Assembly (NCBI RefSeq): GCF_029946005.1
Contig: NZ_JAQSDR010000002.1
Coordinates: forward strand, 1-64,000
Origin: Aquabacterium sp.
GTDB lineage: Bacteria; Pseudomonadota; Gammaproteobacteria; Burkholderiales; Burkholderiaceae_C
Direction: 5' to 3'
Length of the DNA stretch: 64,000 nt
Made by a program: the position numbers and the translations under genes. The notes below the pieces were generated by a model. The model searched no databases. It was given only the letters and a program-made list of their open reading frames with translations, and was not told the origin of the DNA. Shown here piece by piece: positions 1 to 64,000 of this stretch (its first letter is position 1; each line of letters opens with the position of its first letter).

Positions 1-182
1 GCCAAAAACACGGCGGTAAACCGTCTGGCAAGGACGTCGGCGAGTTACCGCTTACACAGCAACATCGCTGATCGCGGGAGTGTCGCAGGCGCACACGATT
101 CGACGAACCGCCTGTTTCGGTGGGAATTGTCGCAAACGGTTAACGGTGCTCGAATAAACAACGTCATTTTTCCAGCCATGAA

Positions 183-210
183 AAAAGGGCCGCATCGCTG
201 CGGCCCTTTT
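183..210 (-). terminator. Rho-independent terminator downstream of groEL
   Basis: Perfect 12-bp stem AAAAGGGCCGCA-TCGC-TGCGGCCCTTTT just past the groEL stop. Confidence 0.85.
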
Positions 211-243
211 GATGACAAGAGCTTGAAAAGCTCAGGTCGGCAT

Positions 244-1947
<1,704 letters not shown>

Positions 1948-2238
1948 TTACTTCTCGACGACTGCGAACAGGTCGTCTTCCTTCATGACCAGCAGTTCTT
2001 CGCCATCGACCTTGACGGTCTGGCCGCTGTACTTGCCGAACAGAACGCGGTCACCGACCTTGACGTTCAGGGTGACGAAGTCGCCCTTGTCGTTGCGCTT
2101 GCCTGGGCCCACGGCCAGGACTTCGCCTTGGTCGGGCTTTTCAGCGGCGTTGTCAGGAATGATGATGCCGGAATTGGTCTTGGTTTCTTGTTCCAAGCGC
2201 TTGACGATCACGCGATCGTGCAAAGGACGAAGTTTCAT
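1948..2238 (-). CDS. groES: Co-chaperonin GroES
   Basis: [47 protein letters not shown]; the ORF-track start (2262) is too long, as AGGAGA lies before the internal ATG at 2238. Confidence 0.98.
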
Positions 2239-2337
2239 CGTATCTCCTGTCTGATCAGACAACGGTTTTTGACATTGGGTTGCAACGTGAGTGAATGCTC
2301 ACATTACAGCAGCTCGAATGGGCAACCTTGCAGGTTG

Positions 2338-2364
2338 TTAGCACTCAAGCCTAACGAGTGCTAA
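2338..2364. promoter_or_regulatory. CIRCE operator (HrcA site) for groESL
   Basis: Exact TTAGCACTC-N9-GAGTGCTAA upstream of groES. Confidence 0.95.
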
Positions 2365-2368
2365 ACCT

Positions 2369-2396
2369 ATTATAGGGATGCTTGGCCAGGTTTCAA
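2369..2396 (-). promoter_or_regulatory. groESL promoter
   Basis: Minus strand TTGAAA-N16-TATAAT immediately upstream of CIRCE; CTTGAAA / CCCTATAA also resembles a sigma32 promoter. Confidence 0.75.
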
Positions 2397-2467
2397 GGGG
2401 CAGCGCGCTGAGTTCATTGAAGTTCTTGGTCTACCCTCGCGCATCCACAAAACCTTGGAAGACTGAC

Positions 2468-3337
2468 ATGGCCGTTTCGCAATTGATGGGCAAATGGGTG
2501 CTGGTGACCGGCGCCGCCTCGGGCATCGGCCTGGAAACGGCCCGGGCCTTCGCACGCCAGCGCAGCAACCTGATCCTCACCGACATCAACGAAGCCGGGC
2601 TGGCGCCCATCCAGCGCGAAATTGAGGCCCTGGGCGTGCGCTGCCTGAGCCATGGCCTGGATGTCGCCGACGAATTTGCCGTGCGGCGCGTGGCCGACGC
2701 CGTGATCGCCAGCGTGGGCGCCCCCCACATCCTGGTGAACAACGCGGGCATCGGCTTCCTGGGGCCCCTGCTCAACACACCGACGGACGCCTGGCGAAAA
2801 GTGCTGGACGTTAACGTGATGGGCGTGGTGCACCTGTGCCAGGCGTTTCTGCCCGCCATGCTGGAAGCGGGCGATGCGCGCCAAGTGGTGAACGTGGCCT
2901 CGGCCATGGGCATTGGGTCGGCGCCCAACCTCAGCGCCTACTGCGCCTCCAAACACGCGGTCATGGGCTTGAGCGATGCACTGGCGATGGAGCTGGCGAA
3001 AACATCCGTCGGCATCACCATCGTGTGCCCTGGCGTGATCGACACGCCCATCGTGCGCAACCGCCGCGCCATCGCCGACGTGGTGCCTGATGCCCAGATG
3101 GACAAGATCGAAGCGCACTACAAGAAGACCGGTGCGCACCCCTCGGTCGTGGGCGAGCGCATTGTGCGGGCCGTGCTGCGTGGCGAAGACATCGTCTTTG
3201 TGGGCCCCACGGCCAAGGCCTTGTACAACGCCAAGCGCGTGTCCCGCAAACTGGCCAGCACAGCCACTTTGGCCGGGTGCAAGGCCAATGGCTATTGGTG
3301 GCCCTACCCTGCCAAGCGTTCGGCCGGCCAACGCTGA
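2468..3337 (+). CDS. SDR-family NAD(P)-dependent oxidoreductase
   Basis: KWVLVTGAASGIGLETARAFA (TGxxxGxG), NNAG, YCASK motifs. Confidence 0.93.
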   Translation: MAVSQLMGKWVLVTGAASGIGLETARAFARQRSNLILTDINEAGLAPIQREIEALGVRCLSHGLDVADEFAVRRVADAVIASVGAPHILVNNAGIGFLGPLLNTPTDAWRKVLDVNVMGVVHLCQAFLPAMLEAGDARQVVNVASAMGIGSAPNLSAYCASKHAVMGLSDALAMELAKTSVGITIVCPGVIDTPIVRNRRAIADVVPDAQMDKIEAHYKKTGAHPSVVGERIVRAVLRGEDIVFVGPTAKALYNAKRVSRKLASTATLAGCKANGYWWPYPAKRSAGQR

Positions 3338-3598
3338 TCGCGCACCGACAGCGCCAGCACGCACCAGGCCATCCACACCAGGGCTTCCAGCACCCCGGCC
3401 AGGACGTCGGTGAAGAAATGCACCTCCAGGTACACGCGGCTCCACGACACCAGCCCGATGATGAGCAGGGCCCATGCCCCCAACACCCCGCGCCACAAGG
3501 GCCGGGGCACATGGGTCAACACCACCAATGGAAAACGCGTGTCCACTGGGGAAGCTGAAGGTGGTGTTCAGGTGCCCCTGCGTGGACACCCCACGCAC
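3304..3598 (-). pseudogene. PAP2-family phosphatase remnant (5'-truncated, frameshifted)
   Basis: FSFPSGHA in one minus frame, then LVVLTHV...LLIIGLVSWSRVYLEVHFFTDVLAGVLEALVWMAWCVLALS in another; paralogous to the intact gene at 40936-41616. Confidence 0.8.
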
Positions 3599-3625
3599 AA
3601 GGCATCAACTGTCGGCTCGGGCCGC

Positions 3626-5164
3626 TCAGGCCGACACTTTGAACACCGACACGATCTGCGCCAGGTTCACCGCCTGGTGCTTGAGGCTTTCGGCCGCAGC
3701 GGCCGACTCCTCCACCAGTGCCGCGTTCTGCTGCGTGACCTGGTCCAACTGCGTGACGGCATGGCCAACCTGGCTGATGCCGGTCGATTGTTCGCGCGTG
3801 GCGTGCGAGATCTCGGCGATCAGGTCGGTCACGCGCTTGACCTGCTGAACGATCTCGCCCATGGTGTCGCCCGCCTCGGACACCAGGCGCGCGCCGGTGT
3901 CCACCTTGTCCACGCTGTCGTTGATCAAGCTCTTGATCTCTTTGGCAGCCTGGGCGCTGCGTTGCGCCAGGGTGCGCACCTCGGCGGCCACCACGGCAAA
4001 GCCACGGCCTTGCTCGCCAGCACGGGCAGCTTCGACCGCGGCGTTCAGGGCCAAGATGTTGGTTTGAAAGGCGATGCCGTCGATCACGCCGATGATGTCG
4101 GCAATCTTCTTGCTGGCCTGGGTGATGGTGTCCATGGTGGCCACCACCTGCCCCACCACCACGCCGCCGCGTTCGGCCGTGGCACAGGCGCTGGAGGCCA
4201 GTTGCGTGGCCTGCTGCGCGGTCTCCGAGTTGTGCTGAACGGTGGCGGTGAGCTGCTCCATCGAGGCGGCGGTCTGTTGCAGGTTGGAGGCTTGCTCTTC
4301 CGTGCGCTGAGACAGGTCAGCGTTGCCGGTGGCGATCTGCGACGTGCCGGTGGCGATCGACTCGCTGCTGTCGCTCACCTCGCTGACCAGGCGGCTCAAG
4401 CCGTCGTTCATGAGTTTGAGCGCGCTCAGCAACTGGCCGGTTTCATCGGTGGAGCGCACTTCGATGCGCGAGGTTAGGTCGCCGGAGGCCACGGTCTGCG
4501 CCACGATCACGGCCTGGCTGATGGGCCCCACGATGGACCGGATGATGTACCAGGCCAGGCCCGTGCCCGCCAGCAAGGCCAGCGAGGTCAAGGTGATGAT
4601 GGTCCAGATGGTGTGCTGGTAAGCGGTCTGGCTGGCCTCGTACTCGCCCTTGGCCACGTCAAGCTGCACCCCGATCAACTGGTCCAGCACGCCACCGATG
4701 GGGTCGATGGCTTCGTACATGCCTTTGGCGGTGAAGGCCTTCAAACCGTCCTGGTCCTTGGCCTGGATGAGTTTGAGGAGTTGGTGCCCACCGGCATCAG
4801 CCTGCTTCATCAGCGGCAAGGCCTTGGCCACCAGGTCTTTCTCGGCCTGCACGAGGTAGGTGGCGGTGTAGGCCGCCCACTGCTTGTCGATGTCGCCGAA
4901 AGCTGCCGTCAACTGCCTGGCACCCTCATCGCCATTCAGCGAACCATCGCGCACCTTGTGGGCCACGTCCACCATGCTCACGGCGTAGGCATCGGCCATG
5001 ACCTTGAGCTGCTGCAACGGGACCACGCGGTCCTGGTACACCGTGGCCAGCGAATCATTGCCCCGAGCAACCCAGCGCAGCGTCAGTGCCCCAGACAAGG
5101 CCAGGAAGGCCAGCAGCACCAGCACCAGCAGAGACAGGCGCGCCTTGATGTTGAGTCGGTTCAT
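3626..5164 (-). CDS. Methyl-accepting chemotaxis protein
   Basis: N-terminal TM, HAMP, signalling hairpin [44 protein letters not shown]. Confidence 0.97.
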
Positions 5165-5351
5165 GGCCTGAGCCGCTTTCGGTTTGTGGATGAATGATGC
5201 GTGCCACTGTGGGTCACTGCGGCGACTGGATTAATCGGAAATAACCAGATAAAAATGCGCGTTTGCACCAATATGCGGCAACCTTGCGCGACCGGGCGGT
5301 TGGACGCCTTAATTTGGTGCATAAATCCACTAAAAGGACTATGCTGAAAGC

Positions 5352-6743
5352 ATGGCCCTCTCCGTCTTCGACCTCTTCAAGGTGGGCATCGGCCCTTCCA
5401 GCTCGCACACGGTGGGGCCAATGCGCGCGGCCCGCTTGTTCGCCTCGCGGTTGGCTGCGGACGGCCTGCTGCCAGGCACGGCCAGGTTGACGGCCGAGTT
5501 GTTTGGCTCGCTGGGCGCCACGGGCAAGGGGCATGGCTCGGACAAAGCCGTGCTCTTAGGGCTGTTGGGGCATGAACCCGACACGGTGGACGTGGACGCC
5601 ATCCCTGGCTGGCTGGCCGAGGTTCAACAAACCCAGGCTTTGCCCGTGTTGGGGCACCACTCGGTGATGTTCGATGCCAAGCAAGATCTGGTGTTCAACA
5701 AACGCCAGAGCCTGCCTTTTCACCCCAATGGCTTGCGCTTTTCCGCCTTCGATGCCGAAGGACAGTTGCTGTGCGCGCGCGAGTATTACTCGGTGGGTGG
5801 CGGCTTCGTGGTCAGCGAAGAGGTCGCGTCCGATGGCAGCCAGCACAAACGCATCGCGCCCGACAGCAGCGTGTTGCCCCACCCCTTTCACAGCGGTGCC
5901 GACCTGCTGCGCTTGACCCAGGAGTTGGGCTGCAGCATGGCCGAACTGATGCGACGCAATGAACGGCATTGGCGCAGTGATGCCGAAACCAGCGCAGGGC
6001 TCCTGCGCCTGTGGTCGGTGATGCAGGGCTGCGTGGAGCGGGGCTGCATCACCCCGGGGATCCTGCCCGGAGGCTTCAAGGTGGCGCGCCGCGCGCCGGC
6101 CTTGTTCGCCACCTTGTCAGCGCAAGCCCAAGCGCCCGTGACCGACCCCCTGGCGGTGATGGACTGGGTCAACCTGTACGCCCTGGCCGTGAACGAAGAG
6201 AACGCGGCGGGCGGACGGGTGGTGACCGCGCCCACCAACGGCGCCGCGGGCATCGTGCCCGCCGTGCTGCACTACTACCGGCGCTTCGTGCCAGCGGCCA
6301 GCGACGAGGGCGTGAAGGACTTCCTACTCACGGCAGCGGCCATTGGCATGCTCTACAAGGAAAACGCCTCCATCTCGGGCGCCGAAGTGGGCTGTCAGGG
6401 TGAAGTGGGCGTGGCTTGCTCGATGGCGGCTGCGGGCCTGTGCGCTGTGATGGGCGGCACCCCCGAACAGGTCGAGAACGCCGCCGAGATCGGCATGGAA
6501 CACCACTTGGGCCTGACCTGCGACCCCGTGGGCGGCCTGGTTCAGATCCCCTGCATTGAGCGCAATGCCATCGCTTCCGTCAAGGCCATTAACGCAGCAC
6601 GATTGGCACTCCACGGCAACGGCTCGCACCGGGTCAGCCTGGACAAGGTCATCAAGACCATGCGCGACACGGGCGCCGACATGATGAGCAAATACAAGGA
6701 GACCGCGCGGGGCGGTCTGGCGGTCAACATCGTCGAATGCTGA
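5352..6743 (+). CDS. sdaA: L-serine ammonia-lyase
   Basis: [25 protein letters not shown]-terminal [41 protein letters not shown]. Confidence 0.97.
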
Positions 6744-6753
6744 CCCGGCTGGA

Positions 6754-7350
6754 TCAGCCTTTGACGATGGCGGCAAGCGTGCGAGCGATCAAACGAATGT
6801 CCGTCCACACCGAGGCCTGGTCCACATAGCGCACGGCCAGAGCCAGCTTGTGCGGCAGGATCTCGTGAATGTAGGCCTGCTCGGGGTCTGGCGACCGAGC
6901 CAGCACCCTGCTTTCATCGCGGTACTCGATAGAGGCGAGGTCGGTGATGCCGGGGCGCACGGACAGCACCTTGTCGCGCACCGTGGCGGGGTAGTGGGCC
7001 ACGTAGCGTGGCACTTCCGGGCGCGGCCCGACCAGGCTCATGCGACCCAGCCACACATCGATCAGTTGGGGCAATTCATCGAATTTGCTGCCGCGCAAGG
7101 CATGGCCGATGCGCGTGATGCGGCGATCAGTGCCCACGGTGATCTGCGGGCCCACGCTCTGTGGAGCGTGCCGCATGGTGCGGAACTTGTGGATGCGAAA
7201 CGGCTGGCCAAAGCGCCCCACGCGCTCTTGGCGGAAAAACACCGGTCCGGGCGAATCCAGCTTGATGGCCAGCGCCACCAACAGCAAGGCCGGGCTCAGC
7301 ACGAGCAGGCCCAGCGAGGCCAGCACCCAGTCGAACAGCCGCTTGCTCAC
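6754..7350 (-). CDS. Undecaprenyl-phosphate sugar transferase (PglC/WcaJ-type)
   Basis: [21 protein letters not shown]...[27 protein letters not shown]. Confidence 0.93.
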
Positions 7351-8516
7351 AATGCCCCAAAGGCCTTGCGCACCGACGTGATCACGCGCTCGACATCGGC
7401 ATCCGTCATCTTGGTGTACAGCGGCAGGCTGACCATGCGCTCATAGGCGCGCTGGCTGTGCGGGAACTGCTCGGGCTGGAGCTTGTAGCGCTCGCGCCAG
7501 TAGGGGTGCAGGTGCAGCGGGATGTAGTGCACGCTCACACCGATGCCATCGGCGAACAGCGATTCGATCAGCTGATCGCGGTTGATCTTCGCCTCGTCCG
7601 ACAAGCGCACAACGTACAGGTGCCAGGCGTGCAGGTCGCCCTCGTTCACGGGGCGTGGGGGCGCGATGATCGGCAGGTCGGCGAAGGCCTCGTCGTAGCG
7701 CTGGGCGATCTGCTCGCGGCGCACCTGAAAGCCCCGCACGCGCTTCAACTGGTGCAGGCCCATTGCGGCGGCGATGTCGGTCAGGTTGTACTTGAAGCCC
7801 GGCGCCACGATCTCGTAGTACCAGCTGGGCACCTTGGCTGTGAAGCGGTCAAAGGCATCGCGGCTGATGCCATGCAGGCGCATGACCTTGCAGCGGGCGG
7901 CAATGGCCTCATCACGTGTGACCAGCATGCCGCCTTCACCCGTGGTGATGGTTTTGTTGGCGTAGAAGCTGAACACGGTCACGTCGCTTTGCAAGGTGCC
8001 GATGGTCTGCTGCTTGAAGGTGGTGGGCAGCGCGTGCGCGGCGTCTTCGACCACCTTCAGGCCGTGCTTGCGCGCGATCGCCATCACCGCGTCCATGTCC
8101 ACCGACAAACCCGCGTAGTGCACCGGCATGATGGCCCTGGTCTTGGGCGTGATGGCCGCTTCAATCGCCTTGGGGTCGATGTTGAGCGTGGCCGGGTCGA
8201 TGTCGACCAGGACCACGTCGGCGCCCATGTAGCGCACCACTTCGGCGGTAGCGGTGAAGGTGTGCGTGGTGGTGATGACTTCGTCGCCAGGGCCGATGCC
8301 CAGGGCTTCCAGCGCCAGGTGCAGGCCGGCCGTGGCCGAGTTCACCGCGATGGCCTGCAAGGAGTCATCGCCCAGGAACTGGACGAAGTCTTGCTCGAAA
8401 CGGCGGGCCTTGGGGCCGGTGGTGACCCAGCCGGAACGCAGGGTGTCGACCACTTCGGCGATCTCTTCTTCACCGATCTCGGGCAGGGCAAAAGGCAGGA
8501 AGTCAGCTTGGCTCAT
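7347..8516 (-). CDS. DegT/DnrJ/EryC1/StrS aminotransferase (PLP-dependent sugar aminotransferase)
   Basis: [36 protein letters not shown]...; [19 protein letters not shown]. Confidence 0.94.
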
Positions 8517-8545
8517 GGGGTGTCCAATTCAAACAGTTCATTCAT

Positions 8546-9646
8546 TCAGCGGGTGAGGCGGCCAAAGGCAGGGTCGGGTCGGCCGCGCACCAGCGCGTCG
8601 AACCAGCCCCGGATGGAGCCCAGGCCGTAGCCAAAATGATAGGCGGCGATCACGCGTGGCAAATGAGGCAACAGGTCCATGCCCTGCTGGCGGGCGATCA
8701 GCAGGCAGACGGCAGCAACGGCGCCCGCGTAAAGCAAGACCTGCGCAGCACACAGCGCCAGCACCCACCAGGCGGCACAGGCCACGGCTTGCAAAGGCAG
8801 GGTGTCCAACTCGATGCCCCAACCGGCCCACAGGCTCAGCGCCAGGAGCAACACCAACAACACGCCCATGCTGGCCACGAACAGACCTGGGATCAGGTGA
8901 CGCAGCGCCGCAGCCTGGCCGTGCTTCTTCATCACGAAGGGCTTCCAGTAGCCATATTGGCGGTACTGGCGGAAGACATCGCCCGTGCTGGCACGCGGAA
9001 AGTAGGTCGAGCGGATGCGGGGCGATTGCCAGATGCGCCCGCCGCCCTGGCGGATGCGCAGGTTGTGCTCGTCGTCCTGGTTGCGCACCAGGGTCTCGTC
9101 AAAGCCGCCAAAGCGCTCGAAGGTCTGGCGCGGCCAGGCGCCGAGGTAGACGGTGTCGACCTCGCCTTCGTAGGCCAGATCCCGCGACAAGGCGCCGCCC
9201 GCCACCCAGCGCGACTGGAACGCGGCCGCGACCGCACGCTGCTCGGTGCCTTTGACCCCGACCGCACCTTCGGCCCGCCAGGGACCGCCCACGTTGTCGG
9301 CGCCGGTGGCCTGCCAGGTGGCCAGGCATTGCGCGATGTAGTCGGGCGCGTAGACAGTGTGCACATCCAGGCGCACGATGAACTCGCCGCGCGCACGCTC
9401 GATGCAGCGGTTCAAGCCACAAGACACGATGCGGCCGGGGTTGTCCAGCATGACGAAGCGCGGGTCGCTCAGGCACCAGGCGGCCAGGCGCTCGCGCGTG
9501 CCGTCTTCGCTTTGGCCATCGGCCACCAGCACTTCCAAGGCCCAGCCTTCGGGCAAGGTCTGTGCAGCCACGCTGCGGCAGAACGCTTCGATGTGGTCGC
9601 GTTCATGGCGACACGGCACGATCACCGAGACGACGCGCATCGTCAT
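8546..9646 (-). CDS. Glycosyltransferase family 2
   Basis: MTMRVVSVIVPCRHERDHIEAFCRSVAAQTLP...VLVADGQSEDGT; C-terminal TM segments; start moved from 9769 to 9646. Confidence 0.9.
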   Translation of the reverse strand: MTMRVVSVIVPCRHERDHIEAFCRSVAAQTLPEGWALEVLVADGQSEDGTRERLAAWCLSDPRFVMLDNPGRIVSCGLNRCIERARGEFIVRLDVHTVYAPDYIAQCLATWQATGADNVGGPWRAEGAVGVKGTEQRAVAAAFQSRWVAGGALSRDLAYEGEVDTVYLGAWPRQTFERFGGFDETLVRNQDDEHNLRIRQGGGRIWQSPRIRSTYFPRASTGDVFRQYRQYGYWKPFVMKKHGQAAALRHLIPGLFVASMGVLLVLLLALSLWAGWGIELDTLPLQAVACAAWWVLALCAAQVLLYAGAVAAVCLLIARQQGMDLLPHLPRVIAAYHFGYGLGSIRGWFDALVRGRPDPAFGRLTR

Positions 9647-9650
9647 GGCC

Positions 9651-10784
9651 TCAAGACACCTTGTCGGCGACCGCGTTGCGCTTGACGCCTTTGGCCACCG
9701 GCGCCAGCAGCTTTTCATACAGGCGCCACATCGCATCCATCTGGCCGCGCCGCGAGGCTTGGCGCTCAATCAGGTCACGGTTGTGGGCACCCATCTGGGC
9801 CAGGCGTTCGGGGTGGTCATAGGCCGTCAGCAGGGCTTGCGCCACGGCATCGACGTCGCGCACCGGCACGATCCAGCCGCCCCGCTCGGTGACCCATTGG
9901 CGGTTGGCCGGCAGGTCGGTCGCGATGATGGGCAGGCCACAGGCCATGGACTCCAGCACCGACACCGAGGTGGCATCGCTGGTGGGCACCGAGACCGACA
10001 CGCGGCAGCGCTGGATGGCCTGCACCATGGCCTGGTCGCCCACGCGGCCGTGAAAACGCACTTGCTGCAACAGGCGCAAGGCGGCCACGCGCTCTTGCAA
10101 GCCAGCCTCCATCGGGCCACCGCCCAGCAAATGCAGCAGTGCGTGCGAATGCGGGCGCAAGGTCAAGAAGCGCGCAAAGGCCTCGATGACCAGGTCGATG
10201 TTGTAGTTGCGCTCCCACGATCGCAGGCTGACCACTTCGAAGTCGGACGCGGGCGTGGCGGGCGTGAACTTGTCGGTGTCGGCGCCCCACAAGATCTGGT
10301 GCACGGGCGCGGCCGGGTGGTAGCGGGCAATCTCTTCGACCATGTCCATGGAATCGGCCGTGATCAGGTCGGCGCGGCGCAATGACCAGCCCACCACCCA
10401 GCGCATCAGGCGGCTTCGCTTGGGCGTGACCAGGATGTCCGATCCCCAGGCCGTGAGCACCTTGGGGCAGCTCAGGCCGCACGCTGCCGCCCACATGCCG
10501 TAGGACGTGACGTAGTGGCCATGAACCAGGTCGGGCTGGAAGCTCTTGCCCAGCTCGCGCACCACGCGGCGCACTTCGGGCAAGGCCTTGAACCACGAGG
10601 CCTTGTCGGCCCCGGGGCGGATGGCGATGACCTGGCGCGCGCCGGGCACCTCGCCAGGCTGGCGCGTGATGACCACGGCCTCGGCGCCGCGCTCGACCGC
10701 AGACGCGACCCAGCGGCGGGTGTGCACACTGGACGCGTCGGCGAAGAAAAGGATGCGCAATGGCGTTTGCCGGGTTGGGCTCAT
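9651..10784 (-). CDS. Glycosyltransferase (GT4-like)
   Basis: RILFFADASSVHTRRWVASAVERGAEAVVITR...SVSVPTSDATSVSVLESMACGLPIIATDLPANRQWV. Confidence 0.93.
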   Translation of the reverse strand: MSPTRQTPLRILFFADASSVHTRRWVASAVERGAEAVVITRQPGEVPGARQVIAIRPGADKASWFKALPEVRRVVRELGKSFQPDLVHGHYVTSYGMWAAACGLSCPKVLTAWGSDILVTPKRSRLMRWVVGWSLRRADLITADSMDMVEEIARYHPAAPVHQILWGADTDKFTPATPASDFEVVSLRSWERNYNIDLVIEAFARFLTLRPHSHALLHLLGGGPMEAGLQERVAALRLLQQVRFHGRVGDQAMVQAIQRCRVSVSVPTSDATSVSVLESMACGLPIIATDLPANRQWVTERGGWIVPVRDVDAVAQALLTAYDHPERLAQMGAHNRDLIERQASRRGQMDAMWRLYEKLLAPVAKGVKRNAVADKVS

Positions 10785-11413
10785 GGGCGGTCACCGCCCA
10801 GCGCGCGGCGCAGATTGTCCTGCCCGGCCCACTGGGCGTAGATGGGCTGCAGCTCAGGGTGCCTTTGCAGCAGCGCGCCGTCCAGCTTGCGGCTGTCGCC
10901 AATCACCTCGGCGGGCCGCCCCGGCGCGCCTGCGCCCACGATGGCAAAGTCTGGCACCTCGCCCGACACAAAGCAGTAGGCCTGCACGATCACACCCTTG
11001 CCGATGCGCGCGCCCGGCGCGATGACGCTGTGCGGGCCGATGAAGCTGTAGGCCCCGATGCGCGTGGGCCTGCGCACATAACCGGCCGGATTGGGGTTGT
11101 TCACATACCGCCGCCCCATGATCCGCACCGATTTGTGGCTGGAGTGGCTGAGGACGGACACGTAGTTGGTGACCTGGCAGCCTTCTTCGATCACCAGGCC
11201 GTTGGAGCCGTCGATGCGGTTGAAGTGGCCGATGAAGACATGGTCGCCCAGCACCAGGCCTTTGGCTTCTTCCAAGACCGCATGGGTGCTGATGCGGGTA
11301 TGGGGGCAATACACGCCATTGGCGTTGCGCCAGCCGTAGACGATGCGCGGGCCGGTGAAGGCCGAAAGCCACCGCGCGGTGAAGCGCTTGAGGTGCTGGA
11401 ACAAAGGCATCAT
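10781..11413 (-). CDS. Left-handed beta-helix acyltransferase (hexapeptide family)
   Basis: GDHVFIGHFNRIDGSNGLVIEEGCQVTNYVSVLSHSSHKS...IGAYSFIGPHSVIAPGARIGKGVIVQAYCFVSG. Confidence 0.88.
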   Translation of the reverse strand: MMPLFQHLKRFTARWLSAFTGPRIVYGWRNANGVYCPHTRISTHAVLEEAKGLVLGDHVFIGHFNRIDGSNGLVIEEGCQVTNYVSVLSHSSHKSVRIMGRRYVNNPNPAGYVRRPTRIGAYSFIGPHSVIAPGARIGKGVIVQAYCFVSGEVPDFAIVGAGAPGRPAEVIGDSRKLDGALLQRHPELQPIYAQWAGQDNLRRALGGDRP

Positions 11414-11522
11414 GTAGAAAAGGCGGCGGGCGAGTGCGGGTGGGCGGTATAGCCCGGTATTGTCGCCGCTTCTCGTCTGGCAGGAGACCCTTGAGTGCGG
11501 GGCTCCAGTCCGCCCAGTCGGC

Positions 11523-12848
11523 TTAAAGCCGTGTCAGCGCTGGCGTCCACAGCGCTTTCACCGGCAACCCCGCTTGCCGCAAGAACACCGCATAGGCCAC
11601 GGTGATCGCCACAATGTAGCCAATGCTGGATGAAATACCGGCACCCAGGGCACCAAAACCAGGCACCAGGCACCACCCCAAGCCAAAACTCACCGCCAGC
11701 GACAGACCGGCGATCCCGCCCGACAAATGGGGCCGCCCCAGGTGGTTGGTGTAAAACGCCGACAAGCTCGATGCCGCCGCGTAGGCCGCCACACCCGGCA
11801 GCAAGGCCGCCAAAGGCCCCACCGAATCCGCGTAGGCCGGGCCCATCACCTCCGGCAAGGCCCAGTGGGCCAGCACCAGCAAAATCGGGGCGGCCAGCAC
11901 CGTGGCCAGCACATTGATGCGCACTGCCTGCACGGTCATGCTGGAGGCCACGCGCACATCCGGATTGCCGATGCGAGAATACGCCGACACCGTGACCGAT
12001 TGCGACAGCAGCCACAGCAACTCGGCCACGGTCACCGCCACTGAATACGTGCCCACCGCCCCCAGGCCATGAAAGCGCTCCACCAGGAACAAAGAAGCCC
12101 GGTAGTTCAACAGGCTGATCACATTGGTGACCCCGATGGTGGCCACGAAGCGCCAATCGTCCCACCACACCGCCGAAGGCGCTTCAGTGGTGATCGATTC
12201 ATCGCGCCGGTCCGCATCGTTCAAGGCGTAGATGGCCGTCAACACGGCCACCAGCGATTTGCCACTGACCCAGGCCATCAGCACCACCAGTACGGTGGAT
12301 GTGTGCCGCTCGGCGCCCTGGCTGAACCACCATGCCACGGCCAGGCCACTTAGCACCGAGGCGGGCGCGGCCACCTGCGCGGCATTCAAGGGCCACATGC
12401 GGCCTTGGCCCAACCACAAGCCCGTGGCCGTGGGCACCAGCAGCAAGAACGGCGCGGCCAAGGCCAGCAGCCACAACTGGGCATAAGGCATCTTGTCCGC
12501 CCACCACGACACGGCCAGCAGCACGCCCGAGGCCAGCAAACCCAAGCCCAGCGCTGCCCGCAGCAGGCTGCGCAACATGGGCCGTGCGCGCACCGACTGC
12601 CCGGTCTGCTGGCGCGACATCTGCCGGGCCAGCCACAGGCCCAGCCCCGAAAACAAGGTCAGCAAGATCGATTCGACCGCCACGAACAGCGCAAACGCGC
12701 CCTGCACCCGTGGCCCCTGCCGAGCCACCAGCACCGTGATGCCCAGCCCCAGGCCCACGATCAGCAACTTGGCCACCAGGTTGCCCAACGCCGCCCGAGG
12801 CACGCTGGCCCAGGCATTTTTCAAAGCCCTCAAAACTTGAATCGACAT
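11523..12848 (-). CDS. Polysaccharide flippase / oligosaccharide transporter (Wzx-like)
   Basis: Multi-TM protein, [26 protein letters not shown]...; last in the glycan cluster; start moved to MSIQVL. Confidence 0.82.
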
Positions 12849-12921
12849 GGGTGGCATTGTCGCCCAGCCCACTGAGCGGCCAGGGTTTCATACAATCGCC
12901 CATTCACCCAAGCCCAGACCT

Positions 12922-14460
<1,539 letters not shown>

Positions 14461-14576
14461 CGCACCGCGCGGCGTGATCCTGGCCCGCGCCCTTCCCTTG
14501 GCGCCTGCCGTCGCCGCCTAATCCTGCGCGGCAGCGACCAGCGTGGCCGACACCGCGTCCACCCAGCGCGCCAAGA

Positions 14577-14950
14577 TTGTTGCCCGCCGTGATCGGCAGC
14601 GCGCTGGTGGCGGCGCTGGTGGCCATCACACATGCGAACCTGTTCGCCCTGACCCTGTGCGTGCTGGCCGTCAGTTTCACCTCCGTGATGTGGACCGCCT
14701 GGGGCAAGCGCGGCGGCCCGCAAACCTTCGCCATGGTGCTGTCGCTGGTCTTCCAGATGGCCGCCCACGCCAACCACCCCATGGATGCAAGCGCTACTTG
14801 ACAGCACCTGGCCTGGGTCACCGTGGGCGCGCTCAGCCTGGCCGTGTGGTCGCCCCTCACCACCATGGTGTTGGCTGGCACAGACAGTGGATGAAGCCCA
14901 GGCCCTGACGCACGCCGCGCAAGCCGTCGCGCAACAACCCAGGCACTGAA
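14577..14950 (+). pseudogene. Degenerate membrane protein fragment (possibly FUSC-like)
   Basis: Short broken hydrophobic frames: MLPAVIGSALVAALVAITHANLFALTLCVLAVSFTSVMWTAWGKRGGPQTFAMVLSLVFQM, then in another frame HLAWVTVGALSLAVWSPLTT. Confidence 0.4.
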
Positions 14951-15085
14951 GCAGGTCAGAGTCCGGCCCCCTCCTTGCGGGCGCCAACACGCACGAAAAC
15001 CCTCGATATTAGCGGTTAAAGGCAGAGTCATCCCAAGCGATAATCATCCACATTCAACGATTGGCAACATGCCGCAGGGAGCCCC

Positions 15086-16192
15086 ATGAAATTCACCCGA
15101 AAAACCGTCGCCGCGATCGCAGCAGCCAGCCTGTGCCTGGGTTTCGTGTCATCTGCCACGGCGCAGCGCTACTCGGTTCTGGACCTGGGCAATGTCACTG
15201 GCACATCCTTGAACTCTCTGGGTCAAGTCGCCGGATACCGGTACACCGACGACTACTCAACGATCGAAGCTTTCTACACAGGCGCCAACGGCACGGGCCT
15301 CACCTCCCTCGGCGCGCCTCAAGGCAGCAGCAGTACCTGGGCCTACGGCATCAATGACCAGGGACAGGTGGTGGGCCAGTACACGACCAGCACGGGCGAT
15401 GCGCACGGCTTCGTCACCAGTGCTGGTGGTCAGGGCGCGAGTGATGTCAGCTACGGTAGCGCTGGCTCCGTCAGCTTGGTGGCCATCAACGCCAACGGGC
15501 AGTACGCTGGCTGGGCCGATCAGACGGCCATCACTTCCGGACCGAACGGCACGGGACTGCAGGCCGTGAACCTGCCAGGCAGCCTCGGCAGCCTGGTCAC
15601 CGCCATCAACGGCAGCGGACAGGTGCTGGGCATCGCCTTTACCAACGACAGCGGCTACACCTTCCTCACCGGCTCCAATGGCCAAGGCATCAGCCAAGTG
15701 GGGCCGACTGTCGGCACGGGCCTGGCCCTCAACAACCAGGGTGACGTCGTGGGCCAAGTGTTCACCGACGAGGGCGACGCACGCGGTTTCCTCACCCTGG
15801 CCAATGGCGCCACCACCCTACTGGGCACCCTGGGCGGCAATTTCAGCCGGGGCACGGGCATCAACGACCAGGGTGTGATCGTCGGCACCTCTCTTCAAAT
15901 CGATGCCTACGACAGCACCCAAACCACAGCCTTCGTCATCCCGGGACAAGGCCAGGACATGGTCAGCCTGGCCAGCCTGGCCAACGTAGCAGCAGACTAC
16001 GATGGCACCTTCGCCGAAGCCATCGCCGTGAATAATTCGGGTCAGATCCTGGTCACAGGTTATGGCAGAAGCTTCCTGCTCACGCCCACCGCCATCCCCG
16101 AGGCACAAACCAGCGCCATGATGCTGTTGGGCCTGGGCGCCATCGCCTGGATCGGCGTGCGCCAACAGCGCCCCCGCCAAGCCCAGGCCTAA
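15086..16192 (+). CDS. Secreted HAF-repeat protein with PEP-CTERM-like sorting tail
   Basis: Signal peptide; LGTLGGNFSRGTGINDQGVIVG HAF-type repeats; C-terminal IPEAQTSAMMLLGLGAIAWIGVRQQRPR. Confidence 0.82.
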   Translation: MKFTRKTVAAIAAASLCLGFVSSATAQRYSVLDLGNVTGTSLNSLGQVAGYRYTDDYSTIEAFYTGANGTGLTSLGAPQGSSSTWAYGINDQGQVVGQYTTSTGDAHGFVTSAGGQGASDVSYGSAGSVSLVAINANGQYAGWADQTAITSGPNGTGLQAVNLPGSLGSLVTAINGSGQVLGIAFTNDSGYTFLTGSNGQGISQVGPTVGTGLALNNQGDVVGQVFTDEGDARGFLTLANGATTLLGTLGGNFSRGTGINDQGVIVGTSLQIDAYDSTQTTAFVIPGQGQDMVSLASLANVAADYDGTFAEAIAVNNSGQILVTGYGRSFLLTPTAIPEAQTSAMMLLGLGAIAWIGVRQQRPRQAQA

Positions 16193-16224
16193 AAGGGATA
16201 GCATCATGCCCACCTTGACTTCCA

Positions 16225-18423
16225 ATGGTCGGCATGATGCAAATCCTTACGACAACGTCTGCCCTCACGACCCCTGAAACCCGCCAGGGGGTCTGCAACC
16301 TGTGCGAGGCCATTTGCGGGCTAACCTTCCAGGTTCAGGGTGAACAGATCGTGTCCATCAAGGGCAACGACGCCGACCCGTTTTCTCGCGGCCACATCTG
16401 CCCCAAGGCCGTGGCGTTGAAGGACGTTCACGAAGACCCCGACCGCCTCCGCCGCCCGGTCAAGCGCGTGGGCCAGGGGCCCGATGCCCGGTGGGTCGAG
16501 ATCTCGTGGGATGAAGCCTTTGACCTGGTGGCGCGCGAGCTGGTCCAGGTGCGCCAGCAGCATGGCGCCAACGCCGTGGGCATCTACCAGGGCAACCCCA
16601 CCGTGCACAACTGGGGCAACATCACGCACGGCCCCTTGTTCATGGGGCAACTCAAAACGCGCAACCGCTTTTCGGCCACCTCGGTCGACCAGTTGCCCCA
16701 CCACCTGACCTCGTACTGGCTGTATGGGCACCAGTTCCTGCTCCCCATTCCTGACATCGACCGCACGCAGTACATGCTCATGCTGGGCGGCAACCCGCTG
16801 GCCTCCAACGGCAGCATCATGACCGTGCCCGATGTGCGCAAGCGCCTGAAGGCCTTGCAGGCGCGTGGCGGCAAGCTGGTGGTGGTTGACCCTCGCCGCA
16901 CCGAAACCGCCGCCATCGCTGACGAATACCTGGCCATCAAACCTAGCGGCGACGCGGCCTTTCTGCTGGCCATGGTTCATGTGCTGCTCCACGAATCGCT
17001 GGCCCAGCCCGGCCACCTGCAAGGCTTGCTCAAAGGCCTGGAGGACCTGAAACACGCCGTGGCCTTCTTCACCCCCGAGGCCACGGCCGCCTCATCGGGC
17101 ATCGACGCCGACGCCACCCGCCGTCTGGCGCGCGAGTTGGCCCAAGCCGAATCGGGCGTCTGCTATGGGCGCATGGGCGTGTCCACCCAAGTCAACGGCG
17201 TGGTCTGCCAATGGGCCATCCAGGTCATCAACATCCTGACCGGCAACCTGGACAAGGAAGGTGGCGCCCTGGTCACCCACCCGGCCATCGACCTGGTCAA
17301 GACCGGCTTGATCGGCCCGGGCCACGTGGGCGCCTGGCGCAGCCGAGTGCGCAAGGCGCCCGAGTTCGGTGGCGAGCTGCCCGTGTCCGTGTTGGCCGAA
17401 GAAATCCTCACCCCCGGGCCCGGCCAGATCCGCGCCATGGTCACGTCCTGCGGCAACCCGGTGCTGTCCACGCCCAACGGCCGACAACTGGACCAGGCCC
17501 TGTCGCAACTTGATTTCATGGTCTCGGTCGATTTCTACATCAACGAAACCACGCGCCACGCCCACGTCATCCTGCCCCCAACCTGCTTGGTGGAGCACGA
17601 TCACTACGACTTGGTGTTCATGCATTTCGCGGTGCGCAACGTGGCGCGTTACAGCCCGGCCATCCTGCCCAAACCCGATGGCGCCCTGCACGATTGGGAG
17701 ATCTACGCGGGGCTGGCAAAGCGCTACGCTCAGCACGCCTGGGCGCTGGAGCGTGGTGGCACGGTGCAGCGCCTGAGGGGCATGCTGACCCGCTCGGCCA
17801 TGAGCCGCCTGCGGCCCGACCAGCTTCTGGCGCTGGGCTTGCGCAAAGGCGCCTACCCGCTGCGCATGAAGCAATTGCGTGCCGCCCCACAAGGCATCGA
17901 CCTGGGGCCCCTGCGGCCGGGCCTGGCGCAAAGCCTGCTCAAAAAGGGACGCGCCATCGGCCTGCTGCCCCTCGCCATCGCGAACGAACTGCCCTTGTTG
18001 GCGGCCACCTTGCCCAAGGCCACGCCCGACGCAGACTCCCTGACCCTGATCGGCCGACGCGATGTGCGCAGCAACAATTCCTGGATGCACAACAGCGAGC
18101 GGCTGGTGTCTGGCAAAGCCCGCTGCGTGCTGTGGATGCACACCCACGATGCCGCCCAACGCGGCTTGAGCGAAGGCCAGACCGTGCAGATCACCTCGCG
18201 CGTGGGCCAGGTTGACGCCCCGGTCTTCATCACCGCAGACATCCGCCCCGGCGTGGTCAGCCTGCCGCACGGCTGGGGCCATGGCCGCCAGGGCGTCAAG
18301 CTGGGTGTGGCCTCACAGTACCCCGGTGTCAGCCTGAACGACCTGACCGACGACCAGTTGACCGACCGGATCAGCGGCAACGCGGCCCTCAACAGCCTGC
18401 GCGTGCACGTGAAGGCGGCTTGA
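16225..18423 (+). CDS. Molybdopterin-dependent oxidoreductase (formate dehydrogenase/nitrate reductase-like)
   Basis: CNLCEAICGLTFQVQGEQIVSIKGNDADPFSRGHICPKA 4Fe-4S motif and molybdopterin domains; start 16225, 16234 or 16237 uncertain. Confidence 0.92.
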   Translation: MVGMMQILTTTSALTTPETRQGVCNLCEAICGLTFQVQGEQIVSIKGNDADPFSRGHICPKAVALKDVHEDPDRLRRPVKRVGQGPDARWVEISWDEAFDLVARELVQVRQQHGANAVGIYQGNPTVHNWGNITHGPLFMGQLKTRNRFSATSVDQLPHHLTSYWLYGHQFLLPIPDIDRTQYMLMLGGNPLASNGSIMTVPDVRKRLKALQARGGKLVVVDPRRTETAAIADEYLAIKPSGDAAFLLAMVHVLLHESLAQPGHLQGLLKGLEDLKHAVAFFTPEATAASSGIDADATRRLARELAQAESGVCYGRMGVSTQVNGVVCQWAIQVINILTGNLDKEGGALVTHPAIDLVKTGLIGPGHVGAWRSRVRKAPEFGGELPVSVLAEEILTPGPGQIRAMVTSCGNPVLSTPNGRQLDQALSQLDFMVSVDFYINETTRHAHVILPPTCLVEHDHYDLVFMHFAVRNVARYSPAILPKPDGALHDWEIYAGLAKRYAQHAWALERGGTVQRLRGMLTRSAMSRLRPDQLLALGLRKGAYPLRMKQLRAAPQGIDLGPLRPGLAQSLLKKGRAIGLLPLAIANELPLLAATLPKATPDADSLTLIGRRDVRSNNSWMHNSERLVSGKARCVLWMHTHDAAQRGLSEGQTVQITSRVGQVDAPVFITADIRPGVVSLPHGWGHGRQGVKLGVASQYPGVSLNDLTDDQLTDRISGNAALNSLRVHVKAA

Positions 18424-19034
18424 TGGACCTGGACCACACCACCCCCGCCGATGCCATCGCCGCCACCGCCGCCCGTCTGGTGGTGGAAGAAGGCCTGGAC
18501 TACGGTGCCGCCAAGCGCCGCGCCGCCAAACAACTGGGCCTGAGCAACCGGGGCGACCTGCCCGACAACGACCTGATGGAGGCGGCCGTTTTTGAATACC
18601 TGGCCGTGTTCTGCGCCGACACCCAACCGGCCGAGCTGGCCGCACTGCGCCGCCTGGCCGCCGTGTGGATGGAACGCCTGCAGGAGTTTCGGCCTCACCT
18701 GAGCGGCGCCATCTGGCGCGGCACCGCCACGCGCCTGAACGACGTTCACCTGCAGCTCTACTGCGACGACTCCAAATCCGCCGAGATCGCCTTGCTCAAC
18801 AAGGGCATGGACTACGATGTCGGCAGCGTGCCCGGCCCCCGGGGCGACCTGGTCGATTGCCTGAGTCTGACTGTGGACTGCCCCGAGCTGGGCGAGCCGA
18901 TCGGCCTGCACCTGACCATCCTGGATTACGACGACCTGCGCGGCGCCCTCAAAAGCGACGCCAAGGGCAAGACCGAGCGAGGCGACCTGAACGCCTTGCG
19001 TGCCCTGCTTGCCACCACAGCCCAACCATCATGA
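18423..19034 (+). CDS. Conserved hypothetical protein upstream of TlpA
   Basis: 203 aa; TGATG coupling to the upstream gene; ATG at 18423 preferred over the TTG at 18420. Confidence 0.7.
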   Translation: MDLDHTTPADAIAATAARLVVEEGLDYGAAKRRAAKQLGLSNRGDLPDNDLMEAAVFEYLAVFCADTQPAELAALRRLAAVWMERLQEFRPHLSGAIWRGTATRLNDVHLQLYCDDSKSAEIALLNKGMDYDVGSVPGPRGDLVDCLSLTVDCPELGEPIGLHLTILDYDDLRGALKSDAKGKTERGDLNALRALLATTAQPS

Positions 19035-19600
19035 CCGCTGATTCTTCTCGACCAAACACCCGCCGCGCTCTCCTGGCCTGCGTGGGACTCGCCGCGGCGG
19101 CCGGTGGCGGCTGGTGGGCCCTGAAGCACCAGGCGGCTTCGTCCGGGGAGGGCGGCCAGGCATCCGCAGGCGATCCATTGCCCGCCGATTTCTGGGGCAA
19201 GCAGTTCGACACCCTGGAGGGCCCCGCCTTGGCCCTGTCCAGCCTGAAAGGCCGCCCCCTGCTGATCAATTTCTGGGCGACCTGGTGCCCGCCCTGCGTC
19301 AAGGAGATGCCCGAGCTTGACCGCTTTCACCGCGAGTTCAGTGGCCAGGGCTGGAACGTGCTGGGCCTGGCGGTCGACAGTCCCACCCCGGTCCGAGGAT
19401 TTCTGGCCAAAAAACCCGTGGCTTTCAAGATTGGCCTGGCCGGATTTGGCGGCACGGAGCTGGCCCAGGAACTGGGCAACAGCGTCGGTGGACTGCCTTT
19501 TTCCGTGCTGATCGACGCCCACGGCGGGATCCGCCAGCGCAAGATGGGCGCCACGAGTTTTGAAGAGCTGGCCGCCTGGGCCAAAGCCTTCGTCGCCTGA
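19031..19600 (+). CDS. TlpA-family thiol:disulfide oxidoreductase
   Basis: N-terminal anchor; LLINFWATWCPPCVKEMPELDRF (CPPC); ATGA overlap with the upstream gene. Confidence 0.93.
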   Translation: MTADSSRPNTRRALLACVGLAAAAGGGWWALKHQAASSGEGGQASAGDPLPADFWGKQFDTLEGPALALSSLKGRPLLINFWATWCPPCVKEMPELDRFHREFSGQGWNVLGLAVDSPTPVRGFLAKKPVAFKIGLAGFGGTELAQELGNSVGGLPFSVLIDAHGGIRQRKMGATSFEELAAWAKAFVA

Positions 19601-19721
19601 TGCTTTGGTAGACTCAACCCGCCCCAGTCAAGGGGGATCCAGGGTTTTGACGCCAATTGCGCGTAAAATACGTTTACTTTCATTTTCTTGACTGAAGGCT
19701 CACCCCCTAAGTCAACGACGC

Positions 19722-20171
19722 ATGCAGATTCTTGTTCTCCATGGTCCCAATCTGAACCTGCTGGGCACACGTGAGCCGCAGGTCTACGGGACCGCCACCC
19801 TGGAGCAAATCAACACAGGCCTGACCCAGCACGCCGCCGCTCGCGGCGCGTCGCTGTCGGCCTTTCAAAGCAACCACGAAGGTGCGTTGATCGACCGGGT
19901 GCACGCTGCCCGCCTGGACGGCACCCGCTTCATCATCATCAACCCGGGCGCCTACACCCACACCAGCGTGGCTTTGCGCGACGCTCTGGCGGGCGTGAGT
20001 CTGCCCTTCATCGAAGTGCACTTGTCCAATGTGCACCAGCGCGAACCCTTTCGCCACCACTCCTATTTTTCCGACATCGCCGAAGGCGTCATCGTTGGAC
20101 TGGGCGTGCTGGGCTACCAGTTGGCCGTTGACGCGGCCCTGGAGAGCCTGGGCGTCCCTCCTCGCGGCTGA
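19722..20171 (+). CDS. aroQ: 3-dehydroquinate dehydratase, type II
   Basis: [21 protein letters not shown]...[17 protein letters not shown]...[19 protein letters not shown]. Confidence 0.98.
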
Positions 20172-20239
20172 GCGACAAGCCCCCGCACCCCGAATATCCC
20201 TGAGCTTTTGCTCGCCCGACTTGCTGGAGATCGCAGATC

Positions 20240-20686
20240 ATGGACTTGCGCAAACTGAAAACCCTCATCGACCTCGTCTCGGAGTCCAACGTCTCTGAAC
20301 TGGAAATCACCGAGGCCGATGGCAAAGTCCGCATCGTGAAGGCTGGCGCCGCCCCCGTGGTGATGATGCAACCCATGCAGGCGCAGCAGCAGCCCATGGC
20401 CGCCCCCGCCGTGGCCGCCGCACCCGTGGTGGCCGAAGTCCCTGAAGAGACCGGGCACGTCGTCAAGTCCCCCATGGTCGGCACCTTCTACCGCTCGTCC
20501 AGCCCCGGTGCCAAGGCCTTTGCCGAAGTCGGCGACCAGGTCAAGGAAAACCAGCCCATCTGCATCATCGAAGCAATGAAGATCATGAACGAGATCGAAA
20601 CCGACTTGGCGGGCACGGTCACCAAGATCCTGGTTGAAAACGGCCAGCCGGTGGAATACGGCCAACCCTTGTTCGTCATCGAATAA
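20240..20686 (+). CDS. accB: Acetyl-CoA carboxylase biotin carboxyl carrier protein
   Basis: [32 protein letters not shown]...[12 protein letters not shown]. Confidence 0.98.
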
Positions 20687-20697
20687 GGCAGGCTTCC

Positions 20698-22050
<1,353 letters not shown>

Positions 22051-22078
22051 CCTTTTCCGCAAAAGCAAGCAGCACACC

Positions 22079-22996
22079 ATGCATGAACTCACCCTGCTGG
22101 CCTTTGAAGCCCAGGTCGACATCCTCAGCGATGCCTTGATGGAGCTCGAAGCCCTGTCGGTCTCGGTCGAGGATGCCGATGCCGACACCGAGCAAGAAGA
22201 AGCCCTGTGGGGCGAGCCCGGCATGCCCGTGACCAAGGAAGCCTGGCAGCGCTCCACCATCAAATCGCTGTTCCCGGGTGAAGCCCAAGCGTTAGAAGCC
22301 GTGACCCTGATCCTGGCGCAGGACTGGGCCACCGACATCCACGTGCAAGGCATTCAAGAGGTCGAGGACCAGGACTGGGTGCGTTTGACGCAATCGCAGT
22401 TCGCGCCGGTGCCCGTCACCGACACCTTCTGGATCGTGCCCACCTGGCATGAAGTGCCGCTTGAGGCCAAAACCGTGATCCGCCTGGACCCGGGCCTGGC
22501 CTTTGGCACCGGCACGCACCCCACCACGCGCATGTGCCTGAAGTGGATCGCCCGCAACGAGGCGGCCTTGAAGGGCCAGCGCGTGCTGGACTACGGCTGT
22601 GGCTCGGGCATCCTGGCCATCGGCGCAGCCCTGCATGGCGCGGCCGTGGTTGACGCGGTGGACATCGACCCCGCCGCCGTGGAATCGACCCTGGCCAATG
22701 CCGAGGTCAATCTGAAGAACGTGGGCGCCCAGCTCAACACCGGCCTGCCCGATCTGGTGGGCGAGGCACAAGCGGCCTACCCCGTGGTGCTGGCCAACAT
22801 CCTGGCCACGCCGCTCAAGCTGCTGTCGCCCTTGCTGTCCGGCCACGTGGCGCCTGGCGGCCACATCGTCATGGCGGGCATCCTCGCCCGTCAGGAAGAC
22901 GAACTGAAGGTGGCTTACGGCGCCGTTGGCCTGCAGCTGAGCGTGGCCGATGAAGACGATGGCTGGATCCTGATGACGGCGCAAAAGGCGGCCTGA
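22079..22996 (+). CDS. prmA: Ribosomal protein L11 methyltransferase
   Basis: AFGTGTHPTTRMCLKWI, VLDYGCGSGILAIGAALHGA; start moved to MHELTL. Confidence 0.96.
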   Translation: MHELTLLAFEAQVDILSDALMELEALSVSVEDADADTEQEEALWGEPGMPVTKEAWQRSTIKSLFPGEAQALEAVTLILAQDWATDIHVQGIQEVEDQDWVRLTQSQFAPVPVTDTFWIVPTWHEVPLEAKTVIRLDPGLAFGTGTHPTTRMCLKWIARNEAALKGQRVLDYGCGSGILAIGAALHGAAVVDAVDIDPAAVESTLANAEVNLKNVGAQLNTGLPDLVGEAQAAYPVVLANILATPLKLLSPLLSGHVAPGGHIVMAGILARQEDELKVAYGAVGLQLSVADEDDGWILMTAQKAA

Positions 22997-23056
22997 GCAT
23001 CCCCAAGGGCTAACCGGGGTCGGAACACCCCTCGGCTCATGGCATCATCCAGCGCC

Positions 23057-24511
23057 ATGAGCCTGGCTACCCGATGCACCCACTGTGGCACGATCTTCAA
23101 GGTCGTGCAAGACCAATTGAAGGTCTCTGAAGGCTGGGTGCGTTGCGGCCGCTGCAACGAGGTCTTCAACGCCCTGCCTGGCCTGTTCGACCTGGACCGC
23201 GACCCGCCGCCCCAACGGCCCGCCTCCGCGCCGCCACGCCCACCCGAGCCGCCAGCCGAGTACGCGCCACCGCCCCCGGAGCCGGTGGCCGACACCCAGG
23301 ATTCGACCTGGCCCAGCACCGCGCCCGCCCCGCACATCGAGCAGAACGACTTTGGGCTGGACGACCACCGCCCACACGCGCCCATCGACGACCTGCTGTC
23401 GGCCACCGACTTCGAGCTGGACACCTCGGTGGCCATGCCCGGCCAAACCGAGCCACCGGCACCGTCGTTCGAGGCCTACGCACCCACAGCGCCTGAGCCC
23501 ACCTTCTACGCGCAGCAGCCCGAGGCGCCCAGCCCACCTGAATTCCTGCCCAGCAACCTGCCGGTGACCGACGAGTCCGACGCGCTCGACTCGCGTTACC
23601 TGATGCCCTCGGACACCGAACGGCCGCAACGCCGCCGCCGTCGCCGAGGCCCCGATTTCGCGGACGCCGAGTTCCCCACCGACGCCGTGGGCGCGATTCA
23701 GGATGACTGGGCTTCTGACTTCGGCCCTTCGTCCACGCCCTACATCGACGAACCACCGCCCCCCCCGGTGAAGCCCTCGGTGGCGGTCAAGGCATCAGCC
23801 ACCGCCGCGCCCGAAGCCACCGTCGAGGAAGAGACCGCGCCCTCCCGCCTGAGCGAAAATTTCGTGCCTGAGCAGGCCCTCAAGCCGCCCAGCCAACGCA
23901 AAGGCCGACCCGGCACGCGCGGCCGCGACCCTGGCGCCGCCAAGACCCCCGAGTTCCTGCGCCGCGCCCACCGTCGTGCGTTCTGGCGCCATCCCGCCAC
24001 CCGCACCGTGCTCTCGCTGATCAGCCTGGCCTTGGTGACCGGCCTGGCCTTGCAAGCCGCGCACCAGTTTCGCAACACCCTGGCCGCCCACTACCCCGAG
24101 ACGCGCCCCTACCTGGCGCAGTGGTGCGAGGCCATGGACTGCAAGATCGAAGCGCCTTTGCGCATCGACAGCCTGCAGGTGGAAAGCGCCACCCTGGTGC
24201 GCACCAGCTCTGAAGGCGAAGGCACCTACCGATTGGTCGTGGTTGTGCGCAACCGCGCGCCCATCGGCCTGGCCTGGCCCGATGTCGACCTGACCCTGAC
24301 CGACACCAATGGCGCCGTCGTGGCGCGCCGTGCCTTCTCGCCACGCGATGCCCAATGGCTGGACAGTGCCGACACCAGGGCCGACCCCGACGTGGCCCCC
24401 GGCCCCCTGCCCTTGGCCGCCCCGGCCGAACGCAGCACCACTTTGCAATGGCGCCTCCAGGCGCCTAACCTGAAACTGGCGGGCTACACCGCCGAGCTCT
24501 TTTACCCCTGA
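23057..24511 (+). CDS. Zinc-ribbon / DUF3426 domain protein
   Basis: MSLATRCTHCGTIFKVVQDQLKVSEGWVRCGRCNEVFNA; Pro-rich linker, TM, C-terminal DUF3426-like domain. Confidence 0.88.
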   Translation: MSLATRCTHCGTIFKVVQDQLKVSEGWVRCGRCNEVFNALPGLFDLDRDPPPQRPASAPPRPPEPPAEYAPPPPEPVADTQDSTWPSTAPAPHIEQNDFGLDDHRPHAPIDDLLSATDFELDTSVAMPGQTEPPAPSFEAYAPTAPEPTFYAQQPEAPSPPEFLPSNLPVTDESDALDSRYLMPSDTERPQRRRRRRGPDFADAEFPTDAVGAIQDDWASDFGPSSTPYIDEPPPPPVKPSVAVKASATAAPEATVEEETAPSRLSENFVPEQALKPPSQRKGRPGTRGRDPGAAKTPEFLRRAHRRAFWRHPATRTVLSLISLALVTGLALQAAHQFRNTLAAHYPETRPYLAQWCEAMDCKIEAPLRIDSLQVESATLVRTSSEGEGTYRLVVVVRNRAPIGLAWPDVDLTLTDTNGAVVARRAFSPRDAQWLDSADTRADPDVAPGPLPLAAPAERSTTLQWRLQAPNLKLAGYTAELFYP

Positions 24512-24524
24512 GGATTTTTCAAAC

Positions 24525-25433
24525 ATGTCCGTTCTGATTTGCGGCTCGCTGGCCTTTGACACCATCAGCACCTTTGACGGCCGCTTCGCGCAGCAGATCC
24601 TGCCCGACCAGCTGCACATCCTGAACGTGTCCTTCCTGGTGCCCACGCTCAAGCGCGAGTTCGGCGGCGTGGCCGGCAACATCGCTTATGGCCTGCACCA
24701 GTTGGGCGGCGAACCTTTGGTCATGGCCGCGCTGGGCGTCGATGGCGCCCCCTATCGCGACCGCATGCAGCAATGGGGCATCAGCCTGGAGCACGTGCTG
24801 ACCGTGACCGACAGCCACACCGCCCAGGCCATCATCATCACGGACAAGGACAACAACCAGATCACGGCCTTTCACCCCGGCGCCATGCAGTACGCCGCGC
24901 AGTTGCAGATCACCGCCGATCCCAAGGTGAAACTGGCCATCATTGGCCCCGATGGCCGCGACGCCATGATCCAGCACGCCGAGCAACTGGCCGCCGCCAA
25001 GATCCCCTTCGTGTTCGACCCGGGCCAGGGCCTGCCGATGTTCGATGGCGACGACCTCAAGCGTTTTGTCTCGCAAGCCAGTTGGGTGGCCGTCAACGAC
25101 TACGAAGGCAAGATGCTGGCCGACCGCACCGGCCAGAGCCTGGCCGACATCTCCAAATCGCACCTCAAGGGCCTGATCGAAACCCTGGGCGCTGAAGGCT
25201 GCAACGTGTACATCCAGGGCGAAAAAACCCACGTGCCGGGCGTCAAGGCCACCGCCGTGGTCGATCCCACTGGCTGCGGCGATGCTTTCCGTGGCGGCCT
25301 GCTCTACGGCCTGTCCAATGGCTGGGACCTGGTCAAGTCCGTGGCCTTGGCCAACCGCATGGGCTCGCTCAAGATCGCCGTGTCGGGCCCGCAAAACTAC
25401 ACGGTCGACCGCGCTGCTTTGCTGGCCGGCTGA
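24525..25433 (+). CDS. PfkB-family carbohydrate (adenosine kinase-like) kinase
   Basis: FGGVAGNIAYGLHQLGGEPLVMAALGVDG; VVDPTGCGDAFRGGLLYG. Confidence 0.94.
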   Translation: MSVLICGSLAFDTISTFDGRFAQQILPDQLHILNVSFLVPTLKREFGGVAGNIAYGLHQLGGEPLVMAALGVDGAPYRDRMQQWGISLEHVLTVTDSHTAQAIIITDKDNNQITAFHPGAMQYAAQLQITADPKVKLAIIGPDGRDAMIQHAEQLAAAKIPFVFDPGQGLPMFDGDDLKRFVSQASWVAVNDYEGKMLADRTGQSLADISKSHLKGLIETLGAEGCNVYIQGEKTHVPGVKATAVVDPTGCGDAFRGGLLYGLSNGWDLVKSVALANRMGSLKIAVSGPQNYTVDRAALLAG

Positions 25434-25504
25434 TCGTTCGGCAATCGTTCGACCAGAGGGCGCTCGCCAGAAGCGCCCCTGTAAAAATCCAGAGGAATCA
25501 CCCC

Positions 25505-26527
25505 ATGTCTTGCCCTACCGGCCGCCACGCGCTCAGCGTGATGGCGGCGTTCGCGTCTGCCTTGAGTTTGCTGAGCGCCTGTTCTCAGACCAGCGCCGCC
25601 CAAGGCGATGGCCTGCGCCTGGCCACCTGGAACCTGGAGTGGCTGCTCACCCCCGCCGACCGAGCCGAGCTGGGCAGCCGGTGCGTGCGCCAGCAACCCC
25701 GCAGCGATGAGCACGCCTTGCCCTGCACACCGGGCAAGGCCCAGCCACCCACGCGCACCTCGGCCGACTTTGACGCCTTGGCCCGCACGGCCGAGCAACT
25801 GCGCGATGCGCTCAAGGCCGACGTCGTCGCCCTGCAGGAAGTGGATGGCGCCGGGGCCGCCCGCCAGGTGTTCCGCCAAGGCTGGAAGCTGGACTGCTTC
25901 GTGAACCGCGCCCACCCGCAAAAGGTGGGCTTCGCCATCCGCGAAGGCACCCCCTACCGCTGCAATGGCGACCTGGGCGCCTTGGACATCGACGGCAGCA
26001 CCCGCGCTGGCGCCGACATGACGCTCTACCCCGGCACCCCCCGCGAGGTGCGCCTGCTGTCCGTGCATTTGAAGAGCGGTTGCTTCAACGGCAAGCTGGA
26101 CCGCCAGTTCGGGCCCTGCCAGAAGCTGCGTCAGCAGGTGCCTGTGCTGGAAGCTTGGGTCGATGCCCGCGTGCGCGAAGGCAAGGCCTTTGCCATCCTG
26201 GGCGACTTCAACCGACACCTGGACAAGGACGCTCACTATCCCGCCGGGCCGGATGAGTCCCAGCCCTTGAACCTGTTCAACGCCTTGAGCGACAACGAGC
26301 CGACGGGCGCCGTGCTGGTACGCGCCACTGAGGGCGCGAGCAGCATGCCCTGCAGTCAGGATGACCGCCACACGCGCTACATCGACGACATCCTGGTCAG
26401 CGAGTCACTGGCTGCGCGCGCGGCACAGAAGCAATTCACGCGGGTGCCCTTCGCTGCTGAGGACCAAGGGCGTTTGCTGTCAGATCACTGTCCGGTGGTC
26501 TACAGCTTGACTGGGTTGGGGCGCTGA
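25505..26527 (+). CDS. Endonuclease/exonuclease/phosphatase-family protein, putative lipoprotein
   Basis: LSLLSACS lipobox; LRLATWNLEWLL, VVALQEVDG, FAILGDFNRHL, LSDHCPV. Confidence 0.88.
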   Translation: MSCPTGRHALSVMAAFASALSLLSACSQTSAAQGDGLRLATWNLEWLLTPADRAELGSRCVRQQPRSDEHALPCTPGKAQPPTRTSADFDALARTAEQLRDALKADVVALQEVDGAGAARQVFRQGWKLDCFVNRAHPQKVGFAIREGTPYRCNGDLGALDIDGSTRAGADMTLYPGTPREVRLLSVHLKSGCFNGKLDRQFGPCQKLRQQVPVLEAWVDARVREGKAFAILGDFNRHLDKDAHYPAGPDESQPLNLFNALSDNEPTGAVLVRATEGASSMPCSQDDRHTRYIDDILVSESLAARAAQKQFTRVPFAAEDQGRLLSDHCPVVYSLTGLGR

Positions 26528-26646
26528 TGCGGTCGTGACGTTTGAAGCTTGCTGCGCTTTTGGTGGGGAGCGCGGGGCGCGGGCTGGGGCGGTCTCCGGC
26601 AGGGCTTCGGCTTGGTGGTCCCGCTGTTAGCGGGACTGCCTTGCGA

Positions 26647-27040
26647 TGCTCGTGCCGAGGTGGGGCCGTGGAACTCACTGCGCGGATTTCATCCGCTTCG
26701 TTCAAACAACCACGGCCGGTCAGATGTTGATGCACGCTGTCGCGTGCCCACCTTGGCACTCCGCTTCTCAGCACCAAGCCAGGCGCCCTGCCGGAGACCG
26801 CCCCAGCCCTTGTGCCGCCCCGCTGGTGGCGTGCCACGGTTCCTTTTTCGTGCTGCGCCACCAGCGAGGCGATCAGGGATGAGTCGGTGGCTGGCAGGGC
26901 GACGTCGGGGGCGTCGAGGAGCGCAGGGGTGAGGTGGGCGCGCGAAGTGCGCTTCGTCAACTGACTTGCTGTGGCTGTTTGAGCGCAGCGGCCATCAGGC
27001 CGCGCAGCGAGTTCCACAGCACCACCTCGACCCGAGCACC
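26647..27040. repeat. Intergenic palindromic repeat element (long imperfect inverted repeats)
   Basis: Arm 26647-26724 (TGCTCGTGCCGAGGTGGGGCCGTGGAACTCACTGCGCGG...TTCAAACAACCACGGC) matches the reverse complement of 26957-27040 (TGCTCGGGTCGAGGTGGTGCTGTGGAACTCGCTGCGCGG...CTCAAACAGCCACAGC). Confidence 0.75.
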
Positions 27041-27137
27041 GCAGAGCAGTCCGCCGCAAAGCGGTGGACCGCCACCATCGGAGCCCTGCCAGCCACCGGC
27101 GATTCCCAGCCTCGCGTTCCCCGGCAAAGCGCTTGAA

Positions 27138-27881
27138 TCAGGCCTTGCCTTGGCTCGCCACCGCAGCCGCCGCCTTCGCGATTGAATCAGCATCGCCCAG
27201 GTAGTAACTCTTGATCGGCTTCAGATCAGCGTCCAGCTCATACACCAGCGGGATGCCGTTGGGGATGTTCAGGCCCACGATCTCGTCATCGCCGATGTTG
27301 TCCAGGTACTTGACCAGGGCGCGGATGCTGTTGCCGTGCGCCGCCACCACAAGGCGCTGGCCCGACTTGATGGCCGGGGCCATGGCCTCGTTCCAGAAGG
27401 GCAGCACGCGCTCCACCGTGTCTTTCAGGCATTCGGTCAGCGGGATCTGCTCGGGCTTGAGCTTGCTGTAGCGGATGTCCTGGCGTTGCCCGCGCGGGTC
27501 GTTGGCGTCAAGCTCAGGCGGCGGCGTGTCATAGCTGCGGCGCCACACCAGCACTTGCTCGTCGCCGTACTGCTTGGCGGTTTCGCCCTTGTTCAGGCCC
27601 TGCAGGCCACCATAGTGGCGCTCGTTCAGGCGCCAGGAGTTGACCACGGGCAGCCAGGGGCGGTCCATCTCGTCCAGCGTGTGCCACAAGGTATGGATGG
27701 CGCGCTTGAGCACCGAGGTGTAGGCCACGTCGAATTCGTAGCCCTCGGCTTTGAGCAAACGCCCGGCCTGTTTGGCCTGTTCGACGCCCGTGGGGGTCAG
27801 GTCCACATCGGTCCAGCCGGTGAAACGGTTTTCGAGGTTCCAGGTGGATTCGCCATGGCGAATCAGCACAAGCTTGTACAT
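27138..27881 (-). CDS. gpmA: 2,3-bisphosphoglycerate-dependent phosphoglycerate mutase
   Basis: [32 protein letters not shown]. Confidence 0.98.
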
Positions 27882-27957
27882 GGCTTCAAGTCCGGTCGCG
27901 TAAAGGGAGTCGGAGATTATAAAATCCCATGTTTGCTACCCACACGAAAGATTTTCC

Positions 27958-28368
27958 ATGAGCTATCTGCTTGAGAACTGGTACTGGCTTGTCGCAGCCT
28001 TGGCCTCCGGGGGCCTGCTGTTGTGGCCCCAGATCAAGGGCGGCGCCAATGGTGGCCTGACGCCCGCGAACGCGGTGCACCTGATCAACCGCGAAAAAGC
28101 CCAGGTGATTGATGTGTGCGATGCAGCCGAATTCGCCGCTGGCCACGTGGTGGGCGCCAAGAACATCCCCCTGGACACCCTGGCCGACAAGGTCAAAGGC
28201 CTGCCCGGCAACAAAACCACCCCCCTGGTGGTGGTGTGCGCCACCGGCGCCCGCAGCACCAAGGCCGTGGCCCAGCTCAAAACCATGGGCTACGAGAAGG
28301 CCCAGGTGCTGGCCGGTGGCCTGAAAGCTTGGCGTGAAGCCAACCTGCCGGTCGAGAAATCGGCCTGA
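27958..28368 (+). CDS. Rhodanese-like protein
   Basis: N-terminal TM; VIDVCDAAEFAAGHVVGAKNIPL, VVVCATGARSTKA. Confidence 0.93.
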   Translation: MSYLLENWYWLVAALASGGLLLWPQIKGGANGGLTPANAVHLINREKAQVIDVCDAAEFAAGHVVGAKNIPLDTLADKVKGLPGNKTTPLVVVCATGARSTKAVAQLKTMGYEKAQVLAGGLKAWREANLPVEKSA

Positions 28369-28472
28369 TGCCACACAAGGGGCGCCCGGTGGGTGACCCC
28401 ACAGATCAGACGGTCATGCCAAGCGCAGGACAATGTCACCTGGATTGAACTCAAGCCTTAAGCCGAGCCGCC

Positions 28473-28730
28473 ATGCAAGCCGTCAAGATGTACACCACCC
28501 AGGTCTGTCCCTACTGCATCCGGGCCAAGATGCTGCTCAAGCAGCGCGGTGTCGAGCACATCCAAGAAATCCGCGTCGACCAGGACCCGGTGCAGCGCCA
28601 GCACATGATGGACATCACGGGCCAGCGCACCGTGCCGCAGATCTTCATTGGCGACACCCACGTGGGCGGCTGCGACGATTTGATGGCCCTGGACCACCGA
28701 GGCGGTTTGATGCCTTTGCTGGCCGCCTGA
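28473..28730 (+). CDS. grxC: Glutaredoxin 3
   Basis: VKMYTTQVCPYCIRAKMLLKQRGV; TVPQIFIGDTHVGGCDD. Confidence 0.97.
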   Translation: MQAVKMYTTQVCPYCIRAKMLLKQRGVEHIQEIRVDQDPVQRQHMMDITGQRTVPQIFIGDTHVGGCDDLMALDHRGGLMPLLAA

Positions 28731-28820
28731 AGCCTCACCCCTCACCTGAGGGGGTGCAGGGAGAAGGGCCGCCGTGCCTAGGGAATCCACGGGATGCCGT
28801 GAACCACCCAGGGCGTGAAT

Positions 28821-28841
28821 ATAGTTCTACTGTATAACTAT
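28821..28841. promoter_or_regulatory. Near-perfect 21-bp palindrome upstream of the lipase gene
   Basis: ATAGTTcTACtGTAtAACTAT, ending 12 nt before the lipase ATG. Confidence 0.5.
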
Positions 28842-28853
28842 CTCACACCCACC

Positions 28854-29777
28854 ATGCGCAGCTCCTCCCAAACCTTCTCCGCCGTGGCACTGGCCACCGG
28901 CCTGTTCTGCGGCGCCGTCTCCTCGGCCCATGCCGGGCTGTTCGGTCCCAAGCCCACCGAGGCGCAAACGCGCTACCCCATCGTGCTGGTGCACGGCCTG
29001 ATGGGCTTTGACGACATCCTGGGCCTGGACTACTTCTACCAAATCCCCGCCGACCTGCGCAAGAACGGCGCCACCGTGCTGGTGGCCAAGGTCTCGGCCG
29101 TCAACGACAACGATGTGCGCGGCGAACAATTGCTCAAGCAACTCAAGGAATGGCAGGCCGCCAAGGGCTACACCAAGTTCAACCTGATCGGCCACAGCCA
29201 GGGCGGCCCCACGGCACGCTATGCCGCCGGCATCGCGCCCGGATTGATCGCCAGTGTGACCACGGTGGGCTCGCCCCACACCATCCCGGTGGGTGGCCGC
29301 GTTGATGCCATCGGCACCTTGCTGAACAACTACGTGGGCGTGGTTTCCTTCCTGGGCAATTTCGTGGACTGGGCTTCCGGCCACAAAGATCTGCCGGTTG
29401 ACGAAGTCGCCCTGAAAGCCTGGTCCGAGAACACCGCCGCCTTCAACGCGCGCTTCCCCGCCGGCATGCCCGCCACACCGTGCGCCAGCGGCCCGGCACT
29501 GGCCAGCAATGGCGTGATCTATTACTCGGCCACGGGCAACGTGCCCAAGACCAATGCCTGGGACCCGGCCGACTTGCTGATGGCCGCCGGTGACGTCCCC
29601 AGCGATGGCCTGGTGGGGGTGTGTTCAGCCGCCTGGGGGCAGGTGCTGCGCAACGACTACCCCTGGAACCACTTCGATGAAGTCAACCAGGTTTTGGGTT
29701 TGATGGGCAAGGGCGCCCCCGACCCGGTCGCTTTCTACCGCCAGCAGGCGGCCCGGTTGAAGCTTCAAGGCCTGTGA
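28854..29777 (+). CDS. Secreted triacylglycerol lipase
   Basis: Signal peptide; YPIVLVHGLMGFDDILGLDYFYQIP; NLIGHSQGG. Confidence 0.92.
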   Translation: MRSSSQTFSAVALATGLFCGAVSSAHAGLFGPKPTEAQTRYPIVLVHGLMGFDDILGLDYFYQIPADLRKNGATVLVAKVSAVNDNDVRGEQLLKQLKEWQAAKGYTKFNLIGHSQGGPTARYAAGIAPGLIASVTTVGSPHTIPVGGRVDAIGTLLNNYVGVVSFLGNFVDWASGHKDLPVDEVALKAWSENTAAFNARFPAGMPATPCASGPALASNGVIYYSATGNVPKTNAWDPADLLMAAGDVPSDGLVGVCSAAWGQVLRNDYPWNHFDEVNQVLGLMGKGAPDPVAFYRQQAARLKLQGL

Positions 29778-29806
29778 TCCCACAGGCCTGAAACCACAAA
29801 CTGTCT

Positions 29807-31858
29807 TTACTTCAGAGCACTGCGGGGCACCAAAGGCAACACCAGGCTGGAGGGCCGACTTGGGTCGTTGTAGATGGTGCTCACGTTGCCATTGGCCTTC
29901 AGCTGCTGCGGCGTGGGCCAGATGCCCTGAGCCTGGTTGCTGGCGCTGATGGCAATGCGCAGCTTGTGGCCCTTGCGGATCAAGGCGGCGGCAGGGAAGA
30001 CTTCCACAGGCACCAGCATGGCCTGGCCAGGCACCACAGCTTGTTTGGCGGCCATGGTGAACGGGTGCCAAGGCTGGACCATCACGCCCTTGATGTAGCG
30101 CGAGCGGCTGGTGTCCACCGCGCGGTGGCTGGCAGACTGCAAGCCGGTCGAGATGGGCGTGGCATTGCCCCACACATCCACGTCATCGATGCGAACCGCC
30201 ACAGCCGCTTCGGTGTTCGTGGCCGACATCCAGATGTCCGCCTGCATGGGGCCGTTGATGTACATGTCTTCGGTCAAGGGCGCCGTTTGATAGATCAGCG
30301 CCTTCTGCGCTTTCTCGACGGTGTTGCTGTTGGTGTAGCACAGCTTGGGCAACAAGCCGCCAATGCCCAGTGACCACTGCACATAGCTGGACGAGCAATC
30401 GCTGCCATCGTTCAAGGTCACCTTGGCCTGCACGGTCTTGCCGGTGTCGCTGGCGCTGTAGGTGACCACAGCACCCGTGGGCTCGGCGATGGTGTGGCTG
30501 GCCTCAGGCCAGAACGGCGCCTGGGTGGTCAACTTCATGCTGCCGCGCAGGTAATAGCGCTGCGGGGTGACCTGGGGATGCGGCCAGTCGGTGGTGCTGG
30601 CAAAGCGCTTGCCCAAGATGCCGTAGCCCTCCACGTACTGCGTGACGTTGGGCAAGGCAGCGGCGCCCACGTTCATGCCACGCAGGTATTGGTCGAACCA
30701 CTGCAGCATCAAAAACTTGGTGGGAGGTGCGCCATTGGCCGTGCTGTCGTTCTCATCCTTCTGAGCGTTCAGCACCGCCTGAACGTGCGCGCCCGGCACG
30801 ATCAGCAGCTTGGTGGTGACCTGGTTCTTCAGTTGCTCATAGAGCAGGGGCTCGTCGCGCTGGAAGATGTCGTTCGAGCCCCCCACGATGAAGGTGGGCA
30901 CCTTGATGCGGGCCGCTTTTTCCAAAGGCGAACGGGTCGACCAGAAGTCGCCGTCGTCGGTGGCATAGCCCGTCAGGCCACTCACGGCGCGGTCGACGGT
31001 GGGCAGGTACCAGCTGTCGATGGCCGCGATGTGTTCCTGGTTGGCGGCTTCGATCTGCGTGGCGAAGGTGGGGTGCAGGCTCTTGGCGATGTCGTTCTGC
31101 ACGCTCAGCGACTGCGTCAGGGGCAACCACAGGCTGATGAACTGGGCGTTGAGCAAACCACCCACACCCACCGTTCCGCGGTAAGCGTCGCCCATGGGCA
31201 CTTGGGCAAACACGGCCTTCACGGCGGGGTTTTGCTGCTCGGCGGTGAACAAGCTGGTGATGCCCAGGTAGGACGTGCCCGCCAGGCCCAGGTTGCCGTT
31301 GAACCAAGGTTGCTTGGTCACCCACTCGACCGCTTCGCCATAGGCGGCCTGTTCGGCCGCGCCCAGCAGGGCACCTTGCCCGTCGGACATGCCGGAGCCC
31401 AGCACATCGACCGCGACCGAAATGTAGCCGCGCTTGATCATGAACTCATCTTTGCCACCCACCAGCAAGGTGTTGCCGGTCACGGCAAAGCCGCCCAGCA
31501 GTTGGCCCAGGTCAATGCGGTAGGCCGTTTGCGTCAGGACCGCGGGGAAGGCGCCAGGCACGGGAACGCCATTGCCATCGGCGGGCACGGAGACCAGCAC
31601 CGCCAGCTTTTGACCATTCTTCATCGTGATGAACTGCAGCGGCAGGGTGACGGCCTTGGCATGTTCTTCAGCGCGCGAATAATCCTTCCAAGCCCCACTG
31701 GCATTGGCCGTGACCGCCGTGTTGGTCTGGCTCAGGCTGCCCCGCGTGCCCAGGGTGGTCGTGGTCGCAGCCAAGGCGTTGGTGACGCCAGCGGTGAGAA
31801 GGACGGCGGCCAGACTGCTGAGTGCGAAGGCGCGCACGCCCTGGTTGGATCGTTGCAT
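29807..31858 (-). CDS. CocE/NonD-family (X-Pro dipeptidyl-peptidase S15) hydrolase, secreted
   Basis: RGYISVAVDVLGSGMSDG, WFNGNLGLAGTSYLG; C-terminal jelly-roll-like region. Confidence 0.88.
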   Translation of the reverse strand: MQRSNQGVRAFALSSLAAVLLTAGVTNALAATTTTLGTRGSLSQTNTAVTANASGAWKDYSRAEEHAKAVTLPLQFITMKNGQKLAVLVSVPADGNGVPVPGAFPAVLTQTAYRIDLGQLLGGFAVTGNTLLVGGKDEFMIKRGYISVAVDVLGSGMSDGQGALLGAAEQAAYGEAVEWVTKQPWFNGNLGLAGTSYLGITSLFTAEQQNPAVKAVFAQVPMGDAYRGTVGVGGLLNAQFISLWLPLTQSLSVQNDIAKSLHPTFATQIEAANQEHIAAIDSWYLPTVDRAVSGLTGYATDDGDFWSTRSPLEKAARIKVPTFIVGGSNDIFQRDEPLLYEQLKNQVTTKLLIVPGAHVQAVLNAQKDENDSTANGAPPTKFLMLQWFDQYLRGMNVGAAALPNVTQYVEGYGILGKRFASTTDWPHPQVTPQRYYLRGSMKLTTQAPFWPEASHTIAEPTGAVVTYSASDTGKTVQAKVTLNDGSDCSSSYVQWSLGIGGLLPKLCYTNSNTVEKAQKALIYQTAPLTEDMYINGPMQADIWMSATNTEAAVAVRIDDVDVWGNATPISTGLQSASHRAVDTSRSRYIKGVMVQPWHPFTMAAKQAVVPGQAMLVPVEVFPAAALIRKGHKLRIAISASNQAQGIWPTPQQLKANGNVSTIYNDPSRPSSLVLPLVPRSALK

Positions 31859-32037
31859 GGTGGGGTCTCCTGTTTGGATCCGACAAGCCTAGGGTCCACC
31901 AGCACCGCCCGCATTGTCCCAATCGGCCACTTATTGACCATCAGCAGCGCGTTCTAGGGAAAGCCCCGACCGCGATTTGCGCATTGCTGCATGGAAAACC
32001 CCCAGACTGCTGCCTACCTTGCCAGCACCCGTGCCTC

Positions 32038-33054
32038 ATGCGAATTTCCCCCCTCAATCTAAAAATCCTGGCCTACGTCCTCGAAGTGGAAGGCTTCAAC
32101 TCTGAGGCTGCCCTGCAGCGGTGTGGCATCGAATCGGCCGACGATCTGCAAGAGGAAGGCGCTTGGGTTCCCTTGGAACTGTTTGACCGGCTGATGGCCG
32201 CCGTCATCGAGGAGACGGGCGACGCGGCCTTTGGCCTGGTGGCGGGCAAGAGCATCGCGCTGATGCGCTATGGCGTGCTCACGCCCTTGGTGCTGGCCAC
32301 GCCCTGCCTTCGGCAGATGCTCGACGACATCCGCCGCTTTGCCGTGCTGGCCCTCGAACGGTCTGAGGTGGAACTGGCAGAGAGCGGGGCCACTGCCCGC
32401 CTGGTGGTGCAGCCCGCGGTTCAAAACGGCTTGAGCCGACACTTTCGCCTGGAGCAGGTGGCCACCAGTTCCATTCAGATGCTGAGATTCGCGGGCGCAA
32501 GCCATGCCGACATCCACCACGTCACCTTTCCGCACACCCCCTCGCCCGAGCATGAACAACGCTATGCGGCCACCTTTGGCCAGCGCCTCAGCTTTGGTCA
32601 AAAGGAATGTGCGATCACCTTCAACGCCTCCTTGCTGGACACGAAGCTGCCCACCCACGACCCAGTCGCCTACGTGGCCGCCAAAACGCGCGCCGACTCG
32701 CTGTTAGCCGCGATGAAAGCGGGCTCCGACATGGCGAACACGGTGCGTGCCTGGTTGCTGAGCGCGTTCCCCAAGCAGCCCACCGTGGCGGAAACCGCCG
32801 AGCATTTGGGCTTGAGCGAGCGCAGCTTTCGCAGGCACTTGAGCCTGCTCGACACGACACACGCCGAGCTGTCCCAGGAGTGCCAACGCCTGACGGCCCA
32901 ACGCCTGCTGGCCGAGGGCAAGCTGCCCCTCAAGCAGATCGCGGACGCGTTGGGTTTCTCATCGGTGCACAGCTTTCACCGCGCCTTCAGAAGGTGGTCG
33001 GGCCTGACGCCGTCGGATTGGCGTGAAAGCCGGGGCGGCAAGCCCACGCGCTGA
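32038..33054 (+). CDS. AraC-family transcriptional regulator
   Basis: C-terminal HTH AEHLGLSERSFRRHLSLLDTTHAEL...LPLKQIADALGFSSVHSFHRAFRRWSGLTPSDWR. Confidence 0.92.
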   Translation: MRISPLNLKILAYVLEVEGFNSEAALQRCGIESADDLQEEGAWVPLELFDRLMAAVIEETGDAAFGLVAGKSIALMRYGVLTPLVLATPCLRQMLDDIRRFAVLALERSEVELAESGATARLVVQPAVQNGLSRHFRLEQVATSSIQMLRFAGASHADIHHVTFPHTPSPEHEQRYAATFGQRLSFGQKECAITFNASLLDTKLPTHDPVAYVAAKTRADSLLAAMKAGSDMANTVRAWLLSAFPKQPTVAETAEHLGLSERSFRRHLSLLDTTHAELSQECQRLTAQRLLAEGKLPLKQIADALGFSSVHSFHRAFRRWSGLTPSDWRESRGGKPTR

Positions 33055-33239
33055 TCGCAGACAAGCGCCTGGGCTTGCTTGCAGCACTGCCCCAGACGGC
33101 CAAGTATTGACCGACGGCATGCGCTCAAGGGTTTAGCCCATGCAGCCCCAAACATGGCATCAACATACTGAAAAGCTTCCCTGGCAGTTGGCCCGTCGAC
33201 GCCCTGAGCTCGGCGCGAATCCACCATCGAGAAGCAATC

Positions 33240-34754
33240 ATGATCACGCTACTTCAACGTTGGTACTCAAGCCCCACGCTTCAGCTCACTGCTGCCATGC
33301 TGGCCGTTCTTTACTGCCTGACCTGTGCGGCCGTCGCCGCCGAAGACCACGCCACCGATGTCAACATCGCCGTGCCCCCCGCACTGTGCGGGCCAGGCTC
33401 GCGGCCAGAAACAGGCCTGCAAGGCCAAGTGCCACTCCAAGACCGGCTCAACGGCCGCAGCCGTCAAGGCTATGCCTGCAACCTGGAACTGGTCGGCCAA
33501 TACCAAGGCGAAGGCTCGGCCACCATCAGCGCCGTGGGTGGCCATTGCGCCTACATGGCCACGTCGTACGCAGGGCGCGCGCTCAAGAAATCACCCGGCG
33601 TGCAAGTCATCGACGTGTCCGATCCGTCCAAGCCCAGCCTGGTTCGGGCATTGGCCACCCGCGCTTTCGAGTACGGAACCTGGGAGTCACTGAAGGTCAA
33701 TGATGCCGGGACGATGCTGGCAGGGGCCGGAGTTGGCGGAGGCCTCGGCGTTGGCAAGCTCGACCTCTATGACATCACCGATTGCGCCAACCCGAAGTTG
33801 CTCAACAGTTCGGCACAAGGCGACTCTCTGCCCGTGAACAACATTGCCCATGAGGGTGAATGGTCGCCCGACGGCAGAACCTACTGGACCTCAGGCCTGG
33901 CGGCAGGCGCCCTGACGGCCATCGACGTGAACAACCCCACCAAGCCCAGAACCATCTATTTCGGCGGCTCCACCATCTTTGTCAACCATGGCATGTCCTT
34001 CAATGCCGATGGCACGCGCTTGTACATGGCCAGCATCTTCCCTGCAGGCATCGTGATCCTCGATGTCAGCGACATCCAGAACCGCAAAGCCTCGGCCCCA
34101 CGGGTCAGGCAGATCGCCAAGGTCACCTGGAAGGACGGCTCCACCACGCAACGGGCGGTACCCGCCACGATCAAGGGCCGCCCCTACCTGATCGCCATCG
34201 ACGAACTCGGGGCTGAGAAATCGGGCGGCGGCATTCGCTTCATTGACATTTCAGATGAGCGAAATCCGATCATCGTCTCGCACATCCGGCTGGCGATTCA
34301 GCTGAAAGAAAATTTCGAGACCACCAAGCAAGACAGCGCTGGCAATGGCATCTTCAAGTACGACGCGCACTACTGCGCCCTTGATCGCCAGGTCGAGCCC
34401 ACGGCACTGGCTTGTGGCTATTTCCAATCCGGCATCCGGGTGTTTGACATCCGCGACCCGTTCAAGCCCAAGGAAATCGCCTACTTCAACCCACCCGCCC
34501 AGACCGGCAAGAACGCGCTGTTGCCGGGCTCGGACCACGCGGGCTCGCCTGTGTTTGGCAGCATCCTGGGCAACAGGATCACGGACCCAGCCTTGCTGCA
34601 GGTCCAGGCCAGCAAGAGCAAGCTGCCAGACCTGACCGCCGACTGGTGCTCATCGGCACCGCAGTTCGTCAATGGCCAGCTGTGGACGACCTGCAACGAC
34701 AACGGCTTCATGGTCCTCAAGTTCACCAATGGCATCTACCCGCTCACCCGTTGA
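33240..34754 (+). CDS. LVIVD-repeat beta-propeller protein, secreted
   Basis: Signal peptide; repeats VQVIDVSDPSKPSLVRAL, LYDITDCANPKLL, VFDIRDPFKPKEIAYF. Confidence 0.85.
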   Translation: MITLLQRWYSSPTLQLTAAMLAVLYCLTCAAVAAEDHATDVNIAVPPALCGPGSRPETGLQGQVPLQDRLNGRSRQGYACNLELVGQYQGEGSATISAVGGHCAYMATSYAGRALKKSPGVQVIDVSDPSKPSLVRALATRAFEYGTWESLKVNDAGTMLAGAGVGGGLGVGKLDLYDITDCANPKLLNSSAQGDSLPVNNIAHEGEWSPDGRTYWTSGLAAGALTAIDVNNPTKPRTIYFGGSTIFVNHGMSFNADGTRLYMASIFPAGIVILDVSDIQNRKASAPRVRQIAKVTWKDGSTTQRAVPATIKGRPYLIAIDELGAEKSGGGIRFIDISDERNPIIVSHIRLAIQLKENFETTKQDSAGNGIFKYDAHYCALDRQVEPTALACGYFQSGIRVFDIRDPFKPKEIAYFNPPAQTGKNALLPGSDHAGSPVFGSILGNRITDPALLQVQASKSKLPDLTADWCSSAPQFVNGQLWTTCNDNGFMVLKFTNGIYPLTR

Positions 34755-35418
34755 AGGCGCATGGCGCAATGCCTGTGTGCTGATGGTTCTATTTGCAGCG
34801 GGCGCCGCCCCGCTCGTCGGCCATCACTGGCTGGGGCTGCCCGCTGCCAATGCCCCCACGGAGACAGCGCCCGCCCACCTTGCCCACGGCCCGGTCGACA
34901 TCGGATTCGCCCAGGACATGTCGGTGCACCACGAACAGGCATTGACCATGGCACGCATGGCCCTGGCGCAAGGATCGCCCCAGGTGCGGCTGCTGGCGCA
35001 AGGCATCATCAACCAGCAGTTGAAAGAGATCGGCTATCTGCAAGGCTGGCTGATGCTGTGGAATGCCCCCAGCGTCGCGGACTCGGGCGAGATGACTTGG
35101 ATGAGGACGGCCTATGCCCAGGCCCGTCAGCGCGTCCCGGCCTACGACCAGTTCATCGAGAGCTGCGCCCAGGGCCAGGGCATGCCCGGCTTGGCCACGC
35201 CCGTGGAGCTGGAAGCGCTTGAGGCCTTGTCCTTGCCAGACCAATTCGACCGGACCTTCCTGGCGTTGATGATCCGTCATCATCAGGGGGCCATCGTCAT
35301 GGCCCAGTTCACCTCCGAGCACGCGGCATCGGACATGGTTCGTGGCTTTGCCAAGGCCATCGCCGCCGAGCAGCTGCAGGAAATGTCTCAGATGCTGACG
35401 CTGCTGAGAGCCGGTTGA
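34729..35418 (+). CDS. DUF305 domain protein
   Basis: DIGFAQDMSVHHEQALTMARMAL...LALMIRHHQGAIVMAQ. Confidence 0.88.
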   Translation: MASTRSPVEGAWRNACVLMVLFAAGAAPLVGHHWLGLPAANAPTETAPAHLAHGPVDIGFAQDMSVHHEQALTMARMALAQGSPQVRLLAQGIINQQLKEIGYLQGWLMLWNAPSVADSGEMTWMRTAYAQARQRVPAYDQFIESCAQGQGMPGLATPVELEALEALSLPDQFDRTFLALMIRHHQGAIVMAQFTSEHAASDMVRGFAKAIAAEQLQEMSQMLTLLRAG

Positions 35419-35586
35419 GCACCCCGCCGGGTTGACCGCGCAGGCCAAAGATTCACCCTGGCCCGTCACTCAAGGGAAAACCCCTCGGCCCGACGCCCTG
35501 AACCGTGAGCGATCGCCCCCAAAATGCGCCCGACCATTGCAGCCAAAATGTCAGGCTGTGCGCATCGCTCTTTGCATCGGCTCACC

Positions 35587-36606
35587 ATGTTGATCTCCCC
35601 CATCCACCTTCGTGTCCTGGCCACGGTTCTTGACCTGGAGGGCCACGCCTCCAAGCTGGTTTTGAAAGCCTGCGGGATTGAATCCATCGAACGACTGGAT
35701 GATTCGAACTGGGTGCCCTTGAGCTGGTATGACCGATTGGTGCAAACGGCGATGGCGCACACGCGATCGCCACACCTGGGCTTGACGGCGGGCACCAGCC
35801 CGGCCAATCACCGGTATGGCCTGCACCCCATGCTGGCCGTGCACATGCCGAGCTTGCGCCAGGGCCTGACGGACATCATGAAGTTCACTCCGCTGCTGCT
35901 GGAGCGCCCCGAGATCTCGCTTCAGGAAACCGGCGATCTGGCCAAGGTCATCATCAGCCCCATCCTGGAGCGTGGGCCCGCCGCCCTCTTCAGGATTGAA
36001 TTCATCGCCGTGGCGATGATGCAGATGCTCCGGTATGGCGGCGCCGCGGCGATCCGCATCTCGGGCGTCCATTTTTCTTACCCACAGCCCGCACACCACC
36101 TCAAGTACCAAGCGCACTTCGGGTCGGGCCTGGTGTTCAACGCATCGGAAAACGCCATCGTTTTCAACCGCGCGGCCTTGGACCAGCCCCTGCCCTGGCA
36201 TGACCGGGTCAGCTACCTCGAACTCAAGACCAGGGCAGAGTTGAGTTTGAGCACCCTGACCAGGCAGACAGACCTGATCCAGCGCGTCAAGAACGTGCTG
36301 ATCGCGTCGTTTGAAGAGGCCCCGTCGATGGAATACGTGGCCCAGCAGCTGGGCATGAGCCAACGCAGCCTGCGCAGGCACCTGAGCGGTCTGGGCACCA
36401 GCCACACCGACCTGGTGAAGGCATGCCGACAACTCATGGCCGAAAACCGGCTGGCCGACACCGCGGTGCCCCTCAAGCAAATCGCGGGTGAACTGGGTTT
36501 CTCGTCGGTCACCTGCTTTCACCGCGCGTTCAAAACTTGGACCGGCATGACGCCGCAAGCATGGCGAGACCAAGGCCGCAGCCACGGCGGGCTCACGCCT
36601 TCTTGA
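35587..36606 (+). CDS. AraC-family transcriptional regulator (paralog of 32038-33054)
   Basis: [38 protein letters not shown]-terminal HTH with [34 protein letters not shown]. Confidence 0.92.
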
Positions 36607-36931
36607 TGAACTCCGACTTCAACTGCATCGAACCAAAGCCTTCGATCTTGCAATCGATGTCGTGGTCGCCCTCGATCAGTCGGATGTTCTTGACCTTGGT
36701 GCCCACCTTGACGACCGAGGACGAGCCTTTGATCTTGAGGTCCTTGACCACGGTGACCGAGTCGCCATCTTTCAGCACATTGCCGTAGGCGTCTTTCCAC
36801 ACGCGAGGCTCGGTCGCGGCCACGGCAGCGTCCTGACCCCACTCATGAGCGCAATCCGGGCAGATGAACAGATCGCCATCCGCGTAGGTGTGCTGGGAAT
36901 GGCATTGAGGGCAGGACGGCAGATCACTCAT
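36593..36931 (-). CDS. PhnA/YjdM-family zinc-ribbon protein
   Basis: [28 protein letters not shown]...[25 protein letters not shown]. Confidence 0.94.
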
Positions 36932-36988
36932 CGGGTTCCTTGTGGGGTGGCCGGACATTGTCGTGGAGAACAGTCGGCAAGCAGCGGC

Positions 36989-37894
36989 TCACCAAGGCGG
37001 CGTCGATGCCGAGTCGAAGCGCTCCACCAGGAAATCCAAAAAAACGCGCACCTTGGCCGACAGGTGATGCCGCTGAGGATAGATGGCGTGGATGTCCGCC
37101 ACCTCACCCCCCCAAGGCGCCAGGATGCGAGACAAGCGGCCGCTGCGCAGGTAAGCGGCCACGTCCCACTCCGACCGCAGCACGATGCCATGGCCAGCCA
37201 AGGCCCAATCCAGGGCCACTTCGCCATGGTTGGTGCTCAAGGGGCCCCGCACTTTCAGCATGAGCTGGTCCTGGCCGTTGGTGAGCTGCCAATGGTTGAA
37301 GGTGGCGGTGTTTTCGCGGATGACGATGCAGCGGTGCTGGGCCAAGTCCTGCGGCGCGCTCGGCACCCCGAACTCAGCAAGGTAGTTGGGCGAAGCGCAC
37401 AGCCATCGCCGGTTGCTCGCGACGCGCCGGGCCAGCACGCGGGCATCGGGGGGCGTGCCGAACTGGATGCCGACATCGATCGCGTGCTCGATCAGGTCCA
37501 GCGGGTGGTCCGTCAAGGTCAGGATCACCTCCACCTGCGGATACCGCAAGGTGAAATCGGAGATCGCCGGGGCCAGGTGGCGCCGCCCAAAGCCGAACGT
37601 GGCATTGACCCTCAGCACGCCCCTGGGCGCTTGGCGGTCTGCCGCCAACGACTCCTCCAGCCCCTCCAGGTCGCGCAGGATCTGCTCACCCTCGCTGAGG
37701 TAACGCTGCCCTTCGGCGGTGAGGCTCAAGCGTCGGGTCGTGCGGTTGAGCAAGCGCAATCCGAGGCGCTTTTCCAAAGCGGCCAGTCGGCGGCTCACGT
37801 TGGGCGGGGTGATGCCCATCTCCTGGGCGGCCGCGGCCAAGCTGGGCTGGCGCGCCAGGGCCACGAAGAAAGCCAGGTCAGAGACAGTGTTCAT
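36989..37894 (-). CDS. LysR-family transcriptional regulator
   Basis: N-terminal wHTH LAFFVALARQPSLAAAAQEMGITPPNVSRRLAALEKRLGLRLLNRTTRRLSLT. Confidence 0.95.
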   Translation of the reverse strand: MNTVSDLAFFVALARQPSLAAAAQEMGITPPNVSRRLAALEKRLGLRLLNRTTRRLSLTAEGQRYLSEGEQILRDLEGLEESLAADRQAPRGVLRVNATFGFGRRHLAPAISDFTLRYPQVEVILTLTDHPLDLIEHAIDVGIQFGTPPDARVLARRVASNRRWLCASPNYLAEFGVPSAPQDLAQHRCIVIRENTATFNHWQLTNGQDQLMLKVRGPLSTNHGEVALDWALAGHGIVLRSEWDVAAYLRSGRLSRILAPWGGEVADIHAIYPQRHHLSAKVRVFLDFLVERFDSASTPPW

Positions 37895-37904
37895 TCGTGC
37901 GCCT

Positions 37905-37925
37905 TTCGCAAGGATGAATTGCGAA
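37905..37925. promoter_or_regulatory. Candidate LysR operator (T-N11-A type)
   Basis: Perfect inverted repeat TTCGCAA-N7-TTGCGAA in the divergent lysR / TSUP intergenic region. Confidence 0.65.
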
Positions 37926-37959
37926 CAAGTCGATTGTATTTATTTTACGCATCAATACC

Positions 37960-38736
37960 ATGGAAGGCATGCTTGCCATCCTCCCCCTGCTCACCGCTTT
38001 GCTGATCGGCGCCAGCCTGGGTTTCATGGGCGGGGTCTTCGGCATCGGGGGCGGCATCATCGCGGTGCCTTTGCTGGTGCTGGGCTTTGGCCTGGACCAA
38101 CCCATCGCGCAAGGCACGGCCCTGGTGCTGATGGCGCCCAACCTGCTGGTGGGCTGGTGGCGCTACCACCAGCGTCATCCCATGAAATGGCAGGCCATGT
38201 CCGCCATCGCCTTGTCGGCCTCGCTGACGACCTGGCTGGTCGCCCAGGTGGCCACCCGGATGGACCCGCTGGTGCTGCGGGTGATTTTCAGCGTGTTCAT
38301 GGTCGTGCTGGCCCTTCGCTTGTGGCACACCGCCCAGCACCATCAAGCCGACGCCCCGCCCGTGGAGCGCCCCCTGAACCTGCGCGTGCTGCCCCTCGTC
38401 GGCATGGTCGGTGGCTGCAGCATGGGGCTGCTCGGCATTGGCGGCGGCCTCATGGCGGGGCCTTTGCTGTCCGGCTGGCTGGGGCAGCGCCAAACCACGG
38501 CACAAGGCTTGTCCCTGGCCCTGGTCGCGCCCAGTTCGGTCGTGGCCCTGGCCACTTACGCGGGGGCCCACCACGTCGATTGGGCCTTGGGCCTGCCCAT
38601 GGCCGTCGGGGGCGTGCTGACCGTGTCAGCGGGTGTGGCCCTGGCCCACCGCCTGCCTGAGCGGCCCATGCGCTTGTCGTTCGTGGCCATCCTGATGGCG
38701 ACCGCCTTGTGGCTGGTCGCGGCCCCACATGGATGA
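37960..38736 (+). CDS. TSUP-family (TauE/SafE-like) permease
   Basis: GASLGFMGGVFGIGGGIIAVPLLVLGFGLDQPIAQGTALVLMAPN; second repeat MGLLGIGGGLMAGPLL. Confidence 0.92.
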   Translation: MEGMLAILPLLTALLIGASLGFMGGVFGIGGGIIAVPLLVLGFGLDQPIAQGTALVLMAPNLLVGWWRYHQRHPMKWQAMSAIALSASLTTWLVAQVATRMDPLVLRVIFSVFMVVLALRLWHTAQHHQADAPPVERPLNLRVLPLVGMVGGCSMGLLGIGGGLMAGPLLSGWLGQRQTTAQGLSLALVAPSSVVALATYAGAHHVDWALGLPMAVGGVLTVSAGVALAHRLPERPMRLSFVAILMATALWLVAAPHG

Positions 38737-38826
38737 GTGCTGGCGGCCAGGTGCCCATGCCAAGCCGATACACTGACCGCAGGCGACATGGGGCGCCTGC
38801 TGGCCCTGCTGCACGAGATTGAGCAC

Positions 38827-39063
38827 ATGAAAACTTACGACATTGAAATACAGCGCCTTAAATCGGCGAAGCATTACAACGGCCTGATCGAAATCGGCGT
38901 GGATGTGTTGGTGCAAGCCCGGCCAGCGCGTGATGAGCACACCGGCACCACCTGCCTGTCCCTGCCGGTCGATGACGCGCGCACCCTGCTGATTTTGCTC
39001 AAGCAGCAAATCACCGAGCTGGACAAATTGCAGCCGCGCAGCCGGCGATCGGGACGGTGCTGA
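38827..39063 (+). CDS. Small hypothetical protein
   Basis: MKTYDIEIQRLKSAKHYNGLIEIGVDVLVQARPARDEHTGTTCLSLPVDDARTLLILLKQQITELDK. Confidence 0.65.
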   Translation: MKTYDIEIQRLKSAKHYNGLIEIGVDVLVQARPARDEHTGTTCLSLPVDDARTLLILLKQQITELDKLQPRSRRSGRC

Positions 39064-39189
39064 GGCCCAGCCCCGTCAATGGCGGCCTGTCGGACTGAGC
39101 CTACGCCTGGCGTAGGTCCTGGCTGGCTGCAATGGGCCCGCCCCCTGGTCATGATCGTGGACACACACCCTGCCCACGAAAGCCCCAAC

Positions 39190-40164
39190 ATGTCCACCAG
39201 CCCCGCCCTTGCCGCACAGGCACCCATTGCCGAAGGCTCGCCGTGGTCCCAAACTGCCCCATTGTTCGTGGTGCTGAATGGCGGATCGGGGCACATCCAG
39301 GCCCAGGAAAGGGTGGACACGGTGAGGCGCGTTTTTCAGGAAGCTGGTCGGCATTTCGAACTGTTGGAAGTGAGCGATCCCCAGCAACTGCCTCCCACCA
39401 TTGCGCGCGCCATTGAACTGGCCAGGCAGCACCACGGCGCCGTGGTGGCAGCCGGGGGCGATGGCACCATCAATGCGGTCGTGCAACAGGTGTTGCCCAC
39501 GGGCCTGCCGCTGGGCATCTTGCCGCAGGGCACGTTCAATTACTTCGGCCGCAACCAAGGCATCTCGTCTGACATCGAAGAGGCGGCCCGTTCACTGCTG
39601 ACCGCCCAACTCAAGCCGGTGCAAGTGGGCCTGATCAATGAACAGGCCTTCATCGTCAACGCCAGCATGGGCTTGTACCCCACCTTGCTGCAGGACCGCG
39701 AAGCCTTCAAGCAACGCTTTGGGCGCAGCCGGGTCGTGGCCCTGCTCGCCAGCCTGGCCACCATGCTGCGCGAGCACCGCGACTGGGTCATCAAACTGAC
39801 GCTGGACCACAGCACGCACACCATCGTCACGCCCACCTTGTTCGTCGGCAATAACGCGCTGCAGATGGAACAGATCGGCATCCCCGAGGCACCCGCCTTG
39901 CAGGATGGCCAACTGGTGGCCATTGCCGTCAAGCCCGTGGGCAAGCTGGCCATGCTGGGTTTGCTGCTGCGTGGCGCTCTGGGCCAACTGGGCGATGCCG
40001 ACAAGGTGTCGAGCTTCGCCTTCACCAGTTTGACCGTGTCACCCCGGCGCCCTCACCGGCCCCGGCGCCTGAAGGTGGCCACCGACGGCGAAGTGATCTG
40101 GATGAACACACCCTTGCACTTTCGGCCCTCACCACGGCCGCTGATGCTGCTGGTGCCGATGTGA
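39190..40164 (+). CDS. Diacylglycerol/sphingosine kinase-like lipid kinase
   Basis: LFVVLNGGSGHIQAQER; VVAAGGDGTINAVVQQV; LPLGILPQGTFNYFGRN. Confidence 0.92.
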   Translation: MSTSPALAAQAPIAEGSPWSQTAPLFVVLNGGSGHIQAQERVDTVRRVFQEAGRHFELLEVSDPQQLPPTIARAIELARQHHGAVVAAGGDGTINAVVQQVLPTGLPLGILPQGTFNYFGRNQGISSDIEEAARSLLTAQLKPVQVGLINEQAFIVNASMGLYPTLLQDREAFKQRFGRSRVVALLASLATMLREHRDWVIKLTLDHSTHTIVTPTLFVGNNALQMEQIGIPEAPALQDGQLVAIAVKPVGKLAMLGLLLRGALGQLGDADKVSSFAFTSLTVSPRRPHRPRRLKVATDGEVIWMNTPLHFRPSPRPLMLLVPM

Positions 40165-40973
40165 GCGTGTTGCTGCAGATTTCCGACCCTCATTTCGGGA
40201 CCGAGCAGTCCCCCGTGATGGCGGCCTTGCTGCGGTTGGCCCAAGCGCAGAAGCCCGACATCGTCGTCTGGTCGGGCGACATCACCCAAAGGGCACGGCG
40301 CTCGCAATTTTCCGCGGCACGGCGCTTTGCCGATGAGATCACGACCCCTCACCGCCTGGTCATTCCCGGCAACCATGACATCCCCTTGTTCAACGTGGCG
40401 GCGAGGCTGCTGGCGCCTTATGCCAACTTTCAACACGCCTTCGGCCCGGAACTGGCGCCCTGCATCTCGACCCCACAGTGGCTGGTGATCGGGGTCAACA
40501 CCACGCGCCCCTGGCGCCACAAAAATGGTGAGGTCTCGGCCGCGCAGATCGGCCACGTGGCCGACCGGCTGAAGGCCGCGCAGCCAGGCCAGGTCAAGGT
40601 GGTGGTGGTGCACCAGCCAGTGTGCGTGACCCTCGACAGCGATCGCGAGAACCTGCTGAAGGGGCATGAAGCGGCCTTGTTGAACTGGGGCGCGGCCGGT
40701 GTGGATCTGATCCTGGGTGGGCACATCCACCTGCCCTATGTGGTGCCGCAGCACAGCTGTGGCGGCGCCACCGAACGGGCCTTCTGGGTGGTGCAGGCGG
40801 GCACGGCTTTGTCGTCCAGGGTGCGGGGGGGCCAGGCCAACTCGGTCAATCTGATCCGGCGGGCCCGCATGCCCGGTCAAGCCACATCCATTGAGCGCTG
40901 GGACTACGACCAACAACACGCGGCCTTTGCGCTGGTCAGCAGGTTGGACGTGAACGTGCCGACAGCGCGATGA
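40161..40973 (+). CDS. Calcineurin-like metallophosphoesterase
   Basis: LLQISDPHFG, VVWSGDITQRA, LVIPGNHDIP, LILGGHIHLPY; GTG start overlapping the upstream stop. Confidence 0.93.
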   Translation: MSVLLQISDPHFGTEQSPVMAALLRLAQAQKPDIVVWSGDITQRARRSQFSAARRFADEITTPHRLVIPGNHDIPLFNVAARLLAPYANFQHAFGPELAPCISTPQWLVIGVNTTRPWRHKNGEVSAAQIGHVADRLKAAQPGQVKVVVVHQPVCVTLDSDRENLLKGHEAALLNWGAAGVDLILGGHIHLPYVVPQHSCGGATERAFWVVQAGTALSSRVRGGQANSVNLIRRARMPGQATSIERWDYDQQHAAFALVSRLDVNVPTAR

Positions 40974-41616
40974 CGCACAAAGCCATCCACACCAGCGCCT
41001 CCACCACACCGGCCAACACGTCGGTGAGAAAGTGAACGCCCAGGTACACGCGGCTCCAGCACACCAGGCCGATCACTAGCAGAGCGGCCACGCCCGTCAC
41101 CCATCGCCACCCCGGGCCGCGCACGTGCACCAAAACCACCAGCGCAAAAAAACCATACAGCAGGGTGGTGCCAGACGCATGCCCACTGGGAAAGCTGAAG
41201 GTGGCCAAATGCAGCAGGGCCTCGTCCGCGCCGGGCCTCGGCCGCGCGAACCCATGCTTGAGCAACACATTGAGCGCGGAGCCTGCCGGGAAAAACAGCC
41301 ACAAGGGCAGCAACCAATGGCGGTGCCCGCGCATCACCCACAGACACACGGACAAGCCCACGGTGTAGACCGAGATGGCCATGACCGAATGCAGGTTCGT
41401 GATGAGCAGCAAGGCCTGCGTCAGGGCGGGTGAACGCGATTGAAGGGCCCATTCGGTGGCCTGGGTGTCCAGCCCATTCTGATGTCCCTGGGTCATCACC
41501 AGCCAGGCCAAGCCCATGAACCCGGGCACGCCCAGGCACAGGATACCCACCGCCAGCGGGCGCAGGCGCTGAAACGCCGCCCGGGGAAAATTGCCCAGCC
41601 GCCCCAGGCCCGCCAC
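40936..41616 (-). CDS. PAP2-family phosphatase
   Basis: KHGFARPRPGADEALLHLATFSFPSGHASGTTLLYGF...CWSRVYLGVHFLTDVLAG; likely GTG start at 41616 just after the mltB stop, not 41754. Confidence 0.9.
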   Translation of the reverse strand: MAGLGRLGNFPRAAFQRLRPLAVGILCLGVPGFMGLAWLVMTQGHQNGLDTQATEWALQSRSPALTQALLLITNLHSVMAISVYTVGLSVCLWVMRGHRHWLLPLWLFFPAGSALNVLLKHGFARPRPGADEALLHLATFSFPSGHASGTTLLYGFFALVVLVHVRGPGWRWVTGVAALLVIGLVCWSRVYLGVHFLTDVLAGVVEALVWMALCVIALSARSRPTC

Positions 41617-41617
41617 G

Positions 41618-42847
41618 CTACTGGTCCTGCTGCAAACGCTGCAGCAACTCGGCCGTGGGATGGCCATCCGCTGGCCAACCCACACTGCTTTGAAACGCCC
41701 GCAAGGCCTTGCGTGTGGCGGGCCCCATTTGCCCATCGGGTGGGCCGCTGTCAAAGCCGCGGCGATTCAGGGCCGCTTGCAGGGCCAGCATTTCGCCACG
41801 GGTCAGCGCACGCAAATCCAGGGGCCAGGGGGCCTGAACGCCAGGCCCACCGCCAATGCGCTGCGCCAGCAGGCACACGGTGAGCGCGTAACTGGCCGAG
41901 TTGTTGTAGCGCAAGATGGTGCGGTAGTTGCGGCCCACCATGAAGGCGGGCCCACGTGCCCCGGCGGGCATCAAGATGGCCGCATCCGCCAGCGACGGCC
42001 ACGGCGCATCGCCCATGGAGCGCACCCCTTCGGCCGCCCATTGCGCTGATGACTGCAGCACGGCTGGGTCGGCGCGAGCCGGATCGAAACCCGCGGGCAG
42101 TTGAACCTCCAGGCCCCAGCCCTCATCAGCCCGCCAACCCGACTTCGCCAGGTAGTTGGCGGTGGAGGCCAGCACGTCGGCCATGCTGCCCCAGATGTCT
42201 CGGCGCCCGTCGCCATCGGCATCCACCGCATAGGCCAGGTAAGACGACGGCATGAACTGTGTCTGGCCCATGGCACCCGCCCACGAGCCAATCATGCGGG
42301 CCCGGTCAATGTCACCCTGCTGAAGGATCTTCAAAGCCGACAGAAGCTCGCCGCGCGCCCAGGTTTCGCGCCGCCCCTCGAAGCCCAGTGTGGCCAAGGC
42401 ATCGATGACGGGCACATCGCCGTAGTTGCCCCCGTAGTTGCTTTCGATGCCCCACACCGCCATCAAGATGGGGCCGGGCACACCATGGCGCGCCGTGGCC
42501 GCCTCAGCCTCCAGGCGCAAGTCCAGCTGCTTTTGCTGACCCGTGGCCACGCGCTGCGGCGTGATGACGGCGTCCAGGTAATCCCAGACAGTGCGCGTGA
42601 ACTCAGGCTGGGCGCGATCCGCCTCGACGGCCCGATGCCGAAGTTGCACGCCATCCAAGGCGCTGTGCAAGGTGGCCTCGTCGATGCCTGCAGCGCGGGC
42701 GGTTTCACGGTAGTTCGCCACCCATTGCGCGAAGCGCTGCTCAATGGGCACGTCGGTGGGAGCCTGCGTCGCGGGGCCCGAGGCACAGCCTGACAGGACG
42801 GCCAGCGCCAGCAGGGCTGACCTGAGGTGAAGGGAAGGCAAAGGCAT
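41618..42847 (-). CDS. Lytic murein transglycosylase B-like, with C-terminal PG-binding domain
   Basis: Lipobox LAVLSGCAS; PGPILMAVWGIESNYGGNYGD; GAMGQTQFMPSSYLAYAVDADGDGRRDIW; RGFDSGPPDGQMGPATRKALRAFQ. Confidence 0.95.
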   Translation of the reverse strand: MPLPSLHLRSALLALAVLSGCASGPATQAPTDVPIEQRFAQWVANYRETARAAGIDEATLHSALDGVQLRHRAVEADRAQPEFTRTVWDYLDAVITPQRVATGQQKQLDLRLEAEAATARHGVPGPILMAVWGIESNYGGNYGDVPVIDALATLGFEGRRETWARGELLSALKILQQGDIDRARMIGSWAGAMGQTQFMPSSYLAYAVDADGDGRRDIWGSMADVLASTANYLAKSGWRADEGWGLEVQLPAGFDPARADPAVLQSSAQWAAEGVRSMGDAPWPSLADAAILMPAGARGPAFMVGRNYRTILRYNNSASYALTVCLLAQRIGGGPGVQAPWPLDLRALTRGEMLALQAALNRRGFDSGPPDGQMGPATRKALRAFQSSVGWPADGHPTAELLQRLQQDQ

Positions 42848-42893
42848 GAGGACTCCAGAAGCCCACCCAGTCTACTGAACCCATGATGACCCC

Positions 42894-44456
42894 ATGGACT
42901 CCCTGATCACCGCCGCTGCGCGCGCCCTCGCAGCGGGCGATGCGCTCGGTGCACTCAAGCGTGTCGCCCTGCGCGATGACCCACCCGCGCTGGCACTGCG
43001 CGGCATCGCCATGGCCCAACTGGGGGAACACCCCCGCGCCCGGGAGTTGCTGCGCCTCGCCGCCCGTGGATTTGGCGCCAAGGAAGAACTGGCGCGTGCA
43101 CGTTGCGTGGTGGCCGAAGCAGAAGTGGCCCTCGCGATGCGCGACCTGAGTGGCCACGTCAGTTCGCTGCGCGCGCTGGCCGCGGCAACGGCCACGCTGG
43201 ACGCACGCGCCGACCATGCCAATGCCCAGCAAGCCCGCCTGATCGCCGTGCGTCGGCTCCTGCTGCTGGGCCAACTTGACGAAGCCGCCGCCACCCTGGA
43301 CCAGGCCCAGGCAGCACTCACCCGTGCGCACGAGGCGGCCCTGCACGCGGGCGTCCCGGCCTTGCTGGCCGAAGTGGCCGAGCTGCGGTCTTCGCTCGAA
43401 CACACGGCCGCTCGGCGACTCTCGCCACAAGGCGAGCAAGCCTTGCGTCTGGACGAGGTCGCGGCACTGATGGACTCAGGCGCCTTGGTGCTGGATGCCT
43501 GCCGCCACGGCCTGCGCGCGGGCGATGCCTGGTTAGCGCTGGTGCGTCGGCCCGTGTTGTTCACCCTGGCCCGAGCGCTCGCCGACGCCTGGCCCAGCGA
43601 TGCTGACCGCACCCAGCCAGCAGCCCACCAAGCCGAAATCGTGCGCGAGTACGGACCTTTCGGCGACGCTGATCGCATCCACGGTGTCACCCACGACGGC
43701 CAGCGCGTTTGGGCGGCCACGGGCGCCCAACTGCTCGCCTTCGACCCCCAAAGCGGCGAAGCCAGCCGCACACTGAACGTCGCCTGCGATGCCGGCACGG
43801 CCTTCGATGGCACCCACCTGTATCAGATCGCCGAGACCCGCATCGACAAGATCGACCCAGCCACCGGCCAGGTGGTGGCGTCGATCCCCGCCCCCGGCAG
43901 TGGCAGCGATTCGGGCTTGACGTGGGCCGAAGGCAGCCTTTGGGTGGGGCAGTACCGAGACCGCAAAATTCACCAGGTCGATCCGCAGACCGGCCGGGTG
44001 CTGCGCCGCATCCATCCGCAAAGCGGTGCCGTGCTGGAGCGCTTGGCCATGCCCAGTGGCACCGGGGTCAGCGGGCTGGAGTCGGATGGGGCCGAGCTTT
44101 TTTATTGCGGCGGGGGCATGAGCGGCAAGGTCCGCGCTGTGCAACGGCCCAAAAGGACGACGGCCATCAGCGGCTCGCGATCACAGGCTCGATTTTCTGA
44201 GCGCGCTGAGTTGCCTTTTCAAGGCTTGAATGGCTTTTATGTGGGCCTGCTGGGCGTCTTGCTCATACTGCGCCACCGCCAATCGGCGCAACTCAATGCC
44301 CTTGGCCAAAGCCGCACGGTACTTGGATTCCGTGTAAGTGTTCTGGCTGCCGATGTAGATGTTTTTGATCTGCGAAGGACGGCCCAAGCGCGGCAGCAGA
44401 ACGGAAAGCCCAGCGACCATCGGCCGACCTGGGCGAGCCCGAACAATCGGGCCTGA
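42894..44456 (+). CDS. Chimeric ORF: TPR/HTH-regulator N-terminus plus glutamine-cyclotransferase-like propeller plus non-homologous tail
   Basis: N-terminal helical repeats (REL..AA.GF, LGQLDEAAATLDQAQ), then EIVREYGPFGDADRIHGVTHDGQRVWAATG...; the tail after ~44160 lies antisense to the 44181-44723 gene. Confidence 0.6.
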   Translation: MDSLITAAARALAAGDALGALKRVALRDDPPALALRGIAMAQLGEHPRARELLRLAARGFGAKEELARARCVVAEAEVALAMRDLSGHVSSLRALAAATATLDARADHANAQQARLIAVRRLLLLGQLDEAAATLDQAQAALTRAHEAALHAGVPALLAEVAELRSSLEHTAARRLSPQGEQALRLDEVAALMDSGALVLDACRHGLRAGDAWLALVRRPVLFTLARALADAWPSDADRTQPAAHQAEIVREYGPFGDADRIHGVTHDGQRVWAATGAQLLAFDPQSGEASRTLNVACDAGTAFDGTHLYQIAETRIDKIDPATGQVVASIPAPGSGSDSGLTWAEGSLWVGQYRDRKIHQVDPQTGRVLRRIHPQSGAVLERLAMPSGTGVSGLESDGAELFYCGGGMSGKVRAVQRPKRTTAISGSRSQARFSERAELPFQGLNGFYVGLLGVLLILRHRQSAQLNALGQSRTVLGFRVSVLAADVDVFDLRRTAQARQQNGKPSDHRPTWASPNNRA

Positions 44457-44723
44457 AATGCCAGAAGGCAAATCAGAGGTCTTGCTCGAGCTGGGTGCCC
44501 TTTGGGTGGCAACAGGGGGCGGCACGGCCGCCGCGCGTGCGATCAGTTCGGCCATCGCATTGGCCAGCGACTTTTGGGGGTCAGCGCTCGGCCCATCTGA
44601 GAACAGCTTGGTGCCCTGAAACCGAACTTGCCAACCATGGGTTGACTGGGAATCAATGCGCTGGATGCCCTGAGGAACCTCCAAGGCGAGACCGGTGGGA
44701 AGCGTGATGGTGCGAAATTTCAT
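44181..44723 (-). CDS. Hypothetical protein, possibly AP2-like DNA-binding
   Basis: MKFRTITLPTGLALEVPQGIQRIDSQSTHGWQVRFQGTKLFSDG...KSLANAMAELIARAA; second similar segment GLSVLLPRLGRPSQIKNIYIGSQNTYTESKYRAALAKGIELR. Confidence 0.65.
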   Translation of the reverse strand: MKFRTITLPTGLALEVPQGIQRIDSQSTHGWQVRFQGTKLFSDGPSADPQKSLANAMAELIARAAAVPPPVATQRAPSSSKTSDLPSGISGPIVRARPGRPMVAGLSVLLPRLGRPSQIKNIYIGSQNTYTESKYRAALAKGIELRRLAVAQYEQDAQQAHIKAIQALKRQLSALRKSSL

Positions 44724-44886
44724 GGGGCAGTTGTTGGATGCAAGCTGACTCCCTAATGAGTTTTGGGCGATTATGCCTCTTAGAGAAAGCGCCATCAAAC
44801 CCATGCTTGACGTGGTTTTTTCGTCCGCTTGGCCAATCAGTTAGGCGCGCATGCATCATGCACCATGCAGTTCCGCCGAGCACCCC

Positions 44887-45543
44887 ATGGACCTCACCGC
44901 CCTCCCCCTCTTTCCCCTGCACACCGTCCTCTTCCCCGGGGGCCTGCTGCCCTTGCAGATCTTCGAAGTCCGTTACCTGGACCTCATGAAACGCTGCGAG
45001 CAAAGCGGCGAGCCCTTCGGCGTGGTTTGCCTGCAAAGCGGCCACGAAGTGCGGCGTGCGCCACGCCCGGGCGAGTCCGAAGGCCAGGGCGTCCACGCCG
45101 AAACCCTGGCGCCCATCGGGACCCTGGCCACCCTGGAGCGCATTGAGCGCCCTCAACCCGGCCTGATGCTGATCCAGGCGCGCGGCACTCAACGCTTCCA
45201 ACTGCAACACAGCCACCGCCTGCCCCATGGCCTGTGGACTGGCCACGCCCAACTGCTGCCCAACGACACACCCGCCGCCGTGCCCACTGAACTGGCGTCA
45301 CTGAGCCAGCGCCTGCAAGACGCCCTCACCGCCTTGGCAGAGCAGGAAGGTGCGCTACCCACACCCGCGTCAACCGGCGACCCTCGCTGGCAAGACGCTG
45401 GCTGGCTGTCCAACCGCTGGGCCGAATGCCTGCCCCTGCCTGCGGCAGAACGACAGCGTCTGATGAGCTTGGACAACCCGCTGTGGCGCCTGGAACTGGT
45501 CGCCGAGTGGCTGGACCGCTTGGAGCGCCTTAACCAGCAGTGA
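44887..45543 (+). CDS. LON peptidase substrate-binding (N-terminal) domain protein
   Basis: LTALPLFPLHTVLFPGGLLPLQIFEVRYLDLMKRC. Confidence 0.93.
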   Translation: MDLTALPLFPLHTVLFPGGLLPLQIFEVRYLDLMKRCEQSGEPFGVVCLQSGHEVRRAPRPGESEGQGVHAETLAPIGTLATLERIERPQPGLMLIQARGTQRFQLQHSHRLPHGLWTGHAQLLPNDTPAAVPTELASLSQRLQDALTALAEQEGALPTPASTGDPRWQDAGWLSNRWAECLPLPAAERQRLMSLDNPLWRLELVAEWLDRLERLNQQ

Positions 45544-45549
45544 AGCTTG

Positions 45550-47031
45550 TCAGGGCTGCACAGCCTTGGCGATCGTCAGCGACGCCTCGGGCGACCAACC
45601 GCCACCCAGGGCACGCGCCAAGTTCACCGCGGCCAGCAAGCGTTGCGTGCGAATCTGCGCGGCCGCGCGGTCAGCGGCCAGGCTGCTGCGCTGCGCGTCG
45701 GTCACGTCCAGGTAGTTGGACACCCCGCGCTCGTAGCGGGCACGCGCCACTTCATGAGCACGCCCGGCGGCCTGCTGGGCCTGAGCCTGCGCATCGGCCT
45801 GCAACTGGCGCTGCTGCAGATCGGACAGGGCATCTTCCACCTCGCGCAAGGCCGTCAACAACTTGCCCCGGTGCGAAGCCAAAGCTTGGGCATACCGGGC
45901 CTGCGACGCGGCCAGATTGGCCTGGTGGTGGCCACCATCGAAAATGGGCAAGGACAGCGCCAGCGGGCCCACGCTGAACTGTTGCGATCCGCTGTTGGTC
46001 AGCTCGCGCAGCTTCTCGGAGGCGAAGCCATGATTGCCCGTCAAGATCACCGAAGGGTAGAAGGCGCTTTCGGCCACGCCCACTTGGGCATTGAGGGAGC
46101 GCAGCCCCGCCACGCTGGACGACAGGTCCGGCCGCTGGGCCAGCAGGCTGGCAGGCAAACCCACGGGGATCGCAGGCGGCACGGGCAAGGCGTCCCTGGC
46201 CGCGCTGCCCAAGCTGGCGATCAGCGGCTCGCTGGGCGAGGCGCCCACCAGCACCGCCAGCCCGTGCTCCAGCGTCTGGCGCTGGCGCCGTGCTTCATGC
46301 AGATCGGCTTCCGCGTTGGCCCGCTCGATGCGAGCGCGCGAAAGATCCAGCTCGTTCGACAGGCCGGTGTCAAAGCGGGCGCTCACCAGTTGCTCAGTTT
46401 CGCGCCGGGTGTCCAGCGCGCTGCCCAGGATGGCGATTTCGGCATCCGCGCCGCGCAACTGGAAATAGCCCACGGCCACCTGGTGGGTCAGCATCAGCAG
46501 CACACCATCGCGGTCGTAGCGGGCGGCCAAGGCCTGGGCATCGGCCGACTCGACCGCGCGGCGCACGCGGCCCCACAGGTCCAACTCGTAAGACAACGAA
46601 GCCCCCAGGCTGAAGTGGCTGCCCTTCACCGAGTGGCGGCCCAGCATGATGGCTTGCGAGGTGTTCTCGGACGAACGCGAATACGCGGTGGAGGTGCTGA
46701 CGTCCAGCTTCACGCCGTCATCGGCATTCGCCACGCCCAACAGGGCCTGGGCTTCCAGCATGCGCTGGCCCGCCGCCTGCACATTGGGGTTGTCGCGCAA
46801 GGCACGCTGCTCCAGGGCATTCAAGGTGGCGTCGCCAAACAAGGTCCAGCTGTCGAGTGGCATCTGCGCGGCATCGGGGCCCTGGCTGGCAGCATGGCGG
46901 TAGCTGGGCACCGGCTCGAACCTCGGTGCGGCAAAGTCAGGGCCCACCGTGGTGCAGGCACTCAGCAGGGCCACTGCAGACAAGGTGGCCGCAGCGACCG
47001 CACTGCGGCTCAAGGGATTGATGAACGACAT
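45550..47031 (-). CDS. Efflux transporter outer-membrane lipoprotein (NodT/OprM family)
   Basis: Lipobox ALLSACTTVGPDF; SYELDLWGRVRRAVESADAQ; VARARYERGVSNYLDVTDAQRS. Confidence 0.95.
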   Translation of the reverse strand: MSFINPLSRSAVAAATLSAVALLSACTTVGPDFAAPRFEPVPSYRHAASQGPDAAQMPLDSWTLFGDATLNALEQRALRDNPNVQAAGQRMLEAQALLGVANADDGVKLDVSTSTAYSRSSENTSQAIMLGRHSVKGSHFSLGASLSYELDLWGRVRRAVESADAQALAARYDRDGVLLMLTHQVAVGYFQLRGADAEIAILGSALDTRRETEQLVSARFDTGLSNELDLSRARIERANAEADLHEARRQRQTLEHGLAVLVGASPSEPLIASLGSAARDALPVPPAIPVGLPASLLAQRPDLSSSVAGLRSLNAQVGVAESAFYPSVILTGNHGFASEKLRELTNSGSQQFSVGPLALSLPIFDGGHHQANLAASQARYAQALASHRGKLLTALREVEDALSDLQQRQLQADAQAQAQQAAGRAHEVARARYERGVSNYLDVTDAQRSSLAADRAAAQIRTQRLLAAVNLARALGGGWSPEASLTIAKAVQP

Positions 47032-47062
47032 GTTTTCTCCAGCGATTTTCAACGGCATCAAC

Positions 47063-48667
47063 TCAATGGGCACCGGCGCCGCCCCCCGAAGGCGACTTCA
47101 CCTTGTCGGCGAACCACAGCACGGCAATGCAGGCGAACAGCACCCCCGCCATCACCAGGAAGCCATCGTTGTAGGCCATCACGTAAGACTCTCGGCGCAC
47201 GATGCGGTCAATCACCAAGATGGCCTGGTCGGCCGCCCGGGATGGATCAATGCCGCTGGCGATGAAGCCTTGCGTCAACTGGTCCAGGCGCGATTGGGTG
47301 GCCGCCGACATCAGCGACACCGATTCACCGAGCACCGCCGAGTGGAAGTGCTGGCGGTTGGTCAACATGGTGGCCAACATGGCGATGCCGATGGAGCCGC
47401 CCAGGTTGCGCGTCATGTTGAACAAGCTGGAGGCTGATGGCATGTCCTTGGGCGAGATGCCCGACATGGCAAAGTTCGACAGCGTGAGCATGATGAAAGG
47501 CTGGCCCAGCGCGCGCACCACTTGCGAGGCCAACAACTGGTCATAGCCCACCGAGGCGTCCATGAAACCATTCATCAGGCAAGACGTGCCGAACAGGCCC
47601 AGGCCGATGGTGCACATCACCCGGTTGTCCACGCGCGAAGACATGATGGCCGCCACGGGCATGATGAACAGTTGCGGCAAGCCCGCCCACATGATCACTT
47701 CGCCAATCTGCATGGGCGTGTAGCCCGCGATCTGGCCCAGGTACAACGGCAGCAAGAAAGACGAGCCGTACAAGGCCATGCCCGTGACCGCGGCCAGCAA
47801 GGCCGACACGAAGAAGTTTCGGCGCAGGTAAAGGCGCAGGTTCACGAAAGGCTCGTCGCGCAACAAGCTGGTGGCCACCCAGCCGACCAGGCCCACGGCG
47901 GCGAGGGTGGCAAAGAGGCGGATGAAGTCGGAGTCAAACCAATCCTTCGAATTGCCCTCTTCCAGGAAGATGGTCAGGCTGCCCAGGCCCACGGCCATGA
48001 AGGCGATGCCCACCCAGTCGGCCGTGGCCAATAGCGACCAGTTGCGGCCTTCCTTGTCCAAGCCCCACAAGATGCCCAAGATCAGCAGCACGCCCGGCAC
48101 CCAGTTGATGTAGAAGATCGAAGGCCAGCCGTAGAGCTCGGACAGGTAGCCCCCCAAGGTCGGGCCCAGCGTGGGCGCCATCGTGGCAGTCAGGCCAAAC
48201 ATGGCCATGCCCACCGCGCGCTTGGACGGCGGCAGCTTGGTCATCACCAGGGTCAAGGCCATGGGGATGAGCGCACCGCCCGTGAAGCCCTGCATCATGC
48301 GGAACACGATCATGCTGGGCAGGTTCCACGCCGCGCCGCACAAGGTGGAACAGACCAGGAACAGGGCCGTGGTGCTGACCATGTAAGTGCGCAGGCCCAG
48401 CACGCGCGCCATCAGCCCGGTCAAGGGGATGACGACGATTTCGGCGCACAGGTAGGCGGTCGAAATCCAGGAACCTTCCTCCTGCGTGGCCGACAAGGAA
48501 CCGAGGATGTCCTTCAGCGAGGAGTTGGTGATCTGGATGTCCAGCACCGCCATGAAGGCGCCCAGCAGACCGGCCGCGACAGCGAACCAGGTGCGCAGTT
48601 CAATGCGCTGGTTCGGGTCGGCCAGGGCGGGCACGAAAGGGGCAGGAGGGGAGGCCGCGCTCGACAT
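47063..48667 (-). CDS. DHA2-family MFS multidrug transporter (EmrB/QacA)
   Basis: FMAVLDIQITNSSLKDILGSLSATQEEGSWISTAYLCAEIVVIPLTG. Confidence 0.95.
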   Translation of the reverse strand: MSSAASPPAPFVPALADPNQRIELRTWFAVAAGLLGAFMAVLDIQITNSSLKDILGSLSATQEEGSWISTAYLCAEIVVIPLTGLMARVLGLRTYMVSTTALFLVCSTLCGAAWNLPSMIVFRMMQGFTGGALIPMALTLVMTKLPPSKRAVGMAMFGLTATMAPTLGPTLGGYLSELYGWPSIFYINWVPGVLLILGILWGLDKEGRNWSLLATADWVGIAFMAVGLGSLTIFLEEGNSKDWFDSDFIRLFATLAAVGLVGWVATSLLRDEPFVNLRLYLRRNFFVSALLAAVTGMALYGSSFLLPLYLGQIAGYTPMQIGEVIMWAGLPQLFIMPVAAIMSSRVDNRVMCTIGLGLFGTSCLMNGFMDASVGYDQLLASQVVRALGQPFIMLTLSNFAMSGISPKDMPSASSLFNMTRNLGGSIGIAMLATMLTNRQHFHSAVLGESVSLMSAATQSRLDQLTQGFIASGIDPSRAADQAILVIDRIVRRESYVMAYNDGFLVMAGVLFACIAVLWFADKVKSPSGGGAGAH

Positions 48668-48679
48668 GCTGCGCCGCGC

Positions 48680-49777
48680 TCAGCGCTGCTCGGAAGGCGA
48701 CTGACGCAAGTCCACTTCGGCCAGGGCCGACATGCCCGGCACCAGGCGACCAGCCAGGCGCAGCAAATCTGCCTCGGCAAAGGTCACCTTGACCGGCACG
48801 CGCTGCACGATCTTGGTGAAATTGCCCGTCGCGTTGTCGGCCGGCAGCAGCGCGAACTGGTTGCCCGAGGCGGGCGAGAAGCTGTCCAGCCTGGCCTTCA
48901 GGTGTTCGCCCGGCAGCGCGTCAATCACAACGTCCACCTCCTGGCCGGGCTTGAGGCCCGCCAACTGTGTTTCCTTGAAGTTGGCGGTGACCCAGACCTT
49001 GTCTTCCACGATGGCAGCCAGTTGCTGGCCCGGCTGCACGCGCGCGCCCACTTCAACGTTGCGCTTGCCCAGGCGCCCACCGACCGGCGCCACGATGCGG
49101 TTGTAGCTCACTTGCAGCTGGGCATCCTTGGCCTGCGCCTGCAGCACCTTGATCTGGGCCTTGAGCACCTCGCGCGCCGCCTGGGCCGCGCCCACCTGCG
49201 CCTGGGCCGCCAAGGCTGCGTCCTTGCGGGCGGCCACATCGGCCAGGGCGCCAGTGCGGGCGGCGTTGGCGGCGTCCAGCTCGGACTTGGCCACGGCCTT
49301 CATCTGCGTGTTGTAGAGCTGGCCATAGCGCTCGGCATCCTGCTGGGCACGCAGCGACTGGGCTTGCGCCTGCGCCACTTGCGCCTGCGCGGCGCTGGCC
49401 GAAGCGCGCGTCTGGGCGGTCTGGGCATCGGCCTGCAGAACCTGCTGCTCGACCGAGGCAATCTGCGCCTGGATCTGCTCCAGCTTCACGCCTTGGTCAG
49501 CCGGATCGAGCTCGGCGATCACCTGCCCCTCTTTCACGATCTGGTTGTCCTCGACCAGCACCTTGGTGACCACGCCAGAGATGCGCGCCGAGATGGGATG
49601 CACGTGGCCCGCCACGTAGGCGTTCTCGGTCTCGACGAAGTTCTGGCTGCGCCAATACATGCGCCCGCCAAAGCCCAGGCCCGCCAGGATCAACACCCCG
49701 AGCACGCCAAACACCCGGCCTTTGGAGGGCGGCTTGTCAACGGGATTGACGGGTTCGGTCTTGGCCTGAGTTTGCAT
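48680..49777 (-). CDS. HlyD-family periplasmic adaptor (EmrA-like)
   Basis: NAYVAGHVHPISARISGVVTKVLVEDNQIVKEGQVIAELDP; long coiled coil. Confidence 0.95.
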   Translation of the reverse strand: MQTQAKTEPVNPVDKPPSKGRVFGVLGVLILAGLGFGGRMYWRSQNFVETENAYVAGHVHPISARISGVVTKVLVEDNQIVKEGQVIAELDPADQGVKLEQIQAQIASVEQQVLQADAQTAQTRASASAAQAQVAQAQAQSLRAQQDAERYGQLYNTQMKAVAKSELDAANAARTGALADVAARKDAALAAQAQVGAAQAAREVLKAQIKVLQAQAKDAQLQVSYNRIVAPVGGRLGKRNVEVGARVQPGQQLAAIVEDKVWVTANFKETQLAGLKPGQEVDVVIDALPGEHLKARLDSFSPASGNQFALLPADNATGNFTKIVQRVPVKVTFAEADLLRLAGRLVPGMSALAEVDLRQSPSEQR

Positions 49778-49844
49778 GGCTCGAACGCTTCTAAGAATGA
49801 AATGGATTCAGCGCATTATTTGCCTCCGACCGGCGAGTGTCAAG

Positions 49845-49863
49845 AAATGAAACGCTTTCATTT
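49845..49863. promoter_or_regulatory. Candidate TetR-family operator
   Basis: Perfect inverted repeat AAATGAAA-CGC-TTTCATTT between divergent emrA-like and tetR genes. Confidence 0.7.
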
Positions 49864-49891
49864 CATTAAATAGTTGGGTAAAGTGCGGTTC

Positions 49892-50548
49892 ATGTCCAAA
49901 GCGATCGTTGCCGCCAAGAAAGTACCCAGCAAAGGCGCTGGCCGACCGCGCGCCGCTGAAGTCGAAGCCCGGCTGGCCGACCTCAAGCGCACGGCGGGCC
50001 GCCTGTTCCTCGACAAGGGTTACGGCAAGGTGAGCCTGGAGATGATCGCCCGCGAAGCGCGCGTGGCCGTGCGCACCATCTACATCAAGTTCGGCGGCAA
50101 GGACGGCTTGCTGAGCGCCTTGCTGCAAGACAAGCGCGCGCAGTTTTTCGCCGACATGGACCTGGACAAGGACCAGCGCGCCATCCGCGAGGTACTTGAT
50201 GATTTCGCGGCCCGGCTCTACAGCTTGTTGACCTCACCCGAGGCCACGGCGCTGCAGCGCATGCTGGCCGCCGAAGCGCGAGCCAACCCCGAACTGGTCG
50301 AGACGTTTTTTGCCATGGGGCCGAACGTCACGCGCGATGCCATCGCGCGCTTTCTGCAACGCCCCGATGTGCGCGCCCAGTTGCGCGATGACCTGCCCGA
50401 AGACCAGTTGCCCGTGCACCTGATCAACTGCGTGCTGGGCGACCAACTCTCACGCGTGCTGCGCGGTCAGCAAGAAGGCACGCCCGAGCAATGCGCCGAG
50501 GCCCGGCGCAAGCGCATGGCGCTGTTCTACCGCAGCGTGCTGCGCTGA
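49892..50548 (+). CDS. TetR-family transcriptional regulator
   Basis: [45 protein letters not shown]. Confidence 0.94.
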
Positions 50549-52857
50549 CTTGACGCTGTTACGCGCAGCCAGGCCTCGTCGCCCTGCTCACCCACCTTCA
50601 GGCGCAGGGCCTTGGCCGCCTTGACCATGTTGGACAAGGCCGCCTCGGTCTCGGTCCAGCCACGGGTCTTCAAACCGCAATCCGGGTTGACCCACAGGCG
50701 TTGCGGCGGGATCACCTCGCAGGCGCGCTCCAGCAGCTTGAGCATCGCGTCCACGCCGGGCACGCGCGGCGAGTGGATGTCGTACACGCCCGGCCCGATG
50801 TCGTTGGGGTAGTCAAAGGCCCCAAAGCCATCCAGCAACTCCATGGCCGAGCGCGAGGTCTCGATGGTGATCACATCGGCGTCCATGGCCGCGATCGAAG
50901 GCAGGATGTCGTTGAACTCGGCGTAGCACATGTGGGTATGGATCTGGGTTTCATCCTTCACGCTGGCGGCCGAGATCTTGAAGGCGCGCACGGCCCATTC
51001 CAGGTAGGCGGCCCAGTCGCGCTGGCGCAAGGGCAGGCCTTCCCGGATGGCGGGCTCGTCGATCTGGATCACCTTGATGCCCGCCTTCTCCAGATCAGAC
51101 ACCTCATCACGGATGGCCAGGGCCAGTTGCAACGCGGTGGTCTCGCGGGGCTGGTCGTCGCGCACGAAGGACCATTGCAGCATCGTCACGGGGCCGGTGA
51201 GCATGCCTTTCATCAGGCGGTCAGTCAGCGACTGAGCGTAGCGCGTGGTCTCGACCGTCATCGGCTCGGGGCGGAAAACATCGCCGTAGATGATGGGCGG
51301 CTTGACGCAACGTGAGCCATAGCTTTGCACCCAGCCGTTCTCGGTGAAGGCGTAGCCCCACAGTTGCTCGCCGAAGTACTCGACCATGTCGTTGCGCTCA
51401 GCCTCACCGTGCACCAGCACGTCCAGGCCCAGTTCTTCCTGCTTGCGCACGGCCAGCTCGATCTCGCTGCGGATGCGTTGCAGGTAGTCCAGCGCACTCA
51501 ACTCGCCACGCTTGTGCGCGGCTCGCGTCTGGCGGATGGCCGCCGTTTGCGGAAAGGACCCGATGGTGGTGGTGGGCAGTGGCGGCAGCTGCAAAGCCAG
51601 GCGTTGCTTTTCAATGCGTTGGGCAAAGGGGCTGGCGCGGTGGGCCATGCTGGTGGTCACCGCCGCCAGGCGCTTTTGCACCACGGCATTGACGACGCGC
51701 TTGGACTGGCGCCGCGAAGCTTGCGCCGCATCGGAGGCGGCCAACTCGGCAGCCACAGCCGCCTCGCCCTGGTTCAAGGCTTGGCCCAGCACCTTCAATT
51801 CGCCCAGCTTCTCGGTGGCAAAGGCCAGCCAGGACTTGACCTCGGCATCCAGCTTCTGCTCGCTGGCCAGGGCCACCGGCGTGTGCAGCAAGGAGCATGA
51901 AGGCGCCACCCAAAGGCGGTCGCCCAGTTCGGCTTGCAGCGGCTGCAACAGGGTCAGCACTCGGCGCAAATCTGTGCGCCAGATGTTGCGGCCATCGACC
52001 ACACCGACGGACAGCACCGCGTCCGGGGGCAGCACCTGGCGCCAGGCATCGAGCTGCTGCGGCGCCCGCACCAGGTCGATGTGAAACCCCTGCACCGGCA
52101 GCTGGGCGGCCAGCACCGCGTGGTCCGCGGCCGTGTCGAAGTAAGTGGCCAACAAGATCTTGACGCCCGTCCCTGCCAGGTCGGCATAAGCCGGGGCATA
52201 GGCGGCGCGCCAATGGGCGTCCAGGTCCAGGCACAAGGCGGGCTCGTCGATCTGCACCCAGCCGATGCCACGGTCGGCCAGGCGCGTCAGGATGCGCTGG
52301 TAGGCGGCCACGATCTTGGGCAGCAGGCTCAAGCGGTCAAAGCCCGCCACGTGCGACTTCGACAGCCACAAATAGGTGAGTGGGCCAATCAGCACCGGCT
52401 TGACGGACAGGCCTTGGGCCAGGGCTTCATCGATGTCTTGGAACAACCAATCCACGCCACCTTCAAAGGTGGTCTGTGCATCCAGCTCGGGGACCAGGTA
52501 GTGGTAGTTGGTGTCAAACCACTTGGTCATCTCCATCGCGGGTTGCGCCGGGTTGCCACGCGCCATCTCGAAGTACTGCGCCAGGCTGAGTTGCTTAGCG
52601 TCGAAGCCAAAGCGCCGGGGCAACGCGCCCAGCAAGGCGGAAGTCGACAGCATCTGGTCGTACCAGGCGAAGTCGCCCACGGCCACGGTGTTCAAGCCCG
52701 CGTCTTTCTGCACCTGCCAATGACGTTGGCGCAGTTGCACGCCCACTTGGCGCAAACGGGCCTCGTCAGACTCACCCCGCCAGAAAGACTCTTGCGCGAA
52801 CTTGAGTTCGCGGTGGGCGCCAACGCGGGGAAAACCAAGGATGTGGGTGCGGGCCAT
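50527..52857 (-). CDS. metE: Cobalamin-independent methionine synthase
   Basis: [72 protein letters not shown]. Confidence 0.99.
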
Positions 52858-52943
52858 GGAAGCTCTCTGAGGAATGAGTTGGGATGCGCCGCAGTTTGAG
52901 CAAATGCAGGATCTGAATCAAGCGACATGTTTTCACAATCAGT

Positions 52944-52956
52944 TGAATTTCATTCA
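52944..52956. promoter_or_regulatory. Candidate MetR box upstream of metE
   Basis: TGAA-TTTCA-TTCA, exact match to the TGAAN5TTCA consensus. Confidence 0.6.
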
Positions 52957-53030
52957 TGTCTCAATCGTTGCTGGCCGGGTACGCGATTTGCCACTCCAAA
53001 AGGGTCCCATCAACCACTTGAGGAAACATC

Positions 53031-53408
53031 ATGAGCAAATTGAACAAAGGACTGACCATCGCCGCCGTGACCGCCGCTTTGACCGGCGCTTTTGGCCTGG
53101 CTTACGCGCAATCGTCCGGTACCGGGCAAGGCTCTGCGGTCAACCCCAGCGCCACCACCAACGGCACGGTGAGCACGCCTGCGGGCTCGGGCATGAACAG
53201 CACCACCGACAACCGCGTGGCGCCCATGAACAACACCACTGGCCCCAACAGCACCAATAACAGCACCAGCACCAACCTGGAACAAAATACCGGCACCACC
53301 GCGAATGACGGTTTGAACACCATGCCAGCCACCAGCGCTGGCAATGAAACGTCTACCCGTGCACGCCAGATCAACCCCGAGCGCCCACCACGCGCTGACC
53401 GCAACTGA
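53031..53408 (+). CDS. Small secreted Asn/Thr/Ser-rich low-complexity protein
   Basis: Signal peptide ending LAYAQ; MNNTTGPNSTNNSTSTNLEQNTGTT. Confidence 0.7.
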   Translation: MSKLNKGLTIAAVTAALTGAFGLAYAQSSGTGQGSAVNPSATTNGTVSTPAGSGMNSTTDNRVAPMNNTTGPNSTNNSTSTNLEQNTGTTANDGLNTMPATSAGNETSTRARQINPERPPRADRN

Positions 53409-53431
53409 GTGAGTTAACCCCACTCAGTGAT

Positions 53432-53466
53432 GCGAACAAACCGGGTCACGAGCCCGGTTTGTTCGC
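53432..53466. terminator. Hairpin between the convergent 53031 gene and the L,D-transpeptidase gene
   Basis: Perfect 14-bp stem GCGAACAAACCGGG-TCACGAG-CCCGGTTTGTTCGC. Confidence 0.7.
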
Positions 53467-54069
53467 TTTCAAATCGGAGAACACATCGCGAGCTGCCCGG
53501 GTTTCAGGCAGCACGTACATCACGCCCTGGTGCCCGCTGAAGGTCGGTTGCACCACCGTGTTGAAGAAAACGACCGGCACGTTGATGCAACCATACGAGA
53601 TGCGGTTGTCGGCAGTTGTGGCCGTGGCCAGCCGCTGCAGGCGACGCTCAGAAGCCTTGGTGGCCCGCACCCGGTGCATGGAGATGGCCGCGTCGTAGTC
53701 GATCCAGAAAATGTCTTCGCCCTGAGCGTTGCGCCCGGCCTCGATCGTAAACCGACCGGCGGGCGTGGTGCGCTCGGCAGGTCGGATGTCTTGCAATTTG
53801 CGCTGACCAATGCCGGGCACCGAATCATCCCCCCGGGCGCTGCCCAACAAGATGGGCGTGGTGCCCTGCACTCGCCCATCGGGATGGAACACGAACAACC
53901 GCGCCTGGACCTTGTCGATGACGGCAAAGGGTTGCCCTCGGCTGTCTTTTGTTTGCACCACCGAGTCGGCCAAGGTTTGAATGTGGGCTGCAAGTTCTTC
54001 TGCAGCCCACGCCGGGTGCAAGGCCACACAGGCCAGTCCCAACATCGTTGCATTGATTTTTATTTTCAT
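53446..54069 (-). CDS. L,D-transpeptidase (YkuD/ErfK family)
   Basis: IDYDAAISMHRV...ADNRISYGCINVPVVFF catalytic motif; signal peptide; start at MKIKINA. Confidence 0.9.
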   Translation of the reverse strand: MKIKINATMLGLACVALHPAWAAEELAAHIQTLADSVVQTKDSRGQPFAVIDKVQARLFVFHPDGRVQGTTPILLGSARGDDSVPGIGQRKLQDIRPAERTTPAGRFTIEAGRNAQGEDIFWIDYDAAISMHRVRATKASERRLQRLATATTADNRISYGCINVPVVFFNTVVQPTFSGHQGVMYVLPETRAARDVFSDLKANKPGS

Positions 54070-54233
54070 CCTGCAATTGCAGCAACTGGTGTTCCCAGGG
54101 CGCGCCAAGGCCTCGGAACATTGTTCGGAAAAAAATCCCGATCAGAACGGTGCGTGGGGTACTGAGATACCGGGTACGCAGATTGCCCCACAACCTGCAG
54201 CACACCCCATAAAACCATGGAGCACCCCACCAC

Positions 54234-56126
54234 GTGTTGACCGACCAAGACCTCTATCTGTTTGGCGAAGGCACGCACGCACGTTTGCATGACCAACTGG
54301 GCTGCCACCTGTCGCAAGAACTGGAAGGGGCGCACTTCAGGGTTTGGGCGCCCAATGCCGTGAGTGTCTCGGTCATTGGCGATTGGAACCAGTGGGATCC
54401 CCTGGCCCACCCACTGCAGCTTCGCGGTGACCGCAGTGGCCTGTGGGAGGGCCAGGTGCCTCAGGCACGTCACGGTCAGGCTTACAAGTACCGTGTGCAG
54501 GGCCATGGTGGTTTGTACGTGGCCGACAAGGCCGACCCCTTTGCCGTGTACGCTGAAGTTTCACCGGCTAAAGGTAGCCGAGTCTGGTCTCTGGAGCATG
54601 CCTGGGGTGATGGCGACTGGATGCGCACACGCGGCGCCCGCAATGCGCTGGATGCCCCCATGTCGATTTACGAGTTTCACGCGGGCTCATGGCGACGCGA
54701 TCAGGGCCCCGTGAACTACCGCGACCTGGCGCATGAGCTGGCCGACTACATCCTCACGATGGGCTTCACCCATGTGGAGTTGATGCCCATCACTGAGCAC
54801 CCATTTTACGGTTCATGGGGCTACCAGACCACGGGCTACTTCGCCCCCACCTCGCGCTACGGCACTCCACAAGACTTCATGTACTTCGTGGACCACCTGC
54901 ACCAGCAAGGCATCGGCGTGATCCTGGATTGGGTGCCCTCGCACTTCCCCACCGATGAACATGGCTTGCAGTATTTCGACGGCACCCACCTGTTCGAGCA
55001 TGCCGATCCGCGCCAGGGCTTCCACCCGGAATGGAGCTCCAGCATCTTCAATTACGGGCGTGGTGAGGTGCGCAGCTTCCTGATCTCGTCGGCCCTGTTC
55101 TGGCTGGAGAAGTACCACCTTGATGGGCTGCGCGTGGACGCGGTGGCCTCCATGCTTTACCTGGACTACGCGCGCAAGGATGGCGAGTGGATCCCCAACC
55201 AGCATGGCGGCAAGGAAAACCTCGAAGCCGTTGATTTTCTGCGCAAGCTCAACGAGGCTGTTTACCGCGAGCACCCCGATGTCATCACCATCGCGGAAGA
55301 ATCGACCGCCTGGCCGCAGGTGTCGCGCCCGACCTCGATGGGTGGCCTGGGCTTTGGCATGAAGTGGAACATGGGCTGGATGCACGACACCCTGGCCTTC
55401 ATGCACGAAGACCCCATCCACCGCAAGTACCACCTGGGCAAGCTGACTTTTTCGCTGGTCTATGCCTTCAACGAGAACTTCGTGCTGCCCTTGTCGCACG
55501 ACGAGGTGGTCTATGGCAAAGGCTCGCTGTTGGGCAAGATGCCGGGCGATCAATGGCAACGCTTTGCCAACCTGCGAGCCATGTATGGCCTGATGTGGAC
55601 CCACCCCGGCAAGAAGCTGCTGTTCATGGGCGGAGAGTTCGCGCAGGAGCGCGAGTGGACGCACGAAGGCCAGTTGGATTGGGGCTTGACGCAGGACCCG
55701 GCGCACCAGGGTGTGCAACGGATGGTCAGTGAACTCAACCGCGTTTACCGCAGCGAGCCCGCCTTGCACCAGATCGACTTCAGTGACGCGGGGTTTGAGT
55801 GGATCGAAGGCAATGACGTGAGTGCCACGGTGGTGGTTTTTCTGCGCAAAGGCCAGGTCGGCACCGCCCCCTTGCTGGTGGCAGTGAACCTCACCCCCCT
55901 GCCCCGCGAGCATTACCAGGTGGGCGTGCCTTTGGCAGGCCATTGGCGCGAGATTTTCAACAGCGACGCCAAGGAGTTTGGGGGATCTGGCTGGGGCAAC
56001 CTGGGCGGGGCAGACACCAGTCCTGAAGAGTCGCACGGCAGGCCGCACTCCCTGCAGCTGATCTTGCCGCCCCTGTCCACCCTCATCCTTAAACTGGAAG
56101 CGCATGGCATCTCGGAAACCACCTAG
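54234..56126 (+). CDS. glgB: 1,4-alpha-glucan branching enzyme
   Basis: GAHFRVWAPNAVSVSVIGDWNQWD; DGLRVDAVASMLYLDYARKDGEWIPNQHGGKENLEAVDFLRKLN; GTG start. Confidence 0.97.
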   Translation: MLTDQDLYLFGEGTHARLHDQLGCHLSQELEGAHFRVWAPNAVSVSVIGDWNQWDPLAHPLQLRGDRSGLWEGQVPQARHGQAYKYRVQGHGGLYVADKADPFAVYAEVSPAKGSRVWSLEHAWGDGDWMRTRGARNALDAPMSIYEFHAGSWRRDQGPVNYRDLAHELADYILTMGFTHVELMPITEHPFYGSWGYQTTGYFAPTSRYGTPQDFMYFVDHLHQQGIGVILDWVPSHFPTDEHGLQYFDGTHLFEHADPRQGFHPEWSSSIFNYGRGEVRSFLISSALFWLEKYHLDGLRVDAVASMLYLDYARKDGEWIPNQHGGKENLEAVDFLRKLNEAVYREHPDVITIAEESTAWPQVSRPTSMGGLGFGMKWNMGWMHDTLAFMHEDPIHRKYHLGKLTFSLVYAFNENFVLPLSHDEVVYGKGSLLGKMPGDQWQRFANLRAMYGLMWTHPGKKLLFMGGEFAQEREWTHEGQLDWGLTQDPAHQGVQRMVSELNRVYRSEPALHQIDFSDAGFEWIEGNDVSATVVVFLRKGQVGTAPLLVAVNLTPLPREHYQVGVPLAGHWREIFNSDAKEFGGSGWGNLGGADTSPEESHGRPHSLQLILPPLSTLILKLEAHGISETT

Positions 56127-58122
56127 CCAGCGCGAAGGGCGGCAACGCGCGGTGATCGACGCAGTGCTGCCCGTGGTGGACGCTGGCCGCTTCGCGGTCA
56201 AGACCATTGCTGGCGAGCCCATGCGCATCCAGGCCAATTGCTTCACCGACGGGCACGATGTGCTGCGCGTGATGCTGCGCTGGCGCTCCGAGCACGACAC
56301 CACGCCGCAAGACATCGAGATGAAGCTGGCCTTCAACGACGAGTGGTTCGCCGAGTTCACGCCCGAAAAGCCCGGCCGTTACTTCTACAGTGTGCTGGCC
56401 TGGGTCGATCCCTTCGAGTCCTGGCGCCATGAATTGACCCGACGCGTGGACGAGGAAGACATTCGCCTTGCAGCCCTGGTGGGGGCGGAACTGATCGACG
56501 ACGCCGCCAAGCGCGCCAAGGCCACCGACAAGGCCGAACTGGGGGCCTGGGCCCAGCAACTGCGCAAACACCCAGGCGATGCCCAGACCCTGAAAGCCCT
56601 GGCGCTAGGCGAGGCTCAGGCCGACGTGGCCCGCCGCTACCCCGACCGCCAACTGGCGACCCACTTCCCCATCGAACTGCCCTTGGTGGCCGACCGGGCG
56701 CGCGCCCGCTACAGCAGCTGGTACGAGCTCTTCCCGCGATCGGCCTCGTTCGAGCCCGGCCAGCACGGCACCTTCCAGGACGTGGCGCGGCGCCTGCCCT
56801 ACGTGGCAGCGATGGGCTTTGACGTGCTGTATTTCCCACCCATCCACCCCATCGGGCGCGAGAAGCGCAAAGGCCGCAACAACGCACTCACAATCGAGCC
56901 TGGTGATGTTGGCAGCCCTTGGGCCATCGGGGCACTGGAAGGCGGCCACAAAGACCTGCTGCCCGAGCTGGGCACCATCGAAGACTTCCGATCCCTGGTG
57001 AGCCAGGCCCGCGATCTGGGCCTGGAGATCGCCCTCGACATCGCCTTCCAGTGCGCCCCCGACCACCCTTATGTGCAGGCCCACCCCGAATGGTTCAAAT
57101 GGCGCCCGGATGGCACGGTGCAATACGCCGAAAACCCGCCCAAGAAGTACCAGGACATCTACCCCTTCAACTTCGAGACTACCGACTGGCGCGCTCTGTG
57201 GCAAGAATTGAAAAGCGTGTTTGATCATTGGATCAACGAGGGCGTGACCATCTTCCGGGTGGACAACCCGCACACCAAGGCCTTCCCCTTCTGGGAGTGG
57301 GCCATCACCGCCATCAAGCGCGAACATCCCGAGGTGCTTTTCCTGGCCGAGGCCTTCACGCGGCCCAAGGTCATGCACCGCCTGGCCAAGCTGGGTTACT
57401 CGCAGTCGTACACCTACTTCACCTGGCGCAACACCAAGCAGGAGTTGACCGACTATTTCACCGAACTTTCCCAAGGCCCCGGCAACGATTACTTCCGCCC
57501 CAATGTGTGGCCCAACACGCCCGACATCCTCAACGAACACCTGCACGCAGGCGGTCGCCCCATCTTCGCGCTGCGACTGGTGCTGGCCGCCACACTGTCC
57601 TCCAACTATGGCGTCTACGGCCCGGCCTATGAGCTGTTGGACAGCGCACCCCGCAGCCCCGGTAGCGAGGAGTACCTCAACTCCGAAAAATACCAGTTGC
57701 GCCACTGGGGCGAGTGGGACGTGGCCCGGCCCGACAGCCTGGCCCAGCTCATCGCGCAGATCAACACCATCCGGCGCGAGAACCCCGCCTTGCAATCGAA
57801 CGCCAGCTTGCGATTCTTCAACACCGACAACGACCAGCTCATCGCCTACGTCAAGCAGACGGCCGATGGTGACAACATCATCCTGGTCGTCGTCAACCTG
57901 GACCCGCACAACCCGCAGTCCGGTTGGATCAACCTGGATGCCGAAGCCATGAACCTTGACCCTGCTTCCCAGTATGAAGTGCATGACTTGTTGAGCGCGC
58001 AGCGCTTCACCTGGCAGGGTTTGCGCAACTTCGTCATACTGGATCCGACACAAGCGCCTGCCCACGTTTTCCGCTTGCGAAAGCGGGTGCAGGACGAGCG
58101 CCACTTCGACAATTTCGCCTGA
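56104..58122 (+). CDS. glgE: Alpha-1,4-glucan:maltose-1-phosphate maltosyltransferase
   Basis: YSSWYELFPRSASFEPGQHGTFQDVARRLPYVAAMGFDVLYFPPIHPIGREKRKGRNN; overlaps glgB by 23 nt. Confidence 0.97.
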   Translation: MASRKPPSQREGRQRAVIDAVLPVVDAGRFAVKTIAGEPMRIQANCFTDGHDVLRVMLRWRSEHDTTPQDIEMKLAFNDEWFAEFTPEKPGRYFYSVLAWVDPFESWRHELTRRVDEEDIRLAALVGAELIDDAAKRAKATDKAELGAWAQQLRKHPGDAQTLKALALGEAQADVARRYPDRQLATHFPIELPLVADRARARYSSWYELFPRSASFEPGQHGTFQDVARRLPYVAAMGFDVLYFPPIHPIGREKRKGRNNALTIEPGDVGSPWAIGALEGGHKDLLPELGTIEDFRSLVSQARDLGLEIALDIAFQCAPDHPYVQAHPEWFKWRPDGTVQYAENPPKKYQDIYPFNFETTDWRALWQELKSVFDHWINEGVTIFRVDNPHTKAFPFWEWAITAIKREHPEVLFLAEAFTRPKVMHRLAKLGYSQSYTYFTWRNTKQELTDYFTELSQGPGNDYFRPNVWPNTPDILNEHLHAGGRPIFALRLVLAATLSSNYGVYGPAYELLDSAPRSPGSEEYLNSEKYQLRHWGEWDVARPDSLAQLIAQINTIRRENPALQSNASLRFFNTDNDQLIAYVKQTADGDNIILVVVNLDPHNPQSGWINLDAEAMNLDPASQYEVHDLLSAQRFTWQGLRNFVILDPTQAPAHVFRLRKRVQDERHFDNFA

Positions 58123-58132
58123 GAGCGCCTAG

Positions 58133-61477
<3,345 letters not shown>

Positions 61478-61489
61478 GAGAAAAAATCC

Positions 61490-62173
61490 ATGGAAAGAGT
61501 CGACGTGTACCTTGAACCTGTCAGGGCCTTCCTGTTTGAGCTGGGCGCCTTCCTGCCCCGCTTGGGCGTGGCCATCCTGGTGATGCTGCTCGGCATCCTG
61601 CTGGCCAAGGCCGCGCGGTTTGCCATCCAGCGCGGCCTGCGCGCCATCAACTTCCACATCCTGACCAAACGCTCGGGCATGGACAGCTTCCTTAAAAAGG
61701 GCGGCACCCTGATCGACACGGTGGACCTGTTCGGCCTGCTGGCTTACTGGCTCGTCATCTTGATCGCGCTGGTGGTGGCCTTCAATGGCCTGGGCCTGAC
61801 CCATGTGACCGAGTTGCTGGGCCGAGTGATGTGGTTCGTGCCCAAGGTGATCGTGGCGCTGCTGATCCTGGCCTTTGGCGCCTACTTCGCGCGCTTCGTG
61901 GCCAACGCGGTCTACACCTATTGCGAAAACGCTGGCATCCACGATGGCGACTCGCTATCCCGCCTGGCCCGGTACGCCATCATGGCCTTTGTGGTGATGA
62001 TCGCGCTGGACCAGATGGAAGTGGGCGGCACCATCATCCGCGATGCTTTCCTCATCGTGCTGGGTGGCGTTGTTCTGGCCATCGCCCTGGCGTTTGGCCT
62101 GGGCGGGCGAGAATGGGCTGCGGCCCGCCTGGAAGAGTGGTGGCCCACCAGCAAGCGGGACAAGATCCCCTGA
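61490..62173 (+). CDS. Mechanosensitive-channel-like membrane protein (conserved TM helix / MscS type)
   Basis: Multiple TM helices; LRAINFHILTKRSGMDSFLKKGGTLIDTVDLFGLLAYWLVILIALVVAFNGLGL. Confidence 0.82.
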   Translation: MERVDVYLEPVRAFLFELGAFLPRLGVAILVMLLGILLAKAARFAIQRGLRAINFHILTKRSGMDSFLKKGGTLIDTVDLFGLLAYWLVILIALVVAFNGLGLTHVTELLGRVMWFVPKVIVALLILAFGAYFARFVANAVYTYCENAGIHDGDSLSRLARYAIMAFVVMIALDQMEVGGTIIRDAFLIVLGGVVLAIALAFGLGGREWAAARLEEWWPTSKRDKIP

Positions 62174-62251
62174 TCGCCGGTTGTTCCTGAGAACGGCCTG
62201 CCAAGATGGGTGTCAACATGCCTGTCGTCAGATCTTGCGATGGAGACCGCC

Positions 62252-63445
62252 ATGAACAACCACGCTGCCCTGGTCGAAGAGTCGCTGGTCCAGCTCTGCA
62301 CCACCGAATCCCTCGAATTGCTGCGCCGCAACCTCACGCCCCGCGGCATCCTCGCGGCCAGCCGCACCGAGGCCGCCGAAGCGCGCAGCTACACCCGCGT
62401 GTTTGGCCGGGATGCCGCCATCTGCGTGCTGGCCATGGCGGGCAGTGGCGATGCCGCGCTGGAGCAAGGCGCGGTGGCCAGCCTCGACTCGCTGGCCGAA
62501 CTGCAAGCCCGCAACGGCCAGATCCCCAAGTACGTGGACCCCGAAGGCCAGGATGCCGATTTTTGGTACCTGGGCTGCATCGACGCCACCCTGTGGTGGT
62601 TGATCGCGGTGGACCACGTTCGCCGCCATGGCCAATGGCCCGACATGGCCCAGCGGTGGCAGCCGCAGGTTGATCTGGCCATCAACTGGCTGATGGCGCA
62701 AGAGCATCAGAAGTTCTTCTTGCTGCAGCAAAACGAGGCCAGTGACTGGGCCGACATCATGCCGCGCTCTGGCTTCGTGCTGTACACCAACGCCCTGTGG
62801 TACCGCGTCAAGCTGCTGTTCGAACTGCCCTGCCTGGAAGAAACGCACTACCACTTCAACCACCTGTTCCACCCTTTCAAGCGCGACCTGCCCGAGTACC
62901 GGCGTGGCCGCCTGCTGAGCCACTACGCACGGCGCGGCCAACGCAACCCGGGCCTGTACCTCAGCTTCGTCAACCTGTCCTTCGTGGGCGACGAGGGCGA
63001 TGTGTTTGGCAACATTTTGGCCGTGCTTTATGGCCTGGCGGACGATTCGATGGCCAAGGAGGTGGTGAAGACCCTGCAAACGGCGGCCGTGGCCGAGCCC
63101 TACCCAGTGCGCGCCGTGACCACCCCCATCGACACCGACCACGAGCTGTGGCGCGCCTACATGGGCCGCCACCAGCAGAACCACCCGCACCAGTACCACA
63201 ACGGCGGCATCTGGCCCTTCATTGGTGGCTTCTGGGCGCTGATGCTCGCCGAGATGGGCAAGAAGGCCTGGGCCGAGCAGGAGCTGGCCAAGTTGGCGCA
63301 TGTCAACAGCCTGGACGACTGGCGCTTCACCGAGTGGTTTCATGGGCAGACGCTCAAACCCATGGGCATGGCGGGGCAGAGCTGGAATGCGGCGGCTTAT
63401 TTGATGGCGCAGAAGGCGTTGGGGGAAACCGGCTTGAGCGCTTAA
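62252..63445 (+). CDS. (alpha/alpha)6-barrel glycosidase (amylo-alpha-1,6-glucosidase / GH100-invertase-like)
   Basis: SYTRVFGRDAAICVLAMAGSGD, IPKYVDP, DFWYLGCIDATLWWL, HNGGIWPFIGGFWALML, FTEWFHGQTLKPMGMAGQSWNAAAYLMA; start at MNNHAA. Confidence 0.82.
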   Translation: MNNHAALVEESLVQLCTTESLELLRRNLTPRGILAASRTEAAEARSYTRVFGRDAAICVLAMAGSGDAALEQGAVASLDSLAELQARNGQIPKYVDPEGQDADFWYLGCIDATLWWLIAVDHVRRHGQWPDMAQRWQPQVDLAINWLMAQEHQKFFLLQQNEASDWADIMPRSGFVLYTNALWYRVKLLFELPCLEETHYHFNHLFHPFKRDLPEYRRGRLLSHYARRGQRNPGLYLSFVNLSFVGDEGDVFGNILAVLYGLADDSMAKEVVKTLQTAAVAEPYPVRAVTTPIDTDHELWRAYMGRHQQNHPHQYHNGGIWPFIGGFWALMLAEMGKKAWAEQELAKLAHVNSLDDWRFTEWFHGQTLKPMGMAGQSWNAAAYLMAQKALGETGLSA

Positions 63446-63458
63446 TTTTTGCTGGGCG

Positions 63459-63549
63459 AAAAAGACAGAAGGCCGCATGTAGCGGCCTTCTCATTTGGTG
63501 CTCTTCAGCTTGTTAGCGGACAGAACGCATATCCCGATCATCTAACGTG
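63459..63549 (-). ncRNA. Candidate minus-strand small RNA (possible tracrRNA) upstream of cas9
   Basis: Minus-strand TTACAA-N18-TATACT at 63556-63585 and a terminator-like hairpin plus T5 at 63459-63491. Confidence 0.35.
63467..63491. terminator. Intrinsic-terminator hairpin between the glycosidase gene and cas9
   Basis: Perfect 10-bp stem AGAAGGCCGC-ATGTA-GCGGCCTTCT; the stronger T-tract (GTCTTTTT) follows on the minus strand. Confidence 0.75.
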
Positions 63550-63606
63550 ATGCCGAGTATATGCTGTAGCCTGCTACCGTTGTAATCAAATGCAGGGAGA
63601 AAAGGC

Positions 63607-64000
63607 ATGCTGCCTAAAATGCGCTACCGCTTGGCGTTGGACCTTGGCACAACCTCCATTGGGTGGGCCATGATTCGCCTGGATGCAGAAAAGGCTCCGG
63701 TGGCCATCATCCGCATGGGCGCTCGCATTTTCCCAGATGGGCGCAATCCCAAAGACGGCAGCTCCTTGGCCGTCACACGGCGAGCCGCTCGTCAAATGCG
63801 ACGCAGGCGTGATCGTTTGCTGAAGCGAAAAGAGCAGATGCTGGCCTCGCTGACGCGCCTGGGGTTTTTCCCCACCGATGAAGTGCAGCGCAGAGCACTG
63901 GTCACTTTGGACCCTTACGTGCTCCGCAAAAAAGGTCTGCATGAAATCCTAACCGGACCTGAGTTTGCGCGAGCACTGTTTCACATCAATCAGCGCAGAG
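63607..64000 (+). CDS. cas9: CRISPR-associated endonuclease Cas9, N-terminal part (runs off window; likely type II-C)
   Basis: MLPKMRYRLALDLGTTSIGWAMIRLD (RuvC-I) ... GARIFPDGRNPKDGSSLAVTRRAARQMRRRRDRLLKRKEQML (bridge helix) ... DPYVLRKKGLHEILTGPEFARALFHINQRR; SD AGGGAG upstream; open to the window end. Confidence 0.95.
   Translation, partial: MLPKMRYRLALDLGTTSIGWAMIRLDAEKAPVAIIRMGARIFPDGRNPKDGSSLAVTRRAARQMRRRRDRLLKRKEQMLASLTRLGFFPTDEVQRRALVTLDPYVLRKKGLHEILTGPEFARALFHINQRR

Follow-up and report, generated by a model that had tools for sequence, protein, structure and literature searches.

A type II-C CRISPR-Cas9 locus, predicted to be active, in an Aquabacterium genome

The type II-C CRISPR-Cas9 system of Bordetella pseudohinzii, which is expressed and homologous to that of Alicycliphilus denitrificans, has a divergent tracrRNA gene with its terminator upstream of cas9, the gene order cas9-cas1-cas2 with the array downstream, 36-nt repeats, spacers of ~30 nt and an altered terminal repeat; the locus is missing from relatives, and so was horizontally acquired (PMC4624362). 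More generally, each repeat of a II-C array has been reported to contain a promoter, in the form of a -10 box, at its 3′ end (PMC12638026), and spacer acquisition at the 3′ end has also been reported for II-C. The Aquabacterium locus described here is like the Bordetella one in each of these features of layout and in its absence from relatives, and differs from it in host, in spacers and in the number of repeats (26, as against 22 in B. pseudohinzii).

The DNA analysed, referred to below as the window, is a stretch of 64,000 nucleotides (positions 1-64000 of contig C2 of genome G000, a contig of 407,666 bases), and its continuation was followed in segment L003 (contig C2 63001-78000), the first 1000 bases of which are identical to the window's last 1000. 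A preliminary description had recognised the start of a Cas9 at 63607, on the strength of a RuvC-I motif (ALDLGTTSIGWAM), an Arg-rich bridge helix and the pattern DPYVLRKKGL...ALFHINQRR, all of which are indeed found on translation. It had also remarked that this frame is missing from the ORF track, which is the case because the frame is open where it runs off the end of the window and the track holds no open ends. Past the edge, neither the early stop nor the frameshift that had been considered there occurs, and the frame stays open until contig position 66672 (Table 1).

The complete protein matches profile TIGR01865 with 610 bits (cut-off 100) as well as the Pfam families HNH_4, RuvC_III and Cas9_a, and its gene is immediately preceded by a ribosome-binding site. 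All the catalytic residues are conserved: RuvC-I Asp12 near the N-terminus, Glu515 (VEVTRDL), His608 (EIEHILPYS), and His749 with Asp752 (HRHHALDAAVI) are each unchanged in 50 of 50 aligned Cas9s. Both the HNH and the RuvC motifs of a type II nuclease are intact. A profile search of this genome returned a single Cas9 and a single Cas1 scoring above the curated cut-offs. A second, weak N-terminus match, at C4:2243 (E 9e-4), is spurious, being antisense to a long repeat protein. Also on contig C4, segment L004 (1-2647) encodes a long tandem-repeat protein (ALTTAQVAAIETTDI...) with a C-terminal calcium-binding-like domain, which looks like a secreted surface protein.

Table 1. Positions of the features of the locus (single positions in the form a..b are those of the window)
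Feature	Location	Strand	Size or content	Evidence or context
tracrRNA gene	63460..63549	-	about 90 nt	divergent from cas9; position and sequence conserved in 31 loci
Intrinsic terminator of tracrRNA	63467..63491	-	AGAAGGCCGC-TACAT-GCGGCCTTCT + GTCTTTTT	
Anti-repeat	63517..63544	-	28 nt	93% complementary to CRISPR repeat
-10-like box, candidate tracrRNA promoter	63556..63561	-	TATACT	read directly from sequence
5′ part of cas9	63607..64000	+	residues 1-131 of 1021	translation, profiles, GGAGA upstream
Complete cas9	contig C2 63607-66672	+	1021 aa	
cas1	contig C2 66676-67608		310 aa	TIGR03639 (type II form), 240 bits
cas2	contig C2 67628-67954		108 aa from its ATG	TIGR01573, 60 bits
cas2-array hairpin	contig C2 67974-68024 (L003 4974-5024)			between cas2 and first repeat
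CRISPR array	contig C2 68025-69711		26 repeats of 36 nt, 25 spacers	
RHH-ParE-type toxin-antitoxin pair	contig C2 69751-70292 (L003 6751-7292)	-		directly beyond array

As had been anticipated, cas9 is the first gene of the operon, with cas1, cas2 and the array to its right: cas1 begins 4 nt after cas9, cas2 comes next, and the interval between cas2 and the array is gene-free. The suggestion of type II-C, originally made from the style of the sequence, is supported, since the operon consists of cas9, cas1 and cas2 only, csn2 (II-A) and cas4 (II-B) being absent as judged by gene order at the locus. The expectation that nothing lay upstream held for cas genes and failed for RNA, since a tracrRNA gene, also within the window, lies upstream on the minus strand. 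The elements by which type II is recognised, namely a Cas9 with RuvC and HNH, an anti-repeat tracrRNA, cas1, cas2 and a CRISPR array, are thus all present, and we regard it as almost certain that the locus is a CRISPR-Cas9 immune system of type II-C, complete and of an ordinary kind, with activity predicted from the sequence. Its neighbours are a glucosidase-type gene, the ParE-type toxin-antitoxin pair and a presumed secB gene.

The anti-repeat was found through inverted repeats against the array. The crRNA:tracrRNA duplex is predicted to form and to be followed by a hairpin and the terminator, the hairpin of which is also kept in relatives. A promoter scan upstream of the tracrRNA gave no full sigma-70 site and no -35 match, and we infer the putative 5′ end (~63549) from the TATACT box. 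Across the 31 loci with a detectable anti-repeat, repeat and anti-repeat pair in 629 of 651 cells (columns 8-28), as against 554 ± 7 (maximum 579) in shuffles that ignore the relatedness of the loci. This covariation supports the reading that tracrRNA and crRNA would both come from the minus strand.

The array itself is regular, with 25 different spacers (30 nt in 24 cases, 31 nt in the other), and with 25 of its 26 repeats identical, the last deviating in its final 5 nt. In crRNA sense the 3′ hexamer of the repeat is a -10-like TANAMT in 31 of 31 loci (TAGACT, TAAACT, TAGAAT and so on), and these boxes would be promoters inside the repeats, as expected for II-C arrays. Transcription is placed, most likely, on the minus strand and toward the cas genes. 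Altered last repeats are found at the far end of the array both here and in several related arrays, which suggests that spacers enter beside cas2, where the transcript would end. Compared with its own genome, the array has one strong second match, the tracrRNA anti-repeat, all others being at chance level, so that there is no sign of self-targeting.

Between cas2 and the first repeat lies a hairpin that occurs at the same place, with compensatory changes, in 30 of 30 aligned loci (among L005-L055). In these loci 91.7% of its cells are paired, as against 28-61% when the hairpin is slid, and it shows 25 double changes, as against 5.9 in shuffles. On the minus strand it is followed by a T-run in most relatives, more weakly in the present locus, and we interpret it as a terminator at which the leftward crRNA transcript would stop. 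The only match in Rfam, to a microRNA family, fell on this hairpin and is due to chance. That the hairpin might serve two purposes in this II-C group, both ending the leftward crRNA transcript and marking the end at which Cas1-Cas2 acquire spacers, we consider unlikely; were it so, spacers would be added at the transcript's downstream end. This covarying terminator hairpin is the sole detail for which no published counterpart was found, within a small sample of the literature.

How the system would work, from transcription and maturation to cleavage, and including the end that receives new spacers, we infer as follows. Cas1-Cas2, with Cas9, would put pieces of phage DNA of ~30 nt between the 36-nt repeats, and crRNAs would be transcribed from the minus strand, starting at the -10 boxes that end each repeat. 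Each crRNA would then pair with the tracrRNA, whose gene lies on the minus strand next to the start of cas9, and the paired RNAs would direct Cas9 to matching phage DNA for cutting by its HNH and RuvC sites.

One spacer matches a phage helicase gene. Spacer 24 (L003 6543-6609), the sole 31-nt spacer, matches phage contigs L121 and L124 at 30 of 30 positions, with one extra base set aside, and 26 further viral contigs at 28-29 of 30 or slightly fewer, the targets having been retrieved by a pattern made from spacer 24 itself and degenerate at wobble positions. The extra base, which adjoins the following repeat, mismatches all 28 targets; it probably belongs to the repeat and suggests imprecise integration. 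In a prophage homologue (L094) the target gene has phage primase/helicase and DnaB-like family matches and sits among genes that appear phage-like when their translations are read by eye. Of eight spacers scanned against viral contigs with patterns either exact or allowing for wobble, spacer 24 alone gave a match; spacers 1, 5, 6, 10, 14, 17 and 22 gave none. Spacer matches to named phages (spacer 16) were rejected as weak or of low complexity, and the genomic matches of spacers 12, 5 and 1 seem to be due to chance resemblance to GC-rich coding sequence. A PAM is not readable from the target of spacer 24, a conserved coding site whose flanking bases are constrained because they specify an IGL motif of the protein.

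It could be asked whether the locus is degenerate, with genes intact in outline and no longer functional, for which the altered end of the last repeat and the many spacers without known target (most of them) might be cited; but a changed last repeat is what arrays normally show at their old end, and relatives have it too, the cas9 frame is undamaged with every catalytic residue in place, the other repeats are uniform and the tracrRNA still matches them, all of which makes inactivity very improbable. A relative of Cas9 that is IscB-like or stands alone, with no adaptive CRISPR system around it, would be compatible with the window's 131 aa alone, and the preliminary description had tied an IscB-like protein to lack of an HNH domain; this reading is refuted for practical purposes by the Pfam HNH_4 match and by a full-length Cas9, REC lobe included, accompanied by cas1, cas2, array and tracrRNA.

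Returning to the complete II-C system, its segment of ~7 kb is absent at the same place in three close relatives of the same genus, where the glucosidase-type and secB genes stand about 130-170 bp apart. Because of this empty site, of nearest Cas9s that occur in other bacteria, and of a GC content of 54-55% for cas9 and array (64% for the window), the segment from tracrRNA through cas genes and array to toxin-antitoxin pair fits horizontal acquisition. The pair, a ribbon-helix-helix antitoxin and a ParE-type toxin, lies inside the acquired segment. It was rejected as a regular partner of such arrays, as Pfam recognised no such pair in nine other flanks sampled, one of which held a lone HTH protein. 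On the other side, window positions 54234-63445 hold a run of carbohydrate genes that ends where the CRISPR segment inserted; from their translations these apparently serve glycogen/trehalose metabolism and include a branching enzyme, a trehalose synthase-like and a glucosidase-like protein.

Close relatives of this Cas9 numbered >50 in one scan. Those nearest, 71-77% identical, belong to Gallionellaceae, Rhodoferax, Curvibacter and unclassified MAGs. Within the genus, two other genomes among 36 searched carry a homologous Cas9 (Aquabacterium parvum B6 and MAG REEB19), 54-55% identical and placed elsewhere in a tree that comprises only relatives found with this protein. Four of the relatives (MAG nzgw581, Gallionellaceae UBA2239, a Rhodoferax MAG and a Burkholderiales MAG), with Cas9s 75.7-76.7% identical, have the same operon, repeat and tracrRNA design as here, and differ in that their C-terminal WED/PI regions are just 61-70% identical. 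Because this lies below the overall identity of 76-77%, the PAM may differ from that of the nearest relatives. This would be of practical interest only if put to experiment; the protein is one more compact II-C Cas9, of 1021 aa, with an intact guide system.

Among solved structures, the best sequence matches come from Cas9s some 1080 aa long and include the Protein Data Bank chains 9ar4, 8jtj and 6jdq, among which are what we take to be the Geobacillus and Neisseria type II-C enzymes. Their RuvC/HNH and N-terminal regions align with the present Cas9; they are distant from it and their C-terminal PAM-interacting region is unaligned. The plasmid pTEGF4 of Limnohabitans sp. TEGF004 likewise has the order cas9-cas1-cas2-array followed by a toxin-antitoxin pair, and differs in being plasmid-borne, in a toxin of PemK/MazF type rather than ParE type and in a Cas9 that falls on the tree's other major branch. 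The architecture of the Aquabacterium locus is common and of known type, and the locus adds one further member to it.
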